A stretch of DNA of 64,000 nt, taken from contig NC_087076.1 of NCBI RefSeq assembly GCF_026151205.1, forward strand, positions 13,315,675-13,379,674, written 5' to 3'. The translations under genes and the position numbers were made by a program. A model generated the notes under the pieces. That model ran no database searches, was not told the origin of the DNA, and saw only the letters and a program-made list of their open reading frames with translations. Below are positions 1-64,000 of this stretch, piece after piece (the first letter of the stretch is position 1; each line of letters starts with the position of its first letter). Source of the stretch: Bolinopsis microptera. Its lineage: Eukaryota; Ctenophora; Tentaculata; Lobata; Bolinopsidae.

Positions 1-258
1 ACAAAACCACAAGGAATAGGCAACTGTATTGTTCAATACTTCGTCGCTAGCTTGGTCCCAAAATGTTGAGATTAAACAAAGCGATTAAGAATTTTTGCAT
101 TATTCAAGAAGGGGACACACCCATCACATTGTTGTAAAATACAGCATGAACTTTTGTTAACTTATGTATGGAGTTATCGAAAAAATGTTCTACTTATATC
201 ACGAGATCATAACCGACAAAGGGTACCTAAACCTCTAACCACTTGCACTCCCCATCAG

Positions 259-3200
259 TGTTGCAAAAGACTACAACAGACTGCTCAAGTTTGGAGACAG
301 CTTGTACCGGTGCAAGCAGCTGAAGCGCGCGGCGCTGGGTCGCATGATGACCATCATGAAGCGTCAGAACAGTTCTCTTTTGTATCTGGAACAAGTTAGG
401 CAGCATCTCGGCAGATTACCTTCTATTGACCCCAATACTCGTACACTTCTGCTCTTCGGGTACACTTCTTTCTTGTTTATAATTATCACTTTGTTTCATA
501 TATTTTCTTCAAGTGTAGTGCATGTTTGCTATGGAGTGATATTCGTGTTTTTGTGAAATTGAGTATTCGAAAAGGATTGCGACGACTTCAATCGAATGAA
601 TAAGATATCGCCAATTAATGATTGTCATTAGTTTTATTGCAAAACGGACGGAAAACTTAATGTAATTAAAACTTTTAAAGTGTCTAAACGTTTAGTACAG
701 ACAGATCCGTCTAAAAAAATCGATCTGCTGACACTCCAAGCTTTCAGAGGTTTTTTGACGTTTTTGAGTCCCATTAGGTGCCCTTTATGGCTGACCAACT
801 TTTCCAAACTTTTCCACTTGTCTTAAGGCCACTTTTGCCACTTTACCACTTTTTACCACCTTTTTTGTTTGTCGAATATCTTTAGTTGTGAACATCGTAA
901 AAGGTTGCGGATCAATCGAGTGTGTTCATATTATCAGGAAGAAAAACTTTTGTTCAAACAATTTTTACGTCAGATAATAAGTTAATTGGATAATTATCAA
1001 TTAACTAATTAGCAAAATTCTAAAAAATTTTTATTGGCTAAAAATGATCGGAATAGCTTAAAACACGGAGAAAAGTAGTTTTTAGAAAAAATTTTAAAAT
1101 TTTTCACTTACATTTTTTTTTCGAGACTTACAAAAAATTTCGAAAATTAAAAAAATTTTTCCGCCAAAAGTGATCAAATCGCATGAAACACGGATAAAAA
1201 TGCCTTTCTAAAAAACGTAGTGAATTTTTCGTTTCAAGAAAACTTAAATCGCCAATATTTGTAGTTGGAGTTCAGTAAATCTCGGCAGATTTTAGTAATC
1301 AGGAATTAGTATTACTAAGTGAAGAGGTCTGAAACTGAAAAACGTTAACCATACGATCGCGCGGCGATATAAGAGTTTCATAAACTAATTTTCACAGAAA
1401 CTGCACCAATGGCACAGTCAAGATCGAAACGATAGCCTGCTGTACTGTCATTTTATTGATTTCAATGATGAATCAGTGGGGTTAAGATAATCACATTTGT
1501 AATAAAATATAAATAAAACATCTCTGTACCGTCAATTGTGCTAGTCTAAACCAGCCTACCTGTATTACCAGACCTCTTCTTTTCCTCGACAATCAAACCA
1601 AGTTGCTCATATCGCATTTGGTGAGTGATGTAAGTAGTAATACATATCGAGCTGTATTCAATCACAAAACGACACAATGCAATACGTGTATATTATATTA
1701 TGGCCCTTAATGAGGTATATGAAACGTTCTATATCGTACACTTCTCGTTTCTCCCGTGAGAGGCCCAGTATGGAGAGGTTTTACAGTTTATCACGAAAAC
1801 GTCTACTTGGCCTCATGGCTCAAAGAAGGCAAGAAAAGACCAGAAAGCTTTCAACTCGCTCTTTTCAATGCCCGTCCATCTGTCCCACATTAATCCTGAG
1901 CTGATCATCATAGCCCCGAATATCCTACGGGAAGAACCTGTATTTTTACCTCACGACGCGGACGTCCGGATTTCAAATCAACACCCTCAATAACATTAAC
2001 AATCCTTCCTGATCAGAATCTGTCTCTATTAGCAATTTCCAAAATATCCTGACTCTCGTGGAATATTTCACTGAATTAATTATTACCGGTTCTTTACTAC
2101 CCCTTGCCCGTCACTCGTATCTACATCTTACCCTTGCCAGTATGTTACCCTTGCTGATTTTACGTTTAGCCGACCCTGACATATGGGGGTGATTTGAGGT
2201 ATCCAGCATAGCAAATGAAGCGGTATGCAGAACAATACAAAACAAGTCACAGTTGATGTTGGAAGGTGTATTTACACTTGCTTTCTGGACCTGGCTGTTC
2301 CTTAGTTTCCTTGATCTGTTCTTACCTTCTTCGAACTGTAAATGAGCCATTTAATGAGGCCAAGTATACTTTTTCGTGATAAACTTTAAAACGTCTCTAT
2401 ACCGGGTTTCTCATTAAGAGCCATATAATATACACGTATTGTGTCGTATTCTGATTGAATACAGCTCGTTATGTATAAGTTTCAATACCTACAACACTAC
2501 TATATATATAGTTAGTGTTATATATAACAAATAATTTGAATGACAGGATGGATTACTGAGGGCACTGTGTTAAGGTGATTTGAATGACAGGATGGATTAC
2601 CGAGGGCACTGTGTTAAGGTGATTTAAGTGGGTCCCACTCCCCACCGACCATTCTTCTTTGTGTCATGAATACTTGCTTCATCATCTCCTTTTAATAAAA
2701 ATCACGGTGTCTTTATTGACTAAGCGCATTACTACTTACATCACCCACCAAATGCGATATGAGCAACTTGGTTTGATTGTCGAGGAAAAGAAGAGGTCTG
2801 GTAATACAGGTAGGCTGGTTTAGACTAGCACAATTGACGGTACAGAGATGTTTTATTTATATTTTATTACAAATGTGATTATCTTAACCCCACTGATTCA
2901 TCATTGAAATCAATAAAATGACAGTACAGCAGGCTATCGTTTCGATCTTGACTGTGCCATTGGTGCAGTTTCTGTGAAAATTAGTTTATGAAACTCTTAT
3001 ATCGCCGCGCGATCGTATGGTTAACGTTTTTCAGTTTCAGACCTCTTCACTTAGTAATACTAATTCCTGATTACTAAAATCTGCCGAGATTTACTGAACT
3101 CCAACTACAAATATTGGCGATTTAAGTTTTCTTGAAACGAAAAATTCACTACGTTTTTTAGAAAGGCATTTTTATCCGTGTTTCATGCGATTTGATCACT

Positions 3201-6200
3201 TTTGGCGGAAAAATTTTTTTAATTTTCGAAATTTTTTGTAAGTCTCGAAAAAAAAATGTAAGTGAAAAATTTTAAAATTTTTTCTAAAAACTACTTTTCT
3301 CCGTGTTTTAAGCTATTCCGATCATTTTTAGCCAATAAAAATTTTTTAGAATTTTGCTAATTAGTTAATTGATAATTATCCAATTAACTTATTATCTGAC
3401 GTAAAAATTGTTTGAACAAAAGTTTTTCTTCCTGATAATATGAACACACTCGATTGATCCGCAACCTTTTACGATGTTCACAACTAAAGATATTCGACAA
3501 ACAAAAAAGGTGGTAAAAAGTGGTAAAGTGGCAAAAAGTGGCCTTAAGACAAGTGGAAAAGTTTGGAAAAGTTGGTCAGCCATAAAGGGCACCTAATGGG
3601 ACTCAAAAACGTCAAAAAACCTCTGAAAGCTTGGAGTGTCAGCAGATCGATTTTTTTAGACGGATCTGTCTGTACTAGTTTGAGAATAATTCAAAACGAC
3701 GATTAAAAAGCTATTTAGTCAGAGTCGTAGTTTTATTCTCTTAGAAATGGGTCCTCTACAGGAACATTGCAGGAACAGTGCACATCTTTTCACATTTGTG
3801 CATTGTGCAATATATTACTTAGTGTAAGGAGTGTCCCTAAACTCCCTTTTAAAGTATGTGACTAAAACATTTAGGTGCCTAGTCGACTTGCAGTGTAGAT
3901 AAGTCAGATTATTCGTTGCAACCAGTAAACAACCGGGGGTAGGATTTGGCCGGGGCCGGGGCCGGGAATGTCCAAATTTTGCCGGGGCCGGGAATTGGCC
4001 GTTCTGGAATTTGGCCGGGGCCGGGGCCGGGCCGTGAATTTAATAAATCCACGGCCAAGTTAGAACTTTTCAGGACTTAGGATCTGAACTTATTTTTACA
4101 TGACATTATAATGTTCGTATCAATTGAACAGTTTAGAAGGTAATTAGATTTCATATATAATATTTTGGTAAAATAATTTTGTTCAGCTGAAACAGTAAAT
4201 AAAAGTTGGCACTCTGGACATCATCCTTTCAAAATTGAAAATCCATTTTAAGATTTATATGAAAGTTTTAGGCCGATTTCGATCAAAAATTCCCGGCCAA
4301 ATTCCCGGCAAAAATTGAAAATCGGCCGGGGCCGGGAAGAAATAGCTCCCCCGGCGCCGGGATTTCACGGCGCCGGGAATCCCGGTCGATTACTGGTTGC
4401 AACCTCCAAAATTACAAGAGCCATATCTAACAATACCCCACCCAGGTTCCCAAATTACAAGAGCCATATCTAACAATACCCCACCCAGGTTCCCAAATGT
4501 AGGAAAGTCCTCTTTTGTAAACCAGATAACACGCGCTAACGTGGAAGTACAGCCGTACGCGTTCACCACAAAGTCGCTCTACGTGGGACACACTGACTAT
4601 CAGTATTTGAGATGGCAGGTTATTGATACTCCTGGGATACTTGACAAGCCCCTGGAGGACAGGAATACTATTGAGATGCAGGTGAGTGCGGGAGTGCTGA
4701 ATAAGTGCTGAATTAGTGCTGAATTAATGCACTTTAAATAAGTGCTGAATTAGTGCACTTTAAATTAGTGCTGAATAAGTGCACTTTAAATTCTTACAAT
4801 TCTCATCCTTTATAAAATAGCACAGCTCTTAGTCCCAGACTCCCATGATCTTTGTAGGGGTCAACTTATTTCCAACGACGAGGCTGATATAAGAATGGCG
4901 TGTTTATTAAAGTATCTCATCGTACCTCTCCATACTAAACAAAATTCGTTCTTCAGGCCATCACTGCTCTAGCGCATCTACGCGCGTGCGTGGTGTGCGT
5001 CCTGGACATCAGCGAGCAATGTGGATACTCTCTGAAACAGCAGTGCGAACTGTTCGACAACATCAAGCCACTCTTCGCTAACAAGCCTATCATTGTAGCT
5101 CTCAACAAGATCGATGCTAGGAAACCTGAGGATCTCTCTCAAGAGGAAAAGGTTTGTTTAAATAATCTGATAAGGTTGGATAATTTTATGAATGTGCCAT
5201 GTGTGTGCAATTGATTGTACAGCTTATGTTTTTGACCTTTTTACTGAAAACTTATTTTATTTTAAATTTTATCGGATGTTTTCTGATTAGAATCGAGTCA
5301 CATACAACTTTTATCGAAAACTTAATCTTATCGGCTAATAGAATTTAATTCAATTATTACCTAGGTAATTTCACAAGGTAGTTAAATTAATCATATTAAA
5401 TTAATGCCTTTGAGCGTTCATTTTAATGTCCGTTCAAAATTATGTCCATTTACGAAATGTCCGGTCAAATAACGTCCGATTTCTGCTAGAACCGAGTCAC
5501 ATACAACTTTTATCGAAAACTTAATCTCATAGCTATAATAGAATTTAATTTAGTTATTTACCTGGGTATTGTTTGAATATATTAAGGAAATTACTATCAC
5601 AAACTATACTTCACCAAGAGATGTTATTTTATCACGTTATTATGAAGTTATAACAACCTCTTCTCTACAGAATCTACTAGAAGAGACGTTTAAGAAGAAC
5701 GCAAACGTGTTGGTTATCCCAATGTCCACTCTGACTCAGGAGGGAGTGTCTGAAGTACAGAACACAGCCTGTGATGCTCTTCTTGCTCACAGGATCGAGC
5801 AGAAGATGGCAGGAAACAAGGTCAATAATATATGTACCTTGTTTCAAACTCTTTTTTCTCAAAACTTACATTTTTTTTCAGTAAAGAAAAATTAATAATA
5901 CAGTTTTATGTGGTCTAGAGTAAACCAAGACTATCATTGCTGAAACTTATGTTTAAACAGGTTGAAAACATCCTGAACAGACTTCACGTAGCCGTCCCCA
6001 AAGCTTCCCAAGAAGTTCGAGCACCCCACATTCCGCAAGGAGTACTTGCCCGCCGTGTTGCCGGATACGTTAAGCCTGCTGAGATACGCAAGTTGGAGCG
6101 AGACATGGAACTGGAGTTGGGAGATGATTATATTCTCGACCTTAAGAAACACTACGATCTACCTAATCCTGATGATAAGTATGTGAAGCCGCCTTTAAAT

Positions 6201-7889
6201 ATTACTTTTGTAATATTTTAATCTATTTTAAAGTTGGGAATATTGCACCAAATTGGTCGAGAGGGGGGCCCCTCGAGACAAGTTTATAGCCTGATTGTTT
6301 AGGCGATCACACATCAACCATAAAAACTACTGTTTAGCAACCTTTATATTATCATTAGTTACGAGCTTTGTATTTCAGGTATGATGACATTCCAGAAGTT
6401 TGGGAAGGGCACAACATCGCTGATTTTGTCGACCCAGATATTGTGACTAAACTAGATGAACTGGAGAAGGTAGTATTACCCAGCATTTATTGTTATATTC
6501 TACAAATAAGTAGTGTTATCTTGGCCTCTTCAACAATCAACATGATATATTATCCTCAATTTATAATATTTCTATCCAATGATTGGTCTGATTTCAATTA
6601 TTACTTAAATTCCCCTGCACAGGAAGAAGCGATGCTAGAAGAAGCAGGTGTTTATGAAAGTGAAGATGAGAATTTGACGGAGGAGCAAAAGGATATACGA
6701 GAAAAAGCGGGTCTCATAAGAAAAGAGAAGGCCATAATCCGACACAAACATAGACTTAACAAACACAGGTATTTCGTGTTTATTCCCTCTTTTGCGCACG
6801 TTTGTACTTAGTTGGCAGCACCCATTTCTTCCCACGAGTGTAATTTAATGACAAATTGTTAAAATTCCTAGAAACCGCAAGAATTAGCCTATTTAAAAAA
6901 GTAAACATTCTTAAGTATTGGCATTGGTAAGTGGCATTTCTACTTACCATTGCAAAAATCTCAAGAATTGGAATTGCCACTAACCATCGAAACACACTTT
7001 TCAGTAATCGAACCCCAATGAGTGAAAGGGTGGTCAGGAAGAAACAGGGTATAAAACGTGCCCGAAGTATATCCAGAATGTCCCAAGACGAGTCCATGGA
7101 GGTTGATACTAAATTCCAGACGAAGAAAGTAAAGCCCGGTCGGGACGTCAGTGGTCTCCGAGATGCAAAAATGGTCAGTTTTAGGAAGTTGTTCTGTGGT
7201 TGACTCTCCCCTGTGTGGGTTTGGTGTTATTGTGTAGCACTATCACAAGTGTCAGCATAATGTTATCTTAAATGATGGGTGGAAGTGTTTAAATAATCAA
7301 CCTTAGTTGTCTTAAGCCTTGGCAAGGCTGCCTTGCTCTAAGGAAAACCACGAAGTAAGCTATGAATATCGCGCGTTATTAAGCGCGTAATTCGGCCTGT
7401 TTCATTCGGATTTGTTACATCGCGCCACGCGGGTGTCGTTTTTAACAAAGAAAGCACATTTTTAGTGCTGATCAGCACATGTCACTTTATATATTTTGTA
7501 CGCGCGTCCACGCCTCTCAAATTAAACGTGGTGCAGGCAGGGGCTGAGGGGCCACCCTTAATTTCCAAGTGGCCTGGCTTGGGTCTAACTCATAATCCAC
7601 GGTATAATATCATTACATAGCATATCGTGGGCGTAGCATTTAATAACGTATTCAGTCCTCGACACCCACACATGCCGTGCGTGATGCGCGCTGTTCAGGC
7701 ATTATAGTCTTACGTAATTCAGTTAATACTAGCCGACGGATATGACTACACATTATATTATTATAATAATAAATTATGTAATGGAAATAATAAGTAACAT
7801 TTTAACAATAAACCATATTAGAAAGCCGTGCTCACTACCATTTTGTTCAGGTCAAAGAAGTTCGAAAAAAGATGAAGAAATCTCAATAA
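259..7889 (+). CDS. GTPBP4: NOG1 / GTPBP4 nucleolar GTPase, 9 exons, 5' partial, 3' end damaged
   Basis: NOG1 is a nucleolar GTPase that acts in 60S ribosomal subunit biogenesis. Exons read from splice sites and conserved protein: 259-459, 4489-4681, 4957-5151, 5671-5820, 5961-6178, 6379-6469, 6623-6768, 7005-7173 and 7851-7889; phases agree at every junction. Exon 1 gives [17 protein letters not shown] and [18 protein letters not shown]. The P-loop NVGKSS (4495-4515) is completed across the first intron, followed by the switch/G3 segment DTPGILD, NKID (G4) in exon 3, the STLTQEGV segment in exon 4, ARRVAGY and [10 protein letters not shown] in exon 5, WEGHNIADF in exon 6 and [11 protein letters not shown] in exon 8. 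The N-terminal ~110 residues lie upstream of the window. The last exon starts [12 protein letters not shown] and then meets TAA; the expected KMN-FGK-GEADR continuation can be read only by changing frame twice, right where sequence quality collapses. I infer sequencing error rather than true loss. Identity is secure. Confidence 0.95.
694..3676. mobile_element. Foldback-type element with ~948-bp terminal inverted repeats
   Basis: The arm 694-1641 reappears in reverse complement at 2728-3676 with only scattered mismatches; the outer ends read AGTACAGACAGATCCGTC and its complement. A second, more diverged inverted pair lies inside (about 1650-1850 against 2300-2480). The flanks allow a TA target duplication (TA|GTACAG ... 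CTGTAC|TA), but this is not certain. No transposase ORF is present, so the element is non-autonomous. It sits inside the 460-4488 intron of the NOG1 gene. The near-identical arms suggest recent insertion or gene conversion between arms. Confidence 0.85.
2535..2625. repeat. Two tandem copies of a 44-bp unit
   Basis: TTTGAATGACAGGATGG begins at 2535 and again at 2579; the copies differ at one base (ATTACTGAG / ATTACCGAG). The duplication lies in the right half of the foldback element, between the inner and outer inverted repeats. Confidence 0.85.
3923..4395. mobile_element. hAT-type MITE, 473 bp, with 8-bp target site duplication
   Basis: The element starts CAGTAAACAACCGG and ends CCGGTCGATTACTG, giving short inverted termini that begin with CAG. 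It is flanked on both sides by the same 8 bases, GTTGCAAC (3915-3922 and 4396-4403). An 8-bp duplication with CAG-type ends is the hAT hallmark. The ends are packed with GGCCGGGG and CCCGGC runs that can pair; the centre is AT-rich. It has no coding capacity and lies in the NOG1 intron, 85 bp before an exon. Confidence 0.85.
4410..4495. repeat. 43-bp tandem duplication covering a splice acceptor
   Basis: ATTACAAGAGCCATATCTAA and the following CCCCACCCAG|GTTCCCAAA occur twice, 43 bp apart. The second CAG (4486-4488) is the acceptor that fits the NOG1 frame. The first (4443-4445) is an identical potential acceptor whose use would shift the frame, because 43 is not a multiple of 3. Confidence 0.8.
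7174..7850 (+). other. Last NOG1 intron
   Basis: GTCAGT donor at 7174 and TTTTGTTCAG acceptor ending at 7850. Nothing coding is seen. The only structure noted is a perfect 14-bp palindrome, GTGCTGATCAGCAC, at 7465-7478. Confidence 0.6.
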
Positions 7890-7932
7890 AGATGAACCAG
7901 TTTGGAAAGGGCTGGTGAACGATCGCTTTTGA

Positions 7933-7957
7933 AAAAAAAAAAAAAAAAACAACCCCC

Positions 7958-7988
<31 letters not shown>

Positions 7989-8499
7989 GAAAAAAAAAAA
8001 AAAAAAACCCCAAACACCAAAAAAAAAAAAAACAAAAAAAAAAAGGGGGGGGGACGACCCAATAAAAAAAGGAAGGGGGGGACCCCCTTTTTGGGAAAAA
8101 AAAAAAAAAAAAAAAGGGGAAAAAAAAAAAAAAAAAAAAAAAAAAATCAAAAGGCAAGGGGCCCAACCCCCAAGGAAAACCCCCCCCCCTTTTTTCCGCC
8201 CTTTTCCCCACAACACCGCCCCCAAAAAAAAACCCCCCCCCCACCCCAAAATTTTTTAAAACCCTCCACCCCCAAAAACGGGGCCGGGGCCCTCCCCCCC
8301 CCCCCCCCCCCTTTTTTCCCAAAACCCTTTTTCCAACTTTTCCCAAAAAAACTTTCCCCCCCCACCCCCCCCACCCTTTCGGCATTATAGTCACTAACCA
8401 AAAAACCACATTCCCAAAAATTTTTTTTTTTTAAAAAAAAAATTACAAAAAAAACCAAAAAACCCTCCCCCCCCCGGCCAAAAAAAAATTCCAAAAAAA

Positions 8500-8532
<33 letters not shown>

Positions 8533-9640
8533 ACCGTTCCCCAAAAGGGGCCAAAAACGACCAAAAATTTTTTTTTTGGGGGGGCCCCCCCCCCCCCCCC
8601 TTTTTTTTTTCCCACAAACCAAAACCCTCCCCCGGGGTTTTTTTCCCAAAAAAAAAAACCCTTCCCCCCCCAAAAACCCCCCAAAAAAAAACCACCCCCC
8701 CCCCCCCCCCCCAAACCCCAAATTAAAACCTTTTCAACCCCCCCCCAAAACCCCCCCCCCCTTTCTAAAACGAACCCAAAAAATTAAAAAAACCTTCCCC
8801 CCCCCCAAAACCCCCCCCCCCCCCCCCCCCCAAAACCCCCCCCCCAACCCCCAAAAAACAACTGGCCCCAAAAAACAAACCCCCACCCTTTTCCCCCCCC
8901 CACCCCCCACCCCAACTTTTCCCCCTTTTTTTAAAACCAAAAAACCCCCCCCCCCCCCCCCCTTTTTAACCCAAAAAAAACCTAATTTATGAAAATTTTT
9001 TTTAAAATTTTTAAAAACCAAAAAAAACGCCGGTTTTTAAAATTTATAAAAAAGGGGGACTGATCTAAGTCAAATTTTCCCTTTAAATTACTTTTTTTCC
9101 CTTCGACCTGTTATTTCCCCCCAAACCGCTAAGACCCCTAAAATAGGAAAATTTTTTAAAATTTAAATTTTCGTAAAACCCCAGGTTATCCCCCGGGGGA
9201 AAGGTAACCCCCTTTTTTTTAAACGAAATATTTTGTTCAAAAACCAAAACCGGGTTTTAAAAAAATATTTCTTAAAAAACCCCAAAATTTTAAAAAGGGC
9301 TGGGGCCAGGAATGCCCAATTTTTAGGGGAGCCTCGTTTAGGGGTAAGTCTTCCTTTTTTTGGAAATTAAAAAATTTTGTTTTTTGGGTAAATTTTTAAA
9401 ATTTAAATTTAAATTAAAAGCCTTTATTAAATTTTGAAATTTAAACTTTTAAATTTCTTTTGGCCCAAACGTTAAATTCCAGTTAAAACGGGATGGGTAA
9501 AAAAAAGACATACCAGGGGGGGTAACCGGGGATTTAAAATTTAAAAATAACCTAATTTAAATTTTAAAACCATGTTTTTTTATTTTGTTTTATTTTGGTT
9601 TTCCCCCTTTTTTTTTTAAAATTTTGGTTAAGATTTCATT
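7933..9640. other. Homopolymer-dominated, probably erroneous sequence
   Basis: From 7933 to about 9060 the sequence is almost only runs of A, C, G and T of 4-40 bases, with no biological structure I can recognise. Homopolymer inflation then fades and ends near 9640. It starts inside the final NOG1 exon just after two apparent frameshifts. This pattern fits unpolished or mis-called long-read sequence, or a failed consensus. All long ORFs here (poly-Lys, poly-Phe, poly-Gly, poly-Pro) are artefacts of the runs. Confidence 0.8.
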
Positions 9641-10227
9641 TTAAAGTTATAGCACAGATATTTGGTTTTATGTTATTTAAAGGATTTTAATCTTGAGTCT
9701 AAGTTTTCTCATTCTTATTGTTAAAAGTTAAATTTGGTCGAGGTTTCATTAAGTTATACTACAGATATATGGTTTAAAACTTTGAAATGCATACTGAATA
9801 GCAAACGAAATGTGAAATGACTCAAAAGCTTGAAATTTCAAATAAAATTGAACTTAACAATGAAATGTTGAAAACAGTCAGTTCCAATGGAACAATGATT
9901 ACTTTCATGCTGAATGGTAATAGTGTAAGGGTTTAGTTAAAACATAATTTATGATTAAATTAACAACCTAATGCTGGTGTTAATATATGATAAATAATAA
10001 TTGAATGATGTATTGATGACATAAAACTGCAATTTTCAACCAAGCATATTTTAACGAATTTTACTTTAACTCTTATAAACGTTACTGAAATACATGCTAT
10101 AAAATACTACGAACAACAGCTTTCTACCCAGCTGACACACAAAAACACAGGTCATAGTTCAAAAGCGAAGCATAAAAAACATTAACAGCAATCAACATTT
10201 AAACTAAAAATCAACCCCGCCTTCAAT
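9641..10227. other. Gene-free stretch downstream of the minus-strand membrane-protein gene
   Basis: Sequence looks normal again here. It probably contains the 3' UTR of the gene at 10228-13886. An imperfect direct repeat is visible: TTTCATT..AAGTTATA.CACAGATAT.TGGTTT near 9635 and again near 9745. Confidence 0.4.
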
Positions 10228-13200
10228 TCAACCGTATCTCTTCTTTCTGGCAGCCTTGTCGTCATCAGAGTCATAGTCTTCCTGCAGTAGGTTCCTGTAT
10301 TCCTTCTCTTTCCTTCGTTCTTTCGACTGCAATTCCAGGATGTCAAATAGTTTAAATAATTGATTCAAAATTAGATTACTACACAGACGTTTTGAAAGTG
10401 ATACTGTTATAGCAGACTTTATATCACCAGTTCATATCAAACTCTGCTTCTTCCCTAGAATGTACACCAAAACATATGTCACATTCAATTTTCTACTATA
10501 CAATATATACTATATAGTGTGTAACTTGCTCAATATACATCATAAGCTACCACATTGAATATGTCAGAAAACAAAAAATGTATACAGTATTAATTTTAAT
10601 GTAATGTTATATACTTTAACATTGAATAACAAAATAAGGTGCTAAATGCTAATAGTGTCCAAATCAGCAGCCCATTCGATTGAAATTTTAGATAAGGAAT
10701 ATAATTTCCCGAATCACTCGTCCGTAGTCTAAGATTAACTCAGTATAGTGACGATTACAGAGTACAAAATAGTAGTCCTTCATAGTTCATACCCATCTCA
10801 TATAGTATGCTTTGAATCAAAAAAATATTCAATAAACAAATCGTCTTCAACTTATGGGACTACTATTTTGATACCTACCGCAATTGTAAATTGGTAATCA
10901 TGCACATGCAATATGGATATGTTTGTGAACACTCAGGAATTGTACATTTGGATATAATAGTGGAAGATCGCTATTAGTTTAGTTTACATGCAAGACAACT
11001 GAACTAGTCGAACAGTGGTTGGTGATACAATCGCAATCTATGCAAGAAAATTTGTCGGATTCCGATTCCCGAGGTTGTGGCTCGGGGTTACTATTAAAAC
11101 GTGCAGATAGCATGCAGATTTACGTAGCTCCCCTCATGACTTACAGCATTACAACTCCCGGTATCTAGGTCTACTCTTGGGGGACCTGTAGTCTCGTAAC
11201 GACTTGCACACCTTGGAAAGGCGATACGTACTTAGACTTTTGATACGTAGTTGTTCTTTTAACAACGTACTTAGAATTTCAACACAGTTTTTGGTACGTA
11301 CTTTTAACAAAAGATCCAGTACGTGCTGTGAGTGTACTAATGGTATTGGTTTCGTGCTCATACAAAATACATTTATTATATTGTGTATATTGTCGTGCTC
11401 GTGTGATAGAATTGAGAATGTTTTATTTTGTCTGACCTATCAGCACTTTATCTTTCATTCACTTAGCCATTCAGGTTATTAGCTGTAAAATCACTGGTAA
11501 TGCTTCAAACAATCGTTAATCGGTTTCTAATGTTTCGATAATAGTATTCTTTAGTTTAAATCTCACCTTTTTACGTGCAATGTAAAGAACATAGATAACT
11601 ACTACTGCCACCATGGCAATGATGATAAATGCAATAACTTGTGTGGTTGCCATGGCATCAGCCCATCCAGCAGCTTCTATCTCCTTCTCTTCTGCTTCTT
11701 CTATCTCCTGGAAACAGAATAGTGATGTGTGGGCAAATCTTATATCATTTGGACAAGTCAGGGATCATTGCATTGGAATAAAAAAGGGATTGTAGGAAAA
11801 AGTAGGGATCACGTGCAGTTCACAGATAGGAAATACATACCATGCATAGGATATACATAACACTGATTTAATGTCGGGCAGAAAATCCTTACAATTTTGG
11901 TACCTAAGTCCTAAGACTAAGAGTAAGGTTGGATTTTATAATTTATTGTGATTTTTTCCCGATCCATGACTCAAGTGCCGAAGGCACAAAAGAGTCAAGG
12001 ACAAGGGTTAGCGATCGAGGTTTTTTTTGGGATATGGTAGCTTTGCGACCGTACCTGCGTGCGAGCGTGCGTGTCTGCGTACGTTTCGCCCACGTGTCTG
12101 CCTGCGCAAAGTTATTTTGCGCGAAAATCTGAATTAAACAATTGTTGGCGCGCGGTGCTGAAATGTTCAAGTACATTGTTAATTTCATCATGTACGCATC
12201 CCGCTAGGGACTAATTGATAGCATATTATTATTATTTTGAGTTAGTATTACTATTTTGCACAGATCCGTGTCAGGTTGCATAAACAATAAACATATGGTT
12301 ACATAGAAATATACACGATTTTCAAATTAAATATGGAATTATATCAACTGGGCGGCGCTCGGCCTGTCGCTTCGCCATATCTGCATGCTTATAAACAGTA
12401 AAGACTGGGGTCCACAGGTGGTATGGAATATGATCAAATACTCCATCACGGATCGGGAAATTGAGCGGCCATCCACAAAAGAAAAGCGGCCGCATTTCTT
12501 GTTACAATCGGGGAAAAGTAATGTCTCAGTGTGCAAACCTTGATTTTCTCCACGATGTCCTGCTCAGCGGATGTTTCAATATTATAATTGTTGTCGACCT
12601 GATAGCCATTATCTGCGTCAGCAATATCCGTTCCTTTCTCAGTTGGGAGCTGAAATCAATGATGCGGTGTTACTAAAAATAGGACTTAAATATTTGTGCT
12701 CGGATCAATGATTTAGAATTCAGAAAATGTAATTTATAATGCATGACCCGATAAGGACTTAATACTTATAACAGACTCAAGTTTGTAGCAATAGTCTTAC
12801 TGTATAAATTAAATATTAAATTTAGAGATGGCCGGTTGCACCGCTTACATTCTTATTACGAATCCTAGTCATAACATTAACAGAATAATTTTAAACCGAT
12901 GGTAATTTCTTCGGAGGGTTTCAAACCGACAATTTAGTTTCAGGCATCTAGAAAAATGGAACAAGGATATGTTATGCTGATCGCTGGTGGATTAAAAACG
13001 TTGAGCCCATTCTGCATGTCAGTTATAAGCGTTTTAATTGTTTGTTCCAAATATTATTCGAACTCCAAGACCGTCGACGAGTCCAACTCAGCGTGCGTCT
13101 TGGTAGGTTATAAAATTAAACCTACAATAAATACTAAATAGTAGGAACATACCGATGACTCAAATGATCCCGGAAGTTCTGAAGATGAGGTTGAACTCGG

Positions 13201-13886
13201 AGGTATCGTTGAACCAAAAGCTCCGTTCTCTTCTTCCCCCTTCTCATCTGCCTCCTCTCCTTCCCCCTTCTCATCTGCCTCCTCTTCTTCATTCCCGGAT
13301 GTTTCTACAGAGTTCTCTTCTTGGGAGGTGTCGCTGTCTACTTGGTATGACTGAGCTTCAGTCTGGGTCTGATCTGCACTCGACTCCTGAATAATAATGG
13401 TTTACTTACTAGGTCAATATAATGATAGTGTTATAGTAACGAGCAATCATATTTGATTGAATGGGTTGACACTATAAGTATAAATATAATAGTTTAACGT
13501 AAGAGTGTAGTAATTTAAGTAATTGGAATCACAACTCTCCGAATACCAATACTTTAAACAATTTTTCAATATTTTAAAGAAACAGATCATAATACATATT
13601 ATATTATACAATATACATTATACATATATAATACATATATATGACTATGACTATGAGTGTAACTAGCTCTGTGTATGTACTTAGGACTTTCTCAGGTTAA
13701 TTCTAGCAATTAATTTTTAACATTCCCAAAAGTCACCTGGTTGTTGGATGTAACCATAGTAGAACCACTCAGAGGATCAACAACAACTACCTGGGGCTGG
13801 TTTACAGTCAGACCATCATCCTGAGTCTGTGCAGGTTGCTCCTGAACGGTTTCCTGAACTGCCTCTCCAACCTCCGTCTGTATTTC
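10228..13886 (-). CDS. Acidic single-pass membrane protein, 5 exons, N-terminus not found
   Basis: Five exons on the minus strand, all phase 0 with GT-AG borders: 13737-13886, 13153-13386, 12539-12649, 11567-11707 and 10228-10326 (stop TGA at 10228-10230). Together they encode about 244 residues. The first three exons are rich in Glu, Gln, Ser and Thr (EEEEADEKGEGEEADEKGEE in the second, from a short internal repeat). The fourth gives EIEEAEEKEIEAAGW, then a hydrophobic membrane span of about 22 residues (QVIAFIIIAMVAVVVIYVLY), then Arg-Lys-Lys. The last exon is a charged tail, SKERRKEKEYRNL...DYDSDDDKAARKKRYG. By the positive-inside rule the acidic part is probably lumenal or extracellular and the tail cytosolic. 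I do not recognise the family. A start exon with a signal peptide should lie upstream, above 13.9 kb, but I could not find it. Confidence 0.7.
11951..12503 (-). mobile_element. 553-bp interspersed element, copy 1 (SINE-like, A-tailed on minus strand)
   Basis: Identical by eye over 553 bp to 24031-24583. Read on the minus strand it starts AACAAGAAATGCGGCCGC and ends GGATCGGGAAAAAAT, a short A tail, suggesting a retroposed short element. It lies in the intron between the exons at 11567-11707 and 12539-12649. The minus-strand ORF inside it has no known counterpart, and I do not regard it as a gene. Confidence 0.75.
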
Positions 13887-14017
13887 CTGCAGTTTTATTT
13901 GTGATTTTCTGGCGATATTGAAATCATTACGGTGACAAACATCATTTATGACATGAACAAAGGGTATTAATTCATCTGTTTGTTGGATTGCACAAAATTG
14001 TTAGAACAAGGTAAGGT

Positions 14018-14322
14018 CAGTGGCGAAACTTTGCTTGTTGGCGCCCCCCCCCCCCCCGCTCAGTGACGAAAAGCGCCCCCCTAAAATTTTTTGTCCCTAA
14101 AAAATTTAAAAAAAAAAAAAAAGGTCGGGTACTTTTTTCTCGCCCCCCTACAGCTTTTTGCGCCCCCTGAAGCAAAAAAGGGTACCCCAAATATTTTTTC
14201 GCGTCGGCCGAACGCTAAATTGGACAGGGAAATACACAAACAAGGCGTTTTTTCAGTGAAAAGGCCTAAAATTCAGGAAAATTGCGCCCCCCTTGTACGG
14301 CGGTTTCACTAATTACGGCCCC

Positions 14323-14360
<38 letters not shown>

Positions 14361-14397
14361 CACAGCGGGGTCTGCGGGGCCCTAAGTTACGCCACTG
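14018..14397. mobile_element. hAT-type MITE, 380 bp, with 8-bp target site duplication
   Basis: Termini CAGTGGCGAAACTT and AAGTTACGCCACTG are inverted repeats with two mismatches. Both flanks carry GGTAAGGT (14010-14017 and 14398-14405), a perfect 8-bp duplication as made by hAT transposases. The inside has long C runs (14041-14057 and about 14323-14359) whose exact length is doubtful. The termini differ from those of the 3923-4395 element, so this is a separate family. Confidence 0.87.
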
Positions 14398-14405
14398 GGT
14401 AAGGT

Positions 14406-15120
14406 TCACTATCTGTCTAACATTATTTAGACTGTGAAAATCAGGTTAAGGTCCATTATTGGTTGGATTTTGATTACTAGCAGGAACCCATCTAACCCTA
14501 AAGTGGTGTCAAGACTCAAGAGACTAAAATAATTATAACCTATTTGATTTGCGTTTTTGACACCACTTGGGGGTCCAAATCTTTAGCACTAAAATTTTTA
14601 TTCCTCGGCCAATTATTTATTTTTCATGCTGATTTGAAGGCCATTAAAGCTTTTGAAACAGTCAAAAAGTTAAAGTTGTATAGCTTTTGTGGTTTTTGCG
14701 GAAAGTCGTGTTAAAGTTGATGCCGTGGTGTCAGTAAAATGGTACGGATATATAAACATACATATTGATATATATTTTATATATAGTAAGATATTACTAG
14801 CCCATAGATACTGTTTTAAGATACATACTTATTTTCTTTTATTATTATACCATCATTAAAGCTATGCAAGAATTTATGAACATGACGCATAAATACAAAT
14901 TAACCCAAATATATATTAATAACGAATACTATCGCATGCTATTCTATTTCTATGCGATCGTATAGTAAAAGTATGAAGTAATCCCTAAAAATGAACAAAT
15001 TAGATGATTTTAGAGGATACACCGGGTAAAATCTCTAAAAAAAGTGTGTTTGTAGAGCAAAATGCGCAGTTTTGCTAACGTTAAGTTTTTCAAAATTGTC
15101 CCACATTCAAACGACGATTT
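14406..15120. other. Non-coding stretch
   Basis: No gene or exon recognised. AT-rich with short repeats of TATATA type near 14755-14785. A homopolymer C run of ~35 begins at 15128. Confidence 0.4.
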
Positions 15121-15129
15121 GGCGCCCCG

Positions 15130-15162
<33 letters not shown>

Positions 15163-15167
<5 letters not shown>

Positions 15168-15945
15168 GACCAATATTCCAGCTCAAACTTTTGAACTTGA
15201 AGCTATCAGTATAACTATAAGTGTAGACTGTCCCTCATCACGTCGAGACCAATGGAATGGATATACATAATTAGTTGGTGCACAATAATATCGGTGACCG
15301 ACTACTAAGAACCTCTCGTGATCCATTTTCTAGCCATCCTAACAGCCGGACAACCAAGAACCTGGGTAGGGTTCATATGACAGTTTAGTAAGTAGCTGTG
15401 TATTATGAAGCATAATATTAAGAAGTGTTCGAGCTCTAGGCATGTGTTTACATAACGGACATGAGCCGGGTTCGAAAGGGGCTGGTTTTCGTATCGGTAT
15501 ATCAGCCACTGCGATACCATATTCACCGTAATTGGATCTGCCTATTGATTATTCGACTGCTTTTGAACGGTTATAGTTGGGTTAGCTAGTTAGATAATTA
15601 TATATGGTTTGTTATAGCTGTGGTACTGTTCAGTTTACTACCGCCCTCATCAGATAAACATGTTTGTTGAGGGACAGTCTAAACTTCGAAAGTTTGAGAG
15701 CTGGAAGATTAAACAATTGGTTAGCTCCTCGAATTCAGCCCTCGGTGCAAGATCGATGATAATGAAACTTCTAGATAATTAAACAATGTAGTTGAGGTTT
15801 GAATCTAAGGGATTGTGACATTCAGGGCAAATGAACGAGTGAGTGCTATTGTTATGCAGCTGTTACGTACCGACTCAAAAACGGCTGAATCCCCGCCTAG
15901 AAAGAAAACTTATCTCAAAGTTTTCTTAGTTATAAATTACTTCGA
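15163..15945. repeat. Copy 1 of a mosaic repeat shared with 17.0-18.5 kb
   Basis: 15163-15594 matches 17042-17459 in the same orientation (both start after GGCGCCCC..CCTAAGA.CAATATTCC). 15595-15945 matches 17880-17985 joined directly to 18256-18506. Copy 1 therefore lacks the segments 17460-17877 and 17986-18255 present in copy 2, or copy 2 gained them. No coding sequence is recognised. Confidence 0.7.
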
Positions 15946-16779
15946 CTTGGCGATTCAAATTTGTTACTCCTTTCAACTTAATCCTCTCGAGCAATGAAAC
16001 ATTTCTGTCCGGATCTGCACAGTACATGGAATGTTTAAAGTATCTCCAGAGGTTCTTAGCTGTCGGGGATCCGGATATGTAAATGTAATGATTGGTTCTT
16101 AGTTGTCGGAGCTGATTGAATTTCCCAAGCTAGCATGTTCATTAGTTAACTAGGTAAAATTGACAGGTTCTTATCTGGCGAAGATCGGACTTAGTTCCGA
16201 CATAGTAGTAGTAGTAGTATAGATTACATCTCGACTAGACTCACATAAATCATGAAGTAGTGTCAGTGAGGGATAGTTTTGTTCGATTTTGTTCAAATTT
16301 GTTAAATTTTGTTTTATTTTGTAAGCCCACGAGGAGGCTAATCAACTTGCCACATTTCCGTCGAACTGTCATAAGTTATAACCAATTTCAGTTTTAACAG
16401 GTTATCATTTACTCTTTCTTTTACTTTCACATGTTCAGTTATATTTCGACTTATTGACCGTTCACATACCTACCTACTGAACCTAATAATATTATTACAT
16501 TATTTGAGCCAGTCAGTTAGTGGGAGGGGGTCGTCTGGAAAAGTTACAATAAGCTGTGTGTTAATTAACTTACAGAATACGGGTATTATTTACGGGTGGG
16601 AGAGGCCGATTTAAAAATGACTCGGACCGAAAATTTTCAAAGTTTTCGATGCGTACCCCTGAAGGCTCTGCCTTCAGAGATACGTATCGAGAATGTACTT
16701 ACATTCGGAATTCACGGAAGGCTATAAATGTGATTGGTTTCATATATATATACTCTCTTATAGTTATAGTTATAGAAAA
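15946..16779. other. Non-coding stretch
   Basis: No gene seen. Contains a short AGT trinucleotide run near 16206-16220 and a run of GTTTTGTT..ATTTTGTT words near 16280-16321. Confidence 0.4.
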
Positions 16780-17015
16780 CGTGACATTTGGCCCGCAGAT
16801 TTTAAGGAAAATACGCAAATTTGGTCCTCAGATTTTAAGTAAAATGCGCAAATTTGGTCCGATTTAAAGAAAAGTGCACGATTTGTCGCGGAGAACTGGA
16901 AAAATCGCGATTTGTCGCGAGGATCTGAGAAAATCGCGAACTGTCGCGGAAAACGTGAAAAATCGCGATTTGCATGTCGCGGAGAATGGAAAAATCGCGA
17001 TTCCGTACATGCCGC
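16780..17015. repeat. Degenerate ~30-bp minisatellite
   Basis: About seven diverged units, first of the type AGATTTTAAG.AAAAT.CGCAAATTTGGTCC, then GGAGAA..GGAAAAATCGCGATTTGTCGC. The palindromic core AAATCGCGATTT recurs. The ORFs in all frames here are products of the repeat. Confidence 0.7.
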
Positions 17016-17041
17016 GATTTCCTTTTGTCCCTGGCGCCCCA

Positions 17042-18552
17042 CCTAAGATCAATATTCCAGCTCAAACTTTTGAAGCTATCAGTATAACTATAAATGTAGA
17101 CTGTCCCTCATCATGTCGAGACCAATGGAATGGATATACATAATTAGTTGGTGCACAATAATATCGATGACCGACTACTAAGAACCTCTCGTGATCCAAA
17201 TTCTAGCCATCCTAACAGCCGGACAACCAAGAACCTGGGTAGGGTTCATATGACAGTTTAGTAAGTAGCTGTGTATTATGAAGCATAATATTAAGAAGTG
17301 TTCGAGCTCTCAGCATGTTTTTACATAACGGACGTGAGCCGGGTCCGAAAGGGGCTGGTTCTCGTATCAGCCACTGCGATACCATATTCACCGTAATTGG
17401 ATCTGCCTATTGATTATTCGACTGCTTTTGGACGGTTATAGTTGGGTTAGCTAGTTAGAATAAGATGTCGGCCCCCTATAATTGTTAATGATATGGTTTA
17501 ATTATACCCAGGAACCCTGACCGGATGGGGCTTAACTTTGAAAGTAAAAGAGTTGGAGACTTACGGTTTTTTGTAACATGTTCCTTTTTTAAAAGTAACG
17601 TTACCTCTCCAGGGGCAGGAGGAAAATTCAAGACAACGTAATTGTTGAGTTATCTCAAAATCTCCAGAAAAGTCCCCTTTCGGGCCGATCAAAAGTTTGC
17701 AACTTTAACTTTGCGGATTCCTGTACTCTGGTTGGCTGAATTGTGTCACGTGGTAGCTGCTTGAACATTGGAATGTGCCACGCGTGCAAATCATGCTTGT
17801 TGTCGCGCGCGAGGTCGAGCCGTCTGTTTAAATTAAACCAACTCTAGTACCACCACCAGCCGGTAACTTTTCCTGGGTAATCATATATGGTTTGTTATAT
17901 ATAACAAACTAATAATATAAAAATATATATTATAGCTGTGGTACTGGTCAGTTTACTACCGCCCTCATCAGATAAACATGTCACGTGTGACAGTGCAATT
18001 GTTTCATATTCTAGCTCAAACTTAGCTCTCCTTCATAGTTTTATTGGTTTTCAAGAAAACAACAATTTCAAAGTTTGGCACCGGTAGTCTCTTAATAAGC
18101 TTCACGTCTTTGTGTTTTCAGTCAAGACTTTCCCTCATCGCATCATGACTAATATGCACGGATTAGTAACTATAGGGCTACTGAGGCGGAGTTTGTTGAG
18201 TACATACCACCACTATTGTGCACCAAAGAAATATGTCCATTATATTGGTTCCGATGTAATGAGGGACAGTCTAAACCTCGAAAGTTTGAGAGCTGGAAGA
18301 TTAAACAATTGGTAAGGTCGTCAAATTTAGCCCTCGGTGCAAGACCGACGATAATGAAACTTTTAGATGATTAAACAATGTAGTTGAGATTTGAATCTAA
18401 AGGATTGAGATATTCAGGGCAAATGAACGAGCGAGGACTATTGTTATGCAGCTGTTACGTACCGACTCAAAAACGGCTAAATCCCCGCATAGAAAGAAAA
18501 CTGATGAGGGCGGTAGTAAACTGACCACAGCTATGCTTAATAAACCATATCA
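17042..18552. repeat. Copy 2 of the mosaic repeat, with nested inverted-repeat element
   Basis: 17042-17459 repeats 15163-15594. 17885-17980 (TATGGTTTGTTA ... CAGTTTACTACCGCCCTCATCAG) is mirrored by 18503-18552 (CTGATGAGGGCGGTAGTAAACTG ... AATAAACCATAT), giving inverted termini around a ~670-bp unit with a possible CAT target duplication. The left terminus carries an extra AT-rich insertion (TATATAACAAACTAATAATA...). GAGGGACAGTCTAAAC and its complement occur inside in both directions. A non-autonomous DNA transposon with nested insertions is the best reading. Confidence 0.55.
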
Positions 18553-19300
18553 TTGATAATTTAGTACTAAACTTTGAACTTATTTTCGATTTTTCACGTT
18601 TTGAGTACGCCTTGAGTTGATCAGTACGAATATTAGTAAGTTTTTCGTATATAATTAGAAATGCTGACGGGTGTAGGCAGGAAAAATTGTGCGACAGAGT
18701 TCAGTTCACCGAGGTACTAATATTAAGCCTAAGGAAGTTAGCAAAGTTGTTAATAAAATTGATTTGAAACAAAAATGCAATGTTTGCCAAAATTCACGTC
18801 ACATTTCTGCTGACGTCAGCTAGGCTCAGACCCCCTTCCTCCCTCCAGCTCCCCCGGCCCCCCATTCAGCATTTCAAAACCCCCTACCCCTCGGCTGCTG
18901 ACGTCATCATATTTGAATGCTCCCAAATTGTATTCTTTGGAAGAATTTCAAAAAGGCTGCTTTCAGGAGTAAAATATAACAATGTGAAATCATAAAGTGA
19001 AATCATAAATCAAGCAATATTTTGGCTTTGCTGTTTAGGGGTCAAAGGTCCTTTAAATTTTGAAAATATACCTACAGTAATAGGTCTCAAAAAGGGTGCA
19101 AAGAGGGATGAGGGAGAATCTACAATTTCTTTGGAAAATTTGCTTAAAGGAAGGAATTCTAGCAATGAAGAATGTAAATTTGGACTACACTTTGTCTTTA
19201 GTACTAGTAGTAAGGCTATTTGGATAATGCAATGGCGGAATGGCCAAATGAGCCTAAAAATGTTGGCCCCTTTCCGCCCCTTGCCAAGACTTTATAGCGG
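18553..19300. other. Non-coding stretch
   Basis: No exon recognised. 18815-18910 is C-rich (CCCCCTTCCTCCCTCCAGC...) and lies between two TGCTGACGTCA words, which suggests a small inverted-repeat element, not proven. Confidence 0.35.
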
Positions 19301-19930
19301 GGGGCTACGCCTCCCTCTTCTTACGATAATCTCAGCTAGTATTCGAGACAGAAGCTCCTCTAGCTTGATCCTCCTGTTTTTTTCGTGACCAAATTCCTAC
19401 TCACTCCGACCCTGTTAATAAAACCTTAGGAATCCGTACTTCCGCTCACTTCACTGAATTTGATAACCCTGGCCCTCCAATAAAACTACTTCAACTTGGA
19501 CTTTGCTGTCACGTGACCTCCCAGTTGCGTTAATTGACGATGTCAATTCATGGCAGCTCGGCGCGGCACAGTCAACAGTAGCGCATCTCGCCGCTGTGAG
19601 AAGCCTCATTGAGTACGCGGCGCGGCACAGTAACGCTGTTCTTGTGTATTGGATCCCAGATGAAATTGTAGTAATTTTTATCATGAGCCAAGAACAGTTA
19701 TTTGACTTTAAAATAGCGCCCCTCGGTTGACGGTTCTTAAAACATAATAGTAATACATTTCTATGCAAACTCCGCTTTTTATTTTTTGTTTGTCGAAGTA
19801 TTCCCGGTCTACAAATTAACACCCATGAAAAGACGCCTTACCCATGTATTTTGAAAGCTCCTGCTAAGACAAACTTTTCGTATCACTTATAGTTATATGT
19901 TTTAAACAAATCTCCCTCCAACCCAGGCAA

Positions 19931-22034
19931 ATGTTACTACCTTTAGTTTCCCTCTTAGTCATAGGATCGTTTCCTGCTACTGTAGAGGCAGATGAGCACA
20001 GAGCATTAAGATTTGGTCAAAGCACTGCCGACTATATAGAGTGGTCTCCGAACATGGCCCCTTTTACAAGGCAGTTCTCTGTCTGTACTTGGCTTAAGAA
20101 GAGACATCAGTCATCAAATCCAATAGTTGTGAACTACCATCCTTACAGTCACGGTATGCTATTTGGTGATAACGGTGTTTATAACCACGTGGTAGGTTCT
20201 GGTATTTCTCTGCAGAGCGAGTACAACGTGCCTGATGGAGAATGGTTTCACGTCTGCTGGTTATGGAGTTACTCTAGTTACACCCTCACCGTCTACCTGA
20301 ACGGAGAGATTATAGGATCTACAGCTACTAATGAGAAGGAGCTGAGGACAGGAGGAACAATGTGTCTTGGTAACTATGCTGGGGTTAAGGTTTCTGGTCA
20401 CACTTTCGGTGGTGACTTGTTCAAGTTGAACCTATACAGTAGAGTTTTAACAGACACTGAAATCCGAAACATGGCCTCTGATATATGTTCTAACGAGGAG
20501 GAGAGTCTAAACTCAATAAGAAGTCTAAGGTGGGAAAGTATAATGTTACAGGAGAGAAGTGGCTCTGTGACTGAGATAACTGGTTGTCCTTCTCCTGAAG
20601 AGATTGAAGCTGGAAAACGGGCTAAAATGCTGAGGCTCATTGATGAAAGACTGGAGACATTTGAGAGTAGGTTACAGAACACCGAGCAGGAGTTGGCAAG
20701 AACCAAAACTAATTTCATACAATCTGATAAAAAGTTAAAGAATGTTACCGCATCCCTCACAGTAACTCAGGAAAAGCTAAAGAACTCTGAGCAAGAGCTA
20801 ATATAACAGAGACTAAGTCTAATCTGAATCAGCAATTAGAAAATGTTATCACCTCCCTGACAGGTACCCAGAATAAGCTTAACGACACTGAGCAAGAGCT
20901 AGCAGAGACTAAGTCTACTCTGAATCAACGACTAAATCAAACCGAGAATAAGTTGGAAAATGTAACCACATCTCTCAAAACCACCCAAGGAAAGCTAAAG
21001 AACTCTGAGCAAGAGCTAACAGAGACTAAGTCTAATCTGAATCAGCAATTAGAAAATGTTATCACCTCCCTGACAGGTACCCAGAATAAGCTTAACGACA
21101 CTGAGCAAGAGCTAGCCGAGACTAAGTCTACTCTGGATCAACGACTAAATCAAACCGAGAGTAAGTTGGAAAATGTAACCACTTCCCTCACAAGCACCCA
21201 AAATAAGCTTAACAACACAGAACAAGAGCTAGCCGAGACTAAATCTACACTGAATCAGCGTGTTAACCAAACTGAAAAGAATTTGCAAGCTGTAACAAAG
21301 TCCCTTACCACCACCCAGGTCGAGCTAAATGCTACAAGACAAGAATTGGCAGGAGCAAGAAATTCTCTCGGAATGCTAACCACATCCTTCATCACCACCC
21401 AGGAAATGCTAAAGAACTCTGAGCAAGAGCTAGCAGAGACGAAGTCTACCCTGAAGGTATTTGAAGAGAAGTTAGGAAGTTTTAACTTCTCCCTCACAAG
21501 CACGCAAAAAGAGATGTCCAACACGCAACTTGAGCTTACAGCGACAAAAAATAATCTCACACAGCAATTAGAAAGTGTCGCCGTGTCCCTGAACCATACC
21601 CAAGAGGAGCTGGATGCAGCTACAAAGAACAAAGTCCGCAGCAAGTGGGACGTGCTTTTCTCGGACAGGTTTTTCAACAAGCAACTTACTATGGAGATGT
21701 CTCAAGAACTCAAATCAGCATGGGATATTCTAGGTAATTTCTCTCTTTTAATTAGGTTGTCTAGTAATCTTATGAAATGTTTCGTTTTCGGAGAATAAAT
21801 ATTTTTGCATGGATTGCGTAATGTCTTAATATCACGGCATAAATTTAAGACCTTTTTAAATAACTCCTTTTTTGTCTAGTAGTAAGTAATAGAAATAACA
21901 CTGTTTTAAGTTTAACATCTTTCCTTTCAGATCTGTTTTTAGGAGCAAACATAACCGAACCAGTTATCGAACACTTAAAGCAACAGCACGAGCCTAGAGA
22001 AATGGTCTGTCCGGAAACTGACAGTATTCTTTGA
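19931..22034 (+). pseudogene. Pentraxin-like/coiled-coil secreted protein, paralog 1, frame broken by a 5-bp insertion
   Basis: Exon 1 runs 19931-21733 (donor GTAATT), exon 2 21931-22034 with stop TGA. Residues 1-20 are a signal peptide (MLLPLVSLLVIGSFPATVEA). Residues ~24-205 resemble a pentraxin/LamG-like jelly roll: FSVCTWLKK, WFHVCWLWS (close to the pentraxin signature H-x-C-x-S-W-x-S, with Leu for Ser), LTVYLNGEIIGS, GGTMCLGNY and LNLYSRVLTDTEIRNMAS. Then comes a coiled coil of 32-39-residue repeats (NVTTSLTSTQNKLNNTEQEL) full of N-x-S/T sites, then exon 2 (GANITEPVIEHLKQQHEPRE). At 20796-20806 the sequence CTAATATAACAGAG stands where sister repeats have CTAACAGAG; these 5 extra bases create TAA and shift the frame. 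Without them the frame is open to the end, so this is either a young mutation or an assembly error. Likely a secreted multimeric lectin-like protein; ligand unknown. Confidence 0.75.
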
Positions 22035-22863
22035 ATGCTCCAGAAGTGATATTTTTAGAATAGCTGAACTTGTCTTAACATTTTCATTTTGAATGGACCT
22101 TTCTTTACTCAACTTTTAAATTGACCTTGGATACATCTCTTTTTAGCAAAATCTTAATCGTATAGTAGTGACGGATTCGCGTTCGATAGTTCTACTTTAT
22201 TAATATTATCATACAATCATTCAAGCTACGCTAGAGTTTTATGAGCATGTACTATAAATACAAATAATCATAAACAATATTGATTATTAATGAATTTAGA
22301 ACCTATGCGATAGTCGTTAATTGTAAAATATGAGGCATTGGTAATGGTGCATTTCTGAGTTCGACCCAATGTACATTATTCGCTAATCAAAAAGTCGTAA
22401 TATTGAATATAATCTTATTTTGACAATGTAAACTCGGCAATAGTCTACTGTACTCAACACGGAGTCTCAGCAAGTATCCGAGACATAGAATTCACTCTAT
22501 AGCTTGATCCTGCTGGGTAATGTGTTGTTACTTGTTCGTGACCAGATTCCTACTCACTCCCACACTGTCGATAAAACCTTAGTAATCAGCATTTTCACCC
22601 ACTACACTGAATCTGTACATCGGATAACCCTCCAATAAACCTGCTTCAACCCGAACTTTGCTGTCACGTGACCTCCTAGTTGCGCTGTTATTGGATCCCA
22701 GATGAAACTGTAGTAATTCTTATCATGAGCCAAGAACAGTTCTAGAAAAATAGAGCCCCTCGGTTCTTAAAACATAATACGTTTCTATGCAAACTCCGCT
22801 TTTTATTTTTTGTTTGTCGAAGTGTTCCCAGTCTATAAAACACACCACAAAATACCTAGGAAA

Positions 22864-23932
22864 ATGTTACTTCCTTATCTCCTCCTTTTAGTCATAGGAT
22901 CGTTTCCTGCTACTGTAGAGGCAAATAAGCACAGAGCATTAAGATTTGGTCAAAGCATTGCCGACTATATAGAGTGGTCTCCGAACATGGCCCCTTTTAC
23001 AAGGCAGTTCTCTGTCTGTACTTGGCTTAAGAAGAAACATCAGTCATCACATTCAATGGTTGTGAACTACGAGCCTTATAGTTACGGGATGATATTAGGT
23101 GACAATGGTGTTTATAACCACGTGATACTTGCTAGTATTAATCTGAAGAGCGAGTACAACGTGCCTGATGGAGAATGGTTTCACGTCTGCTGGTTGTGGA
23201 GTGCCTCTAGTTACACCCTCACAGTCTACCTGAACGGAGAGATTATAGGATCTACAACTACTCGTCATATTGAGTTGAGAACAGGAGGAACAATGTGTCT
23301 TGGTAACTATGGTCCGAGTAAGAGTTCTATTTACACTTTCGGTGGTGACTTGTTCAAGTTGAACCTATACAGTAGAGTTTTAACCGACACTGAAATCCGA
23401 AACATGGCCTCTGATATATGTTCTAACGAGGAGGAGAGTCTAAATTCAATAAGAAGTCTAAGGTGGGAAGATATAATATTACAGGAGAGAAGTGGCTCTG
23501 TGACTGAGGTAACAACTGGTTGCTCTCCTGGAGAGATTGAGGCTAGAAGAAGACTGGAGACATTTGAGAGTAGGTTACAGAACACCGAGCAGGAGTTGGC
23601 AAGAACCAAGACTAATTTGATACAATCTGATAAAAAGTTAGAGAATGTTACTGCATCCCTCACAGCAACTCAGGAAAAGCTAAAGAACTCTGAGCAAGAG
23701 CTAGCAGAGACTAAGTCTAATCTGAATCAGCGATTAGAAAATGTTATCACCTCCCTCACAAGTACCCAGAATAAGCTTAACGACACTGAGCAAGATCTAG
23801 CAGAGACTAAGTGTACTCTGAATCAACGACTAAATCAAACCGAGAATAAGTTGGAAAATGTAACCACATCTCTCAAAACCATCCAAGAAAAGCTAAAGAA
23901 CTCTGAGCAAGAGCTAGCAGAGACAAAGTCAT
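22864..23932 (+). CDS. Pentraxin-like/coiled-coil secreted protein, paralog 2, C-terminally truncated
   Basis: I chose the start at 22864 because MLLPYLLLLVIGSFPATVEA aligns with the starts of both paralogs; an upstream in-frame ATG at 22810 lies in the shared 5' region. It has a signal peptide, a pentraxin-like domain (FSVCTWLKKKH, WFHVCWLWS, GGTMCLGNY, RVLTDTEIRNMAS), and then about four coiled-coil repeats. The coil ends QELAETKS followed by TAA. Directly after AGAGACAAAG the sequence joins TCATAACCGAACCAGTTATC, which is exon 2 of paralog 1. The rest of the coil, the intron and the start of exon 2 have thus been deleted, and the joint creates the stop. The product would be ~355 residues without the C-terminal segment. 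It may still be secreted, but its assembly could differ. Confidence 0.75.
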
Positions 23933-24030
23933 AACCGAACCAGTTATCAAACACTTAAAGCAACAGCACGAGCCTAGAGAAATGGTCTGCCCGGAAACTG
24001 AGAATATTCTTTAAATGCTTCAGAAGTGAT

Positions 24031-24583
24031 ATTTTTTCCCGATCCATGACTCAAGTGCCGAAGGCACAAAAGAGTCAAGGACAAGGGTTAGCGATCGAGG
24101 TTTTTTTTGGGATATGGTAGCTTTGCGACCGTACCTGCGTGCGAGCGTGCGTGTCTGCGTACGTTTCGCCCACGTGTCTGCCTGCGCAAAGTTATTTTGC
24201 GCGAAAATCTGAATTAAACAATTGTTGGCGCGCGGTGCTGAAATGTTCAAGTACATTGTTAATTTCATCATGTACGCATCCCGCTAGGGACTAATTGATA
24301 GCATATTATTATTATTTTGAGTTAGTATTACTATTTTGCACAGATCCGTGTCAGGTTGCATAAACAATAAACATATGGTTACATAGAAATATACACGATT
24401 TTCAAATTAAATATGGAATTATATCAACTGGGCGGCGCTCGGCCTGTCGCTTCGCCATATCTGCATGCTTATAAACAGTAAAGACTGGGGTCCACAGGTG
24501 GTATGGAATATGATCAAATACTCCATCACGGATCGGGAAATTGAGCGGCCATCCACAAAAGAAAAGCGGCCGCATTTCTTGTT
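24031..24583 (-). mobile_element. 553-bp interspersed element, copy 2, with readable empty site
   Basis: Identical by eye to 11951-12503. The uninterrupted paralogous site in unit 1 reads GATATTTTTAGAA (22047-22059). Here it reads GATATTTTT, the element, then TTTTTAGAA, which implies a target duplication of about five T (five A on the element's own strand). The A tail on the minus strand and the A-rich target fit retroposition. Confidence 0.75.
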
Positions 24584-25399
24584 TTTAGAAACTGAACCTA
24601 TCTTAACATTTTCATTTTGAATGGACCTTTCTTTACTCAACTTTTTAATTGACCTTGGATATATCTCTTTTTAGCAAAATCTTAATCGTATAGTAGTGAC
24701 GGATTCGCGTTCGATAGTTCTACTTTATTAATATTATTATACAATCATTCAAGCTACGCTAGAGTTCTATGAACATTGAACATGTACTATAAATACAAAT
24801 AATCATAAATAACAATAATTATTAATGAATTTAGAGCTTATACGATGGTCGTAAATTGTAAAATATGAGGCATTGGTAATGGTGCATTTCTAAGTTCGAC
24901 CCAATGTAAATTATTCGCCAATCAAAAAGCCGTAATATTGAATATGCTCTTATTTTGACAATTTAAACTCGGCAATAGTCTACTGTACTCAACACATGAC
25001 TACATACGGAGTCTCAGCAAGTATCCGAGACATAGAATTCCCTCTATAGCTTGATCCTGCTGGGTACTGTGTTGTTACTTGTTCGTGACCAGATTCCTAC
25101 TCACTCCCACACTGTCGATAAAACCTTAGTAATCAGCACTGCCACCCACTGCACTGAAGCTGTCAATCGGATAACCCTCCAATAAACCTGCTTCAACCCA
25201 AACTTTGCTGTCACGTGACCTCCCAGTTGCACTGTTATTGGATTCCAGATGAAACTGTAGTAATTCTTATCATGAGCCAAGAACAGTTCTAGAAAAAATA
25301 GCGCCCCTCGGTTTTTAAAGCATAATACGTTTATATGCAGACTCCGCTTTTTATTTTTTGTTTGTCGAAGTGTTCCCGGTCTACAAAACACCCAGGAAA

Positions 25400-26176
25400 A
25401 TGTTACTACCGTTAGCTCTCTTCTTAGTCATAGGATCGTTTCCTGCTACTGTAGAGGCGAATAAGCACAGAGCATTAAGATTTGGTCAAAGCACTGGTGA
25501 CTATATAGAGTGGTCTCCGAACATGGCCCCTTTTACAAGGCAGTTCTCTGTCTGTACGTGGTTAAAGAGGAGACATCAGTCATCATATCCAATGGTTGTA
25601 AACTACTATCCTTACGAGTACGGGATGATATTAGGTGATAACGGTTATTATAACCTAGTGGTAGGTTCTAGTCTGCATCTGCAGAGCGAGTACAACGTGC
25701 CTGATGGAGAATGGTTTCACATCTGCTGGTTGTGGAGTGCCTCTAGTTACACCACTACAGTATACCTGAACGGAGGGATTATAGGATCTACAGCTACTAA
25801 TGAGAGGGAGCTGAGAACAGGAGGAACAATGTGTCTTGGTAACTATGCTGGGGGTAAGAGTTCTCAATATACTTTCGGTGGTGACTTGTTCAAGTTGAAC
25901 CTATACAGTAGAGTTTTAACCGACACTGAAATCCGAAACATGGCCTCTGATATGTGTTCTAACGGGGAGGAGAGTCTAAACTCAATAAGAAGTCTAAGGT
26001 GGGAAAGTATAATGTTACAGGAGAGAAGTGGCTCTGTGACTGAGATAACTGGATGTTCTCCTGAAGAGATTGAAGCTGGAAGACGGACTAAAATGCTGAA
26101 GATCGTTGAAGAAAGACTTGAGACATTTGAGAGTAGGTTACAGAACACCGAGCAGGAGTTGGCAAGAACAAAGTGA
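25400..26176 (+). CDS. Pentraxin-like secreted protein, paralog 3, 3' truncated
   Basis: Start at 25400 (MLLPLALFLVIGSFPATVEA) by alignment with the paralogs. The signal peptide and the full pentraxin-like domain are intact (FSVCTWLKRRH, WFHICWLWS, GGTMCLGNY, RVLTDTEIRNMAS). The coiled coil has only begun (RLQNTEQELARTK) when TGA follows at 26174. Identity with paralogs 1 and 2 stops at the same place, 14 bp before the indel-rich block at 26191. The stop therefore comes from foreign sequence, by rearrangement or misjoined assembly, rather than being a natural end. Confidence 0.75.
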   Translation: MLLPLALFLVIGSFPATVEANKHRALRFGQSTGDYIEWSPNMAPFTRQFSVCTWLKRRHQSSYPMVVNYYPYEYGMILGDNGYYNLVVGSSLHLQSEYNVPDGEWFHICWLWSASSYTTTVYLNGGIIGSTATNERELRTGGTMCLGNYAGGKSSQYTFGGDLFKLNLYSRVLTDTEIRNMASDMCSNGEESLNSIRSLRWESIMLQERSGSVTEITGCSPEEIEAGRRTKMLKIVEERLETFESRLQNTEQELARTK

Positions 26177-28399
26177 TTGTCCGTCAAATGATTTGTGTCG
26201 AGTAGTGTTGAATACTCATATTAAACATGATTAATTGATTTAATTTTAGGAATTGGTAATAACTATCCTTTGACCAAGTTTAATAGTTTAATGAGAGCAC
26301 CCCAGCAGCTGGGCCGCGCGGCGGCTTTGAATGTAGCGGCCTACAAGCTTGAAGCTAGGCAGCTGCAGAAAGGCCCGCGCGCGTTCACAGTCAGCGTACC
26401 GGCTTTCGTTTTGAATTTTACAAAAACAAAGGCTACTTTTAATGATTATTAATGGAATTATCGGTATATTATTTATTATTCAATAAGTATGATTCTTCTG
26501 TGGAAAATAAAATTGTATTTTTACTTAAATGTATTTACTTAAATCCATTTGGCTAGTTTTAGTTATTTTAAGGATCAACTCTGTCCGAACTAACGTGCTC
26601 TAGACATCAAGTATGACACGTAACCAAAGTTTGAAAAAAGAACTTCAACTGTCAAACTGGAGTTTTGAAATCTCCGATCTCAAGCAGCGATCCTTAACAA
26701 GCGAGAAATCTATCGTTTGGTTTGTTTTTCCCGGGATTGTCTCGTGGTTGTTCAATAAGGTGTGAATGTAATTGTGAAGATAGGTAAATAATAAAAATTA
26801 AATTAGCATTTTACAAATGGTACACAGAACCTGGTCCAAATCTAATTGCCACCGCATTGTTGCGAGAAGCATTTTGGCTGGCGTCGAAGCACCCAGTTAG
26901 AGTGCATCGCGCAACAACAAGTATAAAAATTTTTGAAAGTAAAGATTTTATAGTTTTTCTTATGCTGCTGATTACGATCACGTCAACGAGGAAGGATTAA
27001 TATTAACAATCAAATTAGTCTACCAACCTCTAATGATACTTTACCACCCTCGCGGTAACATTAACCTAACTTTTAACGTGTATTATATTATATACTGCTT
27101 TTGGACACGAAGGGAAACAACATAACATAAGGCGCGTTAAAATTATTTATTATATAGAAGTGGTTGAAAGTATTAAAATATAATCATGTCATTTTTCTAA
27201 CAGTATACAGGTAATTTCAGCATTGTACTTGTCTAGCTATTGTCTTAATAATAAGGATAGGACACATTTCCGAAAATGAATAACCAAATTCCAATAGATA
27301 CAAAATTAAATCTACAAAATCACATCACAACAAAAATTGTATCACTTTTGACACCCACGTCGTTTCACTGTAGTAGAGTTTCTATCGATACAGGGGGAAA
27401 TCGCGCATTCGAGTGCGGCGGGTCATACAACGTTATGAAATAAGCTCTTACAGGCTTGTATATAGGAAGTTTACCAACCTACCAGGACGAGCGCGATTGG
27501 ACACGTCCGACGTCAATAGTTGGAACATGATAATTTTGACGAGTATCACCCGTTAATTAGTAAAAAAATTTTTTAGTAAAACAATTTAAATTTTGGTATT
27601 TATTAATAACAATCAAAACATATCAATATCAAAAAAGAGATCCGCTCGGTTGGTTGACTGCCTCAGTATGTGTGAATAATTTAAGCTTGAGAGGTGCCCA
27701 GCGCATTACAGAACATATGCGCGAATCACATGATCACGAGGGACACTTTTAGCGCCAATGTAATGTAAACTTTCTAGAAATCGTACATCACTACGAGTTA
27801 CTCATGCTTTTAATTTATAGAGTGCGGATTGTCATGTATTTCATTCATTCATACTTATTCGGTTTAGAGAATCTGTATATTTAAGAGCTCACTATTTCGT
27901 TTGAACTAAGAAACAAACGTAAAAAAGGAACAATATATACCGACGACAATACCAAGGACCCGAGTGCGCATTGACTTTTCCGGATCCGTTTTTTACCCGA
28001 ATGGCTTATCCTCCAGTTACTCATGCTGCATGAATAGTCTGATAATAGTTTGTTTTTATCTCTATGCAAGCATTCTGTAAAGTTGATTGACGTATTTATA
28101 ATAGAAGATCCAGCCAACCTCCGCATTACACTCTTTTGTATGCCAGGTTCGTTTATAAAATCTAATCATATAATAAGAATTATCCCAATATTCTAAGATG
28201 AACTGTATATCTAGCCTCAACGTTATTAAAATCCTAATGGATGAATTAATCAAGTAATGTTTCCCTTCCAACACTACTAAACAACAAACAAAATTCTTGC
28301 TCACCAGTGTGACGCGAATTCGTAGGGGCATGCGTTGTCAGATAACTCCACCCCCGACGACAGCGTCGAGAAATTTATCAAATATGATGCATTTGCGCC

Positions 28400-28680
28400 A
28401 TACTGACACATTTTATATTTATATTTTATTACAAAGCAAATGGTTCCCTTTTGCCAGCCTTATATTAGTCCAAGTACTGCCCGTTCTGGCTCATGCAGAA
28501 CATGCGCCAACTAAAATTGTGTGTTATATGCCAACATGGAATTTAATTGTATCACGTCGTAACCCCTATCAATGCACGAATTGTTTTTGTGGCGAAGTCA
28601 CAAATAACGAAGGCTCGCTGGCACCGGCCGAACTCGTGCGCGCAGGGCTACAAAATGCAACAAAGATTATGGGACTATAG
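28400..28680 (+). CDS. Possible exon of a secreted protein, uncertain
   Basis: An open frame gives a hydrophobic stretch (FASLILVQVLPVLAHA) that looks like a signal peptide, followed by KIVCYMPTWN and a Cys pair (CTNCFCG), ending at TAG 28678. KIVCYMPTWN faintly recalls the start of GH18 chitinase-like domains, but what follows does not. The same segment at 41860-42060 is recognisable but broken by indels. I cannot assign a function. Confidence 0.2.
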
Positions 28681-29197
28681 ATTTATGAAAATTTAAACCT
28701 TCAAATTCAATCCATTAATGAAATATTTTTAAAATAACTTTCGCCTCCTGCTTAAGAAATTTATTTTATTTTTGATAAGTATAGGCTCGGCGCTGACATA
28801 TAATTAAGTGCTAGCACGCCGCGCTTATTATGATAGAAATTTATGATTGAGTAATCAATGTTCGAGTAATAGAGTTTGTAGGTTTATAACCTGCCAGATG
28901 CGCGCCCCGATCGAGTTGAAACAAATATTTTTTAATGAGTATCACCCGATAATATATAGTAAAAAAGTATTTTTACATAATATATCTAATTTTCATGAGT
29001 TTCTTAGCGATGTTTTAAGTTTGACTAGGTTATTATGATATTAAATATTTTGGTTGCAATATGGCAATATAATCTTAAATTATTTTTACTTGAAAAGTTT
29101 GTTTTTACTTACAATTATTGTATTAAATTAAAATGTTGTGTTTTACATATTTAATACTGAATTTATCGAGCGACGCACACACGTGAATTCTTTTCGT

Positions 29198-29428
29198 TCA
29201 TTGCATTTCATGCAAATCGCAGGTGCACCTAAGATTTCTCAGATGGTTTTTATCAGACCATAATTTCAAAGCTTGTGTCTGTTTGACATGTGAAGGTCCT
29301 CCCAGTCCCCACACACGTACCATGGTGGAATCTTGCTCAAGCAAAAACGACATGAGCTTGTCAATCCTTTTCATTTGCAGTGCACACCATTTTTTTTTCA
29401 CTATTATGCTCATGGCTCCGACATGCAT
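29198..29428 (-). CDS. Possible minus-strand coding segment kept in both block versions
   Basis: The open frame (MSIIVKKKWCALQMKRIDKL ... VRVWGLGGPSHVKQ) is also seen at 42639-42890 with the same MSIIVKKKWCA start despite indels. Its charged, non-repetitive composition looks protein-like, and a splice-like AG lies nearby. No family is recognised. It could be a fragment of a transposon protein. Confidence 0.25.
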   Translation of the reverse strand: MHVGAMSIIVKKKWCALQMKRIDKLMSFLLEQDSTMVRVWGLGGPSHVKQTQALKLWSDKNHLRNLRCTCDLHEMQ

Positions 29429-32350
29429 AACATATGGGCACTCTGGTTTTTGAGCGATATGATGTAGTGACTTACAATGCTTGTTAATTGAGAATACACT
29501 CTATGGGTACATGACAATTGACGATCAGTTATTTTCTTCAGCTCAATTAGGAAGTAGTCCGAAGAAGCGTTTACACGACATTTCACAGTGAGACAATGGT
29601 GGTAAAATTATCAAGAAACATTCAAAAATCACACTTTTTTTCGTTAATTAATTATTGCGCTGAAAACTTTTCAGGTCTAAATTTACAGTTGTAAATATAA
29701 ATTAGCACACACAAGTCTAAACTAGACCAACAGCTCACACTTCAATAACTTCAAAACAATCCCCTAAAGAAAGGTAATGACTGAAACAACTCCAAGTACC
29801 GTTGAGCGCTACCTTCTATCAGTATTGTACCATCTCTACCACCACCTCGCTATTTAGGAAATCGGATAGTTTCTCATAGCCATAAAGAAGAAATCATAAA
29901 GCGGACAGAAATAACACTTGGTAATCATAGGGAAACCTAGCAGTCAAGGCTGATATGGGATGTGGATTGTACGGTGCTAGACAAACTTATCAACATATAG
30001 ACGGGAAACGATATGTCTTGGTGATCAAAACTGTTTCATATCAGTATTTTTTTGTAACAATCTTCTTTTCGTGAGTAATTTTTCCCTCTGTTTCACTTAA
30101 TGTTAGCAAAGCAACTTGCCTCGCTTTTCCGTTTCCTACAAGAATGACGAATTAACTAGACAAGCTACTTCATAGTCATGGTTTTATTTGGCTAGCAGCG
30201 CTGCCCCATACTTGGATACGTTGTATCATGTATCAGGAGTTAATTCTATTCAGTCCCGAAATATATGCGATGCACATGTTTTCAAAGAAGAGTGGAGCAT
30301 CTTGATGCGTATTCGTACCTCTATTTTGTTTACATTGTCCATGCACCAGGAATTTATAAATTCTGGGGTTGTACGATTGGTCTAGCTTATGTATACATTT
30401 CGTAAAGCGAGGAAAACTGAAACCTGAACACTAAGCGACCATCTTGGTGTATCAGTCGTGTGTTTTGATCTCTCTTCCGCCGGTTGGAATGAAATACATT
30501 CTTGCGAGTCAGCAATCAAATGACATTTTCACAAGATTTTCAAGCTATCTTACAGTCCTAAACCTTGCAACAAATCCAAAAGTGACCTAATCACCAATAA
30601 GAAGTTTTCGGCAATTTCGTGAGGAAATCACTATCGTTAACAACAAGTTTGTTCAGGGGATTTGAATCAAGCTGCTTACTGAACCAACCACGTAAAGTTC
30701 ACAAGCGCATCGAATAAAATAAAATTGGGTATGATTATTTAGAGAACGAGTCTTGTGAAACGTATAACATATTATATTATATCTGACATTAATCAAGCTG
30801 AATACTTTATGAACATCTGCGTTTTATTTTCTTACCTAAAAACATCAGTCAGAATATCAAGAATAACTTTTCTGCAATGGAACAATGGTCGGACTCTTGT
30901 TCCTCATGCGTGAAGAATCTGAAATATGACAATTGATAATCAAAAATCTAATTTACAGATCACATATTACGTTATAATGTAGTAATGTTGTACAGTTTCC
31001 CTTTAAGTTAACTTCGAGCACCGACCTTCAGAACACCTAACCTAAGACCCTAATCTGAAACCCCAAAAAGATAATAACTACCATACCCCACAAAATCTAT
31101 AATCAATTTAAAAAAATGTCTCGTGAGTTACTGTAGATCACCTTGATCTAGAAAGCACTCGAGGAACACTGCGACATGTCCACCATCTATCTGGTTTATT
31201 AATAAGCAGTATAACGCACACAACCTCTCCTGCTCCTTCATCAAACATGTTCTTTATAAATTCTACCTGGGCAGAAGGATTTGTATGTACACTCGTGTAT
31301 GCTGATTCAAATAACTATTCATAAGGGTCCGTATGATCATAATAGAACAAAACTCTTGCCCAAATAAATTTGAAATATTCATGATAATTCTTCAACTGTA
31401 TTAGGCGAAGGTGGGTCAAATTGTGAAAACCCCCAATTATGTGGTAAACGTGGCCCGATACAATTTGGCTAATTCTTGTGTTATGAAATTGTTTCTTCAT
31501 AATTCCAAATTGCAAGAATTGATTACACAAATTTTATGTTACATCCACATTTTTACGGGCCACACTTTATCCTCTGATAAGATCTTACTAATTAATTGAA
31601 TTATACACCACTACTAATTATGTCAATCTGAGTTTTACTCACACTCTGAGTTATCATCGCATGAAAAGGTTAGAAAGCATGGGTGTTGACTCGCCACATA
31701 ACACCTCCTGAAGAAACGACTCTTTTTTAGTTGAGTTCCCCGTCTTCTGATGGCTCTTCTTGATTTCTCAACATACCCTCTTGATCTTAGTACTGTTTTA
31801 TATAGTAAATAATTAATAATAAGAAAGTTATCATAAACAGTTCCAATCGAAGTAATCTAAGAAGCCTACATTTTGAGAATGTCATGGAAGAGTCATCCAA
31901 CATGAAATAAAATCTGTGTCCAAATGGTGCTCATATCAAAAGATATATGAAGTAAAAGTTGAACTCCAAACAGAGGCATTGTAACTCCGAATTATAAACT
32001 GAACAGACACAAATTGTCATGTACTACAAACTCAATACTACAAAAATACCTCAAAAAACTGTCCAAAGTTTCCATATTGACAGTTATGTTATCTTTAACA
32101 GTATTATTGCAGCCTGATCAGACAAATATAATCAAGAGGGAGTCTTTTAAAAAGAAGAACCTTGGTGTAATAGCTCCTCCAGTACTGACTTCAGTCCATG
32201 TCACCGTGTATGTTGTGTTCACATGTTATGACAAACATGGGGTTAAACATGGTAGACTAATGTGACTGAAGTATGTCCGACAGTGTAATCGAACAGCTCG
32301 TTTTTTTTCTCTCCAATCTCGTCAAACCTAGCACAGAATGAGATCTATTA

Positions 32351-33660
32351 AGGGAATTAAGAACATAAGCCAAACAGTTGTGTAAAAAAATTTAAAAATT
32401 GAGAAATATTAAATTATGAATGGCTTGGTTTACTGCTCAAAACTAGGATACAAAATACTTATACTACATACCTGACAAATCTGTGTTTTATTAAGACAAC
32501 AAAAGACATTGGTTATCTGGCGATTGTCAATCCAGTGCGTTCAAATGATTTCTTTCATACCAATTTTGACTGTTTTTAAAGGATTTGATACTGTATTGGC
32601 ACAAATGTGGCCAAATAAATCATCCACTAAAGATAACTTACCATTTGATGAACTCCATTTTGTCATTGCTTCCCCTAAAAGTAAAAAAATGTAATTGACC
32701 AAAATTGGAATAATTTCATTCAAAGTTGAACTAGCATCGAGCATGGAATGAAAAGGAATATTCCAGGTCTTCCATTCTTCACATCAGCTTCACCACGCTG
32801 ATCACTCAGTCACCTCACAATTATGTTACTTCATCACCCTTCACCTACATTATTTAGCTAATCGCAGATTTATAATCGTCGGTATACTAAGTTGTTTATG
32901 ACCACATCCGAAGGATGGGTTGGGGGGGGGGGGGGGAAAAAAAAAAAAATTAAAAGGAATGTTCCCAAAATAAGAGGTCAATATTTCCTGGACAACTACC
33001 TCTCTGTCATGACATACTCGACAACCGACACATCTCCACCATCGTCAACTTTGCAAACCACACTAAATGGTTAATAGTGCCCAGAGAGCTGGACCAGAAC
33101 TGGTTGTAACATAGCAACTACTTACACGTCGTCTTAGTCGCCTCTCTCTTCACACCGCCACCACTGAGCGTTCATCTATGGACTACACCCCAGCAACACT
33201 TACCACATCATTTACTAAACAATCTGATTCCACCGGCATCCTCCCATAAGACTGCTGCCATACCCCATGAGTAGGCAAAAGCATCCGACATGCAACCTCT
33301 CCGTGGGCCAACCAGGCCCAGCATAATCTTAAATTTTTTTAAATCCGAAGGTTGATGAACCTTGGGAAGTGAATTAGAGACGTCATATCCATACCTTATA
33401 ACCCGCTCCTATGACCCCGAAAAACTATTTTCCAAACAAGATTAGTCTGTCCTAGACATACTGTATCATAACAAACTTACCACAAATAAGTATAATATTC
33501 TTTTGAACTGCCACTCAAGTTTTCTTCAACCTCAACGTTTCTTCAGTGAAACGATTAATACATATACATCTTTATCCACTGTCTTAAGTGACCACAGTGC
33601 CTTAAATCTCTTTCATAGCCGATCACCAATCGAGAATGATTAACACATGACTATTTTCAG
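32351..33660. other. Non-coding stretch between block and reverse-transcriptase relic
   Basis: No gene recognised. A G run followed by an A run (32922-32949) again shows unreliable homopolymers. The rest is AT-rich with short broken frames. Confidence 0.4.
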
Positions 33661-33671
33661 GAAGTGGAGCC

Positions 33672-33793
33672 ATGGAAGAGGAAAACAGCCGGCCATCTGA
33701 AATTCCTGAACGAGGGACTTGGACACGGACAGGATCTGAGCTGATTAGTGAAACCAGGGCAAACAAAAAGTTTCGTGAGCTTTTTAAGAAATT
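33672..33793 (+). CDS. Possible small first coding exon
   Basis: TATTTTCAG at 33652-33660 is a good acceptor. An ATG at 33672 opens MEEENSRPSEIPERGTWTRT and continues to AAGAAATT|GTGAGT, a good donor at 33794. No downstream exon could be linked and the protein family is unknown; the next 500 bp hold nothing coding. Confidence 0.2.
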
Positions 33794-34829
33794 GTGAGTT
33801 CAAACCCCCTCTCAGAGCAAGAAGATTAGATGGAGAATGTTCGGGTCATATTTTACGTAGTGGTTGACAAAACACCGGCCAATGTATCTCTTTCTTTGCT
33901 GTATCTAAGAATGAAAAATTAAAAGGGCTATGCAGTATAAGATGTCCCGGCAAAGCAAACCTTAAATCTTGATGGTTGACCTTAAAGATCGTAATTTGTT
34001 ATGATAACATTGAGAAAATTGAATGAAAAAAAGGATATTGCCACTGTTTACAATTTTGGAGGAACCTTTGTAGTTGGTTGCACAGTTAACTGGTGTGAAG
34101 ATGATTTAACCCATGTAAATTCGGTATACATACTCAAGTTCGACACCTACTCTAGTCGACACGTACTGTATATCAACAAACCCTAAGGTTTTTTTTTAAA
34201 AAAAACAAAATATTCCCAAACAATATACACATAATTTAGCAAATGACACTATAGTAAATCAAACCCATTAAGAATTTCAAAAAATTCCTTAACAATCAAA
34301 AAATTTTTTACCCTTGGACTTGTGGCACCAAGATAAGATCTAGACGTTTATATCTAAATGTTTTTTCTCGCACCTCTGTCCTCCACGGAAGAAAAAGGAA
34401 AAACATTTTTTCCCACTTGTGGGTATGTTCTAGGATTTCAAAGCGAAGTGCGCTTTCTTATGTATCCTACAAGCGTCTGAGTACCCTCTTGCCATGTGGT
34501 ACTTCGCATCTTACTGGCCAGCTTCTTGACCAGTCTCCAGGCTTCAACCACCCATATCACCAGAATTCGAGAACACAAGGTGTGAAGGCTTCCTTTTCTC
34601 CACTCCCCCCCCCCCCCCCCCCCCCCCCCAATTCAAGAACCCTTGCAAAGTTGTAACATATCGCTTTCTCTCATTTTCATGGACAGTTACATTGCTTGTA
34701 TCGGTATTTGCTTGCATTGGAGGGGGCTGGGCATGAAATACCCTTACATACCAAAAAAATGCCCTCTCTGAAGCATTCCAAATCGAATCTTGCCAGAGAA
34801 TGTCCCGCTGGCTTGGGTCTCCTAGACTG

Positions 34830-36310
34830 ATTCCCGTTTGGTAATTAGACCATCAACTGAAGAAGAACTGGCCCAGCTGCCATCCTTGCATTTCACAGTT
34901 CCTCATTATTTCTGCAAGGTTCTCTCAGCGATTTGTGCCGCAGTGACACATATCCACCAAGTTTGGCAGATGATCGCATGGTTGCTGAGTATTTCTGGCC
35001 ACACGCGTACATGTTTTAGGGCAGTCCCCGTTAAGTTTCAGGTTGTAATCGAGAAGCTATTTGCATCTGAGAACTGTTGTTATTCATCATATAACCATAC
35101 TCTTTTAAAGGTAGTTGGCTTGTTACCAAGCACTTGCCCCTTCTCAGCCGCTAGTTTGGAACAGTCAACTTTGCCAGTGGTGTTACTCGAGCTCCGGCGT
35201 ATTTCTGCTTGTTTTGTCGAATAAAATAGATTTCGTTCTGTCGTTATCTCAGTTTTCCACTCCTTTAATATGTCCTCCAGCCCTGGTATTGTCTAACTGC
35301 TTTGAGAATAGCTTTCTATAAGGGGTTTTGTGGCTCTACTGAGAAAATTGTACTCTCGTCAGCCATTTCCAACAAACTGGTATACCCCCAATCCTGCCAT
35401 ATTCTTGGTGGTTAAGAGCCAATATGTTCCTTAGTTTCACAGTGCAGCTAAACAGCCTGTTAATGATAGCTTGTGAATCTACTCATCACGTGTTTTACTT
35501 TTCTACTAGAGGAGTGAGCCTATCTGCAACTCCTGGGGGAGTTCTGCACACATAGTTCCATCTTTTACTAAGCCCATACATGAATGCACTGTAATGCATT
35601 TGAGGTTCTCTTGATGCTATATCACTAACTGTTTAAGATCAACAACGACCATTCTTGAACTTTTTCCTCAATGAAAGCCTCTTTTCCTTGGTCTGTTCCG
35701 ATGAAGCTGCCCAGATATCGTCGACCAATGCTGTCACATTGACATCTGGAATAGGTTCTTGCCTTCTCTTCGTGCTCAGGCTTGACTATCACCCCTGTTT
35801 AGAAGATTTAGGGTTGTATCCAAAGAGTGGTCCTTAATACAGAGTTATCCCACCACTTCCTTATTTCCTACCAGTTTTCCCCCCGCAGCAGAGTCGATCA
35901 GGCATACCAGATCTGAGTCACCTTTCTCCATGTTTCCTGCATCAATCAATGGTTATATGTACACAGAGGCATAAAATCCCATGGCAGGTGAATCACCTTG
36001 TGTGGTCCCTTCTTCACTAAAAAGATGGCTCATCTCCTCCTACAATGAACAGTCAGCAGGCATTCTGTAGGTGTTTCCATAATGAAAGTAGCAACTTCTG
36101 GACAAACGATGTTTCATGTTGTTGAGAGCACCGCTCGTCTGCAAGTTGAATGCAGTCTCTGCATCACTAAGATGATATCTTCATTTTCAGGGTATTCAAA
36201 CAGTCCTGCAGCAGGGACTGCTGCTTCCCACTCCTCCCTAAGACGCAGCACAAATTGAATAGGAAGCAGTGGTGCTCCAACCATATCTTTCAGTAGGAGG
36301 GTCATTACTG
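34830..36310 (-). pseudogene. Degraded reverse-transcriptase element of the GTTQGD type
   Basis: Read on the minus strand, pieces in changing frames occur in the order of a known metazoan reverse-transcriptase family: GTTQGDSPAMGFYA (35967-36009); then CLIDSAAG (35881-35907), where an ADD catalytic box is expected; then RRYLGSFIGTDQGKEAFIEE (about 35680-35745); then DIASREP..YSAFMYGLSKRW and CRTPPGVADRLTP (about 35510-35625); then LALNHQEYGRIGGIP (about 35400). Both aspartates of the box are not preserved and stops intervene, so it is dead. Fragments up to about 37170 (YLCYSLNGEETYFCF) may be its N-terminal part. The family is widespread in cnidarian and other animal genomes; I give that from memory, without a search. 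Confidence 0.65.
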
Positions 36311-37929
36311 TATTTCCCTATTATCCTTCTAAAGCACTTCACCCTATGCCTACTGCCTGACTCCAGGCTTTTTTGATCCAGGGGGACAAGTCACATGCTG
36401 TCAATGAAGGCAACAGCGTTAGGATCCAATTCCGGACAACATAGTTTTTCCTTGCTAGCCCTGCTATGGCATTACATAGAGTCCACACCCTTCATACCAA
36501 AACTGTTTAGAACACAGTAGTCACTTCCATGCATCCGCATCCATCCCTGAAGTCCCTGCAGCACCCTGTACTCTCTTTGCTGCTTTGTCTTATCGATTCC
36601 CCTTCAACGTCGAATATAACGGCCTAGACCCTCCTCACTGTTCCACGTCAGACACTGACCCTTTGATGCAGGAGATGCCTTGGTATGCTCTCTTTCAGCC
36701 TTTTATCACATCTGGAGTAGTTCAAGAATCCCGGTGGCATTTTCTACCAATCCACACACCGCATTGCTGCACTGACTTTTCTTTCATCATGAGTCGAGTG
36801 AGACCCTCTCAACATGCCATGTTTATTTTTCCCCTTTCCCAATCTCCAGCATAATCTCCTAGGGTCCTCTCCTGCAGATGCTCTTCTAGCTTACCTCCTG
36901 CCACAAATCAAGTCTTCTCTTCAACAATTCAGTGTGTTCCATGCTTTGACCTCTTTGAGGTTCTTCTGCAACAGCAGTGTATGGCAATTATCAAAATGGT
37001 GATGGTCACTGATTCCATAGCAACTGCCTGATGTGAAATTGTCGGCCACTTTATGTCATTTCTTCGATGAATAGCTTTTCCTGCTTGCCCCTGAGGGAAG
37101 CAAAAATATGTTTCTTCTCCATTTAAACTATAACACAAATATATTTTCCTCACATTTGTCAAGAACTTCCCAACTATTCCATGGACCTAATTTTTTAATC
37201 GAGATGGATTCACTTACATTATCATGATCCTGGGAAACAGCACGTCTTTGCCTCTTCTACCACAGTATCAGCGTCCTTTGATTGTTGTTTTTAGGCATCT
37301 TGTACATAGATATTCCATCATGTTGCTTTCACTCATTTTCTTGTAATCTGTTTTACAGATGTCTTCAAGAAAGTCCCTATGATGCCATGAGTGACAACTA
37401 TCGCACAGCAAGCCATCGTCCATACTCAGTCACTTTAAATATCGCATAATTTGGACAAGTCTCGTTAAGTGTCCCTCAAATCCTTGATTGATTGGAGACA
37501 GTTTTATTTGTTTCTTCTGGGTCTTTACATTGATCTAATTAGCAACTACTAGAATCGGTTTTTTGTTCTCAACTGATTAGGACTGTTTTCATCATTTCCA
37601 ACCCAAAAACGGGGACCACACTGTTTTTCCCGGTCGATTACAACTAGGAGCTGTAGCTACCGCTGACAGTCCCAGACTGGATGCGGGTCTCCTTAACATA
37701 GTGGATCCGAATTGGGATCTGATGGAGTAATCTCGACAACCAGAGGGTTTTTACAGAATATTCGTCTAACTCTATTGGATTAATTATATATCACATTTTG
37801 AATGTGGCAATATAACAAAATTAACAAATTTTGTTTAAAAAAGTTTTAAATCAATAGTTTGATGATTAACATTAAGTTGGAAACACACATACAATCGCCT
37901 TAACAAAAACTAAGCAGTGCCTTGTGGAA

Positions 37930-38510
37930 CGTATCTACGTATTAAGAAATGCTTACCAGATTCACTATATAAACAAATTTACCATTCTCTCTTGAAACTC
38001 ATCTCGGTTTTGCTATTTCTGTGTGGGGAGGTATTCCTAATATCCAGTTAAAACCACTATTTATTACTCATAAGAAATGTATAAGAATTCTATCGGAGAC
38101 CAAAAAAGGTATGAAGACAAATTCAAAACATTGCTATAGTTGACCGTTCGGCTCCAACGTTGGGTGCGATTTTTATGTTAAGGAGTCTACCAAACCTCTA
38201 GGAAAAACATAAATTACCTAGGCTGTAGAGAACCTATATAGACTAACGTTGCCTAATGGAAATATTTTTAAGATAATTAGACAAGAGTAACAATTTCAAA
38301 GTTCTCTTTTCACCATATCTCATAGTAAAGACACTATGTTAATCACACCTTCTAGTTCTCCAACAAAACAAATCATCTATAAATCGATTGTGGCTGTGGA
38401 ATGGGATTTATGTAATATTGGCTCATTTAATTTTAATTCCGTCTTTTTCTTCTGTTAAGAATAAATTACAAATCATTGTAATTATTGCCCAAAACATGAA
38501 TGGTGCTGAA
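37930..38510 (+). pseudogene. C-terminal relic of a non-LTR retrotransposon (LINE) ORF2
   Basis: In shifting frames the + strand gives GFAISVWGGIPNIQLKPLF and ITHKKCIRIL (38007-38092), the segment that follows the RT domain in many LINE ORF2 proteins (YG..IWGG...L...QKK.IRI). Next come CDFYVKESTKPL (about 38165-38200) and KQIIYKSI with LWNGI (about 38365-38410), typical of the extreme C-terminus. Several frameshifts and stops mark it as inactive. Confidence 0.6.
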
Positions 38511-38575
38511 AGGAATGACAAAATTTCACTGAATTCTAAGTATAAACACACTATAATCCAGTATCGGCAGCGCTG

Positions 38576-38635
38576 CCCCCCCCCCCCCCCCCTTCCGCCC
38601 CCCCCCCCCCCCCCCCCCCACCCACCCCCCCGCCA
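38576..38635. repeat. Interrupted poly-C tract
   Basis: About 55 C with a few T, G and A interruptions. Similar pure C runs occur at 34605-34629, 15128-15163 and 14323-14359. Length is unreliable. Confidence 0.7.
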
Positions 38636-38649
38636 AAAACGACATTATC

Positions 38650-39592
38650 ATGCATATACTTCTTTATTTTCAGCAGCGAGTATGTTAGCGCGCATAACAA
38701 TGCCCGCTAGCATTTTTACACGCCATTCTAGGGTTCACTGATTTCACAATACACAATACACAATATGTCCAATTGATTCTAATTGTTTCTCCTAATCAGA
38801 TTATTCTAAATGACATTGACTGCTCCCCTATTACCAAGCCGACCAACATTTCGGTCGAACCCTAGAAATACAAATACCAAATTTAAACCCACCTATGCGT
38901 GTATATTCCTCCAAATCACTCTCTGCTCTCGACTTTGTCTTTTGAATAGAACTGTAAACTGTTTGTATAAATTAACAAATATTGAATTTAAACTTTGAGA
39001 TAAACGAGTATAGTAATATATTTTTGCACCAATGTTCACCTAACTTAAACGTCTCTCAACTGACACCATGCGCCGTCAACCAATTTTAAAGTAAAATTAT
39101 ATTAACGATCTGACTAAGGTGCAGACTGGCGGACAACGTTCCCCTTATAGTAGCTCAACGGAGGGTGTAATCAGGGCACTGTTAAAGAAAAATTGTACGT
39201 GTCCTCCACAATCCTTCTGTTGGGTTCCACGTTATTGGAACTGAGATCCGCTACGTGTAACGTAGATTTCTAGAAGCAGTATATGCAAAGTAACTTGGTG
39301 ACAGGTGAATAGGCAAAATGAAAATTACACATCTTTGCTTTACTTTAACGCGTCACCAATGTACTATTAATTACACGGTCTGTGGTGGTGTCTCGTCTGT
39401 CGTGACTCATAAACGTTTCGGCGGTTGCGAATGCCGGGCCCATCGCGGAAAATCTTTTTTACTTTGTATTTTAACCATTATAACGTATGATTAGTCTCGA
39501 TTATAGTACTGAGTCAAACAGTCACCCGAAACGAAAAAGCAAACATTATGATTTTTGTTTCGGCGACTGAATTGTTGATGGGCCCGGGCAAA
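38650..39592. other. Non-coding stretch
   Basis: No gene or transposon terminus recognised; only a short ACAATACACAATACACAATA repeat near 38747. Confidence 0.35.
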
Positions 39593-42500
39593 TATTTGTT
39601 GTCGAGTAGTGTTGAATACTCATATTAACATGATTATTGATTTAATTTAGGAATTGTATATAACTATCTTTGAACCAAGTTAATTGTTAATGGAGAAATG
39701 CACCCAGCACTTTGTGCGCGCGCGCGCTTTGGATTTTAGCGCTACAAGCATGGAAGCTATGCAGCTGCAGAAAAGGCGTCCGGATGGCGCGCGTTCACAG
39801 TTCAGCGTACGGCTTTACGTTTTTGATTTTACAAATGACAAAAAAAGCAACTTTTACTGATTAATTAAATGGAATTATCGGAATATTTATTATTCAAAAT
39901 GTATTGATTCTTTCGTGGGAAAATAAAAAAATGTATTTATTAAATTGTATTTTACTTAAATCCATTTGGGCTATTTTTAGTTATTTTAAGGTTCATCTCT
40001 GTCCAAACTAAAGTGCTTCTTGACTCAAGTATGACACGTACCAATAGTTTGACAAAAGAACTTCACTGTCAAACTGATTTTTTGAAATCTCCGATCTCAA
40101 GCAGCGATTCCTTAACAAGCTTGAAATCTATTTCGTTTTTTGTTTGTTTTCCCGCTTGTCTCGTGTTGTTCAATTATGAGTGAATGTAATTGTGAAGATA
40201 GTAAAGAATAAAAATTAAATTAGCATTTACAAATACACAGAACGTCCCAAATCTAATTGCCACCATCCAATGTTGCGAACATTATTGGCTGCGCGAAGGA
40301 AAAACAGCCCAGTTAGTAGTGCATCCGCGCAACAACAATAAAAACATTTTGAAAGTAAGATTTTATACTTTTCTGCTGATGACGATTCACGTCATCGAGG
40401 AAGATTAATATAAACAGTGCAAATTTAGTCTACAAACTTCTAATGTGACTTACCACCCTCGCGTAACTATTGACCCTTAACTTTTAAGCGTGTATTAATA
40501 TTATAATAATGCTTTTGGACACGAAGGGGAACACATGAACATAAGTCTCCGTTAAATTATTATTATATAGTAGTGTGAAAGTATTAAAATCATATCAATG
40601 TCATTTTTCTAACAATTATACAGGTAAATTTCAGCAATTGTACTTTGTCTACTATTGTCTTATATAATAAGGAAATACAACATTCGAAAAATGAATAAAC
40701 AATTCAATAGATACAAAAATTAAAATCTACAAATTCACATCACAACAAAATTGTATCACGTTTGACACCCACGGTCGTTCACTGTAATTAGAGTCTACGA
40801 TACAGGGGAATCGCGCATTCGAGTGCGTCGGGTCATACAACGTATGACAATAAAGCTCTTACAGCTTTGTATATTGTAAGTTTACAACCTACAGGACGAG
40901 CGCCGAGCTGGGGGGGACTCGTCGAACGGACCAGTATATGGAATCAATATTTTACGAGTATCACCCGTTAATTAGTAATACAAATTTAGTAAAACAAATT
41001 TAAATTTTGGTTGTATTTATTAAATAACAACAAAACATATCATAAGTCAATAAAATAAGAGCCGCGCGTTGGTTACTGCCTCAGTATGGTGAATACTTTA
41101 AAAGCTTGAAAGGTGCCCCTGCGCAATTACATAACATTATGCGGGCGATCACATGATCAACGAGGACCGGTGAGCGCAATTTAAATTTAAACTTTTCTAG
41201 AACTTCGTAACATCACTACAGTTACTCATGCTGTTTGATATAGGAGTGCGATTGTCATGTATTTCATTCATTCATAACTTAATCGTTTTAAAGCTGTAAT
41301 ATTTAGGAGCTCACTATGTTTTTTGAACTATGAAAGCAGAACTGTAAAAATATTGGACAATATACCGACGACAATACCCAAGACCCGAGTTGCCGCATTG
41401 ACTTTCGTCCGGATCCGTTTTTTACGAGGCGTAATCACCAGTTACTCAGCTTCATGTATATCTGATAATATTTTGTTTGATCTCTACAACATTCTTGTAA
41501 GTTGGAGTGTCCGTAATTATTATAGAAACCAGCCACCTCCGCATTACATATCTTTTGTATGCCAGGTCTTTTATAAAATCTTAATCATATAATAAGAATA
41601 GAACCCAATAGTCTAAGATGAAACGGTATATCTTTTAGCTCATCGTTATTAAAATACTAATGTAATGAATTAATCAAGTAATGTTCCCTTCCAACACAAA
41701 TAAACAACAAACAAATGCTTTGCTCCACCGCAGTGGTGACGGCAATCGTAGGGCTATGCAGTTGGTTCAGATAACTCTCACCACGACGACAGCGTCGAGA
41801 AATTATCAAATGAGCATTGCGCATACTGACACATTTTATATTTTAAATATTTTACAAGCAACTGGTTCCCTTTTGCCAGCCGTTTTTAGTCCATGTACGT
41901 CCGTTTCTGGTCTCATGCAGACCATGCGCAAACTAAAATTTTGTTTATATGCCAACATGATTATTTGAATCCGTCGTACACCCCTATCATGTGCACGAAT
42001 TGGGTTTTGTGCGAAAGTCACAAATAACGAAGCCGCGCACTCGTGCGCGGCAGGGCTACAAAATGAAACAAAGATTTGGACTAGTAGAAGATTAATGAAA
42101 TATAAAAACCTCAGAATTCAATCCAGTTTAATAAATATTTTTAAAATAACTTCACATCTGCTAAGAAATTTTATTTTAATTTTGAATAAGTTTAGGCTCG
42201 CGCTGACATTATAATAAGTGACAGAGCACGCCGCGCCAGATATGATAGAAATTATGATTGAGATCATATGTCGAGTAGTAAATGAGTTTGTAGGTTTATA
42301 ACCTGCCAAGATGCGGCGCGCCGAGTTGAAAAAAATATTTTATGAAGGTATCACCCGTTAATATATAGTAAAAAAGTATTTTACATAATATATCTAATTT
42401 TCATGAGTTTATTATCGGATGTTTAAGTTTGACTAGGTTTATATGATAGTTATTATATTTTGCAAAATTGCAATATATCTAATTATTGTTTTACTTAAAA

Positions 42501-45500
42501 AGTTTTGGTATTTACTTACAATTTTGTTTTTATTTAAAATTTTTTCACTTATTTAATACTGAATTTATCGACGCACACACTTGAAAACTTTTCGTTCAAT
42601 TGCATTGTCATGCAAATCGCAGGTGCCCCTAAGATTTCTCAGATGGTTTTTTTATCGAACCATATTTTCAAAAGGCTTGTAGGTCTGTTTGACATGTGAA
42701 GGTCCTCCCAGTCCCACACACGACCCAAGGTGGAATCTTTGTCAATCAACGACCTGAGCCTCGTCAATCCTATTTTCAATTTGCCAGGTGCACACCATTT
42801 TTTTTTCACTATAATGCTCATGCTTGCTCCCGACAGGCATAAAGATGGGGCACGTCTTGTTTTTGAGCGATATGATGTATTTAAATACATGCTTGTTAAA
42901 TTGGAGAATACACTCTAATGTGTACATGACAATGTGAAGATCAGTTATTATTTCTTCAGCTCAATAGGAATAGTCCGAAGAAAGCGTTTTAAAACGACAT
43001 TTCACAGTGAGACAATGGTGGTAAAATATCAAGAAACATTTAAAATCACACCTTGTTTCGTTAATTAATTATTGCGCTGAAACTTTTCAGGTCTAAAATT
43101 TACCAGTTGTAAAACTAATAACAAACACAAGTCTAACTAGAACAACAGCTCACACTTCAAAACTTCCAAAACATCCCTAAAGAAAGTAATGACTGAAGAC
43201 TACTCCAAGTACCGTTGAGACGCTACCTTCTAGCAGTTTGGACCATCTCTACCACCACCATCGCTATTTTAGAAATCTTGTAGTTCTCAAATGCCATAAA
43301 GCAGAAATCAATAAAAGCTGGACAGAATATCACTTGGTAATCATAGGAAACCTAGCAGTGGCTGATAATTGGATGTGATTGTACTAGCTTGACAAACTTT
43401 ATCACATTATAGCGACGAAATGTCTTGGTGAGAGCAAAACTGTTTCCAAATCAGTTATTTTTTGTGTAACCATCTTCTTTTCGGTGAGTGTATTTTTTCC
43501 CTCTGTTCTCTAATGTTAGCAAAGCAACTAGCCTCGCATTTCCGTTTCCTAGCAAGAATCGAAGTAAATAGACAAGGCTACTTCATAGCAGGGTTTATTT
43601 GGCTATCAGCGCTGCCCATACTTGGATACGTTATCATGTATCAGGATTAATTTCTATTTCAGTCCCGAAATATTGCGATGCACAAAAGTGTCAAGAAGAG
43701 TGGAGCATCTGATGCGTATTCGTACCTCTATATGTTTACAATGTCATCCCGGATTTAAATTCTGGTTTGTACGATTGGACTGCTTATCTATACATTTCGT
43801 AAAGCGAGAAAACTGAAACCTGGAACACTAGCGAACCAATCTTGGAGAAGTCATCGTGTTTTTTGATCCCTCTTCTTCGCCGGTTGGAATGATAGCATTC
43901 AGCGAGGACAAGGATTTCTAATGAACATTTCACAAGATTTCAAAGCTTATCTACAGTCCAAACCTTTGCTACAAATCTCAAATATTGTAACCTAAATCAC
44001 AATAAGAAGTTTCGGCAATTTCGGTGAGGAAATCACTATCGTTACAATTTGTTCAGGGGATTTGAAATCAAGCTGCTACAGAACCAACACTTAAAGTTCA
44101 CAAGCGCATCGAATAAATAAAATAGTATGATATTAGCGAACGTTCTTGTGAACGTAAACAATATTATATTTATAATCTGACATTAATCAAGCTGAATACT
44201 TTTATTGAACTTCTGCGTTTTAGTTTCTTACCTAAATAACTATCAGTCCAGAATATCATGATAACTTTTCGCAAATGGAACCATGGTCCGGACTCTTGTG
44301 TCTTCAGTGCGAGAAGAATCTGAAATTAATGACAATTGAAAATCAGAAAATTCTAATTTACCAGAACACATATTTCGTATAATTATTAATTGTTGAACAG
44401 TCCCTATTATTAAACTTCGAGATCCGACCTTCAGAAAACGGCCTAACTAAAGACCCTAATCTTAACCCAAAAAGATAATAACTACCATACCCACAAAAAT
44501 CTAATAAATCATTAAAAAATTTCTTCGTGAGTTTACTGTAGATCTACACTGGATCATAAGAAACAACTCGAGAACACTGCGACATGTCCCACCATCTTAA
44601 TCTGGTTATTAAGAAGCATTATAACGCTCCACAACCTCGTCAGCTCCTTCATCAAACCTTGTATCTTATATAAAATCACCTGGGCAGAAGGATTGTATGT
44701 ACAGCTCGGTGATGCTGAGTCAAATAACTATTCATATGGTCCTTATGATCATAATAGAACAAAAGCTCTTGCCCAGAATAAATTGAATATGTCATGATAA
44801 TTCCTCAACTGTATGAGTGCGAAGGTTGTTCAATGCTGAAAAACCCCAAATAATGTTAAAAACGTGCCCGTTAACCAATTTGGCTAATTCTTTGTGTTTA
44901 AGAATGAGTTTTCTTCATATTCCAAATTGCAAGAATTGATTACACATAATTTATTTTACATCAACATTTTTACGGCCTATCTCCTTTTATTCTCTGATAA
45001 GAATTTAACTAATAAATTGTATATATACAACAACTAATTATGGTCAATCAGAGTTTATCCTCCATCAATCTGAGTATCTCGCATGATGGTGTAGAAAGCT
45101 TGGGTGTTGACTCGCCACATAACACCTCCTGAAGAACGACTCTTTTTAGATGGGAGGTTCCCCGCTTCTGATGGCTCTTCATGTTTTCCTCAACATACCC
45201 TCTTATCTTAGTACCTGTTTATTATTTAAAAATTAATTATAAGAAGTAACTAAACAGTTCCAATCGAAGTAAACTAAGAAGCTAATTATTGAGAATGTCA
45301 TGGAAGAGTCAGCCACATGAATAAAATCCATTCCAAATGGCTCATTAACAAAAGATAAGAATAAAAGTTGAACTCAAACAGAGGCATAGTAACTCGAATT
45401 ATAAACTGAACAACACAAATGTCATGTACTGTACAAATTAAATACATCAAAAAATACCCAAAAATACTGTCCAAGAGGTTTCCATATTACATAATTTTTA

Positions 45501-45747
45501 TCTTTAACAGATGTTTGCAGCCTGATCAGACTAAATAACAAGGAGGAAGTCTTTAAAAGAAAACTTGGTGGTAATAGCTCCTCCCAGTACTCTTTCAGCC
45601 ATGTTCACCGTGTTGTTGTTTTCACAATGTTACAAACATTGGGTAAAAATGTAGAACTAAGTTGACTGAAGTATGTCGACAGTGTAATCGTACAGCTCGT
45701 TTATTCTCTCCAATCTCGGTCAAACCTAGCACAGAAAAGATCTATTA
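39593..45747. repeat. ~6.16-kb block, version 2 of the dispersed duplicate
   Basis: Same order and orientation as 26191-32350. Clear anchors are GAGTATCACCCGTTAATTAG (27541 and 40957), the MSIIVKKKWCA segment, and TCGCCACATAACACCTCCTG (31692 and 45111). It is about as indel-rich as version 1, or slightly more. Downstream it runs straight into the error-rich stretch containing the kinase core. Confidence 0.8.
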
Positions 45748-48180
45748 CGCGCTGAAGTTAAACTCCCGCTTCTCAAACCACTCAGGAGGGTGGTTCCTTG
45801 CACGGACCTGTAGGGCGGAATGATCCTTGGGCCACCGGTAAAATGATTTTATTTTTGGTGGGTTGTTGTAGAGGGTTTTCAGTTAAGGTTCTGTGGTCGA
45901 TGTTGAGTCTCCGGAGGTAGTTCACGGTACGGGGTCTGAGAGTGTGGGAAGCTGCTTTTTTGAGCGTAAAAGTTTTTGTCTTTCCGCGCATTTATCGTAG
46001 GGGATCCCGTTCCGGACAGGTACTCCATCACGATCACCCACACTCCGTCACCTTGCAAATGTTCATATTTTTTGATGTTGTGGTGTTTCGACCCTTCAGC
46101 ATGTAGTCTCTTTGGAAGTTCTCCCCTTTTGGGCAGTGGATGGGGGGAAACTTTTAAAACAACTTTGGGCGTAGAAGGTCCCAGAAGGCCTTTTTAACTT
46201 TGTAGACAGGCCAAAGCCCCCTTTCCCCCAAGGCGCTGGACCTTTGTTTTTGTTTCAAAATTGTAAAGGCTGGTATATTAGAAGAAAATTAAAGAAAAGT
46301 GGGGGAAGATTTTTTTAAAACGTTATGCAGTTATAATTTTGTCGGTATTTTTAAAGTGTGGTGTAAAATCAAGAGCCAATTTTGGATTGTTAAGGGCCCC
46401 TGATGGGCTTAAACATCACTGATTTAGTGTGGCACCCCTTTGAAAGAAGGTGATTGATTATACGTTGATTTAGTGTGGACCCTTTTGTAAGAAGACGGAT
46501 CGGATTCATCCGGGCCAAAGAAAAGGTTTCGATCACACCTCATTAAAAACGCACCCTGAAGGGAAATTTTCATTTAGAAACTAGAGAAACAACAAGATCT
46601 GATTTTATATCCATGTATCACATTATTAGAGATCTAACAGCATTAACTCGAAGCTTTGAAAACCATCCGATGCAGTCAACCCCTTAAACCCCCACTTAGA
46701 ATAGCGCATGCAATAGCCGGTTTGAAATGAAAAGTTCTTAAAATTTTTAAAGGTTTTATTTTGGGTATTAATATGAAAAAGCTAAGTCAACTACGTGGAG
46801 CCCTGGAGAGGGTTGTTTAAAACATATAAGTGTAAAAATGTGGCCCGTCTATTTCACCCCAGAAGAAACCTAATAATACCTTTAAAAACAATAAGAAAAA
46901 GTTTAGAAAGATCTGTAATCCTTATAAAGTGAACCCGTTATAAGTTAAGGGTTGCGATTAGTCATTTTAAATTTTAATGCGTTAGATGGAGTGGATAAAG
47001 ACATATTCAACAGGGAATTTGTTTTTTGGTGACCCGTGTGATTTGTGAGAAGTCGTTGTTTATTTTTTTTTGGTTAAAACTTCGTGTAATTGTATTCTTT
47101 ATTCGCTATGTTATGTAATCTAATTTAATAATTAAAAAATGGTTATAATTTCCAAAACTTTAAATTTAAAATCATTAAATTAAAACCCGATTAAAATTTT
47201 TTAAGTTAAGAGCACCCCTGTAGATTTTCTAAAGTTGAATGTAGGCATAGTTGTTGGGTGGTTTTTGGGGTTTGGGGGGGGCGTATAAGTTCTAAACGGA
47301 ATCTCCCCACGGGCCCCCCCTTTCTTTACAGTCCCATGTGCAGATAATTTTTTAAGCTTTATTATTTTTGACCCTAAAAAACCCTATTTTTTTAAATCCG
47401 GGCACTGTACCGGCGGTATTTTTAAAATGGTTTGGTGGTGTGGTATAATTTGGGGGGAGGTTATGTTTGTGATTGTGTTTGTTTGTTGGAAGGGTTTGTT
47501 CCAAGACAAGACTTTTTAGTCGAATCCATGGTAGGTTGGTACCTTGAGGGTTTAAAATTTAAAAAGATTTAAAAAAGTTTAAAAAAAGGCATATTGGTAT
47601 TGATTAACAAATCCTACATGTTTATGTTGTTTTTTTTAATGTATTCCCAAGTTGTAGTTGTAAAAGAGAAAATTTTGTCAAAAATTTTTTTAAATCTTTA
47701 TCTGACGGTAGAATTTCCCCATGGGAACAACTGGATGAATTAAAAAACCCCCGTTTGGTATTTTTAACAACAAATATAACAGGGGGCACAAAAAAAAAAA
47801 ATGGTTTACCGTGGGGGAAAATGAAATTTTTGTAATTTTTCTAAAAAAAATGCAATACTAGGGGAAATTTCAGTAATGATTTAAAAAAAAACGTACGAAC
47901 GGTTAATTGTTGAGTGTGTAAAAGTTGTGGGGCCCTTTTTCAATGTACTTTTTTGAACTTGGGAACTGGCTTCAACCCCTCTTCCTATCGGCCATTCGCA
48001 ATTGCACTTTCCCTAAAGTTTGAGGATCATTTTTCGCCTGAAGTAGGGAGTATCTTGTAATGGGCGAGTAAAATTTTTCAACAGATTGACTTAAGTGGTG
48101 TAAGAAACGATTAAAACATTATAAAATTAAAAAAGTTTTTTAAGGTTTCTTTCAAAATAAGAAAGGCCCCAAATTCAGTG
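45748..48180. other. Error-rich sequence
   Basis: Frequent doubled G, A and T runs (GGGGGG, AAAAAAAA, TTTTTT) and broken frames resemble the 7.93-9.64 and 50.87-52.95 kb stretches. Apart from the kinase core on the minus strand I see no readable gene. Confidence 0.6.
45785..46125 (-). pseudogene. Protein kinase catalytic core, frames broken by probable sequencing errors
   Basis: Minus strand, from about 46115 downwards: HHNIKKYEHLQGDGVWVIVM then EYLSG, the kinase segment from the loop after helix C to the hinge. After a frame change come VNYLRRLNIDHRTLTENPLQ, where kinases have Y-L-H-x-x-x-I-x-H-R-D-L-K-P-E-N, and KNKIILPVAQGS, where KI-x-DFG-x-A is expected. The HRD and DFG boxes are each off by a few bases within indel-rich sequence, so I infer an intact Ser/Thr-type kinase exon in the real genome. 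The subfamily cannot be told, and the N-lobe ATP loop and the C-lobe are not visible. Confidence 0.6.
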
Positions 48181-49020
48181 TAAATTTATTATTTTATCTA
48201 ATTCTTTATAAAGTAAAACTGTAAATTAAATTATTTTAAGTAAGCTTTGTTTCTGTGCTTGTTTACCTTGGCAAGCAAGCATACATTGTTTTAAGTTGAT
48301 ATATGTGTGAAACTTATTCATGATAGGAGAATTCCATAACTTACATTTCTTTTCATAAAACGTTATAACCGAAAGTAATTGTATAATAATTGAAACAAAG
48401 TAGATACAGTAAGTGCATGTTGAACTTGTTTTGGTTGAGACATAATTTTTAATGTGTAACCGATTACCCCAAATCTCCAACCCAAATTAAAACATTTTAT
48501 TAGCATCCAAATGTAACGTCTTGATGTAGAGGAAAAAAGGAAATTTTTTGGTGTGTTGGTAACAAAGGTGACCTACAATAACAGAAACCAGTTACATAGA
48601 TAAACAGAAAAAGGGAAAAGAATGACAACAATGTAAGAACCCCCCGCCCACCCCTCAATATCCGGAATAAGGAGTCCCCCCCTCAACGGGGAAAACCACC
48701 CCCCAATCTAACACTTCCGTTCTAATGTCCAGAAACAATCTCCTCCACTCCCCCAAAAACCCTTTCAACCCGGCCCCTGAGTAGGGTTCCCCTGAGAAGA
48801 AACTAACCTTAAGAGATTTTAGTGTAGTAAAAAGATACAAGGAGCCCTGGTAAGAAAAAGGGAGGATGACCCTGAAAAACGACCCTGTAAAAAGGCTGTA
48901 AAAAGAGCCTAAAGCACCCAGTAAGTAAAATGTCCAGTTACTGTGTTTCCCAGACAATAAACACAAGTGAACCGATAATTTATCCAGGGAGGAAGAGGAG
49001 CTCTGAAAGTATTATTTCAG
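48181..49020. other. Upstream flank or intron of the PET-LIM gene
   Basis: Mostly normal-looking sequence, C-rich near 48640-48790. No exon recognised; it ends in the acceptor TATTATTTCAG at 49020. Confidence 0.4.
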
Positions 49021-52000
49021 TTTCCTGGTCCTCCCCTCTGAAGAGAAGGTTAGTTTCTCTGATGAGGTGGAGGAGGAGAGTGTATTTTCAGAAGGACACT
49101 ACTCTGTACCAGAGTGTTTTAAACCCAATGGGACACGCACAGATACCATGGTTACTAACACACTCTCCAGACATGGCAACTCTTCTACAACTCTCCCGGG
49201 ACGAGCTCACCACTCGGCAGCGCCTCACCACTCGGCAGCGCCTCCCCACATACGTCACTCCACTCAAACTCTCCCTAAGAACCTCTCAGCTCTTTATCTA
49301 CATGGACCTGTACCTCGTCGTGCCTCGGAGCCTGGCCAGATAACAAGCACTCTACCTCACCTTGCCTCAAAGTTAACCCTGTCTCAGCAGCCCCCACTTG
49401 AACTCTACAACCTGTCACCACGGAGTTTTGACACTTCAACTGTGCACACTACGTTGAACCTCAATACCAGAACATTTGACTCCGACGCTTACAAGAACAA
49501 TGTGTTCAGCCCCCCACACCCTGTTGTAGAGATAGTGAAAGATAAGAGAAGTTGTAGTATGGGTATACTGTCTAGAGATAAGGGGACTTTGTCTAAAGAT
49601 AAGGGGGCTTTGTTAAATGATAAGGGGCAAAAGAGCGGAGAGAAGGGGGGCTTGCAGTTTAGGGAGTGTGACGATGAATCTACACAGGTAGTTATTATGG
49701 GGTTAGGTTTTTTTTCAGTATTATTTAATTGATCATAAATTCTCTCCATAACGTTTAGGGACCTGTAAATATTATTTTATTTTACAGTCGAATCAGAAAT
49801 CAGAAACTTGCTGAAACAAATTTAAAATTGTATTTGATCGTATAGTGGCCCAACCAAACTAATCTGTGCCTTGTCATATCGGTTATATCTGTAACTAATG
49901 GAACGGACCCAACTTCGAGGCGCTATAATGGGGAGCATGTGCATGTTGTCTCTAATTATTGTAATTCTTTAATTCCTTGTTTCCATAACAACCGCAGACA
50001 AATAACTCGCTATAAAGCTCTGGTATTATTAATATCTTGCATGTGTAAGTAAACTGTGGCAATGAACAAACTTCATTTTAAGTTTACCCAAATTTCATGC
50101 CGTCAATTTATGCAACTTTGTTTGAACTTTTACAATCTCCGAAACATGAAGTGAGATAAGGATACCGTCTTGAAAATGGAGGTTGAAAGAAGAGAGAAAG
50201 GATACGTTAAATTCTTTTTAAACATTTGACATTTCTATCGTTTTTCTCCCTACATTTCCGGGAATGAAATCAGTATGTGACTTCCCCCTCATACAGCAAA
50301 TAATATTAATCTAATAGCGGGAATTATTTACCGGCTGAATTACATTTCAATTTACTTCCCCGTTACGGAAAATGTATCCTGCTAGTTTATAACTTACCCA
50401 ATGAGAACAATCTGTCCGGTGTCCAGTGGGTACCCCTCCATCGCGGGAACAATGTATTAAAATTCAATCGTAGCTGTAGAAATAACAATAAAGCTAATTT
50501 GTCTAACAATCTAAGAAATGTAAGACTAGCTTGATAAGATACCAGGAACTAACGTATTATCTCCGCCAGGTGAAACAGTATCTAGCAGCACTACCTGAGG
50601 ATAAGAGACCCGTTAACACACTGGGTGTACAGTGGAGAATCAAGCAACTCCAGACTCAACTCCCTAGGTATTTGCAATATTGCACTTTCATGGAGAACTG
50701 GGCACATTTATTGGGTTTAGACAATCAGTTCTTTTGCTCTGAGATCAATTCCTATTCCACTGACTTCGTTATCGAAATGTAGAGCAGTATAAAAATTGGA
50801 AAATTTACCCAGAATAAACCGGGAGACTTAGGTTGGGGTATTTAGAAGGAATATAATTGTGTTACAGCAAAGGATGAACCCGGGGGGGGGGGTTTTTTTA
50901 CCCCCAAGGATGTTTTAAAACCCCAACTTCCCCAGTATGCCCAAACTCAATACTGTAGGGAAAATGTTTCCGAGGGCGCAGGAGTTTTTTATTTTTGTGG
51001 GGCGGGAAAGGGAGAAGCTAGGGAAGGGAGAGGTTAAATCTTTCAAGAAGAAGAGCAAAAGGTTGGGGATTGAATTGAAAATTTTTACTTTTTTCACTCC
51101 CTGAAAAAAGTTTTGAAATGTTCGAAAAAAAAAGGAATGTGAATTTTGGGGGGAAATAAAAAAAAAAAAAACAAAAAATGCCCCCTTTTTGTTAAACAGT
51201 GACAATTTTGTTCAGAAAGTGGAGAAAGGGGGAGGGTTTTGGTGGGGTTTTTGCAGTGGGTAGAGATTAGTCCCGGAGAGTTGGCATTGGTGTTTAAAGT
51301 ACCACTTGTGAGGGTATTTTTGTAGATCTTATTACTTCAGGTAGAAATTACAAGTTTTAAACAAAATTTCAATTATTAAAAATTTAATTATTACTTTTTA
51401 AAAAATAACAAAATTTTGTAATGGTCACAAAGCGAAGAGATTATGACGATTCTTTTTTTTGTAAAAAAAAAAAAATGGGGCTTTGGCAAAATATGGTTTC
51501 GTTAATTATGGTACAAGGAGGTCGGGTATCCCCAGATGTCCCAAACGGCTTTATGTAAAAAAATTTTAACAGTTTATATATTGTAAAGAATGATAGTTTT
51601 TTTTTTGCATAATTTTAAAAATTCCCCAGTTGTGCTCTATCTATAAATAAAACAAAATAACGTGACCAATTTTAAAAGTCGGGCCCTTACGGATTCGAGT
51701 CTTACACCTCAATGGTCGTGAAAACGGTAAACACTTAATATTTGATTTACAAAAGGGCCCCATTAGCAAAAAGTTAGTGTCGCTGCAAAATTCTTTTGGG
51801 AAGTTCTTAAAACCTTACATCACAAAAGGTGCATTTTAAAAAAGTTTGTTGATTTAGAAAAAGAAGGATTGCGAGAAAAGGCCTATTTATGTTTAAAAAT
51901 AACGGGATAAGGAAAATTTAAAAAACAAAATTTTCCCGTAATGTTAAAACCGTTTATATATAAGTCGCCCCCAAACATCACCGAATCAATTTCACTCGTA

Positions 52001-53889
52001 CATTCCCTCTCGTTCACTGTCAACAATTCACGCAAAAACGGAAGAGCTTTGGAATTAAAAACAGCGTTAATACAAAAATTTTTTAAAAATCTAGCTAGCT
52101 GTGCATGCGCCTGTTTCCCTCTTACAATCGAAAGTGCATTAATATGATAATTTAACTTTACTCCTAAAGGGAAAAAATAAATGGTTGCTATGCTTTTTAA
52201 ATAAGTCCTTTTAAGTTTTTTTTTCGTTTAACAAAATTAATTTGTTTTGTTTGAATAGATTTAATACTTTTTAAAGTTTTTTGGTAAACATTGGTGAGTT
52301 TTGGGCGGCCCCCCAAAAAAAAATGTGAGGGTAGTTTTTTGATTTGATCCTCGTAAAAACCTTTATATTGAACTAATTTTCGTATGTCTATTTCACAAGT
52401 TTTCCCCGTTTTAGGGTGTTATCATCACAATGGAATATCAATCAGTGTAGGTCATATTTAGTTTTTATAAATATTAGAGGTTTTGGGTACCCCCCATAAA
52501 AGGGGGTTTTTGCCCACAAAACTTTCTTTAAACCAAAAATATTAACCTTTTTTTTAAAAAACTTAAAAAAAAAAATTTTTCCCCAAAAACCTCTTAAAGG
52601 GCCCTTTAAAATTTAAGAGGGACTTTTTTTAACAACAACCCCCCCCCCCCCCCCCCCCCCCAAACCCCCCCCCCCCCCCAAAAACCCCCCCCAACCCCCC
52701 ACCCCTCCCCCCCACCCATTTTAAAATTGGAAGGAGTTTATCTGCGGACAACCGATCCCCCAAGGAACTTCTGCGTTGGGGGTGTATGCGGGAGGGAGGG
52801 CTAAATCTCATTAAGGGACAATTACTGTCGGGGGAAGTTAATACGTCTATAAAGGAAAAACCCTTTTCTGTAGGGGTTAAATTAAAAACGCAGTCATAGG
52901 GAAACCCATGTAGGGGTTAATTTTTAATGTAGTCATAAGGAACACCCCTTACTGTCAGCCGTGTAAGTTAATACGTCAGTCATAAGGGACAACCTTACTG
53001 TCAGGGGTAAATTAATACGTCAGTCATAAGGGACAACCTTACTGTCAGGGGGGTAAGTTAATACGTCAGTCATAAGGGACAACCTTACTGTCAGGGGTAA
53101 GTTAATACGTCAGTCATAAGGGACAACCTTACTGTCAGGGGTAAGTTAATACGTCAGTCATAAGGGACAACCTTACTGTCAGGGGGTAAGTTAATACGTC
53201 AGGGGTAAGTTAATACGTCAGTCATAAGGGACAACCTTACTGTCAGGGGTAAGTTAATACGTCAGTCATAAGGGACAACCTTACTGTCAGGGGTAAGTTA
53301 ATACGTCAGTCATAAGGGACAACCTTACTGTCAGGGGTAAGTTAATACGTCAGTCATAAGGGACAACCTTACTGTCAGGGGTAAGTTAATACGTCAGTCA
53401 TAAGGGACAATCTTACTGTCAGGGGTATGTAATATGTCAGTCATAAGGGACAAGCTTACTGTCAGGGGTAAGTTAATACGTCAGTCATAAGGGACAACCT
53501 TACTGTCAGGGGTAAGTTAATACGTCAGTCATAAGGGACAACCTTACTGTCAGGGGTAAGTTAATACGTCATATCATTTCTCTGAAAAAAACATGTTTAA
53601 AGCTTAGTTGTTTGTTTCTTAGTTGTTTCACAAATAACACCATCTGTTCAGGTGTTACGAGAAACTATTCTGTACACGCTGCGTCACATGTCGTGAACCT
53701 ATCGGCGCAGGCGCTCCACTCTTCAAACATGGGGCCCTGCGTTGGCATGGCAACCCGCAGTGCTACGCGTGCTCCTTCTGCAAAACATCTCTCGTCAACA
53801 GGACCTTCATGCCGACTGAGCGTTACGTGTACTGCTCTAAAAACTGTTACAGATGTCACGAGAGTCTGAGGAAAACTAAGGGGAAATAG
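49021..53889 (+). CDS. PET-LIM domain protein (Prickle/Testin type), exons partly missing
   Basis: Three exons are supported. 49021-49687 (acceptor TTTCAG, donor GTAGTT) gives ~222 residues of low-complexity, Ser/Thr/Pro-rich sequence starting FLVLPSEEKVSFSDEVEEES, with a HHSAAP duplication and a KDKG repeat. 50546-50667 joins in phase and gives QVKQYLAALPEDKRPV and GVQWRIKQLQTQLPR, matching the PET domain core (LPE-x-K-x-P ... YRIKQLLHQLP). 53652-53889 gives CYEKLFCTRC, then a LIM finger (CVTC...H-x4-CYACSFC...YVYCSKNC) and a short basic end CHESLRKTKGK, stop TAG. PET-LIM proteins are cytoplasmic scaffolds of planar polarity or the actin cytoskeleton. The exons for the remaining PET part and the preceding LIM finger(s) should lie in 50668-53651, largely error-rich sequence. 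No CAAX box is seen, unlike Prickle. Assignment to one gene is inference from order and phase. Confidence 0.75.
50870..52950. other. Error-rich sequence inside the PET-LIM gene
   Basis: Inflated homopolymers (G run at 50881, A runs near 51160 and 51465, C runs 52638-52710). No LIM exon can be read here, though at least one is expected. Quality recovers gradually across the 44-bp array, which acts as an internal ruler. Confidence 0.7.
52770..53572. repeat. 44-bp tandem array in the last PET-LIM intron
   Basis: Unit CAGTCATAAGGGACAACCTT + ACTGTCAGGGGTAAGTTAAT + ACGT, about 16 copies. Clean units start near 52960; to the left the same unit is visible with many base errors. One partial unit at about 53190-53210 (AATACGTCAGGGGTAAG) marks an internal deletion. 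Period 44 is seen between 53111 and 53155. Confidence 0.9.
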
Positions 53890-54706
53890 CTTGTCACGTG
53901 ACTGCAGCCTGGATAGAGTTAGGTTTACTTAGATTAGTAATACCCGATTACAGTTTTAATGAGACCTCAATTATAGCCCAAGATCAGATTTTTGTTGTTA
54001 TTTATAAACACCATATTGAATTTGTATTTGCAGAATTTTGTGTTTTTTCTCACTGCATCAACTTTTCTGACCATAGTTCTGCCGATTAATTGCGATTCCC
54101 AGCAATCGATTGTTTTGAGATCGTTTAGCATGCGAATTTTCACATCATGAATAACAATCTATGTACGAGACTCATTACGAGTGTTCTATGTAATTTTATT
54201 GAGATTTAAGCAGATGATAGAAGTAAATTAGCAGGATTTTTCATTTCATGACCAGATTAAAGTTGGTTGTCCAAATGTTTATTCGCCTTAGCACTGTTTT
54301 GCAAGAATCACACGTCGAGTTATTATTTTATAATATTACCAGATCACAAACCCATCATATGTAACTTTAACCAGGCTAACCTGCAATTGTCATTTGGAGA
54401 AACCATCTCAATTCTCAGTAGTGTGTTAGATAGTTCAATCATCAGAGTTATTACAGAATATAAAGATATTTAGTGAATTTTACAGAATTTCGAATCATTT
54501 TATTCAGATTTCGTTTACCTTGTTATGTAACTTGATGAATACAAAAACATTCCAGCGTTCACAATTAAATTATAGTGATACTGTCGCCTCTTGGCCATTG
54601 AAACTGGAGACTTTTATGGCAATGAAGTAATCGGTACCGCAAAATTCGAGTTGGACTTTCCGTTCCGTATGTTCCGCGGAACGATATTTGACGAAAGTCG
54701 ATTATC
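53890..54706. other. Gene-free stretch between PET-LIM gene and satellite
   Basis: AT-rich, presumably 3' UTR then intergenic. A perfect palindrome GTTCCGCGGAAC lies at 54671-54682, 25 bp before the first satellite unit. Confidence 0.4.
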
Positions 54707-55427
54707 TCGAGATCTGAATGATAGAATTTCTTTAAACTTTCCAGATAGTTACATGGCTATAAGACGGATAATCTGAGCAAGTTTGGGCGAATTTCTATGT
54801 GCCAAACTTAAGATATGACTTCAAACACAAGAAAATATCTCAAATTGGCGCGTTCTAGCGGAACGCAGGCATATATTTCGAGATCTGAATGATAGAATTT
54901 CTTTAAACTTTCCAGATAGTTACATGGCTATAAGACGGATAATCTGAGCGAGTTTGGGCGAATTTCTATGTGCCAAACTTAAGATATGACTTCAAACACA
55001 AGAAAATATCTCAAATTGGCGCGTTCTAGCGGAACGCAGGCATATATTTCGAGATCTGAATAATAGAATTTCTTTAAACTTTCCAGATAGTTACATGGCT
55101 ATAAGACGGATAATCTGAGCGAGTTTGGGCGAATTTCTATGTGCCAAACTTAAGATATGACTTCAAACACAAGAAAATATCTCAAATTGGCGCGTTCTAG
55201 CGGAACGCAGGCATATATTTCGAGATCTGAATGATAGAATTTCTTTAAACTTTCCAGATAGTTACATGGCTATAAGACGGATAATCTGAGCGAGTTTGGG
55301 CGAATTTCTATGTGCCAAACTTAAGATATGACTTCAAACACAAGAAAATATCTCAAATTGGAGCCTTCTAGCGGAACGCAGGCATATATTTCGAGATCTG
55401 AATGATAGAATTTCTTTAAACTTTCCA
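54707..55427 (+). repeat. 171-bp satellite, array A
   Basis: Units from TCGAGATCTGAATGATAGAA through CCAGATAGTTACATGGC and GGCGAATTTCTATGTGCC to TCTAGCGGAACGCAGG. The CCAG of successive units sits at 54741, 54912, 55083 and 55254, exactly 171 bp apart. Units differ by very few substitutions. The array stops at TTTCCAG, where an ORF1 element is inserted. Confidence 0.92.
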
Positions 55428-56832
55428 GAGTAATTTTAACTTTTCAATTATATGTGTGTAATCAGTGTAGCTTGTGTTGCAAATATCGAGCTCTCTTATC
55501 TTTTGTAAATTTGCAATAAGTTCAGTTTGCTGCTACCGTTTAGTTTACCTTTGCGTGTGTACTTGTGTGTACTTGTACATTACTATACAAGTACACTATG
55601 GGGGATGACCCAACTTTGACCCGATCCCAGGAGTTGATTAAGGAGTTCAACTATGATCAACAGGAAGATGTGGAAGGCTGTGTTGCTCGCTGGTCCGATA
55701 AGTTAGAAAAAGACCTGCATATGGACTACCGTGAAATTGACTACGAAAGTCGTGAAAAGATCAAGACTAAGGATAAACAGACTCTGTCTGGCTGGATTGT
55801 GGATGCAGTGGACCTTGTTCGTCGGCAGAATAGTCAGATGTATCTCTTGAAGGAGATCATCGAGTGCTTCAAGACGGAAGCACTAGCAGACAAAGAAAAG
55901 GTGATCAGACTGCAGGGCCAGCTGCTGATGCAGAAGGACGAACAACTACAGTTGCTTAAGACGTCTGTTGAGGAGACAGTCCAAACAACGGTGGAGTCAG
56001 GGATTCAGAACTATAGTGCAGCTGTTCAACAGAACAGTGCAAGTGGTACGGTCTGCAACAGTAAAATCCTGAAGAAGGTGATGAAGAGTGTGGCTGCAGA
56101 GGAGGACAGGAGCAAGAACCTGATCGTGTTTGGGCTGAAAGAAGAGGAGGAAGAACAGCTTCCAGCGCTAGTTACCGCAGTTTTGGAGGAGATCGGGGAG
56201 AAACCTCACTTCGAAGCGACTAGAGTCGGTTGGAAGAGGCCAGGTAGTACGGCTATCCGACCAGTCAAGATCACCGTCCCAAGCTCAACAGCGGTTCATC
56301 AGATTCTGATGAAAACAGGGAGACTGAGGGAGAAGCACAAAGATGTATGGATATGTCCAGACAGATCCAGCGAAGAACGAGCAACAAGGAAGCATCTGGT
56401 CACTGACCTGAAGAAGAAGAGGGCGGAACAGACTCATCTCGACCACTACATCCGGTACGGGAAGGTATGTAGCCGTGATAAGAAGTCATCATGAGTTACA
56501 CTCTCGGACACTGATCAGTATATATGAAGGAGTGATGATTATTTTAAGAATTTTCAGACGTTATCTGTATTTAAGAGACAACTATATATTTTGAATATTT
56601 TATTATTTGTTTGTTTCACACTTCTCATATTTCATAATTTTATTACTAGGTGGAGGTGATGTTATTGAGACTTTGGGCGGCCATAAAACTCCTGTTTTGA
56701 AAGTTGTCCTCTGTACTTGTTTCACTGACCCACGCTTTATAGCATTTATACATTTCGGCCCATTTTATATGTTTGTTCGACTTGCTGTACATTTGTATAT
56801 TTGCTATTTTGTAAAAGTTTCAAATCAAAAAT
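55428..56832 (+). mobile_element. ORF1-bearing retroelement inserted in the satellite
   Basis: The satellite breaks off after ACTTTCCAG (55427) and resumes at ACATGGCTATAAG (56833), missing only ATAGTT of the unit. The 1.4-kb insert holds a 5' leader, one complete ORF (55598-56494) and ~340 bp of AT-rich 3' sequence. There is no reverse-transcriptase ORF2, so it is either an internally deleted LINE or an ORF1-only unit moved in trans. Confidence 0.65.
55598..56494 (+). CDS. LINE ORF1-like protein, 298 residues, intact
   Basis: The ATG at 55598 follows a GTACACT leader; an upstream in-frame ATG at 55565 is possible but less likely. Residues ~1-85 are charged. Residues ~85-140 are helical and rich in Lys, Glu and Gln (LQGQLLMQKDEQLQLLKTSV), probably a coiled coil for trimerisation. 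From residue ~175 EEDRSKNLIVFGLKEEEEEQ opens an RRM-like fold typical of LINE ORF1 proteins (NLIVFGL-acidic), with RPVKITVPSS, then DVWICPDRSSEERATRKHL (the PDRS-x-EER signature) and YIRYGKV. ORF1 proteins bind their own RNA and act as chaperones in retrotransposition. No zinc knuckle is present. The intact frame in an element lacking ORF2 is unusual. Confidence 0.75.
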   Translation: MGDDPTLTRSQELIKEFNYDQQEDVEGCVARWSDKLEKDLHMDYREIDYESREKIKTKDKQTLSGWIVDAVDLVRRQNSQMYLLKEIIECFKTEALADKEKVIRLQGQLLMQKDEQLQLLKTSVEETVQTTVESGIQNYSAAVQQNSASGTVCNSKILKKVMKSVAAEEDRSKNLIVFGLKEEEEEQLPALVTAVLEEIGEKPHFEATRVGWKRPGSTAIRPVKITVPSSTAVHQILMKTGRLREKHKDVWICPDRSSEERATRKHLVTDLKKKRAEQTHLDHYIRYGKVCSRDKKSS

Positions 56833-58043
56833 CACATGGCTATAAGACGGATAATCTGAGCGAGTTTGGGCGAATTTCTATGTGCCAAACTTAAGATATG
56901 ACTTCAAACACAAGAAAATATCTCAAATTGGAGCCTTCTAGCGGAACGCAGGCATATATTTCGAGATCTGAATGATAGAATTTCTTTAAACTTTCCAGAT
57001 AGTTACATGGCTATAAGACGGATAATCTGAGCGAGTTTGGGCGAATTTCTATGTGCCAAACTTAAGATATGACTTCAAACACAAGAAAATATCTCAAATT
57101 GGCGCGTTCTAGCGGAACGCAGGCATATATTTCGAGATCTGAATGATAGAATTTCTTTAAACTTTCCAGATAGTTACATGGCTATAAGACGGATAATCTG
57201 AGCGAGTTTGGGCGAATTTCTATGTGCCAAACTTGAGATATGACTTCAAACACAAGAAAATATCTCAAATTGGCGCCTTCTAGCGGAACGCAGGCATATA
57301 TTTCGAGATCTGAATGATAGAATTTCTTTAAACTTTCCAGATAGTTACATGGCAATAAGACGGATAATCTGAGCGAGTTTGGGCGAATTTCTATGTGCCA
57401 AACTTAAGATATGACTTCAAACACAAGAAAATATCTCAAATTGGAGCCTTCTAGCGGAACGCAGGCATATATTTCGAGATCTGAATGATAGAATTTCTTT
57501 AAACTTTCCAGATAGTTACATGGCTATAAGACGGATAATCTGAGCGAGTTTGGGCGAATTTCTATGTGCCAAACTTAAGATATGACTTCAAACACAAGAA
57601 AATATCTCAAATTGGAGCCTTCTAGCGGAACGCAGGCATATATTTCGAGATCTGAATGATAGAATTTCTTTAAACTTTCCAGATAGTTACATGGCTATAA
57701 GACGGATAATCTGAGCGAGTTTGGGCGAATTTCTATGTGCCAAACTTAAGATATGACTTCAAACACAAGAAAATATCTCAAATTGGAGCCTTCTAGCGGA
57801 ACGCAGGCATATATTTCGAGATCTGAATGATAGAATTTCTTTAAACTTTCCAGATAGTTACATGGCTATAAGACGGATAATCTGAGCGAGTTTGGGCGAA
57901 TTTCTATGTGCCAAACTTGAGATATGACTTCAAACACAAGAAAATATCTCAAATTGACGCGTTCTAGCGGAACGCAGGCATATATTTCGAGATCTGAATG
58001 ATAGAATTTCTTTAAACTTTCCAGATGGTTACATGGCTATTAA
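56833..58043 (+). repeat. 171-bp satellite, array B
   Basis: About seven units, same orientation as array A (CCAG at 56995 and 57166, 171 bp apart). Unit variants alternate at one segment: ATTGGAGCCTTCTAG, ATTGGCGCGTTCTAG, ATTGGCGCCTTCTAG and ATTGACGCGTTCTAG. The array ends at CCAGATGGTTACATGGCTAT. Confidence 0.92.
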
Positions 58044-58335
58044 GAGAGTTCTCTGGCAGTTACGAAACTCGAGAGACTGTGGGATACTGAAGGGAAAGGA
58101 AGCAGTTCTAACGAGCTCTTCTCAAACACAAGGATATATCTTGTGAACTTGGCTAGTATATATAAAACATTTGATATGGAGTTGTAGAGGGAGTTATGTG
58201 CCTCGCCGGGCTAAAGTAGTGGATGATCTTGCTGTACGGCAAGTTAAACAAGGATCTGAAACTACTAGGTTAACCGTACAGACTCAACTCTGGACCCGTG
58301 TCAATATGTTCATTATATGCAAGCCTCTTGATTTA
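58044..58335. other. Unique spacer between satellite arrays
   Basis: Nothing coding recognised; a ~290-bp non-satellite segment from TAAGAGAGTTCTCTGG to about AGCCTCTTGATT. Confidence 0.5.
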
Positions 58336-59035
58336 TAAGACGGATAATCTGAGCGAGTTTGGGCGAATTTCTATATGCCAAACTTAAGATATGACTTCAA
58401 ATATAAGAAAATATCTCAAATTGGAGCCTTCTAGCGGAATGCAGGCATATATTTCGAGATCTGAATGATAGAATTTCTTGAAACTTTCCAGTTTAAAGAA
58501 AATGTATCCATCATATCTCTAAATATATACCTGTGTTCCGCTAGAAACTGCCAATTTGGAGATATTTTCTTGTGTTTGAAGTCATATCTTAAGTTTGGCA
58601 CATAGAAACTCTCCCAAAATCGCACAGTTTATCTGTCTGATAACTATACCACTATCTGGAAAGTTTAAAGAAAATCTATCATTCAGATCTCTAAATATAT
58701 GCCTGTGTTCCGCTAGAAACCGCCAATTTGGAGATATTTTCTTGTGTTTGAAGTCATATCTCAAGTTTGGCACATAGAAACTCGCCCAAAATCGCACAGA
58801 TTATCCGTCTGATAGCCATACAACTATCTGGAAAGTTTAAAGAAAATCTATCATTCAGATCTCTAAATATATGCCTGTGTTCCGCTAGAAACCGCCAAGT
58901 TGGAGATATTTTCTTGTGTTTGAAGTCATATCTCCATTTTGGCATATAGAAATTCTCCCAAACTCTTACTCATTATTTTGTATATAGCCATCTAACTATC
59001 TGGAAACTTTGAAGAAAATCTGTCATTCAGATCTT
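58336..59035. repeat. 171-bp satellite, one forward unit then inverted units
   Basis: 58336-58490 is a forward unit. Directly after GAAACTTTCCAG the sequence turns to TTTAAAGAAAATGTATCC, the satellite in reverse complement, which continues for three more diverged units (CTGTGTTCCGCTAGAAAC at about 58530, 58708 and 58875) to about 59035. The turn point has almost no spacer, so forward and inverted units can form a hairpin of more than 150 bp per arm. Confidence 0.88.
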
Positions 59036-59329
59036 GTGAAAATCAAAAATATATTCTAAGTTATTCACAAAAACACTCGATTTTCGAACTTTTTATTTGG
59101 AACAGATTTGTCGAAAGTCCTTCTGCAAAATTCTTCCAGGGGTTATTATACCGCAGCAGCGACAACATTTTAATATGCAACATTTTCATGGCAGTTGTGC
59201 AGAGCGACATTTTAGCTCGTATAGTACATTATGGCGCGCGCGCGCAGCGCAGTGTTCGATCATATGTATCATGCCGGAACAAGGAAAAACGCCATCTTTA
59301 AGGACGCGAAGATCAGAGAGTTAGGACTC

Positions 59330-60316
59330 AACTCCTCGAGACTCTACTCCTTCGAGACTCTGCTCCTTCGAGACCCTGCTCCTTCAAGACTCTACTCCTT
59401 CGAGACTCTACTCCTTCGAAACTCTACTCCTTCGAGACTCTGCTCCTTCGAGACCCTGCTCCTTCAAGACTCTACTCCTTCGAGACTCTACTCCTTCGAG
59501 ACTCTACTCATTCGAGACTCTAATCCTTCGAGACTCTGCTCCTTCGAGACTCTACTCATTCGAGACTCTAATCCTTCGAGACTCTGCTCCTTCGAGACTC
59601 TACTTCTTCGAGACTCCACTCCTTCGAGACTCTACTCCTTCGAGACTCTACTTCTTCGAGACCCTGCTCATTCAAGACTCTACTCCTTCGAGACCCTGCT
59701 CCTTCAAGACTCTACTCCTTCGAGACTCTGCTCCTTCAGGACTCTACTCCTTCGAGACTCTACTCCTTCAGGACTCTACTCCTTCGAGACTCTACTCCTT
59801 CGAGACTCTACTCCTTCGAGACTCTGCTTCTTCAAGACTCTACTCCTTCGAGACTCTACTTCTTCGAGACTCTGCTCCTTCGAGACTCTACTTCTTCGAG
59901 ACTGATCTACTCCTTCGAGACTCTGCTCCTTCGAGACCCTGCTCCTTCAAGACTCTACTCCTTCGAGACTCTACTTCTTCGAGACTCTACTCCTTCGAGA
60001 CTCTACTTCTTCGAGACCCTGCTCCTTCGAGACTCTACTCCTTCGAGACTCTGCTCCTTCGAGACTCTACTTCTTCGAGACTGATCTACTCCTTCGAGAC
60101 TCTGCTCCTTCGAGACCCTGCTCCTTCAAGACTCTACTCCTTCGAGACTCTACTCCTTCGAGACTCTACTCATTCGAGACTCTAATCCTTCGAGACTCTG
60201 CTCCTTCGAGACTCTACTTCTTCGAGACTCCACTCCTTCGAGACTCTACTCCTTCGAGACTCTACTTCTTCGAGACTCTACTCCTTTGAGACTCTGCTCC
60301 TTCGAGACTCTACTCC
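59330..60316. repeat. 16-bp minisatellite, about 61 copies
   Basis: Unit CTCCTTCGAGACTCTA with variants (CTGCTCC, TTCAAGACT, CTTCTTCG, GACCCTG). A higher-order pattern is seen: the segment starting ACTGATCTACTCCTTCGAG occurs at 59901 and 60080, 179 bp apart. It follows a GC-rich start (GGCGCGCGCGCGCAGCGC at 59233). Confidence 0.92.
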
Positions 60317-61560
60317 TCGAACAACATTAAATCAATCCCTTGACCTAATAGCTTCTGTAACGGCCTCAATAAATGTATTTAATGGTATAGTGGCGAAGTT
60401 TTCGAAGGCCAGTTTGAGTGCACGTCGTCATGTCAGTGACTATGAACTAACGAGTGTAAATGGTAAACTGTAACTGAAAGTACTATTTTGATGAATTTTG
60501 AAAGCTTTCTTTGGGAATAAAACTTTGAGTACCTCAATCGTGCCATCCCCAGTAACCTTGTAACATGGTCATTCAAGAAAAATTCAGTCAAAACAGTGAA
60601 ATTTGGGTCACGGAAAGCTAAAAATGAAATTCGAATATGTCCTACCGGTAGGACTAGGAGTAGGACATATTCAAAATGTTTACACACCCTTAATTTGGTA
60701 TGTTTACAGTAAATAATTTGGCGTTTTGACACCTCTGTACGTTACTAATTACTATTATACTTGCAACTAACTAACGAAGATAAAGAAAGAGTGCACAATA
60801 GAAAAGAGTGCACAATTGAAAATCATAACATATCTGAGTTCTGAATATTATACTAATTATTATATATGGGATGGCAGTTATTAACATTTTTACATCAATG
60901 AACTGCGCTCTGCTTTTATTTTCTCCGACTCCTCACCAGCTCCAGCGATTGCTGCAGGCACAGCTTGCTCGTTCTTCTCAGCATCAATAGTACTACTACT
61001 AATAGTCATCTCTGCTCAATCCAACTCAACCAATTGACCAACCAGGCTCTATTGATGAAATAGTAATTCACTTTGAGGAAATGATTCGCTTTTAGAATCA
61101 TTGGTCATTCAAGAAAAATTCAGTCAAAACAGTGAAATTTCGCCACAGTCCGATGGTTTATCAAAGATTCCCCAATTATAACCAATGTTAGGGGGCTAAA
61201 CTAATGTGATAGGGCTAACTTGAGGTAACTTCAGATTATTATATAACTTTATTCAAATCAAAAATAGAACATAAATGAACATCTTAAAGATCTGATAATG
61301 GATAAGTAGCCAGAAAAAAAAGAAATACTGATACACTTAAGCTATAACAATTTCTTCCATCCCGCTCTATCAGAGGCTAAAACTCTAAAAGTCTTAAATT
61401 GTACAAATCGTCTGTATTTACAAATGGAATGTTTCTGCTACCTAAATCAAATTTAGTAGTCCTAAGGAAGTTCGACTGGTGTCTGCCTACTCTACCCTTT
61501 TAAGTACTCTGACTCTCTACTGCAAAGTGTAATGCAAGCTGTGCAGGTGAGTTGTTATCA
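60317..61560. other. Non-coding stretch with a 39-bp direct repeat and a hairpin
   Basis: TGGTCATTCAAGAAAAATTC and the following 19 bases occur at 60566-60604 and again at 61102-61140. A short inverted repeat GAATATGTCCTAC ... GTAGGACATATTC lies at 60633-60645 and 60660-60672. No gene recognised. Confidence 0.55.
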
Positions 61561-61599
61561 CTGGATTACACAGGATTACACAGGATTACACAGGATTAA
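61561..61599 (-). repeat. 10-bp repeat tail of the LINE
   Basis: Read on the minus strand, TAATCCTGTG is repeated about 3.5 times immediately after the ~105-bp 3' UTR of the LINE. Short-repeat 3' tails instead of poly-A are known in several non-LTR clades such as CR1 and I-like elements. Confidence 0.7.
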
Positions 61600-64000
61600 A
61601 ATTAAATTATAGATCCATTATCATGGACCGTCATAATTGTTTACAGAAGTTAATGAAAACAATCATCTTTGCTTGAAGTCAGGGCCAGGGTTATCCTTAA
61701 GTCTTAATTATGACTAATTCGCGAAGTTCTCACCAAATTGATAGTAAAATTGTTTAAGTTTCGTGCATTTGAATTACGCTGACGCATATCTTCGGTGAAG
61801 CTATTTCGCTCTTCGGAGCAGCGAAGGAAATAAGTGCACACACAGTTGACAGCATAGGAGCGCCTTTCTTGAAATTGAATATACTGTGGAGTGTTTGGTT
61901 GAATATCAAGTGAGCGGTGGCAGTGAATATGGAGGCTCTGGTGATTTTGAGGAATTACAGTTGAGTAAGGAGACAAAATTTCCATGAGATGATCTTTGAG
62001 ATTTGTTTCATTGATATTGCTGGAGTCGGTGATTTCATTGCTTATTTCAATGATTGGCATTTGAGAAAGATTTTTGACTAATTTAGACCTCTGTTTTGAA
62101 TACAAGTCACATATGTAAAGAACATGCGACTCGTCTTCGATGGTCTCAACGCCCATACTTGATTGGCACCAACCACATAGTCTTTGCTCACGGGGTGTGT
62201 TGGAGTATCTGCCTCTTTCAATATGGAGATCATGGGCGCTGATTCTAAGTTTTGTGGTGCTGTAACGACGAGAAAAGCCTTTGCATAAGTATAAGTAGGG
62301 CTCTCGGTTGAAGGTGTGTTTGATTGAGTGATAGAATGAGAGTTTAGAAGAAGTAGATTTTTGATATTGCCAACATTTTTTGAATTGATTGGTTAGAGCT
62401 TCGATGATTTTAGGAATTCTATACTTTTTGCTGCATAGTGAGATAGTGGTTTGATGGATTGACTAAATTTTGACTGATTTATGAGGGAGTCTTTTAATAA
62501 TTTGTGATCACTTACAGGGTTGGGCGCGGCTTTGTTAGCTGCATTTGTATTGAGAATTCGGTGCGCAGTTACGTGATCTAGTTTGTAAATTTCATCTAGT
62601 TCAAGGAGTGGTTTTATGTATCGATACCAAGGTAAGTTTAGTGATTTTTGTTCTTTTACGGCTGCAGTGACAAACGAATTCGACTTTGATTTTGTATTTA
62701 GCCTTTTGAAGTAATTTAACGTTAAGCGAATTGATTGATAAATCAGAGGAATTCTTCCTGTTTCTCCCCAAACACCTACATTTGATGCTTTACGATGGAC
62801 TCCCAATACCCATTTTAGGAATGAAATATGCACTCTTTCTTGCAGAGAGGCGCTGATTTTTTAAAGTAAGTTAGTAGCGGTTGCTTCTGTCGAGTTAATC
62901 GTTTTGCAAAGAGATTTATTGATCGTACTAGTGGGTGTCCATATCGGAGCACCATATAATAAAATGGGCTTGATGAGAGAGTCGAAAAGTGTAAGGAGTG
63001 CTTTAAAAGATAACTTTGAACGCATGACAACCCTTTTCAGGCCAAAAAATGCACGCATTGCTTTGGTTTTAAGGTTTTGTTGAGCGATCTGTACTTGACC
63101 CGATTGATGAAGTTCAAATCCAAGTTAACAATAACTGTCAACAATTTCAAGATTAGATCCGTTGAGTGTAAATTTGATGTTTTGTATGTCCTGTTTTAAC
63201 GTTTTCTTACCAAAGATGACTGCTTGAGTTTTGAGTTCATTGATTTCAATGCCCCACTCCTTACAAAAATTACCGAGAATATTAAGTTGCTTTTGAGTGG
63301 TTTCCTGGTCGAGTGAAAGGAGTATAAGGTCATCCGCCCACAGTAGGTGGCTAATAGTCATATTTGAAAGTACGGGGCAATTTGGAAAATCTAGGAGGCA
63401 GGACATATCACTAAGAAAAACTTTAAAAAGATCAGGTGAGAGTGGGTGACCTTGTTCTGTACCTTTACGTATCTGAAAGCGTTTACTGAGGTGACCAGAT
63501 AATTTTATGTAAGCGTACGAATTTGAGTACATATTTTTGAGGACATTGTAGAAGTTTCCAGTTATGCCATTTTTTGCGAGTTTGAGGAAAAGGGCTTGAC
63601 GGCAGACTGAGTCGAATGCTTTTTTAAAATCAACAAATACTGCATAATATACAGGTTTCCCCAAAAGTTTATATTTTGAAGGTATAGTTTTCATGGTTAG
63701 TATGTGATCGTATGTTTGAGCTTTCTTTGTGAAGCCTAGTTGGTTAGGTGGATCAGGGCAGTTTTCAGAGCGGAAGTGGATAAGTCGTTCTGAGAGAATA
63801 GTTGAGAATAGTTTTCCTATGACACTGCTGACAGCAACTGCACGGTAGTTGTCAGGATCTGATTTATTTCCCTTTTTATGAAGTGGAGATATAATGCTGA
63901 CGTTCCAGGGATAAATTCCTTGTGAGAAGCAGGCGTTGAAGAGGTTCAACATAATCAATTTATGATTGGTATCTAGAGATTTTATAATTTCGTTATTAAT
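61563..64000 (-). mobile_element. LINE (non-LTR retrotransposon), 3' part, runs off the window
   Basis: The ORF2 frame is open to position 64000, so the element's 5' part (endonuclease, ORF1) lies beyond the window. The 3' UTR is about 105 bp and ends in the 10-bp repeat tail. Confidence 0.85.
61704..64000 (-). pseudogene. LINE ORF2 reverse transcriptase and C-terminal domain, with two stops and a frameshift
   Basis: RT blocks in order: ISPLHKKGNKSDPDNYRAVA, GFTKKAQTYDHI, VFVDFKKAFDSV (first catalytic Asp), GTEQGHPLSPDLFKVFL, LLWADDLILL (catalytic Asp pair in WADD) and WGIEINELKTQAV. All catalytic residues are kept. TAA at 63125-63127 interrupts SYC*LGFE in frame, TAA at 62861-62863 interrupts NLL*KISAS in frame, and a frameshift lies near 62400-62430. 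The thumb/connection region follows (PILLYGAPIWTP, FLKWVLGVHRKAS). Near the end RLCGWC...EDESHVLYIC forms the CX2C-HX4C zinc motif found in many LINEs. The reading ends at TAA 61704. Few lesions mean recent activity. The clade is not assigned. Confidence 0.85.

What the first reader, a model, noticed from the sequence alone, without database searches (positions are those of the whole stretch)
19931..26176. Tandem family of secreted pentraxin-like proteins with glycosylated coiled-coil stalks
The combination of signal peptide, pentraxin/LamG-like head, long N-x-S/T-rich coiled coil and a small conserved C-terminal exon looks like a multimeric recognition molecule analogous in plan to long pentraxins or collectins, but inverted (head first, coil after). 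Tandem copies differ most in the loops around residues 55-85 and 145-155 of the head, as expected for ligand-binding variation. This is the best candidate here for an undescribed innate recognition or adhesive system.
Basis: partly seen in the sequence, partly recalled or inferred. Interest (0 to 1): 0.65.

Follow-up and report, generated by a model that had tools for sequence, protein, structure and literature searches.

The report
Rapidly evolving comb-jelly pentraxin stalk family
A comb jelly carries hundreds of copies of an immune-type lectin (pentraxin) domain, many of them mounted head-first on sugar-coated stalks, whose binding pockets are under strong pressure to diversify, and some of these genes share a membrane anchor with scavenger receptors; this looks like an undescribed recognition system in one of the oldest animal lineages.

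Summary
The genome is the ctenophore Bolinopsis microptera. The three tandem window copies have a signal peptide, a pentraxin-family head, an N-glycosylation-rich coiled coil and traces of a conserved last exon. None of the three is intact as assembled: copy 1 has a frameshift in the coil, copy 2 a deletion, copy 3 a truncation. Intact relatives lie 200 kb away and across the genome: at least 219 pentraxin-head places, and 41 of 61 examined intact heads continue in frame into a conserved C-terminal module without a Pfam match. The head is a true but divergent pentraxin; the window clade lost the calcium loop that basal relatives keep. In three paralogue clades the variable loops evolve about three times faster than the framework (pN/pS). 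Site models find positive selection (p=2e-10, 1e-7, 0.009), and in the window clade the selected sites fall on the CRP calcium/phosphocholine pocket. Some paralogues replace the C-module with a transmembrane, tyrosine-bearing tail; at least two such fusions share a DNA segment about 90% identical with SRCR scavenger receptors. Best reading: a multimeric non-self recognition family. Immune function and expression are untested.

The parts
19931..19990 (+). copy 1 signal peptide
   Evidence: sequence; hydrophobic start, inferred cleavage before DEHRAL
19991..20590 (+). copy 1 pentraxin/LamG head
   Evidence: Pfam Laminin_G_3 2.3e-16; family profile vs PDB pentraxins 3e-20
20591..20806 (+). copy 1 start of coil; frame ends at stop 20804-20806 after a 5-bp insertion near 20800
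   Evidence: compared with the other coil repeats of the same copy
20809..21633 (+). copy 1 rest of the N-x-S/T-rich coiled coil, open in a second frame
   Evidence: (ORF 20791-21798), family statistics
21634..21733 (+). copy 1 C-terminal module, first part (VRSKWDVLFSDRFFNKQLTMEMSQELKSAWDIL)
   Evidence: family-wide conserved module
21734..21930 (+). phase-1 intron (GT-AG) inside the C-module
21931..22034 (+). copy 1 last exon (DLFLGANITEPVIEHLKQQHEPREMVCPETDSIL*)
   Evidence: homologues in paralogues
22864..23934 (+). copy 2: signal peptide, head (22924-23520), coil to stop 23932-23934
23931..24014 (+). copy 2: remnant of the last exon fused out of frame to mid-coil by a deletion
25400..26176 (+). 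copy 3: signal peptide, head (25460-26059), short coil, stop 26174-26176; no C-terminal exon found
   Evidence: L005

Best explanation
The window holds three decayed or truncated members of a large, rapidly evolving ctenophore pentraxin family. A full-length member is secreted (signal peptide). Its pentraxin jelly-roll head sits at the N-terminal, distal end of an N-glycosylatable coiled-coil stalk of about 60-470 residues. The stalk (inferred) oligomerises the heads for avidity and the glycans (inferred) keep it stiff and protease-resistant. A conserved C-terminal module without a Pfam match forms the base of the stalk and (inferred) nucleates or docks the oligomer. In some paralogues the module is replaced by a transmembrane segment and a cytoplasmic tail with tyrosines; at least two such tails share near-identical DNA with SRCR scavenger receptors, most simply by capture. 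The heads are under diversifying selection on the pentraxin ligand pocket. Most likely function: multimeric soluble and membrane-bound non-self (microbial surface) recognition, soluble forms acting as opsonins or agglutinins and membrane forms signalling through tyrosine motifs. Shown: architecture, family, tail sharing, selection. Inferred: oligomer, ligand, signalling, immune role.
For: Pentraxin homology: family profile vs PDB NPTX2 3e-20, PTX3 4e-20, CRP 7e-14; 58/58 heads Laminin_G_3 and 42/58 Pentaxin; both disulphide cysteines invariant. Stalk: sharp 3.5-residue period, sequons 3-fold over expectation, 307 of 407 sequon Asn at heptad b and 1 at a, almost none in heads. C-module: 89 of 107 places lie within 4 kb behind a head, random 0.2. 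Selection: window clade M2a vs M1a p=2e-10, omega 4.9 in 16% of sites, still p=0.002 in each loop segment with its own tree while framework segments are not significant; selected sites sit at or near CRP 60, 76, 138, 147, enrichment p=4e-7. Tail sharing: 90% nucleotide identity over 626 bp with an SRCR receptor, starting at the fusion junction. SRCR genes of Mnemiopsis respond to Vibrio (8 of 12 differentially expressed SRCR genes up; PMC11797021).
Against: No expression, ligand or challenge data. Window copies are broken. Calcium ligands are lost in the window clade, so classical phosphocholine binding is unlikely. No high-confidence structure model (pLDDT 40 and 44). Site models assume no recombination; a PHI-type test was not significant for the window clade (0.36) but borderline elsewhere (0.06, 0.05). 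Positive selection alone does not separate immunity from self recognition or prey binding. Ancestral sharing of the tails is not formally excluded.
Confidence: 0.58

Rival explanations
1. Adhesive or prey-capture/mucus lectins: the proteins are secreted from tentacle or epidermal gland cells, bind diverse prey or particle surfaces, and the glycosylated stalks form a sticky matrix.
For: Secreted, glycosylatable, very many copies; ctenophores have colloblast adhesives whose candidates are enriched for signal peptides and ctenophore-specific genes (PMC6278862).
Against: Membrane forms with tyrosine-bearing tails shared with SRCR receptors do not fit an adhesive; site-specific selection on the ligand pocket fits recognition better than bulk adhesion. 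The passages read from the colloblast paper name VWD, EGF and chitin-binding domains as the ones shared with known adhesives, not LamG or pentraxin.
Confidence: 0.17
2. Allorecognition or gamete recognition: polymorphic pentraxin heads mark individual or species identity.
For: Tandem arrays, broken copies, positive selection in loops, and paired secreted and membrane forms are typical of such systems (own knowledge).
Against: More than 200 dispersed places on nearly all chromosomes rather than one locus; no polymorphism data; tails shared with SRCR receptors point to immune receptors.
Confidence: 0.15
3. Extracellular-matrix or structural proteins evolving under relaxed constraint with gene conversion.
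For: Laminin_G-type domains and coils are common in matrix proteins (own knowledge); several copies are broken; synonymous divergence is also raised in the loops of the window clade.
Against: Framework constrained (pN/pS 0.29-0.53) while loops reach 0.86-1.30; omega above 1 in specific pocket positions survives local trees.
Confidence: 0.07
4. For the window copies alone (not exclusive of the family-level readings): non-functional relics of the family, with no functional protein made from this window.
For: None of the three is full length.
Against: All three heads are open with signal peptides and conserved framework; short secreted heads could still be made.
Confidence: 0.4

Closest known systems
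Long pentraxins (PTX3, NPTX1, NPTX2)
   Same: Pentraxin domain joined to an oligomerising coiled coil, secreted; best PDB matches.
   Different: Order inverted (head N-terminal, coil C-terminal); coil carries dense N-glycan sequons; extra conserved C-terminal module; calcium loop lost in the window clade; hundreds of copies, under positive selection in the clades tested.
Short pentraxins (CRP, SAP, Limulus SAP-like)
   Same: Head fold and conserved disulphide; in the window clade the selected sites fall on the CRP calcium/phosphocholine pocket.
   Different: Those have no stalk and bind through Ca2+; here Ca loops remain only in basal members (6 of 58).
Adhesion GPCRs ADGRG4 and ADGRG6 (N-terminal PTX domain)
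   Same: Pentraxin-like domain at the N-terminal tip of a cell-surface receptor (PDB 8b55, 6v55 matched by the profile).
   Different: Seven-helix GPCR, no coiled coil, single genes (own knowledge).
Thrombospondins
   Same: N-terminal LamG-type domain followed by a coiled coil (own knowledge).
   Different: No thrombospondin repeats or C-terminal L-lectin domain here; best matches are pentraxins, not TSPN.
SRCR scavenger receptors of ctenophores
   Same: Shared transmembrane segment and cytoplasmic tail, about 90% identical DNA in some members.
   Different: Ectodomain is SRCR plus TNFR/ephrin-receptor-like repeats instead of pentraxin plus coil.
Expanded invertebrate lectin families (bivalve C1qDC, PMC6835236 as listed; snail FREPs from own knowledge)
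   Same: Lineage-specific, tandemly expanded secreted recognition molecules.
   Different: Unrelated head folds.

Membership tests
Pentraxin family (domain) | Pentraxin jelly-roll domain by profile | tested here: met
   PF00354 above cut-off for window copy 3 (28.6 vs 25 bits) and for the copy 2 head alone (25.4), 66.8 bits for L025; copy 1 below cut-off (18.9); PDB profile match 3e-20
Pentraxin family (domain) | Conserved disulphide Cys36-Cys97 (CRP numbering) | tested here: met
   Both Cys invariant in 58 heads
Pentraxin family (domain) | PROSITE signature H-x-C-x-[ST]-W-x-[ST] | tested here: inconclusive
   14 of 58 heads match strictly; the window copies do not (HVCWLWSA/HICWLWSA)
Pentraxin family (domain) | Ca2+-binding EQD loop | tested here: not met
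   Absent in the window clade; kept in 6 of 58 heads such as L025 (DQD) and L075/L078 (EQD)
Pentraxin family (domain) | Cyclic pentameric or other multimeric assembly | not testable with these tools
   needs protein
Long pentraxin | N-terminal coiled coil followed by C-terminal pentraxin domain | tested here: not met
   Where a coil is present it follows the head in the members read
Collectin | Collagen stalk and C-type lectin head | tested here: not met
   Pfam finds only Laminin_G_3/Pentaxin and unspecific coil models in the window proteins
SRCR scavenger receptor | SRCR domain | tested here: not met
   SRCR is in the tail-sharing receptors L083 and L086-L088, not in the pentraxin proteins

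The most novel reading that the evidence does not exclude
An expanded ctenophore pentraxin-based recognition system: inverted-plan pentraxin receptors in soluble and membrane forms, diversified at the ancestral Ca/phosphocholine pocket after loss of calcium dependence, and plugged into signalling by capturing scavenger-receptor tails. It would be a functional counterpart to the TLR, FREP or VCBP repertoires of other animals.
Probability: 0.45. Interest if true: 0.85.

Novelty: new variant of a known kind. Interest (0 to 1): 0.7.

Why it matters
[quoted passage not shown] That survey screened 20 immune domains, and its listed domains include neither Laminin_G_3 nor Pentaxin. If this family is a recognition system, a very large receptor repertoire of the phylum may have been overlooked, and pentraxin-based recognition would be shown to diversify at the same pocket used by CRP. 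It gives concrete candidate genes, candidate pocket residues and a shared signalling tail to test.

Tried and rejected
AlphaFold2 on the window heads (only three close sequences were admissible) gave pLDDT 40 and 44, so it was not used as evidence; Foldseek on the second model ranks pentraxins first but with TM near 0.4. Prokaryotic relatives: none found in the GTDB contigs. Pfam for the C-module: no significant match. An exon-skipping rescue of the copy 1 frameshift was considered by eye (a GT...AG pair of 48 bp exists) but 48 is a multiple of three and cannot restore the frame. An early note gives the copy 1 insertion as 4 bp; comparison with the other coil repeats and the two frames shows 5 bp. 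Nematostella-like genome considered first and rejected: 13 large contigs, size, largest contig 26.2 Mb and Mnemiopsis-like glutamate receptors point to Bolinopsis microptera. Matches of the profile to clostridial toxin receptor-binding domains reflect the shared jelly-roll fold only. Literature searches for this family in ctenophores found no description.
Full report
Where it is. The window lies in G000:C5:13315675-13379674 of a 264.65 Mb genome. Contig C1 is 26,206,493 bases; a paper gives Bolinopsis microptera as 265 Mb, 13 chromosomes, largest 26.2 Mb (PMC11797021), and a glutamate receptor of this genome matches the Mnemiopsis leidyi receptor best in the PDB. I take the species as the ctenophore B. 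microptera.

What is in the window. Three same-strand copies start at 19931, 22864 and 25400. Each encodes a signal peptide, a roughly 200-residue head and the start of a coil. Copies 1 and 2 are 83-86% identical to copy 3. Copy 1 carries the long coil, a C-terminal module, a phase-1 intron (21734-21930) and the last exon (21931-22034), but a 5-bp insertion near 20800 puts these out of frame with its head. Copy 2 lost the 3' half of the coil and the intron by a deletion that joins mid-coil out of frame to the last exon. Copy 3 ends after a short stalk with no C-terminal exon found. The downstream frame of copy 1 stays open for over 300 codons, so that frameshift is recent or an assembly error.

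The family. A search with one window head lists 150 places (356 candidates); a search with Pfam Pentaxin finds 144. The union is 219 distinct head places on all large contigs except C12, with 11 clusters of three or more copies within 20 kb, each on one strand. I read 67 more loci around further copies (a few loci overlap). Of 61 intact heads (the three window copies among them), 60 have a signal-peptide-like start, 41 run in one frame through a stalk into the C-terminal module, two run into a transmembrane segment, and 18 do neither, the three window copies among them. In the cluster 200 kb downstream, L002 and L007 are full length, while others have stops, frameshifts or an insertion with a reverse-transcriptase-like ORF (L021): a birth-and-death array.

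The head is a pentraxin. A profile of 58 heads matches NPTX2 at 3e-20, PTX3 at 4e-20 and CRP at 7e-14. All 58 match Laminin_G_3 and 42 match Pentaxin. The two disulphide cysteines are invariant. In a tree with four canonical Bolinopsis pentraxins and human CRP, the stalk family is monophyletic (support 98); members near its base keep the calcium loop (DQD or EQD), and the window clade has lost it. AlphaFold models were poor because only three sequences could be supplied, so the fold claim rests on homology; Foldseek on the poor model still ranks pentraxins first, which I count as weak support.

The stalk is an N-glycosylatable coiled coil. Over 58 stalks (57-468 residues) hydrophobic residues repeat every 3.5 residues (power 2.53 against 0.18 shuffled). 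Sequons number 410 against 134 +/- 10 expected (4.4 per 100 residues), against 0.09 per 100 residues in the heads. With registers assigned by a simple dynamic programme, 307 of 407 sequon asparagines sit at heptad position b and one at a. The register model penalises Asn at a/d, so the informative part is the concentration at b among outer positions; related stalks are not independent, so the count is descriptive. Stalk length varies by tandem repeat number.

The C-terminal module. After the coil comes a conserved stretch (about NITRWDxLYTxxYFNKxxTEELxxQLxSSWxxLG, then after an intron KFVGVNITEGVVDHFRQYHxEPVC). It has no significant Pfam match. Its first part occurs at 107 places (E up to 0.02), 89 of them within 4 kb behind a head on the same strand, against 0.2 by chance. 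L027 has the module with almost no coil, so it is a unit of its own. Because transmembrane tails occupy the same position in other paralogues, I infer that it is the base of the stalk.

Membrane forms and tail sharing. L023, L056, L079 and L082 carry a transmembrane segment and a tyrosine-bearing tail (VAYNASSGVH...NIYENYET in L023 and L082), although the L056 and L079 frames are damaged. The same tail, 91-93% identical, ends a receptor with an SRCR domain and TNFR/ephrin-receptor-like repeats (L083) and a second one of which only the repeats were read (L090). The identity is at DNA level: L023 and L083 share 90% over 626 bp beginning at the fusion junction and running past the stop; L082 joins the same segment about 29 nt further on. 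Two different junctions suggest at least two fusion events. Sister pairs switch state: L045 (C-module) with L082 (transmembrane), L070 (C-module) with L023 (transmembrane). The clade next to the window clade has members (L016, L013) with a second type of transmembrane tail in the following exon, as do L018 and L022; in L016 it ends EEYDTVDSYEIYENLDSLK. Direction (SRCR to pentraxin) is inferred from the wider set of diverged receptors with related tails (L084-L089).

Selection. In three paralogue clades the same two regions vary. Tree-free pN/pS in the CRP ligand segments (58-83, 138-150) is 1.30, 0.90 and 0.86 against 0.53, 0.34 and 0.29 elsewhere. In the window clade the selected sites align with CRP 55, 59, 60, 73, 76, 80, 83, 138, 144, 145, 147 and 149 among others; CRP 60, 138 and 147 are Ca ligands and 76 lines the phosphocholine pocket (own knowledge). 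Enrichment near ligand positions has p=4e-7 in the window clade and 0.011 in C4; the two C7 sites are not near them; four positions recur between clades (p=0.003). Loop alignments to CRP are uncertain by a residue or two. Recombination is a risk in tandem arrays: a PHI-type test was not significant in the window clade and borderline elsewhere, and with local trees both loop segments of the window clade remain significant (p=0.002 each) while framework segments are not.

How it probably works. Shown: secreted or membrane-anchored head-first pentraxins on glycosylatable coiled stalks, diversified at the pocket. Inferred: the stalk multimerises heads, the loops bind varied glycans or other surface ligands without calcium in the window clade, soluble forms coat or agglutinate targets, and membrane forms signal through tyrosines. 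The recognition reading is favoured over adhesion because of the shared scavenger-receptor tails and the pocket-specific selection, but expression data are lacking. In Mnemiopsis, 8 of 12 differentially expressed SRCR genes rose after Vibrio exposure (PMC11797021); that is support by association only.

Known or new. I found no description in the papers held here; subscription journals are not covered. The domain is known; the inverted plan with its C-module, the scale, the pocket-directed selection and the tail sharing are, as far as I could check, undescribed. I file it as a new variant of a known kind.

Noticed in passing
L083-L090 (G000 C13, C11, C4, C1, C3): Family of receptors with SRCR domains (confirmed by Pfam in L083, L086, L087, L088; by eye in others) and many TNFR/ephrin-receptor-like repeats, with related tyrosine-bearing cytoplasmic tails.
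   Followed up: partly
L098, L099, L100, L101: Canonical one- and two-domain pentraxins with intact EQD-type calcium loops; L098, L100 and L101 end in a cysteine-rich segment.
   Followed up: partly
L011 (C2:13526106): Pentraxin head fused to Sushi repeats and TNFR-like repeats instead of a coil.
   Followed up: no
L021/L012 (C5:13574569-13575776): Pentraxin head split by an insertion with a reverse-transcriptase-like ORF.
   Followed up: no
24035-24585: About 550 bp inserted in the 3' flank of copy 2 compared with copy 1, probably a repeat element.
   Followed up: no
59225-60289: Tandem repeat array open in several frames (SRLYSFETLLLRDS).
   Followed up: no
7850-9036: Low-complexity stretch of G/C and A/T runs giving long spurious ORFs on both strands; possible assembly artefact.
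   Followed up: no
4346-6811: Exons of a NOG1-type nucleolar GTPase (NOGCT Pfam match at 5919-6218).
   Followed up: partly
C12:12.007-12.289 Mb (L091, L092): Isolated short, partly broken C-module-like matches without pentraxin heads.
   Followed up: no
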